From NCBI GenBank assembly GCA_025463135.1, contig JAOAPY010000005.1, positions 186,001-250,000 on the forward strand: 64,000 bases of DNA. Reading direction: 5' to 3'. The stretch is from Acidobacteriota bacterium (GTDB lineage Bacteria; Acidobacteriota; Blastocatellia; Pyrinomonadales; Pyrinomonadaceae). The notes beneath the pieces are model-generated. The model did no database searches, was not told the origin of the DNA, and worked only from the letters and a program-made list of their open reading frames with translations. A program made the translations under genes and the position numbers. Each line of letters opens with the position of its first letter. The stretch's first letter is position 1. Positions 1 through 64,000 of this stretch are shown piece by piece.

Positions 1-1233
1 TACGAATACGGGCGGGTCAGCTCGCATTCCTCCATGCCCGTTGTCTCTTACTCTGACTATGCTCAAGCGATTGTTCGTCGAGACCGGATCTCGGTTGCCA
101 TAGACGTAGTAAACATCACCGTTGTTGGGATCGACAGCCGCGTGCAGCACGCCACCGAACAGCGCATTAACAGTCGCGAACTTTGGAGTGGGCTGTGTCG
201 AATCACCCGTGGCGACGATCATCCCGTTGATATTTCCATTCAAGGACCAGGTGTTGCCGCCATCGGTCGAACGATTTAAACGATAGTTGATCGTCTGGTA
301 ATCAGGGCGGCAAGCCTGGTTCGCCTGTTCCTGAAAGAGGGCATAAACATATCCATTGCGCGAATCAGTTGTCAGCCTGAAGCCGGGATTAATGCAAGGC
401 GTATAAGAAACGCCGGCGCGCTTCTGTAGTGTGTAGTTAGGTGGATTGGTTGCGCGCGAGACGGCGACACGCATCTCGGCATAATCATAGACAGGTGGAT
501 CGACAACCAGGTTAACGAAGCCAATATAAACATTTTGCCGGCTCGCATCGAAGGGATCGCGATTGACGAGCAGCCAGGGTTGGTCCGTATCGCCGCCGAC
601 ACTTTGCAGAACGTTCAACCCCACGGCGCGGCTGTCGCTGCCAAGCAGCCAGTTCCACGAACCGGCGCCGGCAGCATTCAACGTCGACCCGCTGAAAAGA
701 TCGGTGTAGTTGCCGCTCTGGAAAACTCCCGTGAGCGTATTGGCAGGACCAAAGTCAACTGTCTGATCGCAGGGACAACCGGTGGCCGTTGAAGCTCGGC
801 CGGTCGGTATCGGCACAGAAAATTGTTTTGTCCAAAGGTTGCCGCCATCAAGCGATTGCCAAAGCGGCGCCTGATTGCTGCTGGTCCATGAACCTGAGAA
901 AGTCGTCAGAACAATTTCGTTGGGATTCGACGGATTCACAGCGATGCTGGCTTCGCTATCTCCAAAAGTGTCGCTTGAGGCCAATGAAGGATTTGAATTG
1001 CTGACTACCGCATCACGTACGAGGACACTGGCGTTAGCCGCCTCCGGCAGTGCGGATCGGTTTAGCGGGCGATAGTCTTCGGGCAGCGCTGCACGGTAAT
1101 AGTGGGTGAGATCGGGTTCATCATGCAGGGCGCCGCGACGTTGCGCTGCGTTTTGTTTGTGCGCGGTTGACGGTGCGATCAGCGCCAGAGCCGAAATGAA
1201 TAAGGCGAGGATGGTAACGGCGAACTGCTTCAT
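1..1233 (-). CDS. Secreted BNR/Asp-box repeat protein, C-terminus beyond left edge
   Basis: The frame is open from an ATG at 1233 to the first base of the window, giving 411 codons with no stop, so the 3' end is missing. Residues 1-24 form a signal peptide (basic start MKQF, hydrophobic core, PSTA cleavage region), so the product is exported. Two Asp-box motifs are visible, SLDGGNLW near residue 127 and STDGGNTW near residue 324, each surrounded by beta-strand-rich sequence, as in sialidase-like beta-propellers. Asp boxes are structural and do not prove glycosidase activity, and no catalytic residues can be assigned. It could equally be an adhesive or structural propeller. Confidence 0.8.
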   Translation of the reverse strand, partial: MKQFAVTILALFISALALIAPSTAHKQNAAQRRGALHDEPDLTHYYRAALPEDYRPLNRSALPEAANASVLVRDAVVSNSNPSLASSDTFGDSEASIAVNPSNPNEIVLTTFSGSWTSSNQAPLWQSLDGGNLWTKQFSVPIPTGRASTATGCPCDQTVDFGPANTLTGVFQSGNYTDLFSGSTLNAAGAGSWNWLLGSDSRAVGLNVLQSVGGDTDQPWLLVNRDPFDASRQNVYIGFVNLVVDPPVYDYAEMRVAVSRATNPPNYTLQKRAGVSYTPCINPGFRLTTDSRNGYVYALFQEQANQACRPDYQTINYRLNRSTDGGNTWSLNGNINGMIVATGDSTQPTPKFATVNALFGGVLHAAVDPNNGDVYYVYGNRDPVSTNNRLSIVRVRDNGHGGMRADPPVFV

Positions 1234-1399
1234 TGTTAATTACTCTATCGGGTTTTCAATTCCGTTTTGATAGCGCACTGGTGCGCCCGCGCGCACTATA
1301 ACCACGTACCTGAATTTCTCGAACGTCGGGCGCACAAGTGCGCTTTCTAAACGGTGCCGATTCAAGGTTCCTTTGCGAATAAGGAGTTTGCCTTTCATT

Positions 1400-2365
1400 T
1401 CATGTCTGCGGTACCGGGACACTTATTCGGGCCGGCAGGGGAGTGACTACTTTACCAGACGGCACACACAAAACGGGACAGGGGGAATTGCGGACCACTC
1501 GTTCAATCTCTGAACCCAGCACCGGCGTCCCGCCAAACAGCGAGGCGTGAACATTGGTGCCGATGATGATCAGGTCTGCCTCCTTTTCGGCTGCCAGGGT
1601 AACGATTTCTTCATAAGGCCGGCCCTCCGCGATGTGCGAGATGGCGGGCGGATCGTCTTCGCGTCTGAGCAGCGCCATCTTTTCCTGCACGTACTTGCGC
1701 AGATGAGTAAGCGCGCCGAGCCCGCCCTCGGGAAACATTACCGAAATCTGTTCGATGTAATCGCCAATCACATAGACAGCGTGCAGTTCGGCGCCGGTAC
1801 GATTGGCGAGTTGATGCGCCACCTGGGTAGCGGCCGATGACGATGGGCGAAAGTTTGTGGCCAACAGAATACGATTCAAGTGGATTTCCGAGTGCTTACC
1901 CCGGTACTCCACAAAATCGTGTTGCGGCGGCCGAATGGTGAGCACTGGGCACGGTGCTTCGGCAATGATCTCTTCGGCCGTCGAACCCCAAAGCGCGCGC
2001 GAGAGCCCTTTGCGACCGTGGGTCACCACCGTTACCAGATCAATGCCATAGCCGCGCACGGCCCGCGCAATTTCCGACGCCGGCTCGCCTTCAACAATTA
2101 CCGGTTCAACTTCAAGACCGGAAAGAAGGGGATCCGACAGCAACTCTTGCACCTGCGCGCGCAACTGGACGAGCCAGCGATTTTCCTGCTCTTCAAACAC
2201 ATGTTCCGGAAGCGTCAGCAGGTTTTCAGGAACTTTTGCACTCTGTACGCTGAAGAGAACTACGCGCCCGCCCCCGCTGCGCGCGAAGGCCGCAGCATAC
2301 TTCAACGCCGCGCGGGCGTGCGTCGTAAAGTCGGTAGGGAAGAGAATGTTTCGAAAGGGGTACAC
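1400..2365 (-). CDS. Tandem-domain universal stress protein
   Basis: The protein has two UspA domains, at about residues 1-146 and 163-305. The first ends with THGRKGLSRALWGST, which fits the G-x2-G-x9-G(S/T) nucleotide-binding signature, so it probably binds ATP. The second has TNVHASLFGGTPVLGSE, a degenerate version. Each domain ends in the family's CPVL strand. Proteins of this family are cytoplasmic stress-response factors; no specific partner is visible. The start is GTG at 2365 and has no convincing Shine-Dalgarno site, because an AT-rich heptamer repeat lies directly upstream. No closer ATG exists before the first strand (NILFPTDF), so this start is retained. Confidence 0.92.
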   Translation of the reverse strand: MYPFRNILFPTDFTTHARAALKYAAAFARSGGGRVVLFSVQSAKVPENLLTLPEHVFEEQENRWLVQLRAQVQELLSDPLLSGLEVEPVIVEGEPASEIARAVRGYGIDLVTVVTHGRKGLSRALWGSTAEEIIAEAPCPVLTIRPPQHDFVEYRGKHSEIHLNRILLATNFRPSSSAATQVAHQLANRTGAELHAVYVIGDYIEQISVMFPEGGLGALTHLRKYVQEKMALLRREDDPPAISHIAEGRPYEEIVTLAAEKEADLIIIGTNVHASLFGGTPVLGSEIERVVRNSPCPVLCVPSGKVVTPLPARISVPVPQT

Positions 2366-2370
2366 GGAAA

Positions 2371-2481
2371 AATTTCGAATTTCGAATTGCGGATTTAGAA
2401 TTTCAATCCACTAGCGCCCTCTCAAACTTGGATTAATGGTCTGTCCGGAATTCGCAATTCGAAATCCGCAATCCGAAATTC
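2371..2481. repeat. Heptameric GGATTGC/GGATTTC-type inverted repeat
   Basis: Two AT-rich arms (about 2371-2409 and 2447-2481), made of 7-base units such as aattcga and atccgca, face each other between the universal stress gene and the gene ending at 2482. The right arm touches the TAG stop codon of that gene. Similar arms occur at 11308-11382 and 18669-18703. Confidence 0.75.
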
Positions 2482-3288
2482 CTACAGGACGCGCGTCCCG
2501 GCAATCTGGTTGAGTTGGGGAGTGAATTGACTCAGACCGTTTGGGCGCATACGCGCGGCGACAGCCAGTTCGATGGCGACGATTTCACGAAAGCGCTTGC
2601 TATCTTTTCCAATCGCCAGTTTGTTGATGACCCGCCGCAGGCAATCGCTCAGCGCAGACACAAAGACTTTAGCCGCGGGCTGATCGTTGAGAGTGATTGT
2701 TCTGTCAGCATAGGTCAGGCCGCCGGCCGTTGGATCCAGAAATGGATAGTCGTCGCCAAGGCTGATGCGCGCGGCTCGGAAAGCTGATTCAAAATCCGCG
2801 CCGAGGTATACAACCGCCCGCTCAACGGCGCCGATCAACTTGCCGCCGGCGTCCATGAGATCCGCCCAATCCATTTCGTCCGGATTTTCTTCGGTGGCCG
2901 TTGTTGTTGATGCGGGGAACGCGGATGTAAAAGCAGCACCGGCCCCGGCGGCACTCTTACGCTTAACCGGGGCGCCGCCGGCGTTGCTTTCCGCCGGACT
3001 TTCTTTCGGACCTTCCCGATTTTCGTAGACGGCGATCCGGCCCCCCGGCTCGCGAGCGTGCACCAGCAAGCGCTCCATCGCGCCATCGCTTTCCGATGCA
3101 CGCCCGTTAGCGCGATCAATCTCAGCCACCGCCGGCTCACTCGCCCCATGCAAGCGAACTTCAGCTTCATATTGATCCACGATAACGTGCAAGGTGCCCA
3201 TGAACTCCTGCTGCCGCAGATGCCGGATCAAAGCAGCGAGATTGACGTAACTCGTGCTCAATTCTTCGAAAGTTTTGCTGGTGCCCAT
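2482..3288 (-). CDS. Hypothetical cytoplasmic protein
   Basis: A 268-residue protein with no signal peptide or membrane helix. The first 90 residues (ALIRHLRQQEFMGTLHV, then acidic beta-strand sequence ending RIAVYEN) loosely resemble the DUF4388/PATAN type of small sensory domain, but the match is weak. Residues 95-135 are low-complexity (Pro, Ala, Ser, Thr). Residues 140-268 form a second region rich in alternating helix (DLMDAGGKLIGAVERAV; SALSDCLRRVINKLAIG). It stands alone between repeat-filled spaces. The start ATG has only a weak upstream AGGG. Function is unknown. Confidence 0.75.
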   Translation of the reverse strand: MGTSKTFEELSTSYVNLAALIRHLRQQEFMGTLHVIVDQYEAEVRLHGASEPAVAEIDRANGRASESDGAMERLLVHAREPGGRIAVYENREGPKESPAESNAGGAPVKRKSAAGAGAAFTSAFPASTTTATEENPDEMDWADLMDAGGKLIGAVERAVVYLGADFESAFRAARISLGDDYPFLDPTAGGLTYADRTITLNDQPAAKVFVSALSDCLRRVINKLAIGKDSKRFREIVAIELAVAARMRPNGLSQFTPQLNQIAGTRVL

Positions 3289-3406
3289 TGCAGAAGTACC
3301 CTGGAATTCCGACTGATTAGCGGAATAAGTGCCTGGCAGCGGAGTCTAGCAAAAAAAGACGATAGACGATAGACCATCGGCGATGGAGGAACGATGGAGG
3401 TGCTTA

Positions 3407-3477
3407 GAGTACCGCCTTCAGGCGGTTTATACGCCTCACTTCCTAAAAACCAAAGACCCGACTGAAGTCGGTACTCC
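3407..3477. repeat. Palindromic repeat, TACCGACTTCAGTCGG family, copy 1
   Basis: The arms GAGTACCGCCTTCAGGCGG and CCGACTGAAGTCGGTACTC are inverted relative to each other across a spacer of about 30 bases. The element fills most of the 316-base gap before the permease gene; nothing else is seen there apart from the ribosome-binding site. A second near-identical copy lies at 5392-5473 and half a copy at 57441-57460. An open frame runs through this element into the permease gene, but it is not part of the protein. Confidence 0.85.
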
Positions 3478-3604
3478 AAACACCCGTTCCCGCAGTTTTT
3501 TCTTTACCTTAATCCGCGTTCCGTGCCAAACTCCGCAGCTACACTTCCTGATCCAATCGAGCAGTTGCGATTTATTCATCATCTTTTGCGGAGGGCGAAA
3601 CACT

Positions 3605-5353
3605 TTGCTTAAAGGAATTTTTCGCACCAAGAACCTCGACGACATCCTGGCCGCCTTAAGCGAGCAAAAGCACAAACTGAAACGCACACTTGGGCCGCTC
3701 AATATCACGCTGCTCGGCATTGGCGCGATCATTGGCGCGGGCATTTTCGCCACCGTCGGTACCGCCGCTGCCGGCGATGCGGCGCGCCCCGGCGCCGGCC
3801 CATCCTTGATGCTGAGTTTTGGCATCACGGCAGTCGTCTGCGCCTTTACAGCGCTCTGCTACGCTGAGATGGCAGCGATGGTGCCCATCTCCGGCTCGGC
3901 TTACACCTATTCCTACGCCACGCTGGGAGAATTAGTCGCCTGGATTATTGGTTGGGATTTGATTCTCGAATATGCCATCGGCAACGTGGCCGTGGCCATC
4001 AGTTGGGCGAATTATTTCAGATCGTTTATGCATGACGCGCTGGGCGTCGATATCCCGCAATGGCTGTCAACTGATTTTCGCACGGCCAGGAAAATACCAG
4101 GCCTCATCGATAGTGCGCCCCACATTTTTGGTGTCCCGGTTGTGTTCAATTTGCTCGCCTTCGGAATTGTCGCCTTGATCACAATTGTATTGGTGTGGGG
4201 TATCAGGGAGTCGGCCGGATTCAACGCCATCATGGTGGGCGTTAAGATCGTGGTGCTGCTTTTTTTCATAGGCTTTCTTATTTACGTGGTTTCGCCAACA
4301 AAGATGGCCACGAACTGGCATCCATTCCAACCAATGGGATGGGGTGGCACGTTGGCCGGGGCAGCCGTGGTTTTCTTTGCCTACATCGGCTTTGACGCTG
4401 TTTCCACCGTGGCCGAAGAAACAAAGAATCCGGCCCGAGATCTGCCCATCGGCATAATCGCCTCGCTGATCATCTGCACGATCTTTTACGTCGTGGTGGC
4501 CGCCGTCTTTACCGGTGCAATGCCTTATCCAGTGCTGGTCAACAAACTGGCAACGGAACAGGCAGAGCCGCTGACAATGGCACTCAGGTTCGTAGCGCCG
4601 GACGCACGCTGGGCCACAGGACTTGTCGACTTCGGCTCGGTTGTCGCGCACACGGCCGTGTTGCTTGTTTTCCAACTCGGACAACCGCGCATCTTCTTCT
4701 CGATGGCCCGCGATGGTCTGTTGCCCCCTGTCTTTGCGAAGGTACATCCGAAATTCAAGACGCCGCACGTCACGACGATCATGACCGGCGTTATCGTCGG
4801 CCTGTTTGCAGCAGTGATGAGCATCGACGAGATGGTCGACCTTACCAACATCGGGACGCTGTTTGCCTTTGTGTTGGTGTGCGTCGGCATCACGATTCTC
4901 CGTTACAAGGATCCAGACCGGCACCGGCCATTCAAGGTTCCCTTTGGCGCCTGGTTTCTGCCGATGCTCGGCGCCGTATCATGTATTTTTCTGATGTACT
5001 ATCTGCCGCCCACGTCCTGGTGGCGCTTTGTAGCCTGGTTGATGATTGGCCTGTCGATTTATCTTTCATACGGCTACGCGCGCAGCGAACTGGGAAACAA
5101 AGCTGGACGTTCCCGGATAACGCCGAGTTGGCTTTCGTTGTTGGGGTTCGGATGCTTTTTGATTGCCGTCGGCATATTGATCGTCCCGCACGATTCCAGC
5201 ATGAGCGAACTCTGGGCGAAGATGGCGACGGGCATGGCCGAAGGCAAGCGCACGATCATCGCATTTGGGTTCATCGGCGTCGGACTGCTTTTGGGAGTTG
5301 TGGGATTTGTTTTGGGGCTCTCCCGAGGCGAGGTTACTACGCCAGCCCCTTGA
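3605..5353 (+). CDS. APC-family amino-acid permease (cationic amino-acid transporter type)
   Basis: Multi-pass inner-membrane transporter. The first helix has GIGAIIGAGIFATVG, the unwound substrate-binding helix typical of the APC superfamily, followed by about 11-13 more hydrophobic segments. FFAYIGFDAVSTVAEETKNP is the conserved helix 6/loop signature of the cationic amino-acid transporter group. I chose the TTG at 3605 (582 residues) because GGAGG at 3590-3594 sits 10 bases upstream. The longer frame from 3383 would translate a palindromic repeat and adds no membrane structure. Substrate is probably a basic or branched amino acid. The next gene, cstA, is also an uptake carrier, separated by another repeat. 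Confidence 0.9.
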   Translation: MLKGIFRTKNLDDILAALSEQKHKLKRTLGPLNITLLGIGAIIGAGIFATVGTAAAGDAARPGAGPSLMLSFGITAVVCAFTALCYAEMAAMVPISGSAYTYSYATLGELVAWIIGWDLILEYAIGNVAVAISWANYFRSFMHDALGVDIPQWLSTDFRTARKIPGLIDSAPHIFGVPVVFNLLAFGIVALITIVLVWGIRESAGFNAIMVGVKIVVLLFFIGFLIYVVSPTKMATNWHPFQPMGWGGTLAGAAVVFFAYIGFDAVSTVAEETKNPARDLPIGIIASLIICTIFYVVVAAVFTGAMPYPVLVNKLATEQAEPLTMALRFVAPDARWATGLVDFGSVVAHTAVLLVFQLGQPRIFFSMARDGLLPPVFAKVHPKFKTPHVTTIMTGVIVGLFAAVMSIDEMVDLTNIGTLFAFVLVCVGITILRYKDPDRHRPFKVPFGAWFLPMLGAVSCIFLMYYLPPTSWWRFVAWLMIGLSIYLSYGYARSELGNKAGRSRITPSWLSLLGFGCFLIAVGILIVPHDSSMSELWAKMATGMAEGKRTIIAFGFIGVGLLLGVVGFVLGLSRGEVTTPAP

Positions 5354-5391
5354 GCGGCTAGCGCACGGGTGTCGAACTGAAAGGCGAGGCC

Positions 5392-5473
5392 ACAGGCGTT
5401 TAGAGTACCGACTTCAGTCGGGCTTTTCCTCGATACAAACCACCCGACTGAAGTCGGTACTCTGAACGCCTGT
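5392..5473. repeat. Palindromic repeat, TACCGACTTCAGTCGG family, copy 2
   Basis: Nested inverted repeat: the outer arms ACAGGCGTTTAGAGTACC and GGTACTCTGAACGCCTGT enclose CGACTTCAGTCGGG/CCCGACTGAAGTCG. It occupies almost all of the space between the permease stop and the cstA start, so a transcript through it would form a long hairpin. Confidence 0.9.
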
Positions 5474-5489
5474 AGCCAGTCAAGTCTCC

Positions 5490-7358
5490 ATGAACGCACT
5501 TCCAATCATTGTCGGCGCCTTATGCGTGATCGCGATCTCGTATCGCTACTACTCTGCCTTCATCGCAGCCAAGGTCCTGGCGCTTGACGACAAACGACCG
5601 GTGCCTTCGCAAACGATGTACGACGGCCACAATTATTATCCAACCAACAAGTGGGTGCTGTTCGGCCATCACTTCGCGGCCATCTCTGGTGCTGGTCCAT
5701 TGATTGGTCCGGTGCTCGCAGCGCAATTCGGTTTCCTGCCGGGATTGTTGTGGCTGGTGATTGGCGTCTGTCTGGGCGGCGCCGTTCACGACTTCATGAT
5801 TTTGGTCGCCAGCATCCGGCGCAAAGGAAAGTCGCTGGCGGAAATTGCGCGTACTGAGATTAGTCCGCTGTCAGGTTTTGTCGCCGGCGTCGCCATCCTT
5901 TTCATTGTCGTGATCGCCCTGGCAGGCTTGGGTCTGGTGGTGGTGAACGCGCTCGCTGAATCGCCCTGGGGTACGTTCACCGTCGGCTTCACGATTCCGC
6001 TCGCGCTATTCATGGGTCTGTACATGTACCGCTTTCGCAAAGGCCGGATTACCGAGGCGACAATAATCGGCGTGATCGGCCTGTTGCTTGCGGTGTACCT
6101 GGGCGGGCGCATAGCGGATTCGTCCTGGGCCCATGCTTTCACGCTTTCGCGTAATACTCTGATCATTCTGATGGCCGGCTATGGCTTCATCGCTTCGGTC
6201 CTGCCGGTGTGGATGTTGTTGTGCCCGCGCGATTACCTTTCGTCTTATCTCAAGATCGGCACGGTGGCTTTTCTGATCGTCGGCGTGATTCTGGTCCATC
6301 CAAACCTGAACATGCCGGCATTGACTCCCTTTGTATCCGGCGGGGGACCGGTGATTCCCGGCAAGGTTTATCCGTTTGTCTTCATCACCATCGCCTGCGG
6401 CGCCATCAGCGGCTTTCATGCGTTGATAGCTTCCGGCACGACGCCCAAGATGATCGCCAAAGAAACTGATGCGCGAGTGATCGGTTACGGCAGCATGCTG
6501 ATGGAAGGCGTGGTGGGCGTAGTCGCGCTGATTGCGGCCACTTCACTTTTCCCCGGCGACTATTTCGCCATTAACACGTTGCAAAAAACCGACGCGCAAA
6601 AAAGTGCTTATGTGAAGCTGGTCAACGAACATTCGGCGGAAGGCTTTGATCTCAAGCCGCAGGAAATCGATCGGCTGGAGCAGGAGTCGGGCGAAAAGAA
6701 TTTGCGTGGCCGGACGGGCGGCGCGGTAACGCTGGCGCTCGGGATTGCGAAAATCTTTGACGCTATTCCCGGACTGCGCGGTCTGATGAAATATTGGTAT
6801 CACTTCGCCATCATGTTCGAAGCGTTGTTTATCCTCACCACGATTGACACCGGCACGCGCGTGGCGCGTTTTCTTTTGGGCGAGTTCGGCGGCCGCGCTT
6901 ACCAGAAATTTGAGGAACCCAACTGGCAGCCCGGAGCGATCATCACCACCGCGATTGTAGTGCTGGCCTGGGCCGCGTTTATATGGTCGGGTTCGATTTC
7001 CACCATCTGGCCCATGTTCGGTATCGCCAATCAGTTGCTGGCCGCCGTGGCCCTGTGTGTGGCGACGACGATCATCATCAACTCCGGCAAGGCGCGTTAT
7101 TGCTGGGTAACAATTTTGCCGCTCAGCTTTGTTGGCAGTACGACGCTGGTCGCCGGGTGGGAATCGATTACTGATATCTTCTGGCCGCTTTCGCAGAAGC
7201 CTGAGACTGCGTGGCAGGGTTACATCAATGTTTCTCTCACGGCGATTATCATGGTGGCAGCCGTGGTTATTCTCATCGATTCGATCCGTCGCTGGCTCGG
7301 CTTTGGCAAGCGACCGGAGAGTATCGTGGACTATGTCGAGGCGCAGCCGATTGCATAA
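5490..7358 (+). CDS. cstA: Carbon starvation protein CstA family transporter
   Basis: A 622-residue polytopic membrane protein. Diagnostic CstA segments are [20 protein letters not shown] near residue 44, [17 protein letters not shown] just after it, and the late [19 protein letters not shown]. About 16 hydrophobic helices are present, and one soluble insertion (about residues 365-405, [17 protein letters not shown]) lies between helices. Family members import peptides or pyruvate during carbon limitation. The start ATG has no clear Shine-Dalgarno site because the preceding palindromic repeat ends 16 bases away. A 59-residue membrane protein follows on the same strand. Confidence 0.95.
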
Positions 7359-7419
7359 CCAGGATTCTTGTTTCTCGCTATGTGGGCGATGGTTGCGGCA
7401 ATGCTGAGGAAAGAATGCG

Positions 7420-7599
7420 ATGAGGGCATTAACAAAGATTAAGCTGATCGTTGTACCAATGATTATTATCACTTTTGTTGGTCTTAAGACCTTTTTGGAT
7501 AATCACATGATTCTGGTCCCCATGTTTTGTGTTGTGGGGTTCATCCTCTCCTTCATTCTGTTGGCCAAATGGAACAGAGAGCGTCTACGCGGTAAGTGA
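7420..7599 (+). CDS. Small two-helix membrane protein downstream of cstA
   Basis: A 59-residue frame beginning MRALTKIKLIVVPMIIITFV. GAGGA lies nine bases before the ATG. Two hydrophobic stretches (about residues 8-20 and 31-50) are separated by a short GLKTFLDNHM loop, and the protein ends in a basic tail (KWNRERLRGK). It starts 61 bases after cstA and is likely co-transcribed. It does not resemble YbdD/YjiX, the small soluble protein that accompanies CstA in enterobacteria. It is short, so a chance frame cannot be ruled out, but the ribosome-binding site and helix pattern support it. Confidence 0.6.
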   Translation: MRALTKIKLIVVPMIIITFVGLKTFLDNHMILVPMFCVVGFILSFILLAKWNRERLRGK

Positions 7600-7806
7600 A
7601 TCTTCCAATAATTTGGTCTCTGCTACTCCGTTGTAGATTGGACATGGCCCCCGTCCATCGGCAATAATACCCGGTTTCGCGCGGCCGGCTGCTTCGTTCT
7701 CATGAACGGCAAAGGCTTTTGGATTGCCCAAAAGCTTCGTAGCCCGCGCGTTCAGGGCAGTTAAATCTCGCCTGTATCTAAACGACCGGAAAGGAAACGT
7801 CCCATC

Positions 7807-10515
7807 GTGGCACTATCGCTGATCTCAATCATCAGCCTGCTGGCAGTTTGCTCGGCAGCGCTATTAATAAAAAAGGCTATGAAAAACACCAACAAAATTT
7901 CGACGGCATGCGCGGGAGTCCGCCGCTATGCTTTCACCGCTGCCGCCGGAGCCGTCGCGCTTCTGGCCGGTGCTTCACCTGTACTCGCCCAGGCGCGCGA
8001 GGGCGGTGAGGCCAGTCTTAAACTCCCCGATCTATCGGATGTCATTTTTATCGGCGGCATGGATGGGCACCGCTTGTTGCTGGGCGGCATCGTCGTCTGC
8101 GTGCTCGGCCTCGGCTTCGGACTGGCAATCTTCATGAACTTGAAGAACCTGCCCGTGCACAAGGCGATGCGCGAAATCTCTGAGCTGATCTATGAAACCT
8201 GCAAGACTTACCTGATTACTCAGGGCAAGTTCATACTGATCCTCGAAGCCTTTATCGCCATCATCATCGTCCTTTATTTCGGCGTGCTCTCAAAGATGGA
8301 GCCGCTGCGTGTGGTAATCATCCTGCTGTTCAGTCTGGTGGGCATTGCGGGCAGCTATGGCGTCGCGTGGTTTGGTATTCGCGTGAACACTTTTGCCAAC
8401 TCGCGCACGGCGTTTGCCAGTTTGGAAGGCAAGCCGTTTCCACTCTATGCGATTCCCTTAAAAGCGGGCATGAGCATCGGCATGATGCTGATCAGTGTCG
8501 AGCTGCTGATCATGCTCTGCATTCTGCTTTTCATTCCGGGTGACTATGCCGGTCCATGTTTTATCGGCTTTGCGATTGGCGAATCGCTGGGTGCGGCGGC
8601 GCTGCGAATCGCCGGCGGTATCTTCACCAAGATTGCCGACATCGGCTCTGACCTGATGAAGATCGTCTTCAAGATCAAGGAAGACGATGCGCGCAACCCG
8701 GGCGTGATTGCCGATTGCACCGGCGACAACGCAGGCGACTCTGTAGGCCCGAGCGCCGACGGTTTCGAGACCTACGGTGTTACCGGCGTCGCCTTGATAA
8801 CGTTCATCCTGCTCGGCGTACACAGCCCGAGAGTGCAGGTGCAATTGCTGGTCTGGATTTTTGTGATGCGCGTCATGATGATCATCGCCAGCGCCATCTC
8901 TTATTTCGTCAATGACGCTATCGCCAAGGCCCGCTATCGCAATAAAGACACAATGAATTTCGAGGCGCCGTTGACCTCGCTGGTTTGGATCACTTCACTG
9001 GTTTCGGTGGTGCTGACCTTTGTTGTTTCGAAGCTCATCGTGCCGTCGTTGAGCGGGAATACGGATTTGTGGTGGCAACTGGCTACGATCATCTCGTGTG
9101 GAACGCTGGCCGGCGCCATTATTCCCGAATTGGTCAAGGTGTTTACCTCGACCAGTTCGACGCACGTCCAGGAAGTGGTCACTTCTTCGAGAGAGGGAGG
9201 CCCGTCACTCAATATTCTTTCCGGCCTGGTGGCCGGAAATTTCTCGGCCTATTGGTTGGGATTAAGCATTGTGGTGTTGATGGCGATTGCCTACCTTTTC
9301 AGCACCATGGGCCTGGGCGCCCTGATGGTGGCCGAACCCGTATTCGCTTTTGGTTTGGTGGCGTTTGGTTTCCTCGGCATGGGGCCGGTAACCATCGCGG
9401 TCGACTCTTATGGACCAGTCACGGACAATGCGCAGTCAGTTTATGAGTTGTCTCTGATTGAGCACATACCCGATGTTGAAGCCGAAGTTAAGCGCGACTT
9501 CAAGATGAATGTGAACTTCGCCCGCGCCAAACACCTGCTGGAAGAGAACGACGGCGCCGGCAATACGTTCAAGGCCACGGCCAAACCAGTGCTCATCGGC
9601 ACCGCAGTGGTCGGCGCGACTACCATGATTTTCTCGATCATGATGACGCTGACCGACGGTTTGACCAGGGACACTGAAAAGCTGTCGCTGTTGCATGCTC
9701 CCTTTGTGCTGGGACTGATCACCGGCGGCGCGGTCATCTACTGGTTTACCGGGGCTTCGATGCAGGCTGTGACCACCGGCGCCTATCGCGCGGTGGAATT
9801 TATCAAGGCCAACATCAGGCTTGACGGCGTTGAAAAAGCATCGGTTGAAGACAGCAAGAAGGTCGTCGAGATCTGCACCAAGTATGCGCAGAAGGGCATG
9901 TTCAATATCTTCATGGTGGTCTTTTTCTCGACGCTCGCTTTTGCTTTCTTCGAGCCCTTCTTTTTTATCGGCTACCTGATGTCGATTGCCATCTTTGGTC
10001 TTTATCAGGCGATCTATATGGCCAACGCGGGCGGAGCCTGGGACAACGCCAAAAAGGTAGTTGAGGTTGATCTCAAACAAAAAGGCACGGCGCTGCACGA
10101 TGCAACCGTGGTTGGCGATACGGTGGGCGATCCCTTCAAGGACACATCGTCGGTGGCGCTGAATCCGGTGATCAAGTTCACGACGTTGTTTGGACTGCTG
10201 GCAGTAGAGCTTGCCGTCAAACTTTCGAAGGACAACTTCGACGCTCGTCCCTGGCTTACGCCGGGTCTGTCGCTGGCCTTCTTTATGGTTTCGGTTGTCT
10301 TTGTCTGGCGTTCGTTCTACGGTATGCGCATCGGGGCCGCGATCGAAGACGCCGCGGCGGGGGCAAACATACTGCCCGGGCATGGGGCCGAAGTTAGTTT
10401 GAATCCGCAGCCTGAGCCGCCGGGTGTTACGATGCCCGGGGTTACGATTCCCGGTGATGAGGTATCGCTTAATCCGCAACCTTTACCGCCGCAGATTGAA
10501 TCGCGCGAAGAGTAG
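7807..10515 (+). CDS. hppA: Membrane-bound H+-translocating pyrophosphatase, K+-independent type
   Basis: Hydrolyses pyrophosphate and pumps protons across the membrane. The acidic catalytic loops are visible: DDARNPGVIADCTGDNAGD with the following GPSADGFETYG, then the late DNAKKVVE and GDTVGDPFKDT loops. At the cation-selectivity position the protein reads GNTFKA with Lys589, where K+-dependent enzymes have alanine, so a K+-independent H+ pump is expected. The GTG at 7807 has AAAGGAA 11 bases upstream. A second possible start, ATG 7879, begins a signal-peptide-like segment ending SPVLAQA. At 902 residues it is longer than usual. The extra C-terminus carries VSLNPQPEPP and VSLNPQPLPP, an odd repeated proline-rich tail. 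Confidence 0.93.
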   Translation: MALSLISIISLLAVCSAALLIKKAMKNTNKISTACAGVRRYAFTAAAGAVALLAGASPVLAQAREGGEASLKLPDLSDVIFIGGMDGHRLLLGGIVVCVLGLGFGLAIFMNLKNLPVHKAMREISELIYETCKTYLITQGKFILILEAFIAIIIVLYFGVLSKMEPLRVVIILLFSLVGIAGSYGVAWFGIRVNTFANSRTAFASLEGKPFPLYAIPLKAGMSIGMMLISVELLIMLCILLFIPGDYAGPCFIGFAIGESLGAAALRIAGGIFTKIADIGSDLMKIVFKIKEDDARNPGVIADCTGDNAGDSVGPSADGFETYGVTGVALITFILLGVHSPRVQVQLLVWIFVMRVMMIIASAISYFVNDAIAKARYRNKDTMNFEAPLTSLVWITSLVSVVLTFVVSKLIVPSLSGNTDLWWQLATIISCGTLAGAIIPELVKVFTSTSSTHVQEVVTSSREGGPSLNILSGLVAGNFSAYWLGLSIVVLMAIAYLFSTMGLGALMVAEPVFAFGLVAFGFLGMGPVTIAVDSYGPVTDNAQSVYELSLIEHIPDVEAEVKRDFKMNVNFARAKHLLEENDGAGNTFKATAKPVLIGTAVVGATTMIFSIMMTLTDGLTRDTEKLSLLHAPFVLGLITGGAVIYWFTGASMQAVTTGAYRAVEFIKANIRLDGVEKASVEDSKKVVEICTKYAQKGMFNIFMVVFFSTLAFAFFEPFFFIGYLMSIAIFGLYQAIYMANAGGAWDNAKKVVEVDLKQKGTALHDATVVGDTVGDPFKDTSSVALNPVIKFTTLFGLLAVELAVKLSKDNFDARPWLTPGLSLAFFMVSVVFVWRSFYGMRIGAAIEDAAAGANILPGHGAEVSLNPQPEPPGVTMPGVTIPGDEVSLNPQPLPPQIESREE

Positions 10516-10562
10516 AAGCGTGAAAGGAGAGCATTTCCAGTAGGCATCGGACAAGTCTGGAA

Positions 10563-10577
10563 GGGGACCCTGTCCCC
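10563..10577. other. Short hairpin GGGGAC-CCT-GTCCCC
   Basis: Perfect six-base stem with a three-base loop, between the pyrophosphatase stop and bioY. It is not followed by a T-run, so it is not a classical terminator. It may be a small repeat or an mRNA processing site. Confidence 0.4.
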
Positions 10578-10683
10578 GCTCAAGTTGCAGAACAGTCAAT
10601 TAAAGAAATATCAATTTGTGTTGGAGTTTTAGAAATTGCCTCTTCCTGAACATCCCCCAATTTGAACATCTGAGAGAAGTGAC

Positions 10684-11262
10684 ATGGACACTACTTATCC
10701 AAAACCAGCGACACTGATTGGCGTGGCGCTGGCGCCGCTTGATTGGACCAGATCCGTGGGCCTGGTCCTCGGGTTTAGTTTACTTACCGCTGCTTCAGCG
10801 CAATTGGTAATCCCGGTTGGTCCAATACCGATCACGGGACAGACGTTCGCGGTCTTGTTGACCGGAGCCTTGCTGGGCTCGCGTCTGGGTGCGATCACGA
10901 TGATTGTCTATTTGGTTGAGGGCGCCAGCGGGTTGCCGTTCTTTCGAGGTTTTAGCGGCGGCATCCCACACCTCTTTGGACCATCGGCTGGTTACCTGAT
11001 TGCTTTTCCCGCCGCGGCCTTTATCACCGGCGCTTTTGCCGAGCATGGTTGGGACAAGCGTTTCTGGTCAGCGGCGGCGGCGATGGCCATCGGCTCAATC
11101 GTGATTTTGTTCAGCGGCTGGGCAGTACTCTCGCAGTTTATGGGACCTTCGGCTGCCTTTCACGCCGGAATTACCAGGTTCATTCTTGGTGACATCGTGA
11201 AGACTCTGCTCGCCGCGGCCGCACTGCCCATTGGCTGGAAACTGCTGAAGCGCAAGTCATGA
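10684..11262 (+). CDS. bioY: BioY-type biotin transporter S component
   Basis: A 192-residue integral membrane protein with six hydrophobic helices. The family segments are present: VPVGPIPITGQTFAVLLTGALLG-like sequence near residue 42, then GLPFFRGFSGGI and LFGPSAGYLIAFP, which line the biotin pocket in BioY. BioY is the substrate-binding unit of an energy-coupling-factor transporter. No ATPase or EcfT gene is adjacent, so it may work alone or share a common ECF module encoded elsewhere. The start ATG has GAGAAG seven bases upstream. I looked for a BirA-type operator in the 168-base leader and saw none. Confidence 0.93.
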   Translation: MDTTYPKPATLIGVALAPLDWTRSVGLVLGFSLLTAASAQLVIPVGPIPITGQTFAVLLTGALLGSRLGAITMIVYLVEGASGLPFFRGFSGGIPHLFGPSAGYLIAFPAAAFITGAFAEHGWDKRFWSAAAAMAIGSIVILFSGWAVLSQFMGPSAAFHAGITRFILGDIVKTLLAAAALPIGWKLLKRKS

Positions 11263-11307
11263 CCTGCGTGTTAGCATCACTGGCGTAAGCGGGTGGGGTC
11301 ATACGAT

Positions 11308-11382
11308 TTGAGATTTGCGAATGTGGATGTCGGATTAATACTAACGAAACGAACAATCCGAAATCTCAAATCTGCAATCGGG
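11308..11382. repeat. Heptamer-type inverted repeat, second copy
   Basis: The arms TTTGAGATTTGCGAATG-like and TCCGAAATCTCAAATCTGCA-like face each other between the convergent bioY and sigma54-activator genes. Composition matches the repeats at 2371 and 18669. The transcript could fold into a weak bidirectional hairpin. Confidence 0.6.
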
Positions 11383-11392
11383 AGTCGGCGCT

Positions 11393-13534
11393 CTATACGC
11401 CCGTACCGTCCGTTGAACTTCCCGGCTTGCCGTTGTACTGATCCAGCTTGCGATACAGCGTCTTGCGTCCAATACCCAGGGCGCGCGCCGCATGCGTCTT
11501 ATCTCCGTGGGTATAATCCAGCGTTGCCTCAATTGCCGCCTTTTCAATCTCGTCCATGGATGAGGGCACGGTCACTTCAAAAGTCGTCGTGCGACCTTCA
11601 CTCGCCGCTTTGGCGCGTTCAACTTTGATTCGGTCCTGTTCCTGAAGCACCGTCTTGCTGATAGCTTCCGGCAAATCCTCGAGTTCGATCTGCCGCCCGG
11701 ATGCGATAATCACCGCGCGTTCGATGGCGTTCTCCAATTCCCGCACGTTGCCCGGCCATTCATAAGTCATCAACGCCTGCAAAGCGTCTTTGGAAATTCC
11801 GGAAATGAAGCGCCCCGTCTTCTGTTTGTAGTGCTCGAGAAAGTGAATCACGAGCGGATGAATGTCCTCGGGCCGCTCACGCAATGGCGGCAGCACGATC
11901 GGAAAGACTGAGAGCCGATAGTAAAGGTCCTGGCGAAACTGTCCCAGCTCAACCGCGCGTTTTAGATCAATGTTCGAGGCGGCGATCACCCGCACGTCGG
12001 TTTTGATGACTTCATTGCCACCGACGCGCGTAAATTCTCCATCCTGAAGCACGCGTAACAAACGAACCTGCGCAGACAAACTCATTTCCCCCACTTCATC
12101 CAGGAACAGCGTGCCGCCGTTGGCCTCTTCATAACGGCCGTGGCGGCGCGCGCGGGCATCGGTGAACGCGCCTTTCTCATGGCCAAACAATTCCGACTCG
12201 AGCAGGGTTTCGGGAATCGCGCCGCAGTTGAGTTTTACGTAAGGCTGATCTTCGCGACCGGAATTGTAGTGAATCAGATTCGCCAGCAACTCTTTGCCGG
12301 TGCCGGACTCTCCCTGGATCAAAACAGTGGTTTGCGTATCGGCGACGCTTAATCCCAGCTGGATGGCGCGCCGGATCACAGGCGTCTGTCCGATGATCCG
12401 TTCTTCACCATATCGTTCGTGCAACGCACTGCGCAGATGCATGATCTCAGCGGAAAGCTGATCGCGTTCCAGCGCGGTGCCGATTTGATCGGCAATGCCT
12501 TCGACCAACTCGACTTCGTGTTCCTGAAACCCATCGCGCGCGCCGCTCCAAACCAAACCGAGCAGCCCGAAGGTCTGACCCGCTACTCGCACCGGCGCCA
12601 CCAGCGCGGCGCGTCCGCCCAACGTCGCATTGAACATCAGCCGAAACGCAAATGGAAGATCCGTCTCCAGCAGTTTCAGAGTCTTGCCTTCAGCAAGTAC
12701 TTCCATGATGGCCGGAAACGCCGTCACATCGAGCGACTGGCCATACTCATCAATCAGCCCACGCACCGCATCTATCGGCGCGTGGGGGGCGGCCTTGAAG
12801 GCGGCCAGGCTGATGCGACCACCGGCCGGATCAAGCACGCCCAGGGCCGAGTAATCAGCGCCTACGAGTGCGATGGCCCGCTCCAACACCAGCGAGCTGA
12901 CTTCGCGAAAGTCTGAGCGAGCGTTCAGCGCGTTGGCAATCTCCAACAATGCGCGGCGGGTTTCGGCTTCTCTCTGCTGGTCAATAAATAAACGCGTGTA
13001 CTGGTAACCGACGGCGATGTGCCGGGCGATAGAGCGCAGGAAAGAAACTTCATCATCGCCCCAAGTCCTGAGCGAGCGGGTCATGTGCAGGCCCACCAAC
13101 CCGAGAACGTCTTCGCCGCGAACGACCGGGACCACAAGCAGAGATCGCGTTTTCAAACTTGCCGCCAGGAAGCGCACTTTTTGATCGAGACCCGGCGCCG
13201 TCGTGTCATCGAATCTAATCGGGCGCGTAATATCGACGTGTTCTGAAAGTTGTTTGAGGTCAAGCGGAATCACTGTACCCAAGCTTGACGGCACGTCGTC
13301 AGCCGCCCGCCATTCGTGGCTAATGCGCAGCTCACTAGGCGCGGTGAGTTGAATCACATCGCAGCGATCGACGTTCATCATGCGACCCAGCTCTGACACA
13401 ATTACGTTCAGAAAGCGATCGAGATTAATGGCTGTCGGCAAGTCCAGCGCCAGACGATCGATGATCGCTTCACGCGCTTCGTGCATCTTCATCTTGCGTT
13501 CGAGTGATAGTGCTTGTGCTGTTTCTGACATCAT
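11393..13534 (-). CDS. Sigma54-dependent activator, GAF-GAF-AAA+-Fis
   Basis: A 713-residue transcriptional activator. Two GAF sensory domains occupy about residues 25-180 and 195-355. The AAA+ motor has Walker A GESGTGKE at 408-415, the sigma54-contact loop at 455-460, and Walker B GGTLFLDEVGE at 473-483. A Fis-type helix-turn-helix (AARALGIGRKTLYRKL) closes the protein. The contact loop reads GAFTDA instead of the usual GAFTGA. There is no receiver domain, so the signal is probably a small molecule or redox state sensed by the GAF domains. The start has a tandem Met-Met. The neighbouring genes face away, so the target promoter is not evident. Confidence 0.93.
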   Translation of the reverse strand: MMSETAQALSLERKMKMHEAREAIIDRLALDLPTAINLDRFLNVIVSELGRMMNVDRCDVIQLTAPSELRISHEWRAADDVPSSLGTVIPLDLKQLSEHVDITRPIRFDDTTAPGLDQKVRFLAASLKTRSLLVVPVVRGEDVLGLVGLHMTRSLRTWGDDEVSFLRSIARHIAVGYQYTRLFIDQQREAETRRALLEIANALNARSDFREVSSLVLERAIALVGADYSALGVLDPAGGRISLAAFKAAPHAPIDAVRGLIDEYGQSLDVTAFPAIMEVLAEGKTLKLLETDLPFAFRLMFNATLGGRAALVAPVRVAGQTFGLLGLVWSGARDGFQEHEVELVEGIADQIGTALERDQLSAEIMHLRSALHERYGEERIIGQTPVIRRAIQLGLSVADTQTTVLIQGESGTGKELLANLIHYNSGREDQPYVKLNCGAIPETLLESELFGHEKGAFTDARARRHGRYEEANGGTLFLDEVGEMSLSAQVRLLRVLQDGEFTRVGGNEVIKTDVRVIAASNIDLKRAVELGQFRQDLYYRLSVFPIVLPPLRERPEDIHPLVIHFLEHYKQKTGRFISGISKDALQALMTYEWPGNVRELENAIERAVIIASGRQIELEDLPEAISKTVLQEQDRIKVERAKAASEGRTTTFEVTVPSSMDEIEKAAIEATLDYTHGDKTHAARALGIGRKTLYRKLDQYNGKPGSSTDGTGV

Positions 13535-13729
13535 CAGGCGCTGGAAAGAAGGATTGATGCGGCAGCCGATTGGGCTACTGCCCTGCTAATCTATTTGAGT
13601 ACGGATCATAGCGAAGCGCACCTGAAGTTGCAAAGAGATGTCGGGTCAACTCCAGTTTGCCGAATATTCCCGTCATGGACCTCAGCGTGCCACCGCAACC
13701 ACAAACTAAAGTTCGTCGGACAAGTGCGT

Positions 13730-13758
13730 TTGCAAGGCCCAGACCCCCTTCGTATAAT
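13730..13758 (+). promoter_or_regulatory. Sigma70-type promoter for the fmdB-like gene
   Basis: TTGCAA (13730-13735), a 17-base spacer and a perfect TATAAT (13753-13758), with the expected transcription start about 35 bases before the ATG at 13800. It probably also drives the VWFA gene that follows 21 bases after fmdB. Confidence 0.75.
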
Positions 13759-13799
13759 CCAAATGGCCCTCATCCAGGACCATCGGAGCTATCCAGCCT

Positions 13800-14120
13800 A
13801 TGCCAATTTATGAATTTGAATGTCGGAAATGCAAAGCTCACAGTGAAGTCTTGCAGAAGCTTAACGACAAACCACCAGTCAAATGCAGCAAATGTGGTGG
13901 CCGGCTCGAGAGAGTAGCCTCAGCTCCGGCAATCCAGTTCAAGGGAACCGGCTGGTACGTTACCGACTATGCCGGCAAGAACGGCAAAAAAGAAAAGGCC
14001 GCAGAAGAGAAGAGCGACACCAGCGATACAACCAGCAGCGCGAAATCCGATACTAAAGAAACCTCCCCTGCAAAAAAATCTTCCGAAACTACTTCAGCGA
14101 CGAAAAAACCGAGCGACTGA
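13800..14120 (+). CDS. FmdB-type zinc-ribbon protein
   Basis: The first 45 residues form the FmdB ribbon: MPIYEFECRKCKAHSEV, then KCSKCGGRLERV, giving two C-x2-C pairs that should bind one zinc ion. The GTGWYVTDY segment after the ribbon is also family-typical. Residues 62-106 are a charged, disordered tail rich in Lys, Ser, Thr and Glu. The family was first linked to regulation of amidase and formamidase genes, but its molecular role is unsettled. It sits just downstream of a strong predicted promoter and 21 bases ahead of the VWFA gene. Confidence 0.9.
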   Translation: MPIYEFECRKCKAHSEVLQKLNDKPPVKCSKCGGRLERVASAPAIQFKGTGWYVTDYAGKNGKKEKAAEEKSDTSDTTSSAKSDTKETSPAKKSSETTSATKKPSD

Positions 14121-14141
14121 AGATCTTCAGCAGAGAAACTG

Positions 14142-15089
14142 ATGTATCCGTCCAATCTCGCGGGAACACGGTTCAAGCAAACGAACAAGGTGCTTTTTCG
14201 CGCTTCAACAGCAGCTCCATTTCTGCTTGCCTGTTTCCTGATTGGCTTGCCCTGCGTGTTTGTATCAGGCCAGGCCGGCCGCCGATCCGATGCGTCGGTG
14301 CAGGGAGGCGTGTTGTTGAGCGTGGTCGCCAAGCGCGAACGCGATAACGGCTTAGTCATCACCGGAAAGCAACTGGCGGTTTTTGATAACGGCATCCAGC
14401 AGGACATCCGAAATTTCTCACGTGACCCTTCGCCGGCGCGCATAGTTTTGCTGGTAGACAACTCTTTGACGTTGCGCGCCGACATCGACAAGCTGGAAGA
14501 CGCGGCGCGCGAGTTCTCGTACGAGATTTATGAAGGCGATAAACTGCTGATAGTAGGTTACGACGAGCAGGCCGAGATCGTCGCCGATTGGACGGACAAC
14601 GCGAAAGGTATCGAAGCCGCTCTCAAAGGGTTCCGCAAGAAAGGCCAACCGCACCTGTTCGATGCTTTGTATGCTGTCGCCGATCATCTACGACCCTTGT
14701 CAGGTCAGAAGCGCGTGATCGTCGTCATCAGCGATGGCCTCGATCGCGGCAGCAAGACTACTTTTGAACAGATACTCACCGAACTACAGTTACAGGACAT
14801 CACCGTTTATTGCGTTCAGGCGCCGGACCGCACGCGCGGCGCCATCCGCCGCGATGTGCCGAAGCCCAAACAGGTGATTGAGAAACTGGCGGAAGGAACC
14901 GGCGGTGTGATCTTCGGCATCGACGAACCTCGCGAAGCGGCGAATGCAATTTGTGACGAGTTGCGTAAGAGCCGTTATGTTCTTTCCTACTTACCATCCA
15001 GCCGGCCGTTTGGTGAGACACGACACCTGCTGGTGTTGGGTGACCAGGGAATTGTCGTGCGATCGAAGACCATGCAGCCCCCGAATTAA
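14142..15089 (+). CDS. Secreted VWFA-domain protein (acidobacterial VWFA-related family)
   Basis: A 315-residue protein with an N-terminal basic stretch and a hydrophobic export signal (about residues 24-45, ending FVSGQA). A short beta-rich segment (SVVAKRERDNGLVITGKQLAVFDNG) precedes a von Willebrand A domain from about residue 105. The MIDAS start reads DNSLT, a D-x-S-x-T form of the metal site, and the later VVISDGLDRGS strand carries the second metal ligand. The layout matches the VWFA-related domain strongly expanded in Acidobacteria. It probably acts outside the cytoplasm in protein binding. It follows fmdB closely and likely shares its promoter. Confidence 0.88.
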   Translation: MYPSNLAGTRFKQTNKVLFRASTAAPFLLACFLIGLPCVFVSGQAGRRSDASVQGGVLLSVVAKRERDNGLVITGKQLAVFDNGIQQDIRNFSRDPSPARIVLLVDNSLTLRADIDKLEDAAREFSYEIYEGDKLLIVGYDEQAEIVADWTDNAKGIEAALKGFRKKGQPHLFDALYAVADHLRPLSGQKRVIVVISDGLDRGSKTTFEQILTELQLQDITVYCVQAPDRTRGAIRRDVPKPKQVIEKLAEGTGGVIFGIDEPREAANAICDELRKSRYVLSYLPSSRPFGETRHLLVLGDQGIVVRSKTMQPPN

Positions 15090-15107
15090 GCTCCGTGTCC
15101 GACCCCA

Positions 15108-15296
15108 TCACCTCTTCTTCCGCGAATACACGTAGAACATTACCGAAATGATCACGAGCAACAAGATCTCGATGGGAATGAAGACCTGGGGATCAAAGAC
15201 GCCTTTTTCATCGCGAGCGTCCAAATAAACGATTACAGTACCGACGATAATGCCGGTCGCGAGCCAGATAAATTGTCGTTTGGCATCCCAAGCCAT
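15108..15296 (-). CDS. Small two-helix membrane protein
   Basis: A 62-residue frame convergent with the VWFA gene. Hydrophobic helices lie at about residues 9-24 (IWLATGIIVGTVIVYL) and 40-57 (FIPIEILLLVIISVMFYVY), separated by a charged loop (DARDEKGVFDP), and the tail is basic (SRKKR). The architecture is convincing for a small membrane protein, but no family is recognised. Confidence 0.65.
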   Translation of the reverse strand: MAWDAKRQFIWLATGIIVGTVIVYLDARDEKGVFDPQVFIPIEILLLVIISVMFYVYSRKKR

Positions 15297-15479
15297 AGTT
15301 TGATCGCTACCTGAACAACGCCTTTGGCGTAGCCCAACCTGGTCACGGGTCTTTTTTATTGCCAGGGCTGCAACCTCAACTTAGTCCCTCGCTGGCGCTG
15401 CGAACTTTGTTGTTGCATGATTCGTAAGACCCGACTGTGTGCCGATAGTTCCGCCCTCGCCCCCTGGAGATGATTTCCT

Positions 15480-16022
15480 ATGTATTGCCCAAAATGCAGT
15501 CAACAACAGCCTTCAGAGGGTATGCGATTCTGTTCGCGATGCGGCTTCACGCTAAACGGCATCGCACTTGTGCTGGAAAACAACGGAATAATTCCTCAAG
15601 TCGTGCCTGAACTTCCCCGGATGGTTCGACCGTCACGCAACCGGATAATGATCGAAAGCGCCCTGCTAAGCGTCTCCTCCTTTACCGTAGCTTTTGTCGC
15701 TACGTTTTGGTTCAGCGCCCACGGCAGAGGTGAACTCATCGCCGAACTCATAGCCCTGCTGTTCGTTGTTCTTGGGCTGATTGGTTTGCTCAGGTTTCTC
15801 TACGGCTTTCTCTTTGCCAAAGATGTCGGAAAAGCCGCATCCAGCGTCGCGCAAAACCAGGTCTCGTCCGGCGAGTCGTTCCGTGGCGCTTTGCCACCTC
15901 AACAAAGCATTCCCATCAGTGACTACCCGTTGCGTGTCAATACAAAGGAGATGAGTCCGCGCAGCGTGACGGAAAACACCACCAGACTCCTTGAAGAACA
16001 GCCTCCCGCCGGCAAAGAGTAA
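15480..16022 (+). CDS. Zinc-ribbon membrane protein with SVTENTTR tail, paralogue 1
   Basis: The start MYCPKCSQQQPSEGMRFCSRCG is a double C-x2-C zinc ribbon. It is followed by two hydrophobic helices (about residues 60-78 and 84-110) and a polar tail. The last 20 residues contain SVTENTTRLLEE. The protein at 36362-36847 has the same order (ribbon, two helices, linker) and ends with SVTENTTRTLE, so the tail motif is conserved while the middle is not. The ribbon probably lies in the cytoplasm. Function is unknown. The gene starts at ATG 15480 after a repeat-poor leader. Confidence 0.82.
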   Translation: MYCPKCSQQQPSEGMRFCSRCGFTLNGIALVLENNGIIPQVVPELPRMVRPSRNRIMIESALLSVSSFTVAFVATFWFSAHGRGELIAELIALLFVVLGLIGLLRFLYGFLFAKDVGKAASSVAQNQVSSGESFRGALPPQQSIPISDYPLRVNTKEMSPRSVTENTTRLLEEQPPAGKE

Positions 16023-16140
16023 CTGCGCCGCCCGTGATCCTGAATCTGTGAATTCAGTTGCTTGGTTTTCAGTCCGTAGGGACGAAAACTAGAAACCAAT
16101 AAACATCCGCTTGTTACGAGAACTTTGAAACACCTTGTTG

Positions 16141-17067
16141 TTAACGTTCCTTCAGCAATCCCGACAACCAATGCATAATGTTCAAGGCGAGTTGCTTATT
16201 GTCGATGCCTGGATAATTTATTCCCACGGGACTTCTTTCGTGGCCGCTCAATTGCGCCGAAAGCATACCCGCCTCGCCCAACACAACGATGCGACCTTTG
16301 CCGAACTTCACCGCGATACCCTGCGCGCGTCCCACCGCGGAGTTGACCTCCCGAAGCCCGCCGGGTCCTCGAGGTGAGGCATCGTTCGCGGTATCCGCTA
16401 ATTTGAGAATAACTGAACTGCCCTCGGGTCCTTTGAGCGATTGTCCCGAGAAAGCGATGACGCGGCTGATCTTTTCAGTGTCGTTGCGGCCGGCAGTGAT
16501 TGGATGGTCCAACAATAACTTGTTGTCGCGCGAATAGATGATCCACGATTGATCGTCATATTCTTTTTCATGATTTGCGGGATCGCGAGTGATACCTTTG
16601 CCCATATCCACACTGAAGCGCTTGGCCAGGATTTCAGCAGCGCTGCCGAACGGCGCTGGACCCGCAATCAACAGCAGCGCCCCGCCGCTTTTCACCCAGT
16701 CGCGCACGGCGTCGCACTCGTTGTCGGCAAAAGCAGGATTGCCCGCGCCTTCATCGTCCACCTCTTCCGCTCCGAGCGCATCGGCGATAATCAGGATCTT
16801 GAAAGTCTCAAGCGACTCCTTACTGAAAGTCTTTCGGCTGAGAACGATTTGATAACCGTCCATTTCGATCAGATCGGCGAAGGGCTTATACCTTCCCATT
16901 CGGGTATTAAAGTTATTGTGCCCTTCGTCGAACAGGACGCGCGGAAAGGTTTTCGTGTAAGCGGGATTGTCGACAATCGCCTTGAAGGCAGGGTCGGCGC
17001 CTTGCTGTGCCGGAGACGGGACAGCCATGATCAGTACAAAAAAGAGCGCTGCGAATCTCGTAGTCAT
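16141..17067 (-). CDS. Secreted glutamine-amidotransferase-like protein (DUF4350-like)
   Basis: A 308-residue protein with a signal peptide (MTTRFAALFFVLIMAVPSPA). The sequence VLFDEGHNNFNTRMGRYKPFADLIEMDGY followed by LIIADALG and a WVKSGGALLLIAGP strand fits the flavodoxin/GATase-like fold of DUF4350 and GldG-type proteins, in which a periplasmic domain senses or binds a partner. A GRIVVLGEAGMLSAQ strand closes the fold. No nucleophilic cysteine is present at the elbow, so it is probably not an enzyme. The terminal NIMHWLSGLL helix is common in this group. Confidence 0.75.
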   Translation of the reverse strand: MTTRFAALFFVLIMAVPSPAQQGADPAFKAIVDNPAYTKTFPRVLFDEGHNNFNTRMGRYKPFADLIEMDGYQIVLSRKTFSKESLETFKILIIADALGAEEVDDEGAGNPAFADNECDAVRDWVKSGGALLLIAGPAPFGSAAEILAKRFSVDMGKGITRDPANHEKEYDDQSWIIYSRDNKLLLDHPITAGRNDTEKISRVIAFSGQSLKGPEGSSVILKLADTANDASPRGPGGLREVNSAVGRAQGIAVKFGKGRIVVLGEAGMLSAQLSGHERSPVGINYPGIDNKQLALNIMHWLSGLLKER

Positions 17068-17105
17068 GCCGGAATTATGCGGGCCAGAAAGTCTCGTGTG
17101 TTTCG

Positions 17106-17280
17106 CGGCTCTGCCGCCGCACCGTGCGGTAAGGCTATGCCGCCTCTGCCTTACCGCGGTTGGCTATCCTTGATTGAGGCTACGCCTCCGTCAGTCCTTT
17201 TTTGAGCATCGCCTCAAAGAATATTCGGAAAGCGCACCGGTAGGGCATTAGCCTTACCGCACTATCGGGCGGCAGAGCCG
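17106..17280. repeat. MITE-like element with terminal inverted repeats
   Basis: The left end CGGCTCTGCCGCC...TGCGGTAAGGCTATGCC and the right end GGCATTAGCCTTACCGCA...GGCGGCAGAGCCG are imperfect inverted repeats of about 36 bases bounding a 175-base segment with no coding frame. No target-site duplication was clear. It lies between the amidotransferase-like and aminotransferase genes. Confidence 0.75.
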
Positions 17281-17326
17281 CAGAATTTTGAATACCGGAG
17301 CCGAACAAAATAACTGGCGAAAATAT

Positions 17327-18505
17327 CTAGACCCTGCTTTGCAGTTTCTCGAAGCGCTCAGCCGCCAGCTGCAGTGTTTCGTCTTTCTTGCAAAAACAGA
17401 ATCGGACTTGCTGCGAACCTCGCTCGGGCACGCTATAGAAACTGGATCCCGGCACACAGGCAACGCCGACCTCGCGAATCAGATGGCGCGTGAAGGCGAC
17501 GTCATCGGCAAAACCAAAGTTGCTGATGTCCGTCATGATGTAATAGGCGCCGTCCGGTACGAAAGTGCGGAACCCGGCTTTTTCCAGCACCGGCAACAGC
17601 AGGTCGCGACGCGCGCGATAGTCAGCCTGCAAGACGTCGTAATACTCCGGCGGCAAAGACAAGGCGTAGGCGCCCGCGGCCTGTAAAGGCGCGGCAGCGC
17701 CGACCGTCAGAAAATCGTGGACCTTACGAATACCGCTCGTGATTTCCGGCGGCGCGATGCAATAACCTACCCGCCATCCCGTTACGGAGTAAGTCTTGGA
17801 CATTGAGTTCACGATCACCGTGCGCTCGCGCATGCCTTCGAGTTGGGCCATGGAGATGTGCTCTATCGCAGCGCCCGCCCGCGGATAAAGAATGTGCTCA
17901 TAAATCTCGTCGGTGAAGCAAAGGGCATCGAATTCTCTACAAAGCGAAGCAATGAACTCCATTTCCTCGCGAGTGAAAACCTTGCCCGTGGGGTTGTTGG
18001 GATTGCAGATGATGATCGCGCGAGTCTGCTTGCTGAAAGCGGCGCGCAATTCTTCTCGATCAAAAGTCCAGTCAGGCGCGCGCAACGGCACATGACGCGG
18101 GCGCGCATCAGAGAGGATCGCGTCGGGTGAATAATTTTCATAGAACGGTTCAAAGACGATTACTTCTTCGCCTGGATCGACGGTCGCCATCATGGCGGCA
18201 ATCATGCCTTCAGTAGAACCGCAGGTGACGGTAATTTCAGTTTCCGGATCGATATCCAGGCCGAGATACCATTTGGTCTTGCGCGCAATCGCTTCGCGAA
18301 AATCGCGTGCGCCCCAGGTAATTGCGTATTGATTAATGTCGTCGGCGATGGCCTGCATCGCGACCCGTTTTATGTCATCGGGCGCGGCAAAATCGGGAAA
18401 TCCCTGGGAGAGATTGACGGCGCCATACTTCATTGCTTCGCGAGTCATTTCGCGGATCACCGATTCGGTGAACGAGCCGGCTTTGATCGAAATACGGTGT
18501 GGCAT
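17327..18505 (-). CDS. PLP-dependent class I/II aminotransferase
   Basis: A 392-residue cytoplasmic enzyme of the fold-type I aminotransferase family. The pyridoxal-phosphate lysine is Lys237 in SMSKTYSVTGWRVGY. The cofactor-binding NPNNPTGK is at 168-175, the FTDEIYEH aspartate at about 199 and the CGSTEG phosphate loop at about 95. The N-terminal NLSQGFPDF is typical of the subgroup containing methionine and kynurenine aminotransferases (YbdL-like), but substrate cannot be fixed from sequence alone. It stands alone, flanked by repeats on both sides. Confidence 0.93.
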   Translation of the reverse strand: MPHRISIKAGSFTESVIREMTREAMKYGAVNLSQGFPDFAAPDDIKRVAMQAIADDINQYAITWGARDFREAIARKTKWYLGLDIDPETEITVTCGSTEGMIAAMMATVDPGEEVIVFEPFYENYSPDAILSDARPRHVPLRAPDWTFDREELRAAFSKQTRAIIICNPNNPTGKVFTREEMEFIASLCREFDALCFTDEIYEHILYPRAGAAIEHISMAQLEGMRERTVIVNSMSKTYSVTGWRVGYCIAPPEITSGIRKVHDFLTVGAAAPLQAAGAYALSLPPEYYDVLQADYRARRDLLLPVLEKAGFRTFVPDGAYYIMTDISNFGFADDVAFTRHLIREVGVACVPGSSFYSVPERGSQQVRFCFCKKDETLQLAAERFEKLQSRV

Positions 18506-18545
18506 GCGATTGATAGTTGCTGATTTCAGAATTCAGATAATTTCA

Positions 18546-18601
18546 GATCTGAGATCTGAGATCTGAGATCTGAGATCTGAGATCTGAGATCTGAGATCTG
18601 A
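18546..18601. repeat. Eight perfect tandem copies of GATCTGA
   Basis: A 7-base microsatellite, 56 bases long without a mismatch, lying upstream of the aminotransferase start (minus strand). The unit contains GATC. Perfect copies suggest recent expansion and possible length variation. Confidence 0.95.
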
Positions 18602-18668
18602 GATCGAGAGTTTTGGCCCTCGCGGCCAGGATTTCAAAAAGTTTCAGATCGCGGATCCCAACGCTCTT

Positions 18669-18703
18669 GAAATCCGCAATCCGCAATCCGCAATCCGAAA
18701 TTC
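18669..18703. repeat. Heptamer tandem repeat abutting a stop codon
   Basis: On the minus strand the TAG stop of the giant Calx-beta gene is followed at once by GAATTTC and then GGATTGC three times and GGATTTC. The same stop-plus-GAATTTC arrangement is seen at 2482. Confidence 0.85.
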
Positions 18704-21700
18704 CTACTGGCAGTCCGCGTTACTCCGCGTAAAGATCGAACTGAAACGCTGCTGGTACTCCTGCGACGTAATAAATGAGCAGACCATCGCGTGCTGCTTG
18801 GCGATGTCTCGCAGTGGCCCACCATTTATCTGGCCCAGCCAGAACAGGAATCCTGGAACATCGGGATTTCGGCGCAAGTAACCAAAGTACTCGCTCAACA
18901 CAAACGTGCGATTGTATTCCGCGTCAAGCAGGGCGTGATTGTCGATCGGATTATTCGTGTTGTCATCAGCCAGGCGGTAGAGCACGTTGCCGCGACCGCC
19001 GGAATTGAACAATCCGATGAGAGCAGTGCGCTGCCCAACCATTTCGACGCCAAGATCATTTCGAATAGTCGCGAGTAGCGCGTCGACAAACTCCGGGCCG
19101 CCTAAACTCGTCGGGTATTTCGCGACAAACTCCGGTCGCAGTACGAACGCGTTGGCCAGACTCAACTGTAAGGCGGCCAGATTGGATCCTCCCACCACGC
19201 GCGCCCGGTCTTTGACGAAGACTGCGTAGCTGGGTAACTTTCTTGCTTCCGTCAAATTCGCGCCCGGGTTCGGGAACGGCTGGGTATTGCCGAAAGCTAT
19301 TCGATACAGACGGACCACATAACCCGCTGTCTGCTGATACTCAGGTTCGAAAAAGAATGCGTCCGAGACCGTGACGCGCTTGGTGTTGATGCAGACCGGG
19401 TCCGCTCCGCACTGAGTGATTGTTTGTGTCCAGAAGTTTTCACCCGACTGATCCGGCACGCGTTGCAGAAAATCGTAGTAGTGCTGCCTAACGAAGAACT
19501 GCGCTCCATCAATCGGATTTGTTGTTGGAGGCGCCGTATCGTCGTCCTGAATCGTCACCGTGGCCGTGCTTTGCGGACCGAGTTGCCCGCCGGTGGGATT
19601 ACTCAAACTCAAATTGATCACTTCATTGCCCTCCTGAAACAGGTCGTTGTAAGTGATCACCCGAAACGTCTTTTGCACCTCGTTGGCGGCAAATGAAAGC
19701 GTACCGCTGGTCGACAGATAGTCGCAGCGTTGATTTGCCAGACCGCTGACGACGTTGCATTCGACGAATCCAAAAGTATCGTTTGTCTGGAAATCCACAG
19801 TAGCGGCGGGGGCAGGATCTCCGGTCCGTTTGACTGTGATTAGCAAACTCTGATTGCCTTCAGGCTGATCAAAGTTGGATTGCGTGAACTCAAAGTGTGG
19901 CCCCGCGAGGTCATCGTTAACGATCGTCCCCTGACCCTGGCTATCGGCAATGGTCGCGTTGACAACGCCCGACAGATTCACCAGGAAGGTCTCATCCGGT
20001 TCAATGGTCGTGTCGCCGTTGACTGTAATCGACAGCGTTCTATTCGTATCACCGGGATTGAACGTCAGCGTTCCAATCAGGGCCACATAATCCGAGCCGG
20101 CCGTGGCCGTACCGTCCGCCGAACTGAAGTTGACCATTACCGTCTGTTCGCTTGGCGCCGACAAGTGGACCGTAAAAGTGGCAGCGGTCGTTCCGGCATT
20201 GCCCTCGTTTACGGCGACATCATTGATCGTCAGCGAAGGCAACGTGTCATCATCGATGATGGTACCCCGCCCCTGAAAATCGAAGAGGGAAGCGTTGGTC
20301 GCATTCGTCAGATTGACGAAGAAGGTTTCATTCGCTTCATTAATTGTGTCGCCGTTAATGGCAACGTTAATCGGCTGCGAAGTTTGACCCGGAGTAAATG
20401 TCAGTGTCCCCGCAGTGCTTACGTAATCCGAAGCAGAGGCCGTTCCATTTGCCGTGGCATATTGAACAGTGACCGTCTGCGTGCTTGCAGGCGATAGCGT
20501 GACCGTAAAGGTTGCGTTTGTTGTGCCTGCATTACCTTCGGTAATCGCTACGTCGTTGATCGATAATTTTGGCAGGGTATCATCATCGAGAATCGTGCCG
20601 ACACCCTGATTGTCCGCAATGGTGGCGTTGCCGGCTCCTGATAAATTAATCACAAAGGTTTCGTCAGCCTCGGCGGTAAGATCACCATTGATTGTGATGA
20701 CGACAGGCTGTGTCGTCTGACCGGGCGTGAAGGTCAGGGTCCCAGCGGCGGCAGCGTAATCCGACCCGGCGGTCGCCGTGCCGTCGGCCGTCGCGTAGTT
20801 CACGGTCACGGTCTGTCCGCTGGCGACAGATAAGCTGACGGTAAACGTGGCTAAGGTGGTGCCGCCGTTTTGTTCAAACACGGTCTGGTCGTTGATTGAA
20901 AGGCTCGGTTGAGCGTCGTCGTTATTGATCGTCCCCGCTCCCAAATTGTCGGCAATAGTAGCGTTCGTCGGGCTGGACAGATTCACGCTGAAGGTCTCAT
21001 TCGACTCGTTAAGCAGATCGCCGTTAACGGTCACACCGATCGGTTGCGTAGTCTGACCAGGCGTGAAAGTCACGGTACCGCCGGTGGTTACATAGTCGCT
21101 CCCAGCCGTCGCCGTACCGTCGGACGTTCCATAGTTCGCGGTGATCGTTTGGCTGCTGGCATTCGACAGTGAAACCGTAAACCCGGCGGTGGTTGTGCCG
21201 GCATTGCCCTCAGTTACCGAGGCGTCGTTGATCGAAATAGTTGGCTGCGCGTCGTCGTTGGTTATCGTGCCCACTCCCTGGTTGTCGGCAATCGTCGCGT
21301 TCGCCGGCGCGGAAAGGTTCACGTTGAAGGTCTCGTTCGACTCAAATGTTGTATCGCCATTTACGGTCACGCTCAACGGCCGGGAAGTCTGGCCCGGCGT
21401 GAACGTCACTGTGCCACCGCCGGTAGCGTAGTCACTGCCGGCCGTCGCCGTGTTGTCCGCGGTCGCATAGTTCACGGTGATGGTCTGGCTGCTCGCATTT
21501 GACAACGAAACCGTGAAGTTGGCGGTGGTTGTGCCGGCATTGCCTTCGGCCAGCGATACGTCGTCGATCGATATTGTTGCCTGTGCGTCGTCGTTAGTGA
21601 TTGTTCCTACGCCCTGGTTGTCGGCAATGGTGGCGTTCGTCGCGCCGGAAAGGTTCACGTTGAAGGTCTCGTTCGATTCAAAGGTTGTATCGCCGTTTAC

Positions 21701-24700
21701 CGTGACGTTGACTGGTTGAGAAGTCTGGCCGGGAGTGAAGGTGACCGTCCCGCTATTGGCAACGTAATCGCTGCCTGCCGTGGCTGTGTTGTCACCGGTC
21801 GCGAAATTTACAGTGATGGTTTGCGTGCTCGAAGTTGACAGAGAAACCGTGAAGCCGGCGGTCGTCGTTCCGGCATTACCCTCAGCCACCGACACGTCGT
21901 TGATCGAGATCGCTGGTGTTGGTGCGTCGTCATTGGTGATTGTACCGAGACCCTGGTTGTCGCTAATCGTGGCGTTCGTCGGACTAGAAAGATTGACGAA
22001 GAAAGTCTCGTCGGGCTCAACCGTCGTATCGCCGTTGACTGTTATGTTGACCGGCTGGGAAGTCAATCCCGGCGTAATGGTTACAGTACCGCTGGCGGAT
22101 ACGAAATCCGTACCTGACGTCGCTGTGTTTCCTGCTGTTGCAAAGCCAACCGTGATTGTCTGAGAGCTGGGATTCGACAGCGAAACCGTAAAGCCCGCAT
22201 TGGTGGTTCCGGAATTTCCTTCCGTGACGGTCACATCATTAATAGAGATAGTCGGCTGCGCATCGTCGTTATTGATCGTGCCCACAGCCTGATTGTCATC
22301 AATAGTCGCGTTGGTTGGATTCGTCAGATTGACGTTGAAGGTCTCGTTTGGCTCAAAGGTTGTATCGCCGTTAATGGTTACGCTAATCGGTTGAGACGTC
22401 TGACCCGGCGCAAAAGTCACCGTTCCGCTGGTGGCCACATAGTCGGTGCCGGAAAGTGCCGTATTGTTCGCTGTCGCAAATTGTACCGTGACGGTTTGGG
22501 CGCTGGCAGGCGACATGTTTACCGTGAAATTGGCGAATGACACGCCGGCATTGCCTTCCGTGACGGATACGTCGTTAATGGCAATCGTGGAGCCGCCAAA
22601 GTACTGCACGCGGAATACCGAATTGCTGCCGCGCGCCAGGTAATACAAGCTGCCATCATTCGCAACCTGTATATCCACCGGCGAAGAAATGCCGGTAGCA
22701 AAGTCGGCCGCGGTGCCCGTTGCCGGTGGGCTCAGCGGGTCAAGACTCTTGATCCAACCACCACAGTAATCGGCAAAGAAATACTTGCCGATGTACTGGG
22801 CCGGAAATGTGGGCGTCGTCGGATTATAGAAAGCGCCGCCGGTGATCGCGCATTCGCTCGCCGTCGCAGACGAGTACTGATAGATTGGATTCGTCATACC
22901 GGCAGTGCCGCACGCGCCTTCGCAAGTGGGCCAACCGTAATTCGATCCTACAATACCGTTATTGATCTCTTCCCAGGTGTTCTGCCCGACGTCATTGATG
23001 TTCAATCGTCCAGTGCCGGACTGAAAAGTAAAAGTGTAGGGGTTGCGCAATCCGACAGCCCAGATCGCACGGTTGTTGCCGCTCGGCGACCCGGCGATGT
23101 TGGGAAACGTAGTCGGATTGTCCGCCGGAATCGTTCCGTCGGAATTGATTCGCAGCATCTTGCCCAGCCGGTTGCCGAGCGATTGCGCGTTTGCGGAGTT
23201 GGCATTTTCACCCACCGCGACGTAAAGCTTTCCGTCAGGGCCAAAATGTATCGCACCGCCGTTGTGATTAGTCGCACCCAGGTTTTCCAGGTCGAGAATG
23301 GCGACTTCGCTACCCACAACAGCGACATCTTCGTTTGCAATGTCCGCTGTGAAGCGACTCACACGATTATGAATCGCGGGAGTCGTCGCCGTGTAATAGA
23401 CGTAGACAAAATGATTGGTGGAGTAGTTGGGATCAAAAGCGATACCCAACAAACCACGTTCGCCGCTGGAGTTCACCGTCAGGGCGGTAAACGGCGTGCC
23501 TAACACCGCGCCATTCTTGATGACGCGCAGGGCGCCGGCTTGCTCACACACGAAGATTCTTCCGTCGGGATGCAGCGCCATTGCCGTGGGATTGGAAAGA
23601 CCATTGATCTGCGTTTCCGCAAAGCTCGCCGGCAAAGCTGCCTGCAAATCGTCGTTATTGATGGTGCCCACGCCCTGGCCATCGACAATCGTAGCGTTTG
23701 TTGGGCTGGTCAGGTTGACGAAGAATGTTTCGTTCGGTTCATCGAGTGAGTCGCCGTTCACCGTGATCGAAACCGGCTGCGATACCTGACCCGGGGTGAA
23801 TGTGACGGTGCCGCTGCTGCCCACATAATCAGAGCCGGCGGTCGCCACGCCGTTAGCAGTCGCATACTGCACGGTTACAGTCTGAATGCTCGACACGGAC
23901 AGGGTCACGTTGAAGTTGGCTGACACGGTGCCCGCATTGCCTTCGGTGACCGACACGTCGTTAATGCTGATGCCGGGCACAGGTGGGCCCGAGGGCGCCT
24001 GAATCTGAACTGTGATGGGTGCTCCGGTCTTGAAGAAACCGACGGTCGCATTCGTCGTCTGTGGCGGACGATCCGAATCGAAACGGAAATTGTACATCGT
24101 GCCCCAGCGGATAGCATTCGCGTTGGGATTCGAGGCAAATGTTTCCGAACTCCAGGTCAGTGAGTCGGGGGCCTGCGTCGAAGTCCAGGGTGTGCTGCTG
24201 TATCCCGCGTCTCCGACGGTGCCATCGTTGGCAAAGGCCGCGGGCTGTGGCGGCGCATGAAATCCTACATTACTGATCGCGGCTCCTCCTCCCAAGGGCA
24301 CACTAAACGTTTGAATCGCGCGATCGAGGTTCTGGTTATAGACAGCGTACTCGTAATGCCAGACGCCCGCGGAAGGGTTTGTAACTTTATAGCCAACCGC
24401 GCCGGTGCCATCGGCTCCCGGTGCTGGTTCGATACTATTGATGGTAGCTCCCGGCCAGACAGTGATGGCCGGTTTCGTTTGCACTGTAGCGCCGACAGCC
24501 GCAAAGCTGAAACTGCTTGTGCCGGTAACATTGAAACGCCGATAGGAGGTGTTGTTATACATGTTACATTGGCCGGGATGCGCTTGGCACCAGGCGTATT
24601 CATGCGGAGTAACATACTGGGCTTCGGCGTAATAGGTGGCCCCGGGATTCAAGGTTGTGTTCAGGTCGCTGACATCAACCAGAAGCCTGTGCGAAGAGCC

Positions 24701-25822
24701 GGTGTGTGTGTGTCCCGCGTGATTGGTTGGACTTGGGCTCGACCCTGGAAATGCACCTGAAAACGGATTTACCCAGGCTCTGGATCCCAGGCTGCTCTGG
24801 CTTCCATTCAAGCTGGTGGAATAAGGATCAGAGCATCCCACACCAAGATGAGTGCCGTTGGCTGCCTGGGTGCAGGCGCCGCAAACAGTTTCCTGCAAAG
24901 CCGTGAACGCGTGTTTAAGCCATGACTGGCCGATTTGCTCGATGCGGTCGTCGTTGGTCGCGCCTCCACTGACTCGATACAGATTCTGAGGGATAACCGG
25001 GTGATCGTTATTCGGCAATTGAAACCAGTCCAACTCCACATTGCCGGCGTTGCAGGAGGTCGTTGCTACCGCCAGCCCAACCTGAGTCCCGCTGCTGCCT
25101 GATTGGACCAGAGAAGGCAAATCACCCACGATGACATCGGGCCCCGGAACCAGAGTAGGCGCTTCGGCCAGGCCCGCGAGTGGCGGCAACACCGCGGATC
25201 GGGCTTCGCCGTTAACCACCTGCGTGACTTCGATCGCACGCATGGTTGCCGTAACGGAAATATTTCCTACTACCGTTCGTTCCGCCGCCGGACGGCCCAG
25301 CTTGGCGGCGAACTCTCGGGAAACCAGGAGCCTGCCTTCCTTAATGGTAAGTACCTGTGATTTGGCATCGTAATCGTAGAGGTTCCCTTCGATATTGAAA
25401 AAGACGAATCCCGTTTTGGCGTCGCGCACGACCAGCTCAAACGCTTCTTTCCAATCAGTCTTTTCAACGACGAGTTGGTTCAAAGAGGCGCCCAGGGGCG
25501 CCGGAAGGGCGGAAAAAGTTTGCGGGACGAGCGCCATCGAGCCCGGCAGCGGACCGCGCAATTCGTTGTTGAAAACAAAAATCGTGAAGAACGAATCTGG
25601 AGTCACGCCGAAGCGCAAGGTGCTCAATTGCGACCGCGAACGGATTCCGTTGAGCCGGTTAAGGTCGAGATCAAGGGCGACACTTCCATTCGCCACGATC
25701 ATTTTTTCAAGAGTTCCGGTTTGGGTGTCGGCGCTTTTTTGTTGAAGGCGGACCACGGATGTATCTGCGCTGTTACCAGCAAGGAAGAGGGACGCCAGGG
25801 CGATCAGGATTGTCTTCAACAT
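18704..25822 (-). CDS. Giant secreted Calx-beta / sorbosone-dehydrogenase-like / DUF4214 protein
   Basis: About 2372 residues from the ATG at 25822. That start is chosen because MLKTILIALASLFLAGNS is a clean signal peptide with GGAG 11 bases upstream; the open frame extends to 26005 but codes nothing like a secretion signal. Order: a roughly 600-residue N-terminal region of unknown fold (contains a Cys-rich CGAC patch); one Calx-beta module (DNA about 23.65-23.98 kb); a glucose/sorbosone-dehydrogenase-type propeller (LSNPTAMALHPDGRIFVCEQ, about 22.6-23.65 kb); nine more Calx-beta modules (about 19.85-22.6 kb) with the repeated SINDVSVTEGNAGTT and TFTPGQTSQP; and a C-terminal DUF4214 region. 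Calx-beta modules usually bind calcium and support adhesion. The modules are also similar in DNA, pointing to recent duplication. Confidence 0.93.
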   Translation of the reverse strand: MLKTILIALASLFLAGNSADTSVVRLQQKSADTQTGTLEKMIVANGSVALDLDLNRLNGIRSRSQLSTLRFGVTPDSFFTIFVFNNELRGPLPGSMALVPQTFSALPAPLGASLNQLVVEKTDWKEAFELVVRDAKTGFVFFNIEGNLYDYDAKSQVLTIKEGRLLVSREFAAKLGRPAAERTVVGNISVTATMRAIEVTQVVNGEARSAVLPPLAGLAEAPTLVPGPDVIVGDLPSLVQSGSSGTQVGLAVATTSCNAGNVELDWFQLPNNDHPVIPQNLYRVSGGATNDDRIEQIGQSWLKHAFTALQETVCGACTQAANGTHLGVGCSDPYSTSLNGSQSSLGSRAWVNPFSGAFPGSSPSPTNHAGHTHTGSSHRLLVDVSDLNTTLNPGATYYAEAQYVTPHEYAWCQAHPGQCNMYNNTSYRRFNVTGTSSFSFAAVGATVQTKPAITVWPGATINSIEPAPGADGTGAVGYKVTNPSAGVWHYEYAVYNQNLDRAIQTFSVPLGGGAAISNVGFHAPPQPAAFANDGTVGDAGYSSTPWTSTQAPDSLTWSSETFASNPNANAIRWGTMYNFRFDSDRPPQTTNATVGFFKTGAPITVQIQAPSGPPVPGISINDVSVTEGNAGTVSANFNVTLSVSSIQTVTVQYATANGVATAGSDYVGSSGTVTFTPGQVSQPVSITVNGDSLDEPNETFFVNLTSPTNATIVDGQGVGTINNDDLQAALPASFAETQINGLSNPTAMALHPDGRIFVCEQAGALRVIKNGAVLGTPFTALTVNSSGERGLLGIAFDPNYSTNHFVYVYYTATTPAIHNRVSRFTADIANEDVAVVGSEVAILDLENLGATNHNGGAIHFGPDGKLYVAVGENANSANAQSLGNRLGKMLRINSDGTIPADNPTTFPNIAGSPSGNNRAIWAVGLRNPYTFTFQSGTGRLNINDVGQNTWEEINNGIVGSNYGWPTCEGACGTAGMTNPIYQYSSATASECAITGGAFYNPTTPTFPAQYIGKYFFADYCGGWIKSLDPLSPPATGTAADFATGISSPVDIQVANDGSLYYLARGSNSVFRVQYFGGSTIAINDVSVTEGNAGVSFANFTVNMSPASAQTVTVQFATANNTALSGTDYVATSGTVTFAPGQTSQPISVTINGDTTFEPNETFNVNLTNPTNATIDDNQAVGTINNDDAQPTISINDVTVTEGNSGTTNAGFTVSLSNPSSQTITVGFATAGNTATSGTDFVSASGTVTITPGLTSQPVNITVNGDTTVEPDETFFVNLSSPTNATISDNQGLGTITNDDAPTPAISINDVSVAEGNAGTTTAGFTVSLSTSSTQTITVNFATGDNTATAGSDYVANSGTVTFTPGQTSQPVNVTVNGDTTFESNETFNVNLSGATNATIADNQGVGTITNDDAQATISIDDVSLAEGNAGTTTANFTVSLSNASSQTITVNYATADNTATAGSDYATGGGTVTFTPGQTSRPLSVTVNGDTTFESNETFNVNLSAPANATIADNQGVGTITNDDAQPTISINDASVTEGNAGTTTAGFTVSLSNASSQTITANYGTSDGTATAGSDYVTTGGTVTFTPGQTTQPIGVTVNGDLLNESNETFSVNLSSPTNATIADNLGAGTINNDDAQPSLSINDQTVFEQNGGTTLATFTVSLSVASGQTVTVNYATADGTATAGSDYAAAAGTLTFTPGQTTQPVVITINGDLTAEADETFVINLSGAGNATIADNQGVGTILDDDTLPKLSINDVAITEGNAGTTNATFTVTLSPASTQTVTVQYATANGTASASDYVSTAGTLTFTPGQTSQPINVAINGDTINEANETFFVNLTNATNASLFDFQGRGTIIDDDTLPSLTINDVAVNEGNAGTTAATFTVHLSAPSEQTVMVNFSSADGTATAGSDYVALIGTLTFNPGDTNRTLSITVNGDTTIEPDETFLVNLSGVVNATIADSQGQGTIVNDDLAGPHFEFTQSNFDQPEGNQSLLITVKRTGDPAPAATVDFQTNDTFGFVECNVVSGLANQRCDYLSTSGTLSFAANEVQKTFRVITYNDLFQEGNEVINLSLSNPTGGQLGPQSTATVTIQDDDTAPPTTNPIDGAQFFVRQHYYDFLQRVPDQSGENFWTQTITQCGADPVCINTKRVTVSDAFFFEPEYQQTAGYVVRLYRIAFGNTQPFPNPGANLTEARKLPSYAVFVKDRARVVGGSNLAALQLSLANAFVLRPEFVAKYPTSLGGPEFVDALLATIRNDLGVEMVGQRTALIGLFNSGGRGNVLYRLADDNTNNPIDNHALLDAEYNRTFVLSEYFGYLRRNPDVPGFLFWLGQINGGPLRDIAKQHAMVCSFITSQEYQQRFSSIFTRSNADCQ

Positions 25823-26165
25823 CAAACTTGGATCTCCATTTTTATTGGGACGGCGACGACTTGGAACACTGGAACAGGACGGTAAGTTTAGACATAGGTA
25901 CGTAGGAAAGCAAAGACGTTTCTTGTTTTTTGCCGGGTCGTTAACTTGGAGTGTGACGACCGGTCGTCGCTTTTCTCGCTGCGACCTGGTCACAACTGGT
26001 TCCAAAACGAGTCCACAACTAACATAACGGCGTCGAGCCGCCGCGGACTAAAGCGGTGACAGGTGACCGCACTCCAAAATAGGGCACGACCTTTTGGCCG
26101 GGTGCTTTGATCAAGTCCGGTATAAAATGCCTTTTGCGGTTTAGCAGTGGAATGCGGAAACATTT
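25823..26165. other. Divergent intergenic region with 14-base palindrome
   Basis: The 343-base space between two divergent starts contains GACGACCGGTCGTC, a perfect 14-base palindrome at 25955-25968, 133 bases upstream of the giant gene. Its position and symmetry fit an operator, but no regulator can be named. A short inverted repeat of the form GGCGGCTCGACGCC / GCGGACTAAAGCGGTGACAG lies at about 26030-26085. No clear -35/-10 pair was found. Confidence 0.4.
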
Positions 26166-28061
26166 ATGAAAAGCGGCTGTGTTAGCGCGGAAGTGAAAAA
26201 ACAGAGATCGATTGAGCTCCCCGTTTTAAAAACTTCTCCGGCTCAGAAAAGCGATATTCGCAAATCAAAAGCGAGCAGGTGGCGGGCAGCGGTCCTCATC
26301 GTTCTTACGCTGCTGATGATTGCGCACGTCGTTCAATGGTGGCTCATGGGCAGGACGGTTTCGCCCATCGAGCCTTCGGAAACCATGTACACGCTCCAGC
26401 GTGGCGCGATCAACGCCGGATTTATCTTTTTTGCCCTGGCAATCATGGCGACGCTGATCTTTGGACGCTTTGTTTGTGGCTGGGGCTGTCACATTGTGGC
26501 CATCCAGGATTTTTGCGCCTGGATACTAAAGAAGATCGGTCTCACTCCCAAGCCGTTTCGATCGCGACTGCTGGTCTATGTACCGCTCATCGCCGCGCTT
26601 TATATGTTCGCCTGGCCGACCGTCTTGCGAGCATTTACTAAGCCGGAAAACGAACCACTCATCCCCGCCTTTACGAACCATCTGGTGACCAGCAGTTTTT
26701 GGGAAACGTTTCCTACCGTCGCAGTTGCGATCCCTTTTCTTTTCATCTGCGGCTTTATGACTGTTTATTTTTTGGGTTCGAAAGGATTTTGCACTTACGC
26801 CTGTCCTTATGGCGGCTTCTTTAGTCTTGCTGACAAGCTCGCGCCCGGAAAGATTCGGGTCACCGACGCCTGCAATCAATGCGGCCACTGCACTGCGACT
26901 TGCACCTCGAACGTTCTGGTCCACGCAGAGGTAAAACAGTACGGGATGGTTGTCGATCCCGGCTGCATGAAGTGCATGGACTGCATCAGTGTCTGTCCCA
27001 ACGATGCTTTGTACTTCGGTTTTGGAAAGCCGACTATTGCCGTTCCCAAAGCGAATGCCGGTAAGAAAAGCTACTCACTGACATGGCCTGAAGAGATCGC
27101 GGGGGCAGTCGTTTTTCTGGTCAGTTTCCTCGCAGTCTGGGATGCATACCAGCTGGTTCCAATGTTGATGGCGCTCGGTTGGGCGACGATCACGACCTTT
27201 CTCGCTCTCAGGACCTGGAGATTGCTGCGAGCACGGGAGCTGTCGTTTTATGGCTTCAATTTGAAGTCGTCGGGCAGAATGCGAAAAGCGGGCTGGGGAT
27301 TTCTAAGCTTTGCGATTGTCTGGATCGGCTTGAATGCGCACAGTGGCTGGGTGCGCTATCACGAATACCAGGGCGAGGGCGCCTTTCAGAAACTCCAAAT
27401 TCCGGACGAGCTGGCGCTGGCACAGGCAAACCCGGATTCCTGGCTGAGCCCGAGCGATCGGCAGAACGTGATCGAAGGGAAAGATCATTTTCAAACAGCT
27501 TCGCATTTTGGTCTCTTTGTGAATAGCGCGGCGCTATCAAAGCTTGCCTGGTTTGACTATCTCTCGGGTGATGCAGAGCAATCCGTCCAGTTGCTCGCAC
27601 AGGTCGCGCGGCATCAACAAGGTCAGGCGAGGGCTTTGAGCCTGTATTACCGCGGCACGATCCTGAACCGTTTGCGACGTTACGAGCAGGCGCGGACTAA
27701 TCTGGATGAGGCCCTGTCGGAGCGGCCCGATTTGATCTTGGCTCGCGAGGAAAAAGGTGAATCGCTTTGGCAGCTGGGTCGCAGAGATGAAGCCATTTCG
27801 GTTTGGAGCGACGCTGTGCAGCGAAATGCGGGCCTTGTCCTGGCCAATAATCAACTGGCCGGCGCGGCAGCGTCACTGGGCAGATCCGCAGAGGCGCTGG
27901 TTTATGAAAAGCAGGCCGATCAATTCACGCCTGACAATCCGCTTTACCATTGGATGCTCGCCCTGAGATTGGAAAACCTGGGAATGAACGAGCTTGCCGA
28001 GAAACATTTTCAACGCGCGATCCAACTCGATCCGGGATTACAGTCTCGCCGGCAACGGTGA
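26166..28061 (+). CDS. Membrane polyferredoxin (NapH/CcoG-like) fused to TPR domain
   Basis: A 631-residue protein. The N-terminal half has about five membrane helices and the paired cysteine motifs of NapH/NosR/CcoG proteins: CGWGCH at 104-109 and CTYACP at 209-214. Two [4Fe-4S] ferredoxin motifs follow, CNQCGHCTATC at 236-246 and CMKCMDCISVCP at 267-278. Two more hydrophobic helices lie at about residues 305-345. Residues 450-630 are tetratricopeptide repeats (ALSLYYRGTILNRLRRYEQA; GMNELAEKHFQRAIQLDP). The first half should carry electrons across or along the inner membrane. The TPR half probably holds a partner protein. No nap, nos or cco genes are adjacent. Confidence 0.9.
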   Translation: MKSGCVSAEVKKQRSIELPVLKTSPAQKSDIRKSKASRWRAAVLIVLTLLMIAHVVQWWLMGRTVSPIEPSETMYTLQRGAINAGFIFFALAIMATLIFGRFVCGWGCHIVAIQDFCAWILKKIGLTPKPFRSRLLVYVPLIAALYMFAWPTVLRAFTKPENEPLIPAFTNHLVTSSFWETFPTVAVAIPFLFICGFMTVYFLGSKGFCTYACPYGGFFSLADKLAPGKIRVTDACNQCGHCTATCTSNVLVHAEVKQYGMVVDPGCMKCMDCISVCPNDALYFGFGKPTIAVPKANAGKKSYSLTWPEEIAGAVVFLVSFLAVWDAYQLVPMLMALGWATITTFLALRTWRLLRARELSFYGFNLKSSGRMRKAGWGFLSFAIVWIGLNAHSGWVRYHEYQGEGAFQKLQIPDELALAQANPDSWLSPSDRQNVIEGKDHFQTASHFGLFVNSAALSKLAWFDYLSGDAEQSVQLLAQVARHQQGQARALSLYYRGTILNRLRRYEQARTNLDEALSERPDLILAREEKGESLWQLGRRDEAISVWSDAVQRNAGLVLANNQLAGAAASLGRSAEALVYEKQADQFTPDNPLYHWMLALRLENLGMNELAEKHFQRAIQLDPGLQSRRQR

Positions 28062-28110
28062 TCTCGATAGCGGCTTCGGCGGGGTCGATTTGATATCATT
28101 TCTAAAACAC

Positions 28111-28140
28111 GAATCCGCAGATTTCGCAGATTACGCCGAT
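28111..28140 (+). repeat. Left flank repeat of the GxxExxY gene
   Basis: Contains ATCCGCAGATTTCGCAGATT. It is inverted relative to the right flank at 28556-28576, whose reverse complement begins ATCCGCAGATTACACAGAT. Related sequence recurs at 32450-32473. Confidence 0.75.
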
Positions 28141-28223
28141 ATGAATCTCGCACGGAGGCTGAGTGGAATGTTAAGCAACCTCACCGATATGATCCAAAAA
28201 CCTACGCCATCATCGGGGCCGCA

Positions 28224-28568
28224 ATGGAAGTACATCGGCAACTCGGATGTGGATTTCTGGAACCCGTATACCAGGAAGCTCTCGGAATCGAGTTCAGTAA
28301 TCAAGGTATTCCATTTCGGCGCGAGGTCAAGCTGACCCTGGATTACAAAGGCCACCGCATGGAGGCCAAGTACTGTGTAGACTTTATCTGTTTCGAATCG
28401 GTGGTTGTAGAGCTGAAGGCGTTGGTTCGTCTTAGCGGAACTGAAGAAGCTCAGGTCATTAATTATCTTAAGGCGACGGGCTATGAGGTTGGCCTGCTGG
28501 TGAATTTTGGTACTCGAAGCCTCGAACACCGCCGCTTTGTTCTTACAAAATCAGTGAAATCTGTGTAA
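28224..28568 (+). CDS. GxxExxY protein, start codon unclear
   Basis: The motif GCGFLEPVY matches the GxxExxY family. The later DFICFESVVVELKA and NYLKATGYEVGLLVNFG strands are also typical, the D...E-x-K spacing suggesting a PD-(D/E)xK nuclease-like fold, with no demonstrated activity in the family. The reading frame continues upstream of ATG 28224 with YDPKTYAIIGAA, which family members also carry, but no ATG, GTG or TTG occurs in frame before the stop at 28068. The native N-terminus may therefore be lost, frameshifted or started at a rare codon. The stop codon lies inside the right flanking repeat. Confidence 0.75.
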   Translation: MEVHRQLGCGFLEPVYQEALGIEFSNQGIPFRREVKLTLDYKGHRMEAKYCVDFICFESVVVELKALVRLSGTEEAQVINYLKATGYEVGLLVNFGTRSLEHRRFVLTKSVKSV

Positions 28569-28576
28569 TCTGCGGA
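28556..28576 (-). repeat. Right flank repeat of the GxxExxY gene
   Basis: GAAATCTGTGTAATCTGCGG is the inverted partner of 28111-28140. It supplies the TAA that ends the GxxExxY frame. Confidence 0.75.
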
Positions 28577-28618
28577 TATAACTTTTTTAGGCGCGGCATA
28601 GGCGCCCACAAAGACAAA

Positions 28619-28649
28619 GCCCCCGGCGAAATCTTCGCCGGAGGCTTTT
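28619..28649. terminator. Bidirectional rho-independent terminator
   Basis: The stem GCCCCCGGCGAA / TTCGCCGGAGGC (one mismatch, ATC loop) is followed by TTTT on the plus strand and by TTTGTCTTTG on the minus strand. It can end both the GxxExxY transcript and the convergent RRM gene. Confidence 0.8.
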
Positions 28650-28678
28650 GTCAGACGCGGTTGGTTGCGCCCTGTGGG

Positions 28679-28975
28679 TTAGTAACGCGAGCCGCCGTTG
28701 CGACCGCCGCCGCCACCACCACGATCTTCGCGGGGCTTGGCTTCGTTGACGTTCAGCGCTCTGCCGCCGACTTCCTTACCGTTGAACTGCTGTATAGCAG
28801 CTGCGCCTTCTTCCTTCGTTGACATCTCAACGAATCCGAAGCCGCGTGAACGGCCGGTTTCGCGATCTTCAATCACGGCTACGCTTTCGACCGTACCGGC
28901 CTTGGCGAACATTGTTTGCAGATCATCTTTGGAAGTCTCAAAAGAGAGATTACCGACATATAGTTTCGTACTCAT
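28679..28975 (-). CDS. RRM-type RNA-binding protein
   Basis: A 98-residue protein with a single RNA recognition motif. RNP2 is KLYVGNL near residue 4 and RNP1 is SRGFGFVEM near residue 43. The C-terminus is a glycine/arginine tail (DRGGGGGGRNGGSRY), as in cyanobacterial and other bacterial cold-inducible Rbp proteins. It should bind single-stranded RNA in the cytoplasm and may act as an RNA chaperone. AAAAGG lies about 10 bases before the ATG. A terminator follows, so the gene is likely monocistronic. Confidence 0.95.
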   Translation of the reverse strand: MSTKLYVGNLSFETSKDDLQTMFAKAGTVESVAVIEDRETGRSRGFGFVEMSTKEEGAAAIQQFNGKEVGGRALNVNEAKPREDRGGGGGGRNGGSRY

Positions 28976-29072
28976 AGTTTCTTACCTTTTCCCGTGTGGG
29001 ACATAACAGAAGCCGCATGCGGAACATGGGAGCTTCCCAATTTACCAAAGGAAGTGTGGGGATGGTTTGGGA

Positions 29073-30746
<1,674 letters not shown>

Positions 30747-30788
30747 CTATCGTTAACCTAACGAGAACCATTTGCCTGAGGAAGATTC

Positions 30789-30870
30789 GCCACGGATTAA
30801 CACCGAAGGACACGGATACATACCGACTAAATAATGTTTGAAACTGTGTGTTCCGTGTTCATCTGTGGCT
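30789..30870. repeat. Inverted repeat inside the groES-groEL operon
   Basis: The arm GCCACGGATTAACACCGAAG at 30789 is inverted relative to the arm ending TGTTCATCTGTGGCT at 30870. A transcript from groES to groEL would fold here, which could protect or process the groES mRNA. Confidence 0.75.
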
Positions 30871-30874
30871 GAAA

Positions 30875-31207
30875 TTATCTGAGGCCTTTCTTGCCGCCCG
30901 TCGCCGCACCGGCGCGGCTGATGATTCCCAGAATTTCATCCTCGCGCATGATCAACAGCTCTTCACCGTCGATCTTGATTTCCGAACTGCTGTACTTGCC
31001 AAACAGGACCCGGTCGCCCTTCTTGACATCCAACGGTTGGCGCGTGCCGTCTTCCTTGTATTTTCCTGCTCCAGCTGCGATTACTTCGCCTTCCTGGGGT
31101 TTTTCTTTCGCGCTATCGGGGATAATGATGCCGCCGCGAATCTGCTCGCCTTCGTCGATGCGCTTCACAATCACGCGATCATGCAGGGGTGTGATACTGG
31201 TTGTCAT
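30875..31207 (-). CDS. groS: Co-chaperonin GroES
   Basis: A 110-residue lid of the GroEL chamber. [21 protein letters not shown] at the N-terminus, then [18 protein letters not shown] with the mobile loop, and the roof region [20 protein letters not shown] are all standard. The C-terminus is about 14 residues longer than usual ([14 protein letters not shown]) and basic. It is the first gene of the groES-groEL unit. No CIRCE operator (TTAGCACTC-N9-GAGTGCTAA) was found upstream, so HrcA control through that site is unlikely. Confidence 0.97.
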
Positions 31208-31547
31208 AACTGGTTACCTTCCTTATCGCCTTCTTCCAAGATCCTCCGGCGCTTTATGGAGTGTTGTGACTCGAGCAACGCTTTGGCCTGGACTTCGCTG
31301 GGCTGCCTTCGCATTGCGAAAAGCAACGCGTGACTGCTTCAACGGCTGGGCCTGAAAAACGTAGATACGCCTGGACTTTCTTAGTTATTGAGCTGTGGGT
31401 TTCAGGTGATCTGGAAGATCCCAGAGGAGCTGAGAGCGGAGTAAGCTGAACTCGGTTCGATGACGACCTTACGCTAATGTGAGGCAGATGTCCAACGGGG
31501 ATGAGGCGGTCATTGGACTTTGGTCTTTGGAAAACAAACCTTTAACG
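31208..31547. other. groES upstream region, no gene seen
   Basis: A 340-base gap between groES and the 3' end of the redoxin gene, both on the minus strand. It should contain the groES promoter. I found no CIRCE and no convincing -35/-10 pair. A weak hairpin, CGTTGC-TTTTC-GCAATG on the minus strand, lies near 31310-31326. Confidence 0.3.
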
Positions 31548-32342
31548 TCAATGCAGCGCCTGCGCGGCTTGCAGGATTTGTTCCGGCCGGGCACGGACCC
31601 AGTAGTTTTCAGTAAGGTTCAACCAGCGAACCGTCCCGGAAGAATCCAACAGAAATTCGGCAGGCCGCGCGACGTCACGGCCGTCGATCCCGGCGCCGGC
31701 GTGGACCAGATCAAAGCGGCGAATCGCTTCCGTGTTTGGATCGGAAAGAAACGTGAAGGTATAGCCCGCCTGCGTCCGTAGAGTCTGTGATTCCGCGGGA
31801 CTGTCGACGCTAATCGCAACCGGACGAATCCCCACCTGTTGAAACTTCGCCAGGTTCTGCTCAATGCTCCGTAACTCGGAGTTGCATGAAGGTCACCAGT
31901 AACCTCTGTAGAAAACCAGCAACACGCCCCTGGGTTTTGTGCCGCCAACGGGCGTAGACAGTAATTCCGCGAGCGAGGTTTGCTTGCCGGTCGAATCCGA
32001 AAGAGTGAACTCCGGAGACTTTTGTCCTACTTGTGGGGCGCCATGCGAGGCGGGTAACCAGCGCGCCATGATGAAGGCGGAAAAAATGAAGAGCGCTATT
32101 ATCGCAAAGCTGAGGGTGGCGAGTATTGAAGCCGCGATTTTGGACCGACGTGGACGGCCCGCGGCAAAACCACGCTTGATACCCAGCACCAACAGAACCG
32201 CTGCGATTCCAAAGAGCAGCAGGTTCACCCAGGGAAAATCCCGCGTGACCGGAAAGTTAACAAAGAAGAGCGGGTAGCTGAGGAGCGCAATCACGCTGAC
32301 GAACAAACTTGCCCACGTAAGCCAGTTGAATCGAGTCTTCAT
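31548..32342 (-). CDS. Membrane-anchored redoxin, candidate selenoprotein (in-frame UGA at active site)
   Basis: One frame of 264 residues, interrupted only by TGA at 31895-31893 (residue 150). The sequence before it ends VLLVFYRGYW and the sequence after begins PSCNSELRSIEQN, so the motif is W-U-P-S-C where AhpC/TSA redoxins have W-C-P-x-C. The remaining redoxin fold follows in frame: VAISVDSPAES, TFLSDPNTEAIRRF and the strand AEFLLDSSGTVRWLNL. Three membrane helices lie at about residues 8-29, 38-55 and 68-92, so the catalytic domain is anchored. AGAGGGAT lies just before the ATG and a TGCTATAGA extended -10-like site about 40 bases upstream. Read as two genes, neither half would be functional. 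The alternative is a nonsense mutation. Confidence 0.8.
31862..31884 (-). promoter_or_regulatory. Candidate bacterial SECIS hairpin
   Basis: On the mRNA, 12 nt after the UGA, CUCCG pairs with CGGAG around the loop AGUUA (five perfect pairs). CAA and UUG extend the stem across a two-base bulge. The loop starts 16 nt after the UGA and has G among its first two bases, which fits the known rules for bacterial SECIS elements. Confidence 0.65.
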
Positions 32343-32449
32343 ACCTATCCCTCTCTTCGCACGTTCTGCTGTTAATGAATTCTATAGCACATCTGATTAT
32401 GCGAATCGAGCAGGTAAAGCACGAGCTTTGTTACCAATCAAAAAGTTAT

Positions 32450-32473
32450 CCACCGATTACGCCGATTTCGCAG
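32450..32473. repeat. Orphan arm of the GxxExxY-flank repeat
   Basis: CCACCGATTACGCCGATTTCGCAG resembles the repeat at 28111-28140. No inverted partner or gene lies next to it. A short perfect palindrome GCTCCT-G-AGGAGC follows at about 32506-32519. Confidence 0.5.
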
Positions 32474-32597
32474 CGCGGGTTAGGCTGCAACCAAACGACG
32501 CCCTGGCTCCTGAGGAGCTACCGGATGACACTGACGTTCGACTCATGTAAATTTGCCAGGTCAAAATAATTCTGGAAAATATCAACGCCGCCCTTTC

Positions 32598-34010
32598 ATG
32601 ATCCTGCAACAAAACATCGCCCAATCTTTTCACTCGCCGGTCGTGCGTGTATTGCTCGGCGCGATCGCGCTGGGCTTGCTCTATGTGCTCTGGAGAGAAG
32701 TGCGGAAGATTCCCGCCAGGCTGTTCACGTTGATGGCTACGGCCTTTGTGGACATGCTCGGGCTGTTGATGATCATTCCGCTGTTGCCCTTTTATGTAAA
32801 GACACTCGGCGGTGCGGGCATCGACGTGTTGGGGATGCACTTTGGCATAGGGCTCATCATCGGCTTCATCGTCGCTGCGTTCACGCTGGCCCAATTGCTG
32901 AGCGCGCCGATGTGGGGCCGGTTTTCCGATCGAGTGGGACGGCGGCCCACTCTACTCATCGCGCTGGGCGCTTCCGCGATAGCTTATTTGATCTTCGGCT
33001 TTGCGCACTCGCTGCTCGTTCTGTTCCTGTCGCGCGTCGTGCAGGGAGCAGGCGGCGGCACCGTCGGCGTGATTCAGGCTTACGTGGCCGACTCGACTGA
33101 TCCCAAGGACCGCGCGCGAGCGCTGGGATGGCTTTCGGCGACAACAAATCTGGGCGTAGCGCTGGGACCGGTGCTGGGATCGTTTGCGATCACGCTGGGC
33201 AAGCGCGATCTGGCGCCGGGACCGGCGACGTTACAGATGGGGCACGCGGCGCCGGGAATCATGGCGGCGGCGCTCTGTCTGCTGAACATGATCTTCGTGT
33301 GGCGCTATTTAAAAGAGTCGCGTGATTTCAATGAGCAGCCGCAGGCGGGTGAAGTGCGTCGTACTTCGTCGCAGGCGATCTGGCGTGTCATCTCGCATTC
33401 GCGCGAACCGTCGTCGCGCCTCATCTGGATCTATGCGATCGCCATCGGCGCTTTTCAGGGAAGCTTTTCGGTGCTTGCGCTATTTCTGAACGCGCGTTTT
33501 CAGGTCACCGAACAGACGATTGGATACTTCTTCATGTACGTCGGCGCGATTTCGGTTTTTGCTCGGGTGCTGCTGCTGGGGCGTGCGGTCGATTGGCTGG
33601 GCGAGGCGAATCTTTCGCGCCTGGGCATCGTGCTGCTGGCGGCCGGCGTTTTGGGAATGCCGTTGTCAAGAAATCTTGGAATGCTGGCATTGGCGGTGGC
33701 GCTGATTCCTTTGGGCACCGCCTTTACATTTCCCTGCGTGACGGCCCTGCTGTCGCGGGTCATTGCTCCCAGGGAACGCGGTCTCTATATGGGAATGCAA
33801 CAGACGTATGGCGGGATTTCCCGCATCATCGCGCCACTCTTCTTCGGTTGGGCGTTCGATCACATCGGAGTGTCGGCGCCGTACTTCTTCTCGTCCGCAT
33901 TTCTGCTGGCCACGATTTCGCTCGGGTTCGGATTGGACAAGTATGCGCGGCCGGGACGTTCGGCAATGCCGGAAGGGCTAAAGGAAAAGCAAGGTGCACC
34001 AGACAGCTAA
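32598..34010 (+). CDS. Major facilitator superfamily transporter (TetA/DHA1-like)
   Basis: A 12-helix MFS carrier of about 470 residues. After the first helix, MATAFVDMLGLLMIIPLLPFY carries the DHA1-type motif, and SAPMWGRFSDRVGRRPTLL is motif A (G-x3-D-x2-GRR). GVALGPVLGSF in helix 5 is motif C, diagnostic for drug/H+ antiporters, so export by proton exchange is expected. The substrate is unknown. An extra N-terminal hydrophobic segment (residues 13-30) precedes the canonical helix 1. The open frame could start at TTG 32553, but I chose ATG 32598; neither start has a good ribosome-binding site. Confidence 0.88.
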   Translation: MILQQNIAQSFHSPVVRVLLGAIALGLLYVLWREVRKIPARLFTLMATAFVDMLGLLMIIPLLPFYVKTLGGAGIDVLGMHFGIGLIIGFIVAAFTLAQLLSAPMWGRFSDRVGRRPTLLIALGASAIAYLIFGFAHSLLVLFLSRVVQGAGGGTVGVIQAYVADSTDPKDRARALGWLSATTNLGVALGPVLGSFAITLGKRDLAPGPATLQMGHAAPGIMAAALCLLNMIFVWRYLKESRDFNEQPQAGEVRRTSSQAIWRVISHSREPSSRLIWIYAIAIGAFQGSFSVLALFLNARFQVTEQTIGYFFMYVGAISVFARVLLLGRAVDWLGEANLSRLGIVLLAAGVLGMPLSRNLGMLALAVALIPLGTAFTFPCVTALLSRVIAPRERGLYMGMQQTYGGISRIIAPLFFGWAFDHIGVSAPYFFSSAFLLATISLGFGLDKYARPGRSAMPEGLKEKQGAPDS

Positions 34011-34032
34011 CTGAAGCCCCAGACGACAAGAT

Positions 34033-34114
34033 TTCTTTGCGTGCTTTGCGTCTTGGCGGGAGGCTCTTCAATCGCGACAAAGAATTTCCGCCAAGAAGCA
34101 AAGCACGCAAAGCA
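34033..34114. repeat. Inverted repeat, TTTGCGTGCTTTGCGTCTTGGCGG family
   Basis: The arms at 34033-34059 and 34088-34114 are near-perfect inverted copies of 27 bases around a 28-base spacer. The rest of the gap to the DUF445 gene (34115-34357) shows no further gene or repeat that I can support. Confidence 0.85.
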
Positions 34115-34459
34115 AGTTCGATTTAAAACTTGACTCAATTGCGTCGAGTCTTGCGCTACAAGGATTCTAGTCAAACGCTTCATCGTCTCCTTCGAAGACC
34201 AACGTCACAGTTTGCGAATTCGTTTTTACTAGCCGGTAGTGATATTTGCGCGCCACCCGGGGGAGCAGCTTCTTAAGTTAAAGGTTGCCGTGTGGATTTG
34301 ACCGTGCCCTCGGCACTGTTTAGCATCGAAGAACTTCAGTGGGCCGACATCGTATGAAGAGCAGAGGGACAAGTCATCGATCCGTTTACAATTAAAAAAA
34401 TAGGATACGCGGTCGGAATTATCATACTTGCCACCCTGCACGGCTACGGAGCGGCCTGG

Positions 34460-35974
34460 ATGGCGATCTGGATGCTGTTTCATCCCTACAAGCCCATCAA
34501 GCTATTCGGCATGACGATCTGGCCCCAGGGGATGATACCTCGACATCGTGACAAGCTCGCCCAATCGATCGGCAAGGCAGTGGGCACCGAGTTGGTTTCG
34601 CAACAGACCATCTTTGACGCTCTATTTGAAACTGATTTCTTTCGGCGCCGCGTCGAAGGCTTTGTCACTGCCTACACGGAAGATCTACTGGCCACCGTTC
34701 ATCCGTCATTCATCGACGCGCTGCCGGCTGCGGCGCGCGCGCCGGTGCTCGATACTATTTTTTCATTGCAATACAAGCTTGCCGAATACATCGCGGCCAT
34801 GCTCAAGAGCGAAGAGACGGCGGCGGCCATTGAACGTTTCGTCGATCGCCGGTTGAATGAATTGTTGGCCCATCGGCTGGCGGACACGGTGGGTGAGGAG
34901 GCGTTCGCGCAGGTGGTCCAGTTCGTTGAAGAACGTTTTCAACGACTGGTAAGCGAAGCGGGTTTTGAAAATACCGTACGCGATTTTGTCAGCGGACGTT
35001 TGGACGATCTGGCGCGCAGCGGGGCCACGCTGGCAGAAACAGTAACGCCGGAAACCGTAAAGTTTTTGAAAGAACGTCTGGGCCAGCAGGTGCCGCCCAT
35101 CGTGCATCAGTTGGCGGACATTGCCACCAGCCAGAACACGCGGAAGCAAATTGGCGCCCTTATCAAGCTCGAAGTTGACGAATACTACGAACAGCTATCG
35201 CTGATCAAAAAGATCTTTATCTCGCGCGAGCGCATTCACCGTGAAGTGGACGAGCTGGTAAACAATACGCTGCCCAAACGTATTGAAGAATATTTACGAG
35301 GGCCGGCCTTTGAGCAGGAAGCCGAAGCTTTCCTCAATTCCACGATCGACAAAGTCCTGGCGCGGCCCCTGAATGAGATCATCGGACAGATCGAGCCCGA
35401 GAAGTTTGAACTGATCAAGACGCAAGTGGCCGATCGCCTACTCGAGCTCGCCCAAAGTCGCGAACTTTCTAATTCAGTTGCCAAGTATGTCTCCGAGGCG
35501 ATCGAGCGACTGCGCCCGCAAACACTCGGCGGCTTGCTGGAACATCTCAATCCCGATTCGGTCGAACGCGTCAAAGCTTTTCTGCTCAAGGGACTGCTGT
35601 CCTTGATTACTCGTGACGACACAGCCCGCACGATTAACGGGATCCTTAGTTCACAGGTCGAGCGACTGATGATCGCGCCCATTGGCCGCCTGGGCGATCA
35701 TCTTTCAGAGCGGACCGTCAAACGTGCCACCGACACGCTGGTTGAAAAAATTACCCTCTCGGCCCGTGAGCGATTGCCGGCTACGATTGCCGAATTCGAC
35801 GTAGGCGGCCTGGTGCGTAACAAGGTCTCTGCCTATCCGCTCGATAAACTTGAAGCGCTGATACTTTCAGTGGCCGGTCACCATCTAAAGACTATCGAAC
35901 TCTTTGGAGCCGCGATCGGCTTTTTGCTTGGCGTGGGCCAGGCGATCTGGACCTGGATCATCATGCGTCCTTAA
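34460..35974 (+). CDS. DUF445 family membrane-anchored protein, true start probably upstream
   Basis: A roughly 500-residue protein of the DUF445 family: an N-terminal membrane helix, a long soluble helical region made of about 60-residue repeats (AAIERFVDRRLNELLAHRL; ELSNSVAKYVSEAIERL) and a C-terminal helix (LFGAAIGFLLGVGQAIWTWII). The family landmark after helix 1 is AIWMLFHPYKPIKLFG. The hydrophobic helix IGYAVGIIILATLHGYGAAW lies in frame upstream of ATG 34460, so translation must begin earlier, but no ATG, GTG or TTG exists back to the stop at 34355. ATC 34376, preceded by AGAGGGA, could be a rare start, or the 5' end is altered. Function is unknown. Confidence 0.85.
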   Translation: MAIWMLFHPYKPIKLFGMTIWPQGMIPRHRDKLAQSIGKAVGTELVSQQTIFDALFETDFFRRRVEGFVTAYTEDLLATVHPSFIDALPAAARAPVLDTIFSLQYKLAEYIAAMLKSEETAAAIERFVDRRLNELLAHRLADTVGEEAFAQVVQFVEERFQRLVSEAGFENTVRDFVSGRLDDLARSGATLAETVTPETVKFLKERLGQQVPPIVHQLADIATSQNTRKQIGALIKLEVDEYYEQLSLIKKIFISRERIHREVDELVNNTLPKRIEEYLRGPAFEQEAEAFLNSTIDKVLARPLNEIIGQIEPEKFELIKTQVADRLLELAQSRELSNSVAKYVSEAIERLRPQTLGGLLEHLNPDSVERVKAFLLKGLLSLITRDDTARTINGILSSQVERLMIAPIGRLGDHLSERTVKRATDTLVEKITLSARERLPATIAEFDVGGLVRNKVSAYPLDKLEALILSVAGHHLKTIELFGAAIGFLLGVGQAIWTWIIMRP

Positions 35975-36057
35975 TTGCTTTTAATTCGTTTAGAAAACGG
36001 ACTCATTCGTCCCAGTTCGGGCAGACACTCATTGCAGAAGAGAGCTCGAACTGTTTA

Positions 36058-36240
36058 CGCCGAAGGCGTCCGCCAATTCCAGCCCAGGGTAACACCCTGG
36101 GTTAACACCAGGCACGAGCCGTCCTCACACTGTTAAGTGTTGGCCAGGGATTGGCGAAATCTTTCAGAGTTCTGTTCGTTGGCATTTAACTTATTCTCGG
36201 GGTGTTACACTGGGCTGCAATTGACCCACGCCTTTGGCAC
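36058..36240. repeat. Long hairpin element, CCCAGGG/CCCTGGG family, copy 1
   Basis: A 183-base element. The outer arms GCCGAAGGCGTCCGCCAATT / AATTGACCCACGCCTTTGGC and inner CAGCCCAGGGTAACACCC / GGGTGTTACACTGGGCTG are inverted. It fills the middle of the 387-base gap between DUF445 and the zinc-ribbon gene; nothing else is evident there. Copy 2 is at 41640-41836 and a half copy at 47968-48004. Confidence 0.88.
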
Positions 36241-36361
36241 GTTAGAAACACTGTTATCATCTTGGGTGGAACATCCACCGCGGCCAAACCGTTCTGTTTA
36301 TGTAACTAAATGGCCGGAAAGCCCGGTTTTTGCTTTCTTATTTTGAAAAGGAATTATCTAT

Positions 36362-36847
36362 ATGTATTGCGCAACCTGCGGGACGCCAGTCGCGGCCGGA
36401 CTCAGCTTTTGTAACCGCTGCGGGACAAATCTTAATAAAGAACGGGCGGGCGCGACCAGTAATCCAATAGGCGGCTACCTGATCTCCGGCGTGGTGCTGG
36501 TGGCAATCCTCGGTTTGGGAATAATGTGTGGTGGGGCCATCGCTCTGAAAAAGGGCGCCGAATTACAGGAACCCGCCGTGGTATTTTTCATGGTGTTGTG
36601 TTTCGCAATCGTGGCCATGGTTGAAGTCTTCCTCGTGCGACAAATGTCCCGAGTACTTGACTCGGGCCGCAATCAGGAACGCCAGGAGCAATTGACGAAG
36701 CAGCAGCAACCGCTGTTTCAACCAGCGCTCGTGCCGGCCAGCGAGGTTCGCGCCGCTCAACTGCGTACAGCGCCGGAACCGGTTACCAGTGTCACGGAAA
36801 ACACCACCCGCACGTTGGAGCATGCCTTCCGGCAATCTCAAAAGTAG
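36362..36847 (+). CDS. Zinc-ribbon membrane protein with SVTENTTR tail, paralogue 2
   Basis: A 161-residue protein. MYCATCGTPVAAGLSFCNRCG is a double C-x2-C zinc ribbon. Two hydrophobic helices follow, at about residues 37-57 and 66-88, then a Gln-rich linker (RQEQLTKQQQ). The end reads SVTENTTRTLEHAF, matching the tail of the protein at 15480-16022 although their linkers differ. The shared tail in otherwise divergent proteins suggests a binding or membrane-proximal motif. A GAAAAGGA site lies about ten bases before the ATG. Function is unknown. Confidence 0.85.
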   Translation: MYCATCGTPVAAGLSFCNRCGTNLNKERAGATSNPIGGYLISGVVLVAILGLGIMCGGAIALKKGAELQEPAVVFFMVLCFAIVAMVEVFLVRQMSRVLDSGRNQERQEQLTKQQQPLFQPALVPASEVRAAQLRTAPEPVTSVTENTTRTLEHAFRQSQK

Positions 36848-36950
36848 TTATAAGATGGTACCGAGTAATCATAAGATGGGACCGCACGTTTCCAGCGTGC
36901 CGTGCCCTTTGCGGTTCACTCATTACTCAGGATAGAAGGAAACAACGATC

Positions 36951-37628
36951 ATGAAAAGACTCCCCTTCCTCTGCGCGGTGACGTTGATGGCTACAGCACT
37001 GTTGGGCTGTCACTTTTCCGGAATGGGCAATGCGGTGTCAGGGTCGGGTGTACGTAAAACCGAAAAGCGAGATGTAGCCCCTTTCCACGCTATTGAGACG
37101 GAAGGCGCTTTTGAGCTCGAGGCCACCTGCCAGAAACCGGAAAGCCTGGAGATTGAAGCCGACGATAACATTCTTCCCCTAATTCAAAGCGAGGTGTCAG
37201 GCGGCGTGTTACACCTCAAAGCGCAAAAGGCCTACAACTCGCGGCAGGGTGTGATTGTGCGCATCAGTGTGCCGAACCTCGACAGCCTTTCGGGTACCGG
37301 CGCCGGAAAGTTTCGCATCCAGGGTGTAAAGAACGACAACTTCGAAGTGCACACCACCGGCGCTGCAAATGTCGTCGCCTCGGGTGAAACTAAAAACATC
37401 GAAGTCCATACCACCGGCGCCGGCTCTGTTGACACGCATGGCCTTCATGCGGAGAAGGCCAACGTGAGCTCAACGGGTGCTGCCAAAGTTGACGTGTATG
37501 CCAGCGAACAACTTGATGCCAGCGTGTCAGGAGTGGGCCGCATTACTTACAGCGGCGAGCCAAAAACCGTGAATAAGCACGTGACCGGAGCGGGAACGAT
37601 CGACAAGCGCGAAAGCACCGGTTATTGA
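36951..37628 (+). CDS. DUF2807 (GIN-domain) lipoprotein
   Basis: A 225-residue protein with a lipoprotein signal: MKRLPFLCAV, a hydrophobic core, and lipobox LLGC with the lipidated cysteine at about residue 20. The rest is the right-handed beta-helix of DUF2807: RDVAPFHAIETEGAFELE, then short repeats such as SGTGAGKFRIQGVKNDNFEVHTTGAAN, HTTGAGSVD and VTGAGTID at each turn. Members are cell-envelope proteins, sometimes called head domains of putative autotransporter adhesins, with no enzyme activity known. AGAAGGAAA precedes the ATG. Upstream, two 14-base direct repeats (ATAAGATGGtACCG) occur at 36850-36884. Confidence 0.88.
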   Translation: MKRLPFLCAVTLMATALLGCHFSGMGNAVSGSGVRKTEKRDVAPFHAIETEGAFELEATCQKPESLEIEADDNILPLIQSEVSGGVLHLKAQKAYNSRQGVIVRISVPNLDSLSGTGAGKFRIQGVKNDNFEVHTTGAANVVASGETKNIEVHTTGAGSVDTHGLHAEKANVSSTGAAKVDVYASEQLDASVSGVGRITYSGEPKTVNKHVTGAGTIDKRESTGY

Positions 37629-37714
37629 TCCGGTACTTGGTGCTTTTCTGGTGATGCATTGCGGCGCACGACAGGCTGATGCGATTCGGATGCAGATCAA
37701 AGCCGCTCTTAACG

Positions 37715-37821
37715 GAGCTTCTACCGCCCGCTTCGCGGGCTCCAATTCAATTCGCTCTCTTCCTGGGGTTACGCTGCGCTACACCCCAGGTTTTATGCTG
37801 ACACCCGCTTCGCGGGTTGAA
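37715..37821. repeat. Repeat with CCTGGGGTTACGCTGCGC / ACCCGCTTCGCGGGT modules, copy 1
   Basis: Three short palindromes in a row: CCCGCTTCGCGGG, CCTGGGGT...ACCCCAGG and ACCCGCTTCGCGGGT. The same order recurs at 52287-52393. Confidence 0.85.
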
Positions 37822-37851
37822 GGATCCCTGATTGTTCTGTGACTCTTTCAA

Positions 37852-38454
37852 TTAATTAGTCGGCGCAACAAACCCCCGGCACTCAGTGTCAATATTGAAC
37901 CTTGAGACCGCCATGCCATAGCAACGGAAACGAAAACCATCCCAGAGAAAACGTCCCAAACATCTCAATTTGTATTTAGGCCAGTCCGCCACCAGACCAA
38001 TCCTGTTCGCTCCGGCGCTTCGTACGGCTTCCATTAATCGAACGACGTCTCCATAAGAACAACGAACAGATGCCCTGATAATGACATCGTTGTAATCAAC
38101 CGCGAGACAAATCGGTTCACTCAGTTCGCGAGGCTGGCAACTCATTCTTGTTTGTGCAAACCGTGCGAACTCAATCCGAAATTTCGCCGGCAATTCGTTT
38201 GTGTCAGCGGGACTGCCGATGAGTTTCTTTCCCAGATAAATGTCGCGCTTGTCATCCATCGAAATCAAAATCGCGCTCCGGTTGAAAAGTGGCGATTCTG
38301 TTTCCAACGAATCGATAGTCGCTGTCTCTGGTCCTTCGAAGACGATGGTGTAGCCTATCGCCCGCTCCGCCAGCCGAACAACCAGTTGATGAAATTCGGC
38401 GCCGGCCACAAAAGTCACCATGCCGATCACAAGTTGCAAAGCTAAGCGTTTCAT
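37852..38454 (-). CDS. ExbD/TolR-like periplasmic protein
   Basis: A 200-residue protein with an N-terminal hydrophobic anchor (LALQLVIGMVTFVAGAEF). The segment ICLAVDYNDVIIRASVRCSYGDVVRLMEAVRSAGANRIGLVAD closely follows the periplasmic domain pattern of ExbD/TolR (short beta strand, helix, then strand ending in the GLV turn). The C-terminus has extra cysteines (CLGRF, FRCYG, ECRGF). The membrane-helix aspartate of true ExbD is not apparent and no ExbB/TolQ gene is near, so it is unlikely to be a standard proton-channel partner. It stands alone. Confidence 0.6.
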   Translation of the reverse strand: MKRLALQLVIGMVTFVAGAEFHQLVVRLAERAIGYTIVFEGPETATIDSLETESPLFNRSAILISMDDKRDIYLGKKLIGSPADTNELPAKFRIEFARFAQTRMSCQPRELSEPICLAVDYNDVIIRASVRCSYGDVVRLMEAVRSAGANRIGLVADWPKYKLRCLGRFLWDGFRFRCYGMAVSRFNIDTECRGFVAPTN

Positions 38455-38536
38455 TCTGTTCCTTAAGACTTAACGCTGCATGTTTAGACACGCCGGAGCG
38501 GCATTGGTTCCCGCTTGCGCGTTATGCTATTTTGTA

Positions 38537-38565
38537 TTGACTTTCCGCTGGATACTTACTAAAAA
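38537..38565 (+). promoter_or_regulatory. Probable sigma70 promoter for the ferredoxin gene
   Basis: TTGACT (38537-38542), a 17-base spacer and TAAAAA (38560-38565). The expected start is about 30 bases before the ATG, which is preceded by AAAGGAG at 38584-38590. Confidence 0.5.
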
Positions 38566-38600
38566 CAGTTGGCCTAATCTCTTAAAGGAGCTTCTTCCAG

Positions 38601-38906
38601 ATGACCTACGTAGTTGTTGAGCTATGCGTTGACTGCAAGTACACCGACTGCGCCGCAGTCTGTCCCGTCGAGGCGTTTCACGAACTGACGGACCGCCTTT
38701 ATATAAACGCGGACACGTGTATTGATTGTGACGCGTGCGTGCCCGAGTGTCCCGTCGAAGCGATCTTCGCGGACACGAATGTTCCCGAGAATTATGCGGA
38801 GTGGACGCAGATCAATATCGATGAGGCTCCGAAATATCCCATCATCAGCCAGAAGATTCCGGCGCTGCATGGATCAACCTGCACCGGACCAGAAGAAAAT
38901 CATTGA
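38601..38906 (+). CDS. fdxA: Ferredoxin, FdxA-type seven-iron
   Basis: A 101-residue soluble electron carrier. The first cluster region CVDCKYTDCAAVCPVEAF and the second CIDCDACVPECPVEAI match the FdxA pattern, in which the first site holds a [3Fe-4S] and the second a [4Fe-4S] cluster. ENYAEWTQIN is the family's C-terminal helix. It has its own predicted promoter and ribosome-binding site. The redox partner cannot be told from the neighbours. Confidence 0.95.
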   Translation: MTYVVVELCVDCKYTDCAAVCPVEAFHELTDRLYINADTCIDCDACVPECPVEAIFADTNVPENYAEWTQINIDEAPKYPIISQKIPALHGSTCTGPEENH

Positions 38907-39121
38907 CGTAAAGAACACTGGTGGTCGGAGCAGAATGTGACTGCTCATCACTATCGGGCTTCGGAAACAACCAGCCGGCCGCAAACTCGACCCAAAAGAC
39001 TTGACTCACCTTGTCGGATCGAGTATCGCTCTCATACATCACAGGACCTGAGAGCAATGCAACCATCCCCCTCAACCCTTAATCACTATGCACACCCAAC
39101 TGTGCAAGAAGGAAAACCATC

Positions 39122-40795
39122 ATGCTTACACCCACAACAGTTTTTAGCCCCATGGACGGAGCGGTCGGCTGCGACTATCTGCTCAGTCGAAACCAACTGA
39201 TCATCGTCGAATTCGACGGGGACATCGATCTAATCAACCTGTCGAACAACTCTCATCAGATCATCGGGCACGGTTACCAAAACCTGGAAGACATCAAAGT
39301 CTCGCGCGATGGTCGTCACGCCTATGTCACGGAACGCCAGGGCAATCTGCTGCGTGTAGATTTGCTCAATGCCGATCGGGTTCACGCCACATTGGTGAGC
39401 AGCGGGATGACTGCGCCGCACCAAATTGTGCTGGACGAAGATCATGGCGTCGCCTATGTCGTAGAGTTCGCACCTTCCGGACGAATTCTGCGAATCAACC
39501 TGAGCAGCGCTACTCCCGCAACCAATCACACACCGGTTGCCACCGGATTACACAGCGCGGTGGGCCTGCTGCTGACGGCAGATCGGCAGTTCGCTTACGT
39601 CAGCGAACAAACGGGAGGCAAGATCACTCGTATTAGACTCTCCACCGGCAACCGCCAGACGATCGTGAGCGGCCTAAACCAGCCGTTTTTCCTGACCTGG
39701 TTGGGGGACACCGAGAGTTCGATCCTGACCACGGAGCGGGACCCGGCCAATAAGGTTGTGTTGATTGACTTGACTCCAACGCCGGCTACGCACACTGAGA
39801 TTGCCACAGTCCCGACGCGGCCATCGAGCGTGGCGGTGGTTGGGGCGGACCAGGTCTATGTTTCCAGCGACCAGGTGATAAGCAAGCTGTCGCTCACCGC
39901 GTTCGGACCGGGTGCCCCGATCTTCATGGGCATCGGTCACGTTCCCGTAACCAAGATCGGCGCCACCGGTATGGCGACGACTGATCCGGGTTACTTCTTT
40001 CAGGTGGTTGATGCGCCCTTCGGCGGCACGCTGCCGATCATGTTCAATCACGAAGCGGCCCGGAACGCGCCCTTGCATGCGGTGCACTATCGTATTGTCG
40101 TGGATGGCGCCGAGCTGCCGGTTACACCGTTCTCTGACTACCTCTGGAACAGCGGCACAAGTCAGTTCGATCTGGTGGCAAATCCCCACCCGGCGGGACC
40201 TTTTTACAACGTAAGGCACGCAGGCGAAGTGTGGTACAACCCGTGGCTTGGGGCATTTGTCGACAGCACCAATTTGACTAACGGCTTGCACACTATTGCT
40301 ATCCGATTGTTCACTGCCGCGAACGTCGAAATCGGGCACATCACGGATGCCGGTCGTTCGGCAAAGGTGTTGATCGACAACGGTTGGCCCATCGCCTCGA
40401 TCGATAAGATCCTACACAATGGTGTTGAAGTTCCCGTGTGCGCGATCGAGCACCTGGGTGTTGACAAGTGGACGTTCGACATCACGGCTCGAGATGTTGA
40501 AAAGCACCTCATGAGTTGGAGTCTTTGGGCTGTTTGGGGAGATAACAAGTCCAAAGCCATCGGCTCCGGTTCCTACGTTCACAACCCTGTAATACATCCC
40601 TTCGACCAGTGGGAGGGACTGCCGCCGGACCCGCACGTCGTGCCCAGCCCAGCATGGCAGGCCGCCGTCGCCGGTGATCCCTCATCAACCAACTGCGCGC
40701 ACACGTTCTTTCTGGGCGTTTGGGACCGGGTAATCAATGGCTGGGGTTACATCCACTACGCTGATTACCATAAGTCAATCACAATCATTCCGTAG
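39122..40795 (+). CDS. Beta-propeller protein with unknown C-terminal domain
   Basis: A 557-residue protein without a clear signal peptide. Residues 30-285 contain about five blades of YncE/NHL-like sequence (LEDIKVSRDGRHAYVTERQG; PHQIVLDEDHGVAYVVEF; SAVGLLLTADRQFAYVSEQ; QPFFLTWLGDTESSILTTE). Residues 290-557 are a distinct region with no family I recognise, containing GLHTIAIRLF, a carbohydrate-module-like strand, and several Trp-rich strands (MSWSLWAVWGDNKSK). AAGGAAAA precedes the ATG. A strong terminator follows at 40816, so this is likely the last gene of its transcript. Confidence 0.75.
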   Translation: MLTPTTVFSPMDGAVGCDYLLSRNQLIIVEFDGDIDLINLSNNSHQIIGHGYQNLEDIKVSRDGRHAYVTERQGNLLRVDLLNADRVHATLVSSGMTAPHQIVLDEDHGVAYVVEFAPSGRILRINLSSATPATNHTPVATGLHSAVGLLLTADRQFAYVSEQTGGKITRIRLSTGNRQTIVSGLNQPFFLTWLGDTESSILTTERDPANKVVLIDLTPTPATHTEIATVPTRPSSVAVVGADQVYVSSDQVISKLSLTAFGPGAPIFMGIGHVPVTKIGATGMATTDPGYFFQVVDAPFGGTLPIMFNHEAARNAPLHAVHYRIVVDGAELPVTPFSDYLWNSGTSQFDLVANPHPAGPFYNVRHAGEVWYNPWLGAFVDSTNLTNGLHTIAIRLFTAANVEIGHITDAGRSAKVLIDNGWPIASIDKILHNGVEVPVCAIEHLGVDKWTFDITARDVEKHLMSWSLWAVWGDNKSKAIGSGSYVHNPVIHPFDQWEGLPPDPHVVPSPAWQAAVAGDPSSTNCAHTFFLGVWDRVINGWGYIHYADYHKSITIIP

Positions 40796-40815
40796 GCCGA
40801 CCTTCCGTAGCCGAG

Positions 40816-40856
40816 ACCTCCCGGTGCTGGTTTTGCCAGGCATCGGGAGGTTTTTA
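40816..40856 (+). terminator. Rho-independent terminator
   Basis: CCTCCCG-TGC-GG pairs with CC-GGCA-CGGGAGG around a TTTTG loop (two mispaired positions), followed by TTTTTA. It is the best terminator in the window. Confidence 0.9.
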
Positions 40857-41055
40857 CTTTGAAAGCGCCCTCTAAGCGTTACTCAATACATCGTCAATCC
40901 TCAGTCATTGAAGCTTCGTCGCGGTATCGTCCCAAACTAACAAGTAAATCTTTCCGCACAAGTTCAGGCGCATTGAAATCCAGTGACGCAGGGCCATACG
41001 TATATTCCCCGAGTTCGCAAAATCAACTTGGAAAAAAGGAAGGTAGAAGAACGTC

Positions 41056-41622
41056 GTGAAGAAATTATCTCTAATGCTGCTTATGGCAGTGGCTGCAATC
41101 GCAATCGCAAATCAAAGTGCTTATGCACAGATGAAATCAATGAACCCAATGGTCGGCGGCGCGCCGATGCTTGCTTCAAGGGACATCGTTGATAACGCCG
41201 TCAATTCGGCTGACCACACCACCCTGGTCGCTGCGGTCAAGGCCGCCGGCCTGGTCCCAACGCTCAAGAGCAAAGGACCGTTCACCGTATTCGCACCGAC
41301 AAACGCGGCTTTCGAAAAACTGCCGGCCGGCACGGTTGATACTTTGCTCAAGCCGGAAAACAAAGACATGCTGACAAAGGTCCTGACCTATCACGTCGTG
41401 GCGGGAAGATTGGATTCCAAAGCCATCGCAAAGCTGATTCGCGCCGGTCAAGGTAAAGCAACTCTAAAGACCGTAAGCGGCGGCACGCTGATCGCGAGCA
41501 TGAACGGCGATAGCCTGGTGTTGCAAGATGAAAAGGGTGGCACCTCGACCGTTTCAATCGCCAACGTCTATCAATCAAACGGCGTCATTCACGTGGTTGA
41601 TACCGTATTGCTCCCTAACTAG
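41056..41622 (+). CDS. Secreted fasciclin (FAS1) domain protein
   Basis: A 188-residue protein with a signal peptide (KKLSLMLLMAVAAIAIANQSAYA) and one FAS1 domain, residues 42-187. The family signatures are intact: KGPFTVFAPTNAAFEKLP (H1 box) and GVIHVVDTVLLP (H2 box), with LTYHVVAGRL between them. FAS1 proteins are surface or periplasmic adhesion modules. Translation starts at GTG 41056, with AAGGAAGG about 10 bases upstream. The gene follows a strong terminator, so it must have its own promoter, though none is obvious. Confidence 0.95.
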   Translation: MKKLSLMLLMAVAAIAIANQSAYAQMKSMNPMVGGAPMLASRDIVDNAVNSADHTTLVAAVKAAGLVPTLKSKGPFTVFAPTNAAFEKLPAGTVDTLLKPENKDMLTKVLTYHVVAGRLDSKAIAKLIRAGQGKATLKTVSGGTLIASMNGDSLVLQDEKGGTSTVSIANVYQSNGVIHVVDTVLLPN

Positions 41623-41639
41623 TCGTGAAGCAGTATCTT

Positions 41640-41836
41640 GACGCCAAAGGCGTCTGCTAATTCCAGCCCAGGGCAGCGCCCTGGGTTAGCGCGCATCGCG
41701 AGTTCGTCTCACCCTGTAGGGGTTCGCCAATTCTCTTGGACACGCTGGCGAACACCTTCAGTGTAATTGGGGCTGAGTGAGATGCCCGTTACCCAGGGCG
41801 CTGCCCTGGGCTGCAATTAGCCGACGCCTTGGCGTC
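41640..41836. repeat. Long hairpin element, CCCAGGG/CCCTGGG family, copy 2
   Basis: A 197-base element whose two ends are near-perfect 48-base inverted repeats: GACGCCAAAGGCGTC, GCTAATTCCAGCCCAGGGC and AGCGCCCTGGGTTA on the left, mirrored on the right. It lies directly after the FAS1 stop (18 bases) and could act as a terminator or mRNA-stabilising hairpin. Confidence 0.92.
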
Positions 41837-41966
41837 TCACGCGACCCTTCCTGCTTCGATTACCTCATCACGTCCTCGAGAACCCACCGCAGAGTCAAGT
41901 ATATTGATGCCGGATTAATCGGGTGAGAATGATATCGCGGCACACTCCAGAATAACGCCAAAGAGG

Positions 41967-41995
41967 TTGACGGCTTAAAACGCCGCGCCTATGAT
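41967..41995 (+). promoter_or_regulatory. Sigma70-type promoter for the second giant protein
   Basis: TTGACG (41967-41972), a 17-base spacer and TATGAT (41990-41995). The predicted 5' untranslated leader is about 150 bases, ending at ATG 42153. Confidence 0.65.
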
Positions 41996-42152
41996 TCCGC
42001 TACCATTTATTGCAAGGCGTTTTCTTTCCCAGGCATTATTTAGTTCGTTGATTCGCATTACCTCTCTCGTCTTCCGCGACCGATGCCCTGCCCCATCGTC
42101 GGCCCGCTCATTTGCAGGACGGATTAGAAAGTTGTAAGAGGTGACAAATCCC

Positions 42153-45100
42153 ATGGCATTCCCACCCATACTCACCCGCAGACAGACTGGTTGGGCTGCC
42201 CTCATGCTGCTAAGCGCATTGGCGTGGTTTGCCCTGCCGAGCTCTTTGCGCCAGCGCATTGCACCTATCGCCCGGGCGGCGACTTTCACTGTTACAAACA
42301 CCAACGACAATGGAGCGGGTTCGCTGCGGCAGGCGATTGTTACTTCGAATCTAAACATGGGTCCGAGCGCCAACACGATCAATTTCAATATTCCGAGCGG
42401 GGCAGGGAATACGATTAGTCCTCTTTCACCTCTGCCGGTCATAACCGCGCCTGTGACTATCGACGGGTTTCTCCAGGCGGGTCCGGGAAACAGCCGAGTT
42501 CTAATCGAGTTGGAAGGTAGCCAGGCAGGAGCAAATGCGAACGGACTAACGATCACTGCTGGTAATTGCAATATTTATTCGCTGGTGATCAATCGCTTTA
42601 AGGGAGCAGGTGTACGCCTGCAGGACGCCGGTGGAAATCTGATTGCCGGCAACCTTATCGGCACAGATACTGAAGGGATTTTGGATCGCGGCAACACGGT
42701 GGCGGGAATCAGCATCGTCAACTCGAATGGAAACACGATTCGGGAAAACCTTATTTCCGGGAACGACGGGCCGGGCGTTGCGCTAACCGGCGCCCGGTTG
42801 AACACTTTTGCCGGTAATCAAATCGGCACCAACGCAACTACTACGGTAGCGCTGCCAAACAGTAACGGCATCGCGCTCGATCAGGATTCAGCGGATAACA
42901 TCATCGGCGCTCCAGTGGGAGTTTCATCCGTCATCAACGTGATTGCCGGAAACACTTTTGTCGGCATAGCCATCGCCGGCAACCACAACCTGATCAGGAA
43001 CAATTACATTGGCAACAACGGCGCCAGCGCCATACCGAATGGGATTGACGGCATCTACATCCTCGGCGGATCCGGCAACGTCATTGGCGGCACCAGCTAC
43101 TCCACCACCAACGTGATCTCCGGCAACTTGCAGAACGGCATCGAGATTCTAAGCGCCGCGGCGGTGGGCAATCAGGTCCTCGGTAATTTTATCGGCACTG
43201 GCGCCGCGGTATCGGGCTCGCCGATTCCAAATGGCGCGCACGGCATCTTCATTGACTCTGCTGCCAGCAACACCATGATTGGCGGCACAAATACCGCTGG
43301 TAGTCTTCCGCAAAATTTCATTGCTCATAATAAGGGTGATGGCATACATCTCAATCGAGGGTTCGATAACAAAGTCGTCGGCAACTATATTCACGACAAT
43401 GTTGGCGCCGGAGTGTTTGTTAACGACCCGGGCCTGGTCTTTGATGGCGATACTTTGATCTCCGGCAATCGTATTTTCAATGATGGAACCCTGGGAATTG
43501 ATCTGGCGCCGGCGGGAGTGACACCAAATGATGTGGGAGACGCTGACGGCGGAGCCAACCTGCTGCAGAATTATCCGGTGCTCTCAGCTGCCTTTGCTGC
43601 CCAGGGAAAGGCATTTGTCGCGGGGACTCTCAACAGCAAACCAAACGCAACCTATCGGATTGAGTTCTTTGCCAACAACGCGTGCGATTCCTCAGGCTAC
43701 GGTGAGGCCGAAAAGATTTTGGGCTTTACTTCGGTTACTACCAACAGCGCCGGCAACGCCGGCTTTCAATTCAATTCGGGAAGCGGCAGCGATGGCGCCG
43801 ACGCCGGCCAATTCGCGGTGGCTACGGCGACTGACGCCGTAGGTAATACTTCCGAGCTTTCGCAGTGTCTGCTGATTCAGAATGGCGGCACGATTTCGTT
43901 GGCAAGCGCCTCTGCCAGGGTCTTTGAGACTGCGGGCAACATTGCGCTACGCGTTAATCGCAGTAACAGCGCCATAGCCGCTACGGTTGATTATGCGACC
44001 CGCAACGGGACCGCCCTGGCAGGATCGGATTTTACGGCGGCCAGCGGAACGCTCAGCTTTGACCCGGGTGAGTTAAGCAAAACCATTGTCATTCCCATTC
44101 TGAACGATCAGTTGGCCGAAGGCGCTGAAGCCTTTTCATTGACGATCAGCAACCCGACGGGCGGCGCTTCGCTGGGTCTGCCGGAAACCACGGTCGTGAT
44201 TGACGACGATGAGATTCCGTCGAGCATTGTGTATGCAATAACAGCCGACAATCATTTGCTGAGTTTCAATAGCACCCGTCCTGAGGTATTTTTCGAGAAC
44301 CGGCCCATCGTGGGGGAAAAGGTTTTTGGTATTGATTTCCGACCGGCAACGGGCCAACTCTATGCAGTCGGTGAGAGCGGCCGCCTCTACACCATAAATC
44401 TGTCGAACGTTACTTTGACTCAGGTCGGCACCTCTCTAATTCCGAACGGTAGTTTCGATTTCAATCCCGTAACAGACCGCATACGCGTAGCGAACGCGAA
44501 CGGTAATTTTGAGGTGAATCCAACTACTGGAACGATTGTTACGACTGGTACTCCTCTGGCCTTCGCTGCAGGTGATCCGAACTTCGGAATTCGACCCACA
44601 ATCCTGGGCCTGGCCCACACCAACAACATGGCGGGCGCGACTGCGACCACCACTTACGGCATTCAATGGACGGGCGCATTTGATGGGACTCAGCTGGTCA
44701 CCGTCGGCTCACTGGACGGCAACCCGCTTTCGCCGAACTCCGGCCAACTATTTACGGTCGGCCAGATGGGCCCATCGACGGCATCGTATGCCGGCTTTGA
44801 TGTCTCTGATACCGGTGAAGCTTTTGTCTCACTTGCCCATCCGGAAGAGGGCGTTTTCGCTACTTTCTACAAGCTCAATTTGGCAACGGGCTCGACGCAA
44901 CCGCTGGGTACTTTGATTGATCCAAATCATTCTGGAGTTACTGCCATCGCAGTCCAGCCGGCTGAAAAAGTGCAGTTCAAAACTTCCATCTTCAGCGTCA
45001 ACGAATATATAGGCGAGGCCGCTATCACCATCACGCGTTCCGCGGTGGGTGGCAATACGCAGGTGGATTACAGCACCAGCGACGGCACAGCCAGGGCCGG

Positions 45101-46070
45101 AATAGATTATCTTCCAGCCAGTGGATCGATTGGTTTTTCGCCCGGCCAGAAAAGCGCAACCTTCCCCGTAACAATCTTTGACGATGCGCTGATTGAAGGC
45201 GTGGAGAGCATAAACCTTTCCCTGACCGTGACCGCTACTGATTCGGGCGGTCTGGTCGGCAAAACTGAAACAGCCCGGATTGCGATCATGGACGAGCCTG
45301 CAGAGGCGGGTACTAATGCAATTGATAACGCCGATTTTTTTGTGCGTCAGCATTATGCGGATTTTCTCAATCGCACCGCCGACTCGGGCGGGCTCGCCTT
45401 TTGGACCAATCATATTACCGAGTGCTTCAACGATCAGGCCTGCGTCAACGACCGGCGCATCGGCGTATCGGCTGCGTTCTTTATCGAAAATGAGTTTCAG
45501 CAAACCGGCTTCTTCATCTACCGTTTCTATCAGGCAGCGCTGGGACGGCGGCCGACCTATGCGGAGTTCAATGCCGATCGCGGGCAGGTGATTGGAGGGG
45601 CAGACCTGGAAAAGGGGAAACAGGCGTTCGCCGGCGGGTTTGTCCAGCGCCCCGCATTTCTTCAGGCATATCCATTGAGCATGGATGGACCAGCCTTCGT
45701 GGACGCAGTGATTATGACCGCGGGGCAGGCATCCGGCCTGGCAGATCTTTCTACCCGGCGCGCCGGTCTTCTGTCTCAGTACAATTCCGGCGCAAACCAG
45801 AACGACAGCCGCGTGCGGGTGCTGCGCTCGTTGATTGATGACAGCGCTTTTGTCACCGCCCTCTACAACCCGGCGTTCGTGTTGATGCAATACTTTGGCT
45901 ACCTGCGCCGGCCGCCCGACCAGACCGGCTATAACTTCTGGTTGGACCATCTCAACAATCGCACTCCCAATAACTATCGCGCGATGGTCTGTGCTTTCAT
46001 TACCTCGCACGAATACCAGCGCCGCTTTGGCCAGGTCATCAGTCGCAGCAACCAGGACTGCCCCCCATAG
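42153..46070 (+). CDS. Giant secreted beta-helix / Calx-beta / DUF4394 / DUF4214 protein
   Basis: About 1305 residues from ATG 42153; AAGAGG lies 11 bases upstream, while the in-frame GTG at 42141 overlaps that site. An N-terminal export signal (about residues 10-44) is followed by a right-handed beta-helix with repeated GN-x-I/L turns (NLIAGNLIGTDTEG; NVISGNLQNGIEIL), a Calx-beta module near residue 595, a DUF4394 propeller (VYAITADNHLLSFNS; GIDFRPATGQLYAVGES), another Calx-beta module and a C-terminal DUF4214 region (FFVRQHYADFLNR). This DUF4214 resembles that of the protein at 18704-25822, down to the ending MVCAFITSHEYQRRF and SNQDC. Likely a surface adhesin or matrix protein. Confidence 0.92.
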   Translation: MAFPPILTRRQTGWAALMLLSALAWFALPSSLRQRIAPIARAATFTVTNTNDNGAGSLRQAIVTSNLNMGPSANTINFNIPSGAGNTISPLSPLPVITAPVTIDGFLQAGPGNSRVLIELEGSQAGANANGLTITAGNCNIYSLVINRFKGAGVRLQDAGGNLIAGNLIGTDTEGILDRGNTVAGISIVNSNGNTIRENLISGNDGPGVALTGARLNTFAGNQIGTNATTTVALPNSNGIALDQDSADNIIGAPVGVSSVINVIAGNTFVGIAIAGNHNLIRNNYIGNNGASAIPNGIDGIYILGGSGNVIGGTSYSTTNVISGNLQNGIEILSAAAVGNQVLGNFIGTGAAVSGSPIPNGAHGIFIDSAASNTMIGGTNTAGSLPQNFIAHNKGDGIHLNRGFDNKVVGNYIHDNVGAGVFVNDPGLVFDGDTLISGNRIFNDGTLGIDLAPAGVTPNDVGDADGGANLLQNYPVLSAAFAAQGKAFVAGTLNSKPNATYRIEFFANNACDSSGYGEAEKILGFTSVTTNSAGNAGFQFNSGSGSDGADAGQFAVATATDAVGNTSELSQCLLIQNGGTISLASASARVFETAGNIALRVNRSNSAIAATVDYATRNGTALAGSDFTAASGTLSFDPGELSKTIVIPILNDQLAEGAEAFSLTISNPTGGASLGLPETTVVIDDDEIPSSIVYAITADNHLLSFNSTRPEVFFENRPIVGEKVFGIDFRPATGQLYAVGESGRLYTINLSNVTLTQVGTSLIPNGSFDFNPVTDRIRVANANGNFEVNPTTGTIVTTGTPLAFAAGDPNFGIRPTILGLAHTNNMAGATATTTYGIQWTGAFDGTQLVTVGSLDGNPLSPNSGQLFTVGQMGPSTASYAGFDVSDTGEAFVSLAHPEEGVFATFYKLNLATGSTQPLGTLIDPNHSGVTAIAVQPAEKVQFKTSIFSVNEYIGEAAITITRSAVGGNTQVDYSTSDGTARAGIDYLPASGSIGFSPGQKSATFPVTIFDDALIEGVESINLSLTVTATDSGGLVGKTETARIAIMDEPAEAGTNAIDNADFFVRQHYADFLNRTADSGGLAFWTNHITECFNDQACVNDRRIGVSAAFFIENEFQQTGFFIYRFYQAALGRRPTYAEFNADRGQVIGGADLEKGKQAFAGGFVQRPAFLQAYPLSMDGPAFVDAVIMTAGQASGLADLSTRRAGLLSQYNSGANQNDSRVRVLRSLIDDSAFVTALYNPAFVLMQYFGYLRRPPDQTGYNFWLDHLNNRTPNNYRAMVCAFITSHEYQRRFGQVISRSNQDCPP

Positions 46071-46080
46071 GAGAACCGGC

Positions 46081-46551
46081 TTGATTACCTGCCGCAGAAT
46101 GACAGCCACTGACGTTCCGGATGCGTTCGATATGCTGAGCGCGTTTCTTACGGAAGACGAACACTACCTGGCCAGCAGCAACGCTTACGGCGACCGCGGC
46201 ACCGAAGCTTTGATGGACGCGCTCGATCTTTTTCTTACTCGTCCCGAGATCGGTTTTGTCTGGCTGGCATACGACGATGAGGGTCTCGCCGGTATCTGCG
46301 TGGTGTGCTACGCCATCTCCACCTCGCTCGGCACGCTGGTCGGAAAACTTGACGATGTTTCGGTAAAAGAAAACCGGCGTGGCCGGGGCATCGGCTCCGC
46401 CTTGATTCAAGAGCTAAAGCAGGAACTGCACCGCCAAAACGTGATGCGCATCGATGTGGCAGTTCACGTCGACAATCCGGAAGCACGCGGCTTTTACGCG
46501 AAGTTGGGGTTTACTGCCTTGAACGAAGAGAGACTCGCCTGTCTAATCTGA
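46081..46551 (+). CDS. GNAT-family N-acetyltransferase
   Basis: A 156-residue acetyltransferase. DVSVKENRRGRGIGSALIQEL is motif A with the R/Q-x2-G-x-G/A acetyl-CoA pyrophosphate loop (RRGRGIG). ARGFYAKLGFTALNEER is motif B with the conserved F-Y-x-K-x-G-F. The start is TTG 46081: AGGAG, which overlaps the stop codon of the preceding gene, sits seven bases upstream. The open frame reaching back to 45895 only shadows the preceding gene. The 10-base spacing implies co-transcription with the giant protein, perhaps fortuitously. Substrate unknown. Confidence 0.9.
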   Translation: MITCRRMTATDVPDAFDMLSAFLTEDEHYLASSNAYGDRGTEALMDALDLFLTRPEIGFVWLAYDDEGLAGICVVCYAISTSLGTLVGKLDDVSVKENRRGRGIGSALIQELKQELHRQNVMRIDVAVHVDNPEARGFYAKLGFTALNEERLACLI

Positions 46552-46610
46552 AAGTGACACGGGCGTCTCGCCCGTGGATCTCCACGAGAGAGGCAAGCAT
46601 AGATCAGGAG

Positions 46611-47093
46611 TTACCGCTCTAAATCGATGGAAGGTTCACAGAGCACGGGAAAGTTGACCGAATTCGCGATGAAACAAAGGTGGTGAGCCCGTTCATGAAG
46701 TGACAGAGCCAATTCACGGTCATACTCGCCGTCATAGGTGATTTCCGGTCGCAAGGTCACCTGGGTGAAGTGCCCGCCGCCATCTTTGGTCTCAACCATT
46801 GTGCCCGCCGCCTCGTCCCGGTAATCGGTAATCACGATGCCGGCCTCAGAACAAAGGTGCAGGTACCAAAGCATATGACAAGTCGAAAGTGACGCCACCA
46901 ATAATTCTTCGGGGTTGTAACGGGTTTTGTCGCCGCGGAAATTGGGGTCCGACGAGCCGGGCACTATCGGTTTACCAGGCGCGGAGATTTCGTGATCTCT
47001 TTTGTAGGCGCGATAGTTCGCGGTGCCTGGGCCAAGGTTGCCGGTCCAACGAATGTTCACTGAATAAGAGTGTTCCTTCTGATCACTGCTCAA
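46611..47093 (-). CDS. OsmC-family peroxiredoxin
   Basis: A 160-residue protein of the OsmC/Ohr superfamily. The two redox cysteines are present: LLVASLSTCHMLWYLHLC near residue 90 and HHLCFIANSVNFPV near residue 140. NPEELLVASLSTCHM is the subgroup signature. It should reduce organic hydroperoxides in the cytoplasm using thiol reductants. Translation begins at TTG 47093 with GGAG seven bases upstream, and there is no ATG nearby. It is convergent with the acetyltransferase gene. Confidence 0.92.
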   Translation of the reverse strand: MSSDQKEHSYSVNIRWTGNLGPGTANYRAYKRDHEISAPGKPIVPGSSDPNFRGDKTRYNPEELLVASLSTCHMLWYLHLCSEAGIVITDYRDEAAGTMVETKDGGGHFTQVTLRPEITYDGEYDRELALSLHERAHHLCFIANSVNFPVLCEPSIDLER

Positions 47094-47181
47094 CTTCCTT
47101 CTCCCTCATGACGCGCACAAGTCTTTCATCTTCAAAAGCCTACTTCGTGTTTTGGCCCGCAGTTTTTATGGGCGCCTTCCA

Positions 47182-47736
47182 TCACTTGTATTTGTTGTAG
47201 GCCGCGGCCAGCTTCGCGTCGTACTTGTATTGTTGATAGCTGGGTCCGTTGTAGCCCTTGGCAAAACCGGCCCAGTTCTTGCTCTTGAGATGTCTTGCCA
47301 GGTTATTCGTTTCCACAAACCGCACAAATGAATCCAGGTGACCTGCTTCGTCGCGATACATTGAATCTACAAAGTCCTGAAGACTCGCATAGCCAAGCGA
47401 TTTCCAGTTCATTCCCAGCACCTGGAACCGCCCCCACGAACATGACTGTTGCGCAGCATCTTTATCGAGTGCCGCGGCCTTATCGAGTCTCAGGTGCTGT
47501 TGCGATACCTTGCCATACCCGCCCGGTTTGGGATTGGAGATGTCCGGATTACTGGCGTCGTATTTCTTTTTGGTAAGTCGGCTGAACAAATGTCGTTCAA
47601 AGAGTATGACCGGCTTACCGTCCGGAAGAAAGGCGCCATAAGGACCGGATTCAACTTCAGAGACAGCCTTGATTGCGGCTACCTCGCAACCCAGTCGATC
47701 TGCAGCCTGTTTGAAATCATCATCAGTGAGCGGCAT
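47182..47736 (-). CDS. Phage-type N-acetylmuramidase (DUF3380)
   Basis: A 184-residue protein matching the N-acetylmuramidase domain found in phage endolysins and type VI effectors. The likely catalytic glutamate is in AIKAVSEVESGPYGAFLPDG near residue 27; PVILFERHLFSRLT, SWGRFQVLGMN and YNGPSYQQYKYDAKLAAAY are the other family blocks. It should cut peptidoglycan glycan strands. No signal peptide and no holin or phage gene is near, so release to the wall is unexplained. It could be a prophage remnant or acquired effector. GAGGAG precedes the ATG. Confidence 0.92.
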   Translation of the reverse strand: MPLTDDDFKQAADRLGCEVAAIKAVSEVESGPYGAFLPDGKPVILFERHLFSRLTKKKYDASNPDISNPKPGGYGKVSQQHLRLDKAAALDKDAAQQSCSWGRFQVLGMNWKSLGYASLQDFVDSMYRDEAGHLDSFVRFVETNNLARHLKSKNWAGFAKGYNGPSYQQYKYDAKLAAAYNKYK

Positions 47737-47967
47737 GACTTCTCCTCTTTAGTGGCCGCTCGCAGCGGCGGTTATTTCAGAATTTGATCTAAGTCCTTAC
47801 GAAAAATTCTCAGGACCATGCATGAGTTTGGAGATCGAGAGCGCGCAGATCTTAACGCGAGCGCGGGAGCAGGGGCAAGAATTTCTCGGGCTGGGTGAAG
47901 ACTCAATGTATGTTGTTGCCGTTTCAGCGTTATGAGATTACTGGCTACAACGATCCCATGTTTGCGA

Positions 47968-48004
47968 CAACCCTGGGCTGGAATTGGTTAACCCCTTTGG
48001 CGTA
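47968..48004. repeat. Half copy of the CCCAGGG/CCCTGGG family
   Basis: CAACCCTGGGCTGGAATTGG followed by TTAACCCCTTTGGCG corresponds to one arm of the elements at 36058 and 41640; the opposite arm is absent. The rest of the 327-base gap (47737-48063) shows no gene. Confidence 0.7.
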
Positions 48005-48063
48005 GACAGCTTGATAGTATTTGAGTTTGTACACGACCCAATGGCGGTATCTAGTGACGAATT

Positions 48064-49662
48064 TCAATTAGGCGCTATCCAGTCACTCGCAGACACAAAC
48101 TTCTTCGCTTTCAAATCGATCGTTATCACATACGCTCCCAGCGCTCCGATGCGACGATCTGGTCCATAGGTGAGCGGCGGGGTCAGGCCTGTCTGGTACT
48201 CGCGCAGCCCTTCGAGGGATCGGATGAGGCCCTCGCGGCTCAGATCCTTTCCAGCAAGCTTTAGACCTTCAACCAGAACTTTGGCCGCGCTGTAGATGGA
48301 AATCTGCACGGCCAGGTTTTGCTGAGGCAGTTTGTATTTCTCTGTCAGCGCCTGAAATTCATGCGTGCCCGCGGCACTTTGATCTGCCGGTGAAGTGGGA
48401 AACGAGATAAAGATTTTTCGATCAAAGCCGACCGGCGCTTCAAACATAGCGGAGCCGGCAGCAGCCGCCGGACCGTAGATCGAGGGAAACCAGCTCAGCT
48501 TCTCTGCTTCTCTCAAAAACGCCAGGGCTTCTTCGCTGCTTCCCAGAAAGAACACCGCGTCAGGGGTGCTTTGTCTTAGTCGCTTGACGGCCTCGGCGGG
48601 ATCAAAATGCCCGGTGGCATATTCGTATACTTGCGGCGCGCTCAACACATCCTTTTGACTCTGTTCCCTGATGGTCTCAATGGTTCCGAGGTTAAGGTCA
48701 GTGCGTGGATAGACAATGGTCACGCCGGTTTTTTTTGGCCCTGCCTGTTTAGCGGCAAAATCGATTAGCGCGCGGGCCTGTTCGCGAAGGCCGGATAAGA
48801 GATAAAAGACCTGTCGATTCAACGGCTCTCCGGTTTGCGGATAGAGGGTCAGTGGTCCAATTAACGGTACGTCCTGTTGGTCCATCAACGTAACAATATC
48901 TTTCTCAGATCCGGCAACGAAGGCGCCGGTCAGGGCAAAGACCTGTTCACTCTGGAGGAAATGTTCAACCGCTGTGCGCGTGGCTGCCGGTGTGTCCGCA
49001 GTCTCGACAAACTTAAAGTCGATACTACGATTGTAAATACCACCCTGGCTGTTCACTTCGCTGAAGTAAGCCGTCAGTACCGCTTTGATCGATTGGCCCA
49101 TCACGGCCAGCGAGCCTTTCGGCAAGATCGTCCCAATTACAATCTTGTTGTCGCTGACGCCGGGATCCCGATCGTTCCCCAGCCGTTTGAGGTAAGCAAT
49201 CAGATCCGCGAGGTCATCTGCGGAAATCTGGAACCGAGGCATTACATTTCGTAAACGATTGCCCGCCGGATCAGTGCCCTGCGTGATCGCGGCTGCCAGG
49301 GATTGATCAGTGTAAGCGGGATGGATTCGTTTGGGGCTCGAGGCATCGCTATCCGGTCTGCTCAACGATGCCCAGGTCAGGTTCGAAGGTCTGATGGAAC
49401 CTTCAGGCTTACCCTGTCCATGTATCCCGTGGCAATTCGCGCAGGCCATCACGTTGGCCGGCACTTCCAGGCCGGCATTGCCCACGGACGCCACAATCTC
49501 TCTGCCTTGTGGACTCGTACCGAACACGTAAATCTGTTTGCCGCGCCGCTCTTCGGGCGTCAAAGGGTTTTGTGGCAAGACCAGGGCAGCCGTCGGTTGC
49601 CCTGAGAGCGTCAGGGAAAGAAATGCCAACGCCGCGAGAAGCAAGCTCGTAGTTGTTTTCAT
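48064..49662 (-). CDS. Cytochrome c fused to a branched-chain-amino-acid-type periplasmic binding protein
   Basis: A 532-residue exported protein (signal peptide residues 1-25). Residues 38-155 are a class I cytochrome c: haem motif CANCH at 74-78 and axial Met141 in NVMPRF. Residues 170-530 are a type I periplasmic binding protein of the Leu/Ile/Val family (KIVIGTILPKGSLAVMGQS; FSEVNSQGGIYNRSIDFKF; ALTGAFVAGSEKDIV). No permease or ATPase lies nearby, so it is unlikely to be a normal ABC importer subunit. The pairing suggests a ligand-responsive or ligand-presenting electron carrier in the periplasm. Confidence 0.9.
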   Translation of the reverse strand: MKTTTSLLLAALAFLSLTLSGQPTAALVLPQNPLTPEERRGKQIYVFGTSPQGREIVASVGNAGLEVPANVMACANCHGIHGQGKPEGSIRPSNLTWASLSRPDSDASSPKRIHPAYTDQSLAAAITQGTDPAGNRLRNVMPRFQISADDLADLIAYLKRLGNDRDPGVSDNKIVIGTILPKGSLAVMGQSIKAVLTAYFSEVNSQGGIYNRSIDFKFVETADTPAATRTAVEHFLQSEQVFALTGAFVAGSEKDIVTLMDQQDVPLIGPLTLYPQTGEPLNRQVFYLLSGLREQARALIDFAAKQAGPKKTGVTIVYPRTDLNLGTIETIREQSQKDVLSAPQVYEYATGHFDPAEAVKRLRQSTPDAVFFLGSSEEALAFLREAEKLSWFPSIYGPAAAAGSAMFEAPVGFDRKIFISFPTSPADQSAAGTHEFQALTEKYKLPQQNLAVQISIYSAAKVLVEGLKLAGKDLSREGLIRSLEGLREYQTGLTPPLTYGPDRRIGALGAYVITIDLKAKKFVSASDWIAPN

Positions 49663-49802
49663 AAAAGTGAAAAGTGCGAAAAGCTGATCAGTGGGGAAGA
49701 GCTGCGCAAGCGAGATGTTTTAGTTGCTCTTGATTGAAATTCACCGGGCAAGCATTGCGATGTCGCCGTCACAGACAACCGCGATGCGGATTATGTTTGA
49801 CA

Positions 49803-50303
49803 CTACAATTCGCTCTGCGTTTTACGAACCCAGCCGGGTGCGGTATCGATGGTCTGGCGGAGAATGAGATTAAGCTGGGCCGCGTGATGTTGGACGTGCC
49901 GCATGTTGTATAGAAGCAATTCTGAATAGCTAACCTCAACCCATTCGAATCCACAACGTTGCCCCGCCTTCTCATCCGTCAAATCTTGAATCACAGTTCG
50001 GCACTTTTCGCGACCGTGTTCCAGATATTTCCGCAGCTCTACTTTTGTAAATGGTTGTTCGGGGATCACACCGGCCGGGTCCATTTCGTCGAGCGTAAAA
50101 GGCGGTGGCGGCGTGAATACCTCAACTGAGTCCGATAAATATGCGTCCAGCCAGAAGAGCGTGTGATAGGCAACATACCAGAACTCCGGACGTCGCGAGC
50201 GATCACTCCACAACTCGTCGGGACAGGCAATAATCGCATTTTCAAGCATGTCCACTGCCGCGCCGAATTGCTGCCAAATGATTGCTCTCCAGATTGAATC
50301 CAT
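49803..50303 (-). CDS. DinB-family protein
   Basis: A 166-residue four-helix-bundle protein. Metal-binding histidines of the DinB fold can be placed at VAYHTLFWLD near residue 46 and in LLLYNMRHVQHHAAQLN near residue 137, the pattern of the YfiT/bacillithiol-transferase superfamily. The reaction is unknown for most members; several are thiol transferases. The protein has no signal peptide. It is flanked by genes for exported proteins on the same strand but at spacings over 120 bases, so an operon is doubtful. Confidence 0.88.
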   Translation of the reverse strand: MDSIWRAIIWQQFGAAVDMLENAIIACPDELWSDRSRRPEFWYVAYHTLFWLDAYLSDSVEVFTPPPPFTLDEMDPAGVIPEQPFTKVELRKYLEHGREKCRTVIQDLTDEKAGQRCGFEWVEVSYSELLLYNMRHVQHHAAQLNLILRQTIDTAPGWVRKTQSEL

Positions 50304-50425
50304 GTTGCCTGTCAGGACCCACCCGCGCCGGCGGATGAATCAATTTTCAATAACTAACGCAGGTGGTTCTGCCGGCCACTTGCGGGGACCAGAAGAATAT
50401 CAATCCATGATGCGAGCATCACTAA

Positions 50426-52147
50426 CTATTGTTTGCGCCCGATTGCGAACACGCTGTTGGCCGAACGCACATACATCACTCCATCCGACAACGCCGGCGT
50501 CGCCATCAGCAACTCGCCCATCGAATTGGTTCCGAGGTGGGTGAACTTTTCTCCGGCCGCGACCACCACGATTTCGCCATCTTCATTCGCAAGATAGATC
50601 TTGCCGTCGGCAGCCACCGGCGACGCGCTAAAGCCGCTGCCGACAACCGGCAATCGCTGTCGATAAATCTCATCGCCGGTCCGCAGGTTATAGGCATCGA
50701 AGAGACCGTTATTGGAAAGCACGTAGAGTATGCCCTTATAGATTAACGGCGTCGGCATGTAAGATCCGCGCCCGGTGCGGCTCCAGGCGATCGCTTCGCT
50801 GCTGGTTTTGCCGTCGGGTAATGTCAGGTCGCCGCGGGCGCTCGGTCTTACAACAAAGATCGGACGCTCAGGTGCGCGACCGCTGGCGACTACGAACATC
50901 TCTTCGCCAAAAACAGGTGTCGGCGCCGTGATCTTTGAACTGCGGCCCAGACGCCACAGTTCTTTTCCGGTGCGCGGATCGTAGCCGCGAATAAAATTTG
51001 AAGCGTTCGTAACTAATACCGGCCCGTTCGCTGTAGCCGCAACTGTCGGCGTGCCCCATGACGGCAGCTCTTCGCGATCGGTCTTCCACACCGTCTTGCC
51101 CGTGGCCGCATCCAGAGCCAGCAGAAAAGAATCCGTTTGCGTGTCACACTGAAGAATAACCAGATCGTTCCAGATCACAGGCGAGCTGGCCGGGCCCCAT
51201 TCGTAAGTGGGAATGTCATACGCGCCCATATCAACGCGGCCCAGATCGACCTTCCACAGAAAGCGACCATTGACATCGTAAGCATGCACGCCCTGTGATC
51301 CGAACCAGGCCACCACGATGCGGCCGTCAGTCGCTGGAGTAGAGTTGGCGTAAGTGGCTTTGATATGACGCTTGTCGATCGGTTCGCCCTCGTGCGCAAC
51401 GCGCTCCCAGGCAATCTTTCCCGTTCGTTTGTCGAGGGCGTAAATCATCCAGCGATGGCGCGAGCGATCTTTGGAAGCATCCCCATCACCGTAAAGACCG
51501 GGACGGAATGTAGCCTTCACGTCGCTGCTGACTGCGCTGGTTATGAAGATCCGGTTACCCCACACGACGGGGCTGGAATGCGCGAGTCCGGGAATGGGCG
51601 TGCGCCAAAGAATGTTCTCGCTGCTTTTCGCGTTCCAACTGTCGGGAAGGTTCTGTCCCTCGGCAACGCCAGAGGCCTGCGGCCCACGAAACGACGGCCA
51701 ACTGTCCTTGCCGGTGTCCGGGCGCGCCGGTGGACGCGCGCCGCTGACGAGCGCGATGTGTCGCGCAGGTAGGGTCTTTGTTTCTCCCGCAGGTGACCAG
51801 GCACTGCCGTTGAGAATCATGCGACGCACCTCGCACTCATCTGCAACCAGATCGAAGCCGAGGCGTTTATCGTCCAGACGCAACCGATAGCGGCCCGGTC
51901 CCTCACAACCTTCGGGGCCGCCCGACATTTTCAACTCGATCTCCGCGCCGTTAATCTTCCAGTTGCCGCTCAAGGTGGGCCAGCGGTCACCTTGCACCTT
52001 GAAGGTGCCACCCGCATCGAACCGCAATTCAAAGACGCCAAACTTTAAAGGGGATGGAGGGAGCTGGAAGTTGGCCTGCTGTGCAATATTGTGACTCAAC
52101 CCTCCCGCGACTATTACGGCAGCGAGCACTGCGACTAGTTTTTTCAT
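50426..52147 (-). CDS. PQQ-type beta-propeller protein
   Basis: A 573-residue exported protein. I chose ATG 52147, which starts the signal peptide [18 protein letters not shown] and has GGAG six bases upstream; eight more codons upstream in frame are not needed. Residues 30-130 are a separate beta domain ([20 protein letters not shown]). From residue 150 the PQQ-like eight-blade propeller begins: [67 protein letters not shown]. Quinoprotein dehydrogenase ligands are not evident, so it may be a non-catalytic scaffold like BamB-type propellers. Confidence 0.88.
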
Positions 52148-52286
52148 GTTCCACTCCATCTGTAGGACCAACTCGAAGAAGCTCTGTTCAAGTCCTCGCG
52201 AGGGTTCGCTCTTGCCTCAGCCCGCGTAGCGGGCGACAGAAACTATGAACACAATGAAGTTCGAAGATCATCATTTGGCAGTTCTA

Positions 52287-52393
52287 CAAGCTCTGTCGCC
52301 CACTCCGTGGGCTTAAATTTTTTCCGTTCCCATCCTGGGGTTCCGCTGCGCCTCACCCCAGGCTTTATGCTGACACCCGCTAACGCGGGTTCA
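52287..52393. repeat. Repeat with CCTGGGGTTCCGCTGCGC / ACCCGCTAACGCGGGT modules, copy 2
   Basis: Same three-palindrome order as 37715-37821: CCCACTCCGTGGG, CCTGGGGT...ACCCCAGG, then GCTGACACCCGC...GCGGGT. It takes up most of the 316-base gap between the propeller and phosphatase genes; a further small palindrome (GCCCGCGTAGCGGGC) is at about 52220. Confidence 0.85.
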
Positions 52394-52463
52394 AGAACTT
52401 CTGTGGGTAACTTGTTCAGAACTTCCTTGCGTTTGGACTACTGAACGCCTGGTCTCAACGTCT

Positions 52464-52985
52464 TTAGTTTTTCTTGCGGTGCTTCTCGATATAGGCACGC
52501 GCAAATTCGTTCAGGTGCGGACTGTCGCGCAAGCCGACTTTTTCTGCTTCTTTCTCAGCCGCCTCTACGGTCCATCCGTCCCGCAGTACCCGGCGGATCA
52601 TCCAAAAAGCGCCGACGCGGATGGCTGCGGTGCAATGAATAAAAGCGGGACGATTCTCGTGGTCATCGGTGATCTTCAAAAACTCTGTGACCTGTTCGTC
52701 TTTGGGGTTACCAAAGGCTACGGGGATATTGAAATAGCGTAGACCCAATTCTTTGGCTTTTGCTTCCTCTTCAGAGGCCCGGTGTTCGCTGGGTTGCCGC
52801 AGGTTGATGATCGCCTTGACGCCATCCGCTTTCAGCTTTTCCAGATGTTCAAGCCGAGGCTGACCGCCGGTACAGAAGTTCTCGTTGACCCGAAGAAAGT
52901 TTCTGATCGGCGGCACCTCCTGTTGAGTCATCGCCGAGCCGCCCACCACCAGCATAAAAATAATCAAGCTTATTAGTTTGTTCAT
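52464..52985 (-). CDS. Secreted tyrosine-phosphatase-like protein (DUF442/DSP-like)
   Basis: A 173-residue exported protein from ATG 52985, which begins the signal peptide MNKLISLIIFMLVVGGSA. The frame extends to 53087 but those 34 residues lack homology. GQPRLEHLEKLKADGVKAIINLR is the N-terminal block of the family, and the active-site loop is FIHCTAAIRVGAFW, with cysteine nucleophile and C-x4-R spacing as in related DUF442-like proteins. It should hydrolyse phosphate esters or related thiol substrates outside the cytoplasm. It stands apart from other genes. Confidence 0.82.
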   Translation of the reverse strand: MNKLISLIIFMLVVGGSAMTQQEVPPIRNFLRVNENFCTGGQPRLEHLEKLKADGVKAIINLRQPSEHRASEEEAKAKELGLRYFNIPVAFGNPKDEQVTEFLKITDDHENRPAFIHCTAAIRVGAFWMIRRVLRDGWTVEAAEKEAEKVGLRDSPHLNEFARAYIEKHRKKN

Positions 52986-53135
52986 GATGATCTCTACCTG
53001 GGACCGCAAGCATCGTGCGTGCTTTCCCCGCTCACATCCATTATTTCCAAAAATACTCCACAACACCGTCATGGAATTGTTCAGCATGGTTCGATGCTCG
53101 CGAACCCCGTGCAGGCTGGCAGCCTGCAGTACATC

Positions 53136-53483
53136 TCACGCGCGCAGCTTCTTCCAACCAAGCACGCTTACCGGCCACAGTGCCAGTACCGCCGCCACCC
53201 ACACCACAACCCAATGATCGAACCAGATAGAAAGCGTGCGTGGCGGCAGCGTTCTTTCTGAAAGCAGCAGCAGAATAACAACTACCACGCAGCCCATGAC
53301 ACTAACCAACATCCCCAGACTCTGCTGCGCCAGTCGCTGCCTGGCGAATGACTCGTGCTTTCGCCGCGCTTTGATCAATGCGGAAATTGAAGCGATCACG
53401 ATCGCCAAGAGGAGTAATAGACCGAGGGCAGCCGCAGCGAGAAAAGCGATCAGACCATCAAGGTTCAAACTGATGTCACTCAT
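53136..53483 (-). CDS. Small three-helix membrane protein
   Basis: A 115-residue protein with helices at about residues 9-35 (LIAFLAAAALGLLLLLAIVIAS), 57-75 (LGMLVSVMGCVVVVILLLL) and 90-108 (VVVWVAAVLALWPVSVL). A basic loop (KARRKHESFARQRLAQQ) lies between the first two. No family is recognised. Its context gives no hint: the nearest genes are a phosphatase and a thioesterase. Confidence 0.65.
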   Translation of the reverse strand: MSDISLNLDGLIAFLAAAALGLLLLLAIVIASISALIKARRKHESFARQRLAQQSLGMLVSVMGCVVVVILLLLSERTLPPRTLSIWFDHWVVVWVAAVLALWPVSVLGWKKLRA

Positions 53484-53563
53484 TCAATTCTCTGCGTATT
53501 CAAGCTTCAGCGTTTGGTAAAGACCGTGACGACGAGTTCACGGATTAATTATTACCAGAACTT

Positions 53564-54322
53564 TTAGAAATGGGACGCCAGCTGCCAATTGATTGCTGTA
53601 ATTAGTTCTGACAGCGAAGTATGCAGGAAGAAGTGGTCCCCGGGAAACATTTTCAGCTGAAATCCGGCAGTGGTTTGCGCGGCCCAGCTTTCCAATTGCT
53701 CTCTTGTGACGTCGGTATCAGCGAGACCGCCGTAAGCTGATATCGGAACATCCAGTGGCGGTTCCGCGCGGCATTCATAGGTTTCATCAAGACCGAAATC
53801 GGCTCGCAGTAACGGCAGCATCATTTGAATCAGCTCCGGGTGTTCCAACACCTCCCTGGGCGTCCCGTTCAATCTTCGCAATTCGTCAATGAATTCGGCC
53901 TCGGGCAAATTGTAGCGCTGTGAACGGTCGGAGCGAATTTGCGGCGCTCGCCTGCCGGCAACAAATAGATGCTCTGGTTGCGCGCCGGCGTCACGGAAAA
54001 GGCGGGCAAGTTCGAAACCGATTATCGCTCCCAGACTATAGCCGAATATGGCAAAGGGTTTATTGAGAAATGGTTTGAGTGCCGCAGCCAGCAGCGGAAC
54101 CAACTCGTCCATGCGGGTCAAGGGAGTTTCTCTTAGTCGCGCACCGCGGCCGGGCAATTCGACCGCACAAATTTCCACATTCGCGGAAATGTGATTTGGC
54201 CAGGGACGAAACAACAACGCCGCGCCCCCCGCGTAAGGAAAGCAAAACAACCTCAGCGCCGCATTAGGATTAGGCTTTGGAAAATTTAACCAGGCAGGGG
54301 GTGGCATTGATGGATCTCTCAC
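53564..54322 (-). CDS. Type II thioesterase (GrsT/RifR-like alpha/beta hydrolase)
   Basis: A 252-residue enzyme. The nucleophile elbow is GYSLG with Ser96, the catalytic aspartate lies in GLADTDVT near residue 202, and the histidine is His230 in PGDHFFLH. LRLFCFPYAGGAALLFRPWP and VELPGRGAR are family blocks. Such enzymes remove stalled or wrong acyl groups from non-ribosomal peptide or polyketide synthases, but no synthase gene is in this window. It lies 22 bases after the gene at 54345-54896 and is probably co-transcribed with it. Confidence 0.92.
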   Translation of the reverse strand: MRDPSMPPPAWLNFPKPNPNAALRLFCFPYAGGAALLFRPWPNHISANVEICAVELPGRGARLRETPLTRMDELVPLLAAALKPFLNKPFAIFGYSLGAIIGFELARLFRDAGAQPEHLFVAGRRAPQIRSDRSQRYNLPEAEFIDELRRLNGTPREVLEHPELIQMMLPLLRADFGLDETYECRAEPPLDVPISAYGGLADTDVTREQLESWAAQTTAGFQLKMFPGDHFFLHTSLSELITAINWQLASHF

Positions 54323-54344
54323 TCCGATTTCTGCCTGAGTAACT

Positions 54345-54896
54345 TCACTTCACCTTTTGAAAGCTCTCGACCAAAAGCACCAGCTCCCATTCGCTGGGAG
54401 ACTTTGCCGTGCCAACTCGAATCAAAGATAAGTCAACGATATCGTTTCGCTGCAGCGCTTTTTTTATCAGCGGCAAAGAATCTGTGCGCACTGCCAGCCA
54501 ATGCTCTTTGCCATCTTCGATAAAAAGCATCTCTGTTTCATAAGGCCTTGTATACCCTTCAGGGAAACCTGCGTAGAGTCTGGCCCACTGGCGCAATGTT
54601 TCTTTCTTAATTTGCGGCCATGGCCGAGTGGAACCGGCGTACGTTACTCTCACACGAGAAGGAAGGATATTCGAATACACCCGCATCGTTTCTGCCATGT
54701 TGCCGAGACTGTCGCCTTCAGCTTTGTTCTCAGCCAGTTCCTTCAAGGTGCGAATCTCATAGTCCGCCGCAGTCCGGGCTTTTTTAGGCGTGGCTCGCGA
54801 AGGCGCTTGTCCATAGACAAGCCCGCCGCCCAGAGCAAGCGAGGAGAGCAGCAGGATGAGTTGGGTCCACAGCACGGCCGGATCACTGTCCGACAA
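54345..54896 (-). CDS. Secreted protein of unknown function
   Basis: A 183-residue exported protein. The frame begins at TTG 54896, inside the edge of the tandem repeat array. A GTG at 54875 starts a neat signal peptide (LWTQLILLLSSLALGGGLVYGQ) and is an equally good start; neither has a convincing ribosome-binding site. Mature residues show mixed alpha/beta sequence (TLRQWARLYAGFPEGYTRP, TEMLFIEDGKEHWLAVRTD) without a recognised domain. It precedes the thioesterase by 22 bases, so the two genes probably share a transcript. Confidence 0.7.
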   Translation of the reverse strand: MSDSDPAVLWTQLILLLSSLALGGGLVYGQAPSRATPKKARTAADYEIRTLKELAENKAEGDSLGNMAETMRVYSNILPSRVRVTYAGSTRPWPQIKKETLRQWARLYAGFPEGYTRPYETEMLFIEDGKEHWLAVRTDSLPLIKKALQRNDIVDLSLIRVGTAKSPSEWELVLLVESFQKVK

Positions 54897-55467
54897 ACTT
54901 CAGTTTGTCGTTACCTTTCATGAAAAACCTCTTTCGCCTTTACGTGCCGGTTTCAATGGAAATTCTTACGCCTCCACTCAGCGACAAGCTGAAGCTCGTC
55001 GGACAACTCACCCCACTTTGTACTGCAGGGTGTTGTACATCCGGTGTCCGACCTAACTTCAGTTTGTCGTTACCTTTCACGAAAAACCTCTTTCGCCTTT
55101 ACGTGCCGGTTTCAATGGAAATTCTTTCGCCTCCACTCAGCGACAAGCTGAAGCTCGTCGGACAACTCACCCCACTTTGTACTGCAGGCTGTTGTACATC
55201 CGATGTCCGACAAACTTCAGTTTGTCGTTACCTTTCATGAAAAACCTCTTTCGCCTTTACGTGCCGGTTTCAATTAAAATTCTTCCGCCTCCACTCAGCG
55301 ACAAGCTGAAGCTCGTCGGACATTCACCCCACTTTGTACTGCAGGCGATGTCCGACAAACTTCAGTTTGTCGTTACCTTTCATGAAAAACCTCTTTCGCC
55401 TCCACGTGCCGGTTTCAATTAAAATTCTTCCGCCTCCACTCAGCGACAAGCTGAAGCTCGTCGGACA
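54887..55467. repeat. Four-copy tandem array of inverted-repeat units
   Basis: Units start at 54887, 55045, 55204 and 55349 (158, 159, 145 and about 119 bases). Each opens with TGTCCGACAAACTTCAGTTT and closes with the inverted partner AGCTGAAGCTCGTCGGACA, enclosing a conserved core (TACCTTTCATGAAAAACCTC or a close variant). The final copy ends at the lipoprotein gene. The open frames within it repeat the same peptide and are not genes. A degenerate relative may be at 13637-13724. Confidence 0.95.
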
Positions 55468-55477
55468 AAGGCTGGCT

Positions 55478-56296
55478 TCACTTTGGGGCTACACCGGTCA
55501 CCGTGAAATTAATATCGTCGGAACTCTGGGCCAGTTTGATGTCGTTGCCGTTGAAAGCTTCTATCTTGCAGCGATAGGCTCCGGGCGCCAGCGGTTTATC
55601 CAACGCGTATGAGACGCCGTCAACACGCTTGTTAATATAGTCGTACTCGGTCTTGGCTCCCGACGTGCTGTCGGCGTAAATACTGAATTTGTAATAAGCC
55701 GCATCGGGATAAGCATCCCATTTCAGCTCGATATCGGCAGGGCCGATTTTCGCGCCCGCTTTCGGGTTCAACAGCTTCAAATTGTTTTTGAAAAGGTTCG
55801 TATCCGGCGCAAAAAATGTCTGGTCCGCGTCGATCTTGTATTTGGCTGTTGAGACTATGCCTGAAGTCGCGAAGACATAGAAAGGCGTATCAAAAACTTT
55901 GACGATCAAGCCTTCATAAACTCTGGGCGGCACATTCTTGATCAGATACTCGCCCTGAGCATCAGTCTTAGTAGCAAAAGTTTCGCCCTGGCAGCCGCCA
56001 AAGTACTGGTTGAATTTCTCGCACAGCTTGACGTCGACCGCGGTGGCCGGCTGTTGGTTATAAAACACTTTGCCCTGGACATTGGCTTTCCCCGACTCGG
56101 GTTTTTCTTTTTCCACGCCCGTGCCCGAAGGGACTGTGCCGTCCGCGTTGGGCTTTACCGACGTATTCGTGTTCGCAGTAGTGCTGTTCGCATTGCCCGA
56201 GGAATTGGAATTCGTTCTTTTGGAAAAATTACAACCAAGCAGGACCGAGCCTAAAAGTACCAGGACAACTACAGCTTCTTTAGTTTTTGTTGACAC
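55478..56296 (-). CDS. Lipoprotein with carboxypeptidase-regulatory-like domain
   Basis: About 272 residues. Start GTG 56296 is chosen because AAAGGAG lies nine bases upstream and it leads into a lipoprotein signal (AVVVLVLLGSVLLGC). The longer frame to 56443 overlaps the next gene. After a Ser/Thr/Asn-rich linker, VQGKVFYNQQPATAVDVKLC begins an Ig-like carboxypeptidase-regulatory domain (with TDAQGEYLIKNVPPRVYEG), and a further beta-rich region of fibronectin-III-like type follows (IELKWDAYPDAAYYKFSIYA). Probably an outer-membrane or periplasmic structural protein. It ends 10 bases from the tandem repeat array. Confidence 0.8.
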   Translation of the reverse strand: MSTKTKEAVVVLVLLGSVLLGCNFSKRTNSNSSGNANSTTANTNTSVKPNADGTVPSGTGVEKEKPESGKANVQGKVFYNQQPATAVDVKLCEKFNQYFGGCQGETFATKTDAQGEYLIKNVPPRVYEGLIVKVFDTPFYVFATSGIVSTAKYKIDADQTFFAPDTNLFKNNLKLLNPKAGAKIGPADIELKWDAYPDAAYYKFSIYADSTSGAKTEYDYINKRVDGVSYALDKPLAPGAYRCKIEAFNGNDIKLAQSSDDINFTVTGVAPK

Positions 56297-56355
56297 GCGA
56301 TCATTCTCCTTTGGCGGCATACTAACATGACGCGGCACGCCCTCGGCTGCTCTCT

Positions 56356-56826
56356 TCAAGACGTCCTGCTTTTCTTTTCTAGATATTCCGCGAGTTGAAA
56401 TAACAGCAATCCCGCCATGACACCGACAACTACGATTAACCACCCGATGGCCATCGACCCCACCAGCAGGATCATAAATAACATCTCGATGAACCTTCCA
56501 TACTGATTAGTGTTGGCCTCCCAGATGCTGATGAGGATTGCGGAAGACAGGTAGGCTAAGACTGCCACACTAAGGCCGCGCAAAGCTGCCTCCCACAGAC
56601 TTCGCTTTCGTGACGAATCGAGGATGCCCCCGCCGAGCAGGGAACCGAAAAAGCCGGTAACCAGGAGCGGGACCAACACAAACCAGATGACAAAATCGGA
56701 TGTCTGATAGGGAGGTTTCGCCGGCAGGAAGGTCCTGATAACCCATGACACAGGGATAGCGCCTGCGGCCATGAACCACAGTCCGGCATAAGCACGTTGT
56801 TTTAGCGTAACCGCCATGCTTTTCAA
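56356..56826 (-). CDS. Four-helix membrane protein, unknown
   Basis: A 156-residue integral membrane protein with helices at about residues 13-30, 44-66, 84-105 and 113-148 (LFMILLVGSMAIGWLIVVVGVMAGLLLF). It ends in a charged tail (AEYLEKKSRTS). No family can be named. It lies 59 bases before the corrected start of the lipoprotein gene on the same strand, so the two may be co-transcribed. Confidence 0.7.
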   Translation of the reverse strand: MKSMAVTLKQRAYAGLWFMAAGAIPVSWVIRTFLPAKPPYQTSDFVIWFVLVPLLVTGFFGSLLGGGILDSSRKRSLWEAALRGLSVAVLAYLSSAILISIWEANTNQYGRFIEMLFMILLVGSMAIGWLIVVVGVMAGLLLFQLAEYLEKKSRTS

Positions 56827-57010
56827 GGGGGGCAGCTAACTATAACTTATCGCGCAAGTGCCACGCGCCTCCTGGCGTGTTTCGACGCCGGGCGTGCCTC
56901 TTGCGGAGGTCTACGGACGCCCGTGCCACGCCCCACGATTGGCATCCCGGATCATGGCTATGATATATGGTCTGACAATCACAGCACGCTGCGATACCGA
57001 AGGAGAAGCC

Positions 57011-57388
57011 ATGAGCAAGATCACCCCCGTAGACGTTTCCCGCTACTCATTCAATATTCAAAGAGATCTATCCGTATCCGCCACCTTGCGCAAGCCGGGT
57101 CCTCCGGAAAGGATCGATGGGCTGACGATAGGAATTCTAAACCTGGTCCATGACGCGCCGCATGGAGGTGAAGTGCATCCGGACGGAGACGAAATCCTCT
57201 ATGTCATATCAGGAAAGCTGCGCGTGACGGGCGAGTCAGATCCCGATGCAGCCATCGAGTTGGGTCCGGGCGAGTCCTGCATCATTCGAAAAGGCGAATG
57301 GCATCGCGTCAATGTGCTGGAACCAACTCAAATGGTCCACGTGACACCTGGACCAAGTGGTGATTATCGACCACTCGGAACAGGGTAG
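57011..57388 (+). CDS. Cupin-domain protein
   Basis: A 125-residue single-domain cupin. The start ATG 57011 has AGGAG five bases upstream; the open frame from 56858 runs through an intergenic palindrome and is not supported. The cupin motif 1 region is APHGGEVHPDGDEILYVISGKLRV (histidine and glutamates as metal ligands) and motif 2 is LGPGESCIIRKGEWHRVNV. The fold usually binds Mn or Fe; the substrate is unknown. It is a monocistronic gene between a repeat-containing spacer and a broken gene. Confidence 0.85.
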   Translation: MSKITPVDVSRYSFNIQRDLSVSATLRKPGPPERIDGLTIGILNLVHDAPHGGEVHPDGDEILYVISGKLRVTGESDPDAAIELGPGESCIIRKGEWHRVNVLEPTQMVHVTPGPSGDYRPLGTG

Positions 57389-57440
57389 CCTCGTAATTTC
57401 AGGTGTGTATCGCTTTCCAGGCGGCCGCATTGGGCGAAAA

Positions 57441-57460
57441 ACCCAACTGAAGTCGGTACT
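57441..57460. repeat. Half copy of the TACCGACTTCAGTCGG family
   Basis: ACCCAACTGAAGTCGGTACT matches one arm of the elements at 3407 and 5392. It sits at the exact point where the broken TIR-like frame begins. Confidence 0.75.
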
Positions 57461-57462
57461 GC

Positions 57463-57800
57463 GAGATACCAACGGCATTGCGTGCGATCAAATACGTTGA
57501 TTTGTCGAAGGAATATGCGGATGGAATTCGATTGCTTGTGAAAACGATGTACGGCGTCACCGAAAGACCTGCCGTTGGAAGTGCTCCTGATTACGTAACA
57601 TCGCTAAATCAAAGCGTGGGTGGCCTCTCGCAAGAGGCTTCCGGGAAATAGTGTAAGAGAATTGCTTAGTCTCTCACCCGGGCGAATAAATCGGGCGGTC
57701 AGGTATTTAGAAGAGTATGGGATACTCACGAAGCCGACGCGCCCAGGCTATTACGAAGCTTTCCAGAACATTGCGGAGATTACAATCTGCATGGTAAGTT
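57463..57800 (+). pseudogene. Broken TIR-domain-like gene with winged-helix tail
   Basis: Frame 1 (57463-57651) reads IPTALRAIKYVDLSKEYADG and RLLVKTMYG, the C-terminal strand-helix pattern of bacterial TIR domains, then runs to a stop at 57649. Frame 2 continues with NSVRELLSLSPGRINRAVRY and LEEYGILTK, a winged-helix pattern, ending near 57800. The parts join sensibly through a single frameshift near 57640. The 5' half is absent: a palindromic repeat arm lies immediately upstream. I read this as a 5'-truncated, frameshifted remnant; the TIR call rests on pattern only. Confidence 0.5.
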
Positions 57801-57806
57801 CAGCGC

Positions 57807-58070
57807 ATGGCAACAACCTCGGAAAGTCTCGCATTTGAACGCGGCGTGAGGCCGGTGATGGAGATTATGCTGCCGGAAAAGGCGGAGGCTGTTCTTCGCT
57901 TTCGAGCTGATCCGGAATTGCAAGCCCGCATTGAGGAACTTGCAAGGAAATCAACAGATGGCCAACTTACCGAAGACGAGAGCGCTGAGTACGCGGGATA
58001 TGTGCGTGCGAACAAGTTTGTAGCGATTCTCAAGCGACAGGCGCAACACCTCGCCAACTCTCAGCCCTAA
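57807..58070 (+). CDS. Small protein, upstream partner of the HNH endonuclease
   Basis: An 87-residue soluble protein with helical, charged sequence: RFRADPELQARIEELARKST, then EDESAEYAGYVRANKFVAIL. This sequence type is commonly encoded just upstream of an HNH endonuclease of the kind found here, so it is likely an antitoxin or co-factor, though that role is inferred. Its TAA overlaps the next gene's ATG by one base, indicating translational coupling. It could alternatively be a cell-regulatory protein unrelated to nuclease control. Confidence 0.8.
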   Translation: MATTSESLAFERGVRPVMEIMLPEKAEAVLRFRADPELQARIEELARKSTDGQLTEDESAEYAGYVRANKFVAILKRQAQHLANSQP

Positions 58071-58456
58071 TGATCGGTTCAAAGATCAGAACTCAGGTTC
58101 GTGAGCGCGCCCTAAACGCTTGCGAGTATTGTCACCTGCATCAGGATGATTCCCCGCTGGCCGCGCTTCACATCGAACATATTATTCCAAAGATGCACGG
58201 CGGCCGCGATGAACTCGACAACCTTGCGCTTGCCTGCATCGATTGCAATCTTCACAAAGGAACCAACTTGACCGGAATTGATCCGCAGACGAACCAGGTG
58301 ACGGAACTATTTCATCCCCGCCGCCAAAATTGGAACGAGCATTTTGAGTGGCAAGGAATTCATGTGGATGGAAAGACTCCGGCAGGCAGGACCACGATCC
58401 GAGTACTGAATATGAACTCCGAAGACCAGGTTGCATTGCGATCATCCCGATACTGA
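58070..58456 (+). CDS. HNH endonuclease
   Basis: A 128-residue nuclease. ERALNACEYCHLHQDDSPLA contains the first zinc C-x2-C, ALHIEHIIPKMHGG the His-Glu-His catalytic part, and DNLALACIDCNLHKGTNLTG the second C-x2-C and the asparagine. All residues of an active H-N-H site are present. Members of this widespread group have unproven targets. The start overlaps the preceding stop by one base. It follows the small partner gene and sits next to a degraded TIR-like gene, so this stretch has the character of a small defence or toxin module. Confidence 0.9.
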   Translation: MIGSKIRTQVRERALNACEYCHLHQDDSPLAALHIEHIIPKMHGGRDELDNLALACIDCNLHKGTNLTGIDPQTNQVTELFHPRRQNWNEHFEWQGIHVDGKTPAGRTTIRVLNMNSEDQVALRSSRY

Positions 58457-58574
58457 TCGTCAAGAATCGGCTCCGCCCACTGCACGAACGATGAAACTTG
58501 AAACTATTGGCGTCTTAAAGTTCGAACTATCGCAGCTAATTCTCAATCAAGAGAATCATCGGAGGTGATAAGTC

Positions 58575-58976
58575 ATGAAGGTCGAGCGCTTGATTCCTAT
58601 TCTCAATGTCTCGGACATCGTCGAGAGTTTCGCCTGGTTTAAGAAGCTGGGGTGGAAGAAAGGTTGGGACTGGGGTGAGCCGCCAACGTTTGGCGGCGTG
58701 TGCAACGGCGAATGCGAGATCTTTCTCTGCCAGGACGGTCAGGGATCTCGCGGTGGGCCGATGCCGCGCCATGTTGGGGATGATGACACGGGCGGTGTCT
58801 GGATGAGTTGGTTCTTATCGTCACCGGCTGAGGTGGATGCCACTCATAAACTCGCGCTGGAGCAAGGTATCACTGTGACGTGGCCGCCTACGGATGAGCC
58901 CTGGGGCGTGCGGGAGTGTCACCTGCGACACCCCGACGGTCATACGTTTCGCGTGGGCGCGGGAATTGAGGGGTAA
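58575..58976 (+). CDS. VOC-family (glyoxalase/bleomycin-resistance-like) protein
   Basis: A 133-residue protein of the vicinal oxygen chelate fold: two beta-alpha-beta3 units, RLIPILNVSDIVESFAWFKKLGW and the second unit ending VRECHLRHPDGHTFRVG, where His and Glu are potential metal ligands. A strong GGAGGTGAT site precedes the ATG. The family includes antibiotic-binding, dioxygenase and glyoxalase types. The absence of a complete metal triad favours a binding or resistance role. No neighbour indicates the substrate. Confidence 0.88.
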   Translation: MKVERLIPILNVSDIVESFAWFKKLGWKKGWDWGEPPTFGGVCNGECEIFLCQDGQGSRGGPMPRHVGDDDTGGVWMSWFLSSPAEVDATHKLALEQGITVTWPPTDEPWGVRECHLRHPDGHTFRVGAGIEG

Positions 58977-59135
58977 GAGCGAAGAGCGAAGGGGCAAAGG
59001 GCGAAAGGAAGGCAAGCTGAACCTATCTATTTTGCCAAAGGGTGAGTCATTAGCAAGTAAGTCTTTGCCTTTCACATCAGGCAGCAAAGCTCTTTCACTC
59101 AAGACACTTCACTCCTGGCTCTTCGCCCCTAGCCT

Positions 59136-60005
59136 TTAGCCATCTCGGCGGATGATGGCCAACGACATGTCGTCGACCGTTGGTGAGGTGGCCGCGAAAT
59201 CCTGAACGGCGCCCAATACAGAAAACAGCACCGCATCGGCGGCCCCGGGTGAGGCACGCCGCAGGTGATCTTCAAGGCGCCCGTAACCAAACTCCTCCTC
59301 GACGTCATTACGCGATTCAGTGATGCCATCGGAATAGATCATCAACAAGTCGCCGGGTCCCAGTTCGAATGACCCGCAGACGTAAGAGGCCGCCGGAACC
59401 ACGCCCAACAACACTCCGCCTTCGGACAGCAACTCCAATTCTCCGTTGGCCCGCAAGAGGATGGCCGGAGGATGTCCGGCGCTGCAATATTTTACGATGC
59501 CGGTGATCGGATCGAGTCTGGCCAGGAACAGGCTGGCCAGCGGCATAAACGCTTTCAGCAGGCAGATGTCACGGTTAACACCGGCCACAATGGCTTCCGG
59601 CCGGGAAGTCACGGCCACGCGCGCGCCCACTAATCCCACCAGATGCGTGGGCCACATTCCCGCTGCCAGACCTTTGCCGCAGATATCACCCAGGGCCAGG
59701 ATTACGCCGTCGCTCTTCTCTTCAACTGTGAAAAAATCCCCGGGCAAGTGGCGCACGGCAAAAATTTCACTGGCAATTTCAAAGTTTCCGAAACGCACGT
59801 GACGCGGGGCACACAGGCGGCGGTGCACTTGCGCGGCCTCGAAAATTTCGGTACGCAGTTCAGCGTAATCCTGCTGTAGATCGGCAAGCTTTACTTCCAA
59901 CTCCTGGCGCGGCACGCGCTCTGAACCGTTGGCTTGCGGCGGATGGAGCCGGATGTCGACTGTTCGACGCGTTATTAAACCGGTATTGAATGCTGCTTGA
60001 CTCAT
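59136..60005 (-). CDS. SpoIIE-type PP2C phosphatase
   Basis: A 289-residue serine phosphatase of the SpoIIE/RsbU type. The N-terminal 45 residues precede a coiled coil (RQELEVKLADLQQDYAELRTE). The metal-binding aspartates are visible in LPGDFF and ALGDICGKGLAAG, and in GDLLMIYSDGITESRN and VDDMSLAII. Such enzymes dephosphorylate anti-sigma-factor antagonists. The gene lies 76 bases after the response-regulator gene on the same strand, so its activity or expression may be coupled to the histidine kinase signal. No anti-sigma gene is nearby. Confidence 0.92.
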   Translation of the reverse strand: MSQAAFNTGLITRRTVDIRLHPPQANGSERVPRQELEVKLADLQQDYAELRTEIFEAAQVHRRLCAPRHVRFGNFEIASEIFAVRHLPGDFFTVEEKSDGVILALGDICGKGLAAGMWPTHLVGLVGARVAVTSRPEAIVAGVNRDICLLKAFMPLASLFLARLDPITGIVKYCSAGHPPAILLRANGELELLSEGGVLLGVVPAASYVCGSFELGPGDLLMIYSDGITESRNDVEEEFGYGRLEDHLRRASPGAADAVLFSVLGAVQDFAATSPTVDDMSLAIIRRDG

Positions 60006-60081
60006 GGGAAGAGTTGACCTCTATTAGTTTGGTCGTAGAAATAATCTGACTTCTGACTTCTTGTTCTCTGACTTGTTTTCC

Positions 60082-60858
60082 TCAACCAACGAATTTGTAA
60101 CCACTGCCATGAATGGTAAGAATGAACCGCGGCTCCTCAGGATTCGGTTCCAGCTTTTGCCTGAGGTGAACGATGTGGGTATCGACTGTGCGTGTGTTGG
60201 GATAGTTCTCATAACCCCACACCGCATCCAGCAGTCGATCGCGGCTGAGCGTTTCCACCGGATGAGCGACGAAGTAGGCCAGCAGCGCAAACTCTTTCGC
60301 CGAAAGTTCTACTGGCCGCCCGCCGCGCCGTACTTCGTTGCTGCGGATGTTTACTTCGACATCGCTGAAGCGATAGACCTCGGCCGCGGGCGCCTGGTGC
60401 GAGGAGCGTCGCAGCACCGCTTTGACACGGGCCATCAGTTCGCGAATAGAGAATGGCTTGGTGACGTAATCATCAGCGCCCAGCTCCAACCCCACAACTT
60501 TGTCGATCTCCTGGCCGCGCGCAGTGAGCATGATGATGGGCAGTGACGGCTTTCTGGTCTTCAACTGCTTGCAAACATCCAGCCCGCTCATGCGCGGCAT
60601 CATTACGTCCAGCACTACAAGATCGGGGTCATCGGCGAGGGCCCGTTCGAGGCCGGCCACGCCATCAACGGCGCTGATCACTTCATAGCCGTCGTACTCG
60701 AAATTGTCACGCAGACCGGCCACCATGGCGGGCTCATCTTCGACGATCAAGATGCGCGTTTTCCTGCCCGGATGCGGTTCGGCAAGATCGCCGGTTGTCG
60801 CGGAGCGACTTACGTTCGTGCCGCCGATTGATTGTTCGAAGTCTTTTTTTCTTTTCAT
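60082..60858 (-). CDS. OmpR/PhoB-family response regulator
   Basis: A 258-residue DNA-binding regulator. A 33-residue basic extension precedes the receiver domain. The acidic pocket is Glu40-Asp41 (VEDEP), the phosphorylated Asp84 lies in VVLDVMMPRMSG, and Thr in MLTARG and Lys in YVTKPFSIREL complete the site. The C-terminal winged helix (VELSAKEFALLAYFVAHP; RTVDTHIVHLRQKLEPNP) binds DNA. It is encoded between the sensor kinase and the SpoIIE phosphatase, all on the minus strand. Confidence 0.96.
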   Translation of the reverse strand: MKRKKDFEQSIGGTNVSRSATTGDLAEPHPGRKTRILIVEDEPAMVAGLRDNFEYDGYEVISAVDGVAGLERALADDPDLVVLDVMMPRMSGLDVCKQLKTRKPSLPIIMLTARGQEIDKVVGLELGADDYVTKPFSIRELMARVKAVLRRSSHQAPAAEVYRFSDVEVNIRSNEVRRGGRPVELSAKEFALLAYFVAHPVETLSRDRLLDAVWGYENYPNTRTVDTHIVHLRQKLEPNPEEPRFILTIHGSGYKFVG

Positions 60859-60881
60859 AAGCGCCGGTCCCTTGAGATCTT

Positions 60882-61065
60882 TCGACGCGTAGCGTCGGTA
60901 TGAATTTAGCCCGGCCTTTCAAGGCCGGATCAGCGTCTTGCCTCTGCTCGACGTGACGATTGAATTCAGGCTTGGTTTCAGGCGTCGCTACGCGACGCGA
61001 GCACCTCCGTGCTTTTCCCCGGCGTTGAAACGCCGGGCTAAATTCATGTCGACGCTACACGTCGA
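60882..61065. repeat. Long inverted repeat between kinase and regulator genes
   Basis: A 184-base element: the outer arms TCGACGCGTAGCGTCGGTAT... and ...ATGTCGACGCTACACGTCGA are inverted, and the inner palindromes CCCGGCCTTTCAAGGCCGG and CCGGCGTTGAAACGCCGGG are inverted within. It may tune expression of the downstream regulator relative to the kinase. Confidence 0.85.
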
Positions 61066-61102
61066 AGACCTGTTCATCAGAAGACACTTGATTAGAATTT
61101 GC

Positions 61103-62788
61103 TTACGCACTACCCGGCTGCGCCGTCGCTGCTGCCAGCGGTAACGATAGAATAAACTTACTGCCTCCTCCGGGCGTGCTTTCCACTGCGATTTCACCAC
61201 CATGCGCCTGCGTGATGTGGCGCACCAGCGACAGGCCCAGACCGCTTCCTTTCGTATTGTGTACCAGCGGATCTCCCGCGCGATAAAACTTCTCGAAGAT
61301 TTTTGACTGGTCGCGCCGCGCAATGCCGATACCGTGATCCGCGACCTCGAGTTTCACCACGCCGTTTTCCCGATAGAGTTTCACGCCCAGGAACTTTTCG
61401 TCGGATGAATATTTCAGGGCGTTGTTAACCAGGTTGACCAGCGCGCGCGCAATTGCTTCACGATCCACCGGCACGGCCGGCAGATCGGCGTCGATGCTCT
61501 CTTCAAACGCGAAACCTTGTTGCTCGATTTGGTAGCGATAAGACTCGAGTGTGTTGCGCACCAACTCTGCTATGTCAGTGTTGCGAAACTCGTATTCCTT
61601 GCGCCCCGCTTCAATCCTCGAGAAGTCGAGGATGTTGTTGATCAGCGCCGTCAATCGCTCGCTCTCTTTACGAATGATGCGGTAGTACTGCTGCTTCTTT
61701 TCCTGAGTTGTGATGCGACCCAGCTCGAGCGTTTCCGCGTACAAGCGAATCAATGCCAGCGGCGTGCGCAACTCGTGCGAAACGTTAGAGACAAAGTCGG
61801 ACTTGAGACGGGCCAGCGCCATTTCCTTGCTGACGATATGTCTGGTAAGCACCAGTCCGCTGATTATTAACAACGAAAGACACCCGAGAATTATGAAGCT
61901 GCGACGCACCCAGGTCTGTCCCAGCGCCGCAACACTGGTGCCCTGAAACTTAATGCCCAGCGCCAGTCCCCGGAAGACATCGTCGAGCTTGCGCGAGACT
62001 TCGGGTTTTCCTTCGCCCCAACCCGGGGAGGTCGCCAGCGGTTTGGTCTCGTGTCCCATTTCCACGTCTGCGGGATAGACGATCATGGCCAGCGGGTTGC
62101 CGCCCTGGTCATTCATCTTTTGAGTAACCTGCTCTTCAAGCAGGCCCGGGAAGAAAGTATTTTTCAGATAACAGGGATCGAAGGTGGCGCCGCCCACCAC
62201 AACCCTCTCGTTCGCGAGCTGGGGTAGCACGAAGATGGCGGTCGTCATATACGCTTCGCCATCGGCCCGTTTTGTTGGACCAGTATAGAAATTGATAGGC
62301 CGAGTTTTCTTATGAATCGCCTCGACCATCGACTTGCCGTCTGCGCTGAACCACACATGATATCCTTCAACCATGCGCTCATGTTCTTCGCGAACGTACT
62401 TGTTATCCATTTGATGTGGCTGCGAACGAAACACGAGACTTTTCTCGTCGAAGAGAAACACGTGCGTGAGCCAAGGGCTCTTTGCCAGGATGAGATCGAG
62501 TCTCTTTTCCTTTTCCTGGGTATCAATGTCCGGAGAGGGGAAAAGGTTCCTCACATCTTCGGTCATGGCGTAAGCCTTCTTGTTGATTTTCTTTTCGGTG
62601 ATAGCGAGCAACTCTTGAAAATCACGATGGATGAAGGCTTCGAGCACTTTGTCGCGTTCGAAGGCCCGCAGTTGACTGAAATTGACATAGATAAGGGCGG
62701 CCGCCGGCAAGACTACTGCGAGACCCAGCGTTAACATCAGCCGGAACCGGTTGAAGCCTCCCAGAAAACCTCTTCTCTTCAATTTCAT
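61103..62788 (-). CDS. Sensor histidine kinase with large periplasmic domain
   Basis: A 561-residue kinase. Helices at residues 17-37 and 297-315 enclose a roughly 260-residue extracytoplasmic region that contains a cache-like stretch (SPWLTHVFLFDEKSLVF). The cytoplasmic part has the H box SHELRTPL with His338, the N box ALVNLVNNALKYSSDEK, G1 DHGIGIA, F box IFEKFYRAGD and G2 GSGLGLSLVRH. It probably signals to the response regulator encoded next, although a 245-base repeat-filled gap separates them. The ligand is unknown; the gene stands first of the three-gene group. Confidence 0.95.
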   Translation of the reverse strand: MKLKRRGFLGGFNRFRLMLTLGLAVVLPAAALIYVNFSQLRAFERDKVLEAFIHRDFQELLAITEKKINKKAYAMTEDVRNLFPSPDIDTQEKEKRLDLILAKSPWLTHVFLFDEKSLVFRSQPHQMDNKYVREEHERMVEGYHVWFSADGKSMVEAIHKKTRPINFYTGPTKRADGEAYMTTAIFVLPQLANERVVVGGATFDPCYLKNTFFPGLLEEQVTQKMNDQGGNPLAMIVYPADVEMGHETKPLATSPGWGEGKPEVSRKLDDVFRGLALGIKFQGTSVAALGQTWVRRSFIILGCLSLLIISGLVLTRHIVSKEMALARLKSDFVSNVSHELRTPLALIRLYAETLELGRITTQEKKQQYYRIIRKESERLTALINNILDFSRIEAGRKEYEFRNTDIAELVRNTLESYRYQIEQQGFAFEESIDADLPAVPVDREAIARALVNLVNNALKYSSDEKFLGVKLYRENGVVKLEVADHGIGIARRDQSKIFEKFYRAGDPLVHNTKGSGLGLSLVRHITQAHGGEIAVESTPGGGSKFILSLPLAAATAQPGSA

Positions 62789-62859
62789 GTTCGAACCCTC
62801 GAAACGGAATTGCGTTGACGCGGCACGCGCATCTTGCGCGTGTTCGCGGGCGGGTCAAG

Positions 62860-63159
62860 CACCCCAGCGGGGCTGCCCGGCGGGGTGCCCGCACGCGCTT
62901 GCCACAATCAGTGCGTTATGCGAGCGCAAGCATACTCCTGCCGGTGCCAGGGAGTGTCAAGAGCATGTAAAAACATGTCAAGAGTTGTGAACTTATTAGT
63001 GCTGGTCGAGCTCGCAATGCGTCAGAACTTGGTGGTGGTTGATTTGGTTTGTTGTAACGCAAGCTGTAAGGCCATCCCAGCGGGGCTGCCCCGCCGGGGA
63101 ACCCGGGCTTGCGAAGCATGGACGGCATTCAACGTGGTCGCAAACTGACAGCTTGCGTT
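62860..63159. repeat. Two GC-rich inverted repeats upstream of the kinase gene
   Basis: CACCCCAGCGGGGC at 62860 begins one hairpin and CATCCCAGCGGGGC at 63073 a second of the same family. The second lies inside the perfect 12-base inverted repeat AACGCAAGCTGT (63056-63067) / ACAGCTTGCGTT (63148-63159). The 396-base gap shows no gene. Confidence 0.7.
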
Positions 63160-63184
63160 CCAAAGAGAGTTGGAACGACGCGGA

Positions 63185-64000
63185 TCACAGCTTGAAATTG
63201 TACGTAATGGTGCCAACGACCTCGCCCTTACCGGAGAGTTTGGCAGGATTAAAGTGCGCTTTCTTTGCTGCCTTCAAAGCAGCAGCACGTAGTCTGATAT
63301 CGCCTTTGGAAGTCAGCCACGAAATGACTTTGCCCGCCCGGTTAACGCGCACAGTCACTACAATCGTTCCAGAAATGTGCTGCCTAAGAAGGCTTTTGGG
63401 ATATTCAGCCTGAGGCAAATCGATCTCTGTCCCGGCAAGCGCATCGCCTGTTACGGGCAAGTTCTCGTTTGGGTTCGGCACCGCAGGGGCTTCGCTAGCG
63501 GAGGTCGACGCAGTTGGTGATCCGGTGCTTGCCGGCGGCGGGCTCGGAGGCGTAACAAATTCATAGGCAATCGTACCCGTTCGCAATTTGTTCTTGTGTT
63601 TCTCTGGAGCAAAGGTTGCTTTCCGTGCGGCCTGGATGGCGGCCATTCGCAACGATAAGGGACCGCTTAATACCCGCGTCGCGGTAACGTTCCCTTTGCG
63701 ATTTACCTGGATCCGCACCGTGACCGTGCCCGCCTTTACATCGTCGCCATTCCTCCCGGCCGAGGTCGGCGCGTACTTCGCGTCGGGTACGTCGAGCTCC
63801 GCTCCGGCCAGCTCACCCGCAACCACCGGCAAGGGCTTGGCTGGCGCCACTTTTGGTTGTGCCTCTGTGGGTTTAGTGGCTGTCGCAGGAGCCGGCGCTA
63901 ACTTCTCAGGCGAACGGTTAGTCAAGCGATAAGTGACGTAAGCAGCACCGAGCAGCGTGACTGCAATCATTGCCCAAAGCATCGAACGACCTGAAGCTGT
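63185..64000 (-). CDS. Membrane protein with two TonB C-terminal domains, partial at right edge
   Basis: The frame ends at 63185 and is open to the right edge. ATG 63982 is a possible start, but the codons before it (TASGRS) are in frame and the first hydrophobic helix (MLWAMIAVTLLGAAYVTY) begins right at that ATG, so the real N-terminus may lie outside the window. After the helix come a Pro/Ala-rich linker and two TonB-C-like domains, about residues 55-145 (VRIQVNRKGNVTATRVLSG) and 180-265 (VTVRVNRAGKVISWLTSKG). TonB-C domains pass energy to outer-membrane receptors, but a duplicated one with no receptor nearby may instead be structural. Confidence 0.8.
   Translation of the reverse strand, partial: TASGRSMLWAMIAVTLLGAAYVTYRLTNRSPEKLAPAPATATKPTEAQPKVAPAKPLPVVAGELAGAELDVPDAKYAPTSAGRNGDDVKAGTVTVRIQVNRKGNVTATRVLSGPLSLRMAAIQAARKATFAPEKHKNKLRTGTIAYEFVTPPSPPPASTGSPTASTSASEAPAVPNPNENLPVTGDALAGTEIDLPQAEYPKSLLRQHISGTIVVTVRVNRAGKVISWLTSKGDIRLRAAALKAAKKAHFNPAKLSGKGEVVGTITYNFKL

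Follow-up and report, generated by a model that had tools for sequence, protein, structure and literature searches.

Selenocysteine-containing Prx-like thiol:disulfide oxidoreductases are a known kind of selenoprotein, for which reviews give a PF00578 domain and a UxxC or UxxU site (PMC13188914, PMC9312934). In the GOS survey, the Prx-like 1 group carries UxxC and comprises 225 Sec forms versus 2,740 Cys forms; for other Prx-like types, the survey notes several cases of fusion to a further domain (PMC2398784). The protein described here resembles these selenoproteins in its PF00578 domain, its UxxC and the predicted replacement of the first Cys by Sec (PMC13188914, PMC9312934, PMC2398784), but it adds a three-helix membrane domain. 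Moreover, whereas Cys forms far outnumber Sec forms in Prx-like 1 (PMC2398784), the main clade here is without a Cys form.

Other redoxins are related more loosely. PrxU, with its TxxU motif, shares the fold but places Sec at the peroxidatic position, three residues later than in our protein. Bcp/PrxQ and AhpE provide the best solved folds for the redoxin (Z about 23-24), yet our protein lacks their PxxxT/S motif and catalytic Arg, and has Sec and a membrane domain. ResA is a membrane-tethered extracytoplasmic redoxin with a CxxC-type site and one anchor helix. The membrane-tethered extracytoplasmic layout and CxxC-type site are shared with the ResA/TlpA group, to which there is a significant sequence match, but our protein has three helices and Sec where ResA has a single anchor. 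Against the ResA model NF002854 it reaches 41.4 bits, below the NCBIfam cut-off of 170. The highest-scoring NCBIfam model is that of a SelL-related redox protein, NF040769, at 46.8 bits against a cut-off of 120 and over residues 108-217 only, and no NCBIfam model covers the membrane-fused redoxin.

One reading frame interrupted by a TGA

The gene lies in a 64,000-nt stretch of DNA, hereafter the window, from an Acidobacteriota bacterium (contig JAOAPY010000005.1, positions 186,001 to 250,000), to which the coordinates in Table 1 refer. From its ATG the frame runs for 264 codons with exactly one internal stop, a TGA at codon 150 in the context FYRGYW-TGA-PSCNSELRS, where it occupies the first position of the redoxin W-x-P-S-C motif. 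ORF calling with table 11 yields two separate pieces instead of this gene, 31893-32342 (149 aa) and 31548-31835 (95 aa). When the TGA is read as a residue, the Pfam match to AhpC-TSA (PF00578) is unbroken over residues 105-240 (E 1.1e-24, 87.2 bits, gathering score 26).

Table 1. Features of the gene and their positions in the window
Feature	Position	Strand	Description and basis
Complete gene	31548..32342	-	264 residues plus terminal TGA; three membrane helices, then a Prx-like redoxin domain with predicted Sec at residue 150
N-terminal membrane domain	32061..32324	-	Helices at residues 7-25, 38-58 and 65-94; AlphaFold model, hydropathy
Redoxin (AhpC-TSA/Bcp-like) domain	31551..32030	-	Residues 105-264; Pfam, Foldseek, VIA-align
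In-frame TGA, predicted U150, first residue of UxxC	31893..31895	-	TGA in 107/107 aligned homologues; Sec machinery in genome
Cys153 codon, proposed resolving thiol of UxxC	31884..31886	-	Invariant in alignment A2; matches peroxidatic Cys of peroxiredoxins (alignment to 2cx3, 1xvw)
SECIS-like hairpin, stem CUCCG/CGGAG, loop AGUUA	31867..31881	-	12 to 26 nt after the TGA; pairing in 76 sequences, compensatory changes, codon bias
Terminal TGA	31548..31550	-	Same gene; conserved hairpin absent behind it

The initial annotation of this DNA had joined the two apparent ORFs into one frame with a single TGA, had foreseen that automated calling would split it, and had taken the redoxin to be intact on both sides of the stop. 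The coordinates and the residue number are correct, the ORF list does give the two pieces, and the Pfam match is continuous, with both flanks conserved in homologues. Its central claim, that this is a selenoprotein, is strengthened by the machinery in the genome, the TGA in all aligned homologues and the covarying hairpin downstream. From these comparisons we hold with high confidence that the TGA at codon 150 encodes selenocysteine and that the gene is a genuine selenoprotein.

Conservation of the TGA among homologues

In a scan of 97 genomes of the window's class, in which matches covering at least 70% of the protein were taken, ten other matches were found (37-69% identity), each with one internal TGA and with the aligned residue invariant; one of them, L016, has no membrane domain. 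Among 396 Acidobacteriota genomes scanned, 27 carriers turned up. A wider search, through 84,980 species genomes and with codon 150 excluded from the patterns, yielded 409 relatives; the 80 best of these were retained. Across the aligned stretches from these scans codon 150 is TGA in 107 of 107 and Cys in none, a count in which some stretches are the same record twice and the bottom eight or nine are non-fused or distant relatives. Approximately 90 are distinct full-length homologues, and the later counts refer to 91 loci that have a usable start and differ from one another in their C-terminal halves. Whether Cys or UGA occupies residue 150 had been proposed as a check on the selenoprotein reading; homologues from independent assemblies show TGA there, not TGC or TGT. 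Since all 107 homologous stretches share TGA at the same codon, its placement is far beyond chance.

The carriers are mostly draft assemblies, which, together with the two pieces given by automatic ORF calling, might suggest a pseudogene, or a sequencing or assembly error at the TGA that conceals a normal Cys codon or has broken the redoxin. This explanation is refuted by the conservation of the TGA across assemblies and phyla, many of the assemblies being independent and both halves being conserved, and the covarying hairpin after the TGA also stands against it; we consider its probability practically nil.

By label, the carriers belong to Acidobacteriota, Verrucomicrobiota, Candidatus Binatota, Myxococcota and Pseudomonadota; most are uncultured soil bacteria, Pyrinomonadaceae and Candidatus Udaeobacter among them. 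Those labelled Binatota, Myxococcota and Pseudomonadota, each a single bin or a few, may be mislabelled. In the tree of homologues, Verrucomicrobiota form one side of a branch (99/96). Related redoxins carry Cys at the aligned residue (FYRGGW-C-PYC). So does a distant relative that is fused in the same way, L182 (G903:C28; 30% identity over the redoxin), which reads YRGDY-C-PFA, with Cys at 150 and Ala at 153. Its genome has selB, so that loss of the Sec pathway does not explain the Cys. A TAG codon reported in the weak relative L157 lies away from the active site.

Across most loci no gene family recurs near the gene, and the neighbourhood names no partner. In the window groES/groEL adjoin it, and their homologues were found in only 5 loci.

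Selenocysteine pathway of the host genome

The genome that carries the window (6.48 Mb, 56 contigs, 100% complete) has all four components for which a search had been proposed: a tRNA-Sec at C33:40642-40736 (69.7 bits, gathering score 47) with anticodon UCA by ARAGORN, selB at C33:67585-69483 (364 bits, cut-off 242), selA at C15:8894-10276 (524 bits) and selD at C42:181825-182751 (354 bits). An in-frame TGA also lies inside selD (locus L042, minus strand), in the active-site stretch CSG-U-AAKLD, and selD is therefore probably a selenoprotein itself.

UGA is read through as Trp in some bacteria, and on this precedent the codon might be read as another residue through a changed code or leaky readthrough. 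Such decoding is very improbable here: the genome has the full Sec pathway, the same gene and other window genes terminate with TGA, and related redoxins carry Cys at the site, not Trp. In the window's class selB exceeds the cut-off in 87 of the 97 genomes and is so general there that its correlation with carriers is by itself weak evidence. Every carrier tested from the named-genome scan has it (8/8; seven over the cut-off, one in two pieces), as do three further carriers, which makes 11 of 11 further carrier genomes tested in all.

This genome has at least one further redoxin with an in-frame TGA (L172, G000:C2:126200-127800, minus strand; match at G000:C2:126776). It has a signal peptide and the sequence VLAFTGG-U-TKEM; by its motif it is a predicted TxxU selenoprotein of the peroxiredoxin type.

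A conserved hairpin downstream of the TGA

Over 42 nt from the TGA, silent positions are unusually conserved. At U+7, Leu is encoded by UUG or UUA in 78 of 85 sequences, compared with 20% UUR among Leu codons elsewhere in the same genes; at U+8, CGG or CGA encodes Arg in 84 of 84 (CGR elsewhere, 33%), and at U+6 the Glu codon is GAG in 85 of 91 (elsewhere 53%). The stem C15 U16 C17 C18 G19 / C25 G26 G27 A28 G29, closed by an AGUUR loop, is paired in 76 of 76 distinct sequences, a set that leaves out a divergent subclade (L126, L128, L135-L139). Two adjacent pairs change on both sides in ten sequences, from U-A to C-G and from C-G to U-A, and the residue changes from Ser to Leu; these two pairs account for 20 compensated cells. 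Because the ten sequences look like one clade, each pair may have undergone its compensatory change only once. Covariation scores 0.236, versus 0.148 when shuffled (0/500 as high), and sliding the stem partner lowers pairing from 100% to 28-68%.

With z -1.45, the window's own hairpin is unexceptional in folding energy, so the case for the hairpin rests on comparison and not on energy. No Rfam match above threshold was found near the gene. An alternative 6-bp fold, GCAACU-CCG-AGUUGC, appears in single-sequence folding, but the CUCCG/CGGAG stem is preferred because the alternative is broken in many homologues. In its conserved pairing, its compensatory changes and the rare codons that it imposes, the CUCCG/CGGAG hairpin behaves as a bacterial SECIS would, and we infer that it is one.

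The divergent subclade lacks the family stem and has ACUGCAA-GGU-UUGCAGU instead, slightly further downstream (20-37 nt after the TGA), for which shuffled controls of single sequences were not significant. The subclade appears to have replaced the family hairpin by this one, whose GGU apical loop recalls the E. coli fdhF SECIS.

Redox site of the redoxin domain

Among solved structures, those closest in fold are Bcp4, BcpB and AhpE (Z about 23-24, rmsd 1.5-2.0; Bcp4, Z 23.8) by Foldseek and VIA-align, the latter covering residues 99-264 and so speaking for the redoxin part only. When the sequence is aligned with those of AhpE and A. pernix PrxQ, the peroxidatic Cys is matched by Cys153. Sec150 takes the place of the Thr in PxxxT/SxxC (a Ser in A. 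pernix PrxQ), R146 that of the motif Pro, and P227 that of Arg116 of AhpE, a column displayed by the R116A entry 4xih. The initial annotation had placed Sec at a redox cysteine of a peroxiredoxin-like family: it does sit at the first position of the redoxin motif, but this position corresponds to the peroxiredoxin Thr, three residues before the peroxidatic Cys.

R146, Sec150, Cys153 and P227 are all invariant in alignment A2. Two hallmarks of peroxiredoxins are therefore missing, as R146 and Sec150 replace the Pro and Thr of PxxxT/SxxC and P227 replaces the conserved catalytic Arg. The protein could still be a true peroxiredoxin in which Cys153 is peroxidatic and Sec150 only assists or resolves, given that Bcp and AhpE have their peroxidatic Cys in the column of Cys153 and are the best fold matches. 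We think this unlikely, in view of the absent motif, the invariant Pro in the Arg116 column and the membrane-fused relative L182, in which Cys is retained at 150 and position 153 is Ala. That pattern in L182 points to residue 150 as the nucleophile. The Pro opposite UxxC would form a cis-Pro-like arrangement, and UxxC with an opposite Pro fits the layout of a thiol-disulfide oxidoreductase, which is the predicted function. The protein thus appears to fit the Prx-like thiol:disulfide oxidoreductase selenoproteins rather than true peroxiredoxins.

An N-terminal membrane domain

AlphaFold2, run with a 61-row alignment, gives a mean pLDDT of 95.2 and places three helices ahead of the redoxin fold, and hydropathy detects three membrane segments in 88 of 91 homologues; the three N-terminal membrane helices of the initial annotation are well founded. 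Mean net charge is +2.0 at the N-terminus, +0.4 in loop 1, +3.6 in loop 2 and +0.6 after helix 3. The positive-inside rule links the distribution of charge to topology, and on this basis the N-terminus is probably cytoplasmic and the redoxin domain periplasmic. Searched alone against Pfam, the membrane domain gives sub-threshold matches to unrelated multi-pass families and none above cut-off.

A profile of this domain found 16 copies in 347 Acidobacteriota genomes, all where a TGA redoxin is found at the same place, and three copies plus one spurious match in 241 Verrucomicrobiota genomes. As the copies in both phyla sit with a TGA redoxin, the association between the two parts is tight. L178, a weak profile match from Verrucomicrobiota, was set aside, since it looks like an unrelated multi-pass membrane protein.

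It is possible, though doubtful, that the domain is more than an anchor and itself reduces the redoxin directly, as a module for electron transfer or quinone handling. Such a role would suit the periplasmic loop, in which P31, R34, D35, P37 and W38 are among the most conserved parts of the domain, and the fact that the domain never occurs without the UGA redoxin in the Acidobacteriota genomes searched. Against it, the domain of the window protein contains no Cys, and the N-terminal region is free of Cys in 61 of 91 homologues. A DsbD-like thiol relay is impossible for the window's membrane domain because no Cys is there.

Discussion

We propose a model where SelB and tRNA-Sec decode UGA codon 150 as selenocysteine, guided by the hairpin whose role we infer from its conservation. 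The three helices would anchor the product, leading from the cytoplasmic N-terminus to a redoxin domain that, judged by charge distribution, would face the periplasm. Sec150, at the N-terminal end of a helix, would attack an oxidized substrate (a disulfide, peroxide or similar oxidized group), Cys153 would resolve the intermediate into a selenenyl-sulfide, and a membrane or periplasmic thiol reductant would then reduce it. We favor this catalytic scheme for Sec150 and Cys153 with some reserve. Overall, the protein would work as a relative of TlpA/ResA-type and Bcp-type redoxins that is tethered to the membrane and uses Sec.

That the protein is a membrane-fused variant of a known Prx-like selenoprotein kind, and that this variant is itself new, is well supported. 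The initial annotation had regarded the combination as undescribed, and a limited search of open-access literature returned no description of a three-helix/Sec-redoxin fusion; its novelty is nevertheless lower than first implied, because the redoxin part belongs to a selenoprotein kind already listed (PF00578, UxxC). A membrane-anchored branch would thereby be added to the prokaryotic selenoproteome, of a sort that standard ORF calling cuts in two, and the covariation of the hairpin offers a ready SECIS model for the carrier phyla. That Cys forms are almost absent suggests a selenium-dependent reaction. One may speculate further, and with little confidence, that this is a distinct, essentially Sec-only family of several soil phyla, in which a dedicated three-helix domain both displays a Sec-Cys redoxin in the periplasm and supplies it with electrons from the membrane. 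If true, this would be a route of periplasmic selenol reduction not described before.

The window's class also contains many secreted, non-fused TGA redoxins (L021-L038; FYRGYW-U-PWC and -PYC) along with Cys versions, and by this predicted repertoire it is rich in Sec redoxins. Another TGA redoxin, L181 (G772:C41; FFRGHW-U-PFC), has a different-looking hydrophobic N-terminal region and is possibly a separate membrane fusion. Elsewhere in the window, 26166-28061 on the plus strand encodes a ferredoxin-like 4Fe-4S protein of the multi-pass type, which appears to carry a fused TPR-like region at its C-terminus.
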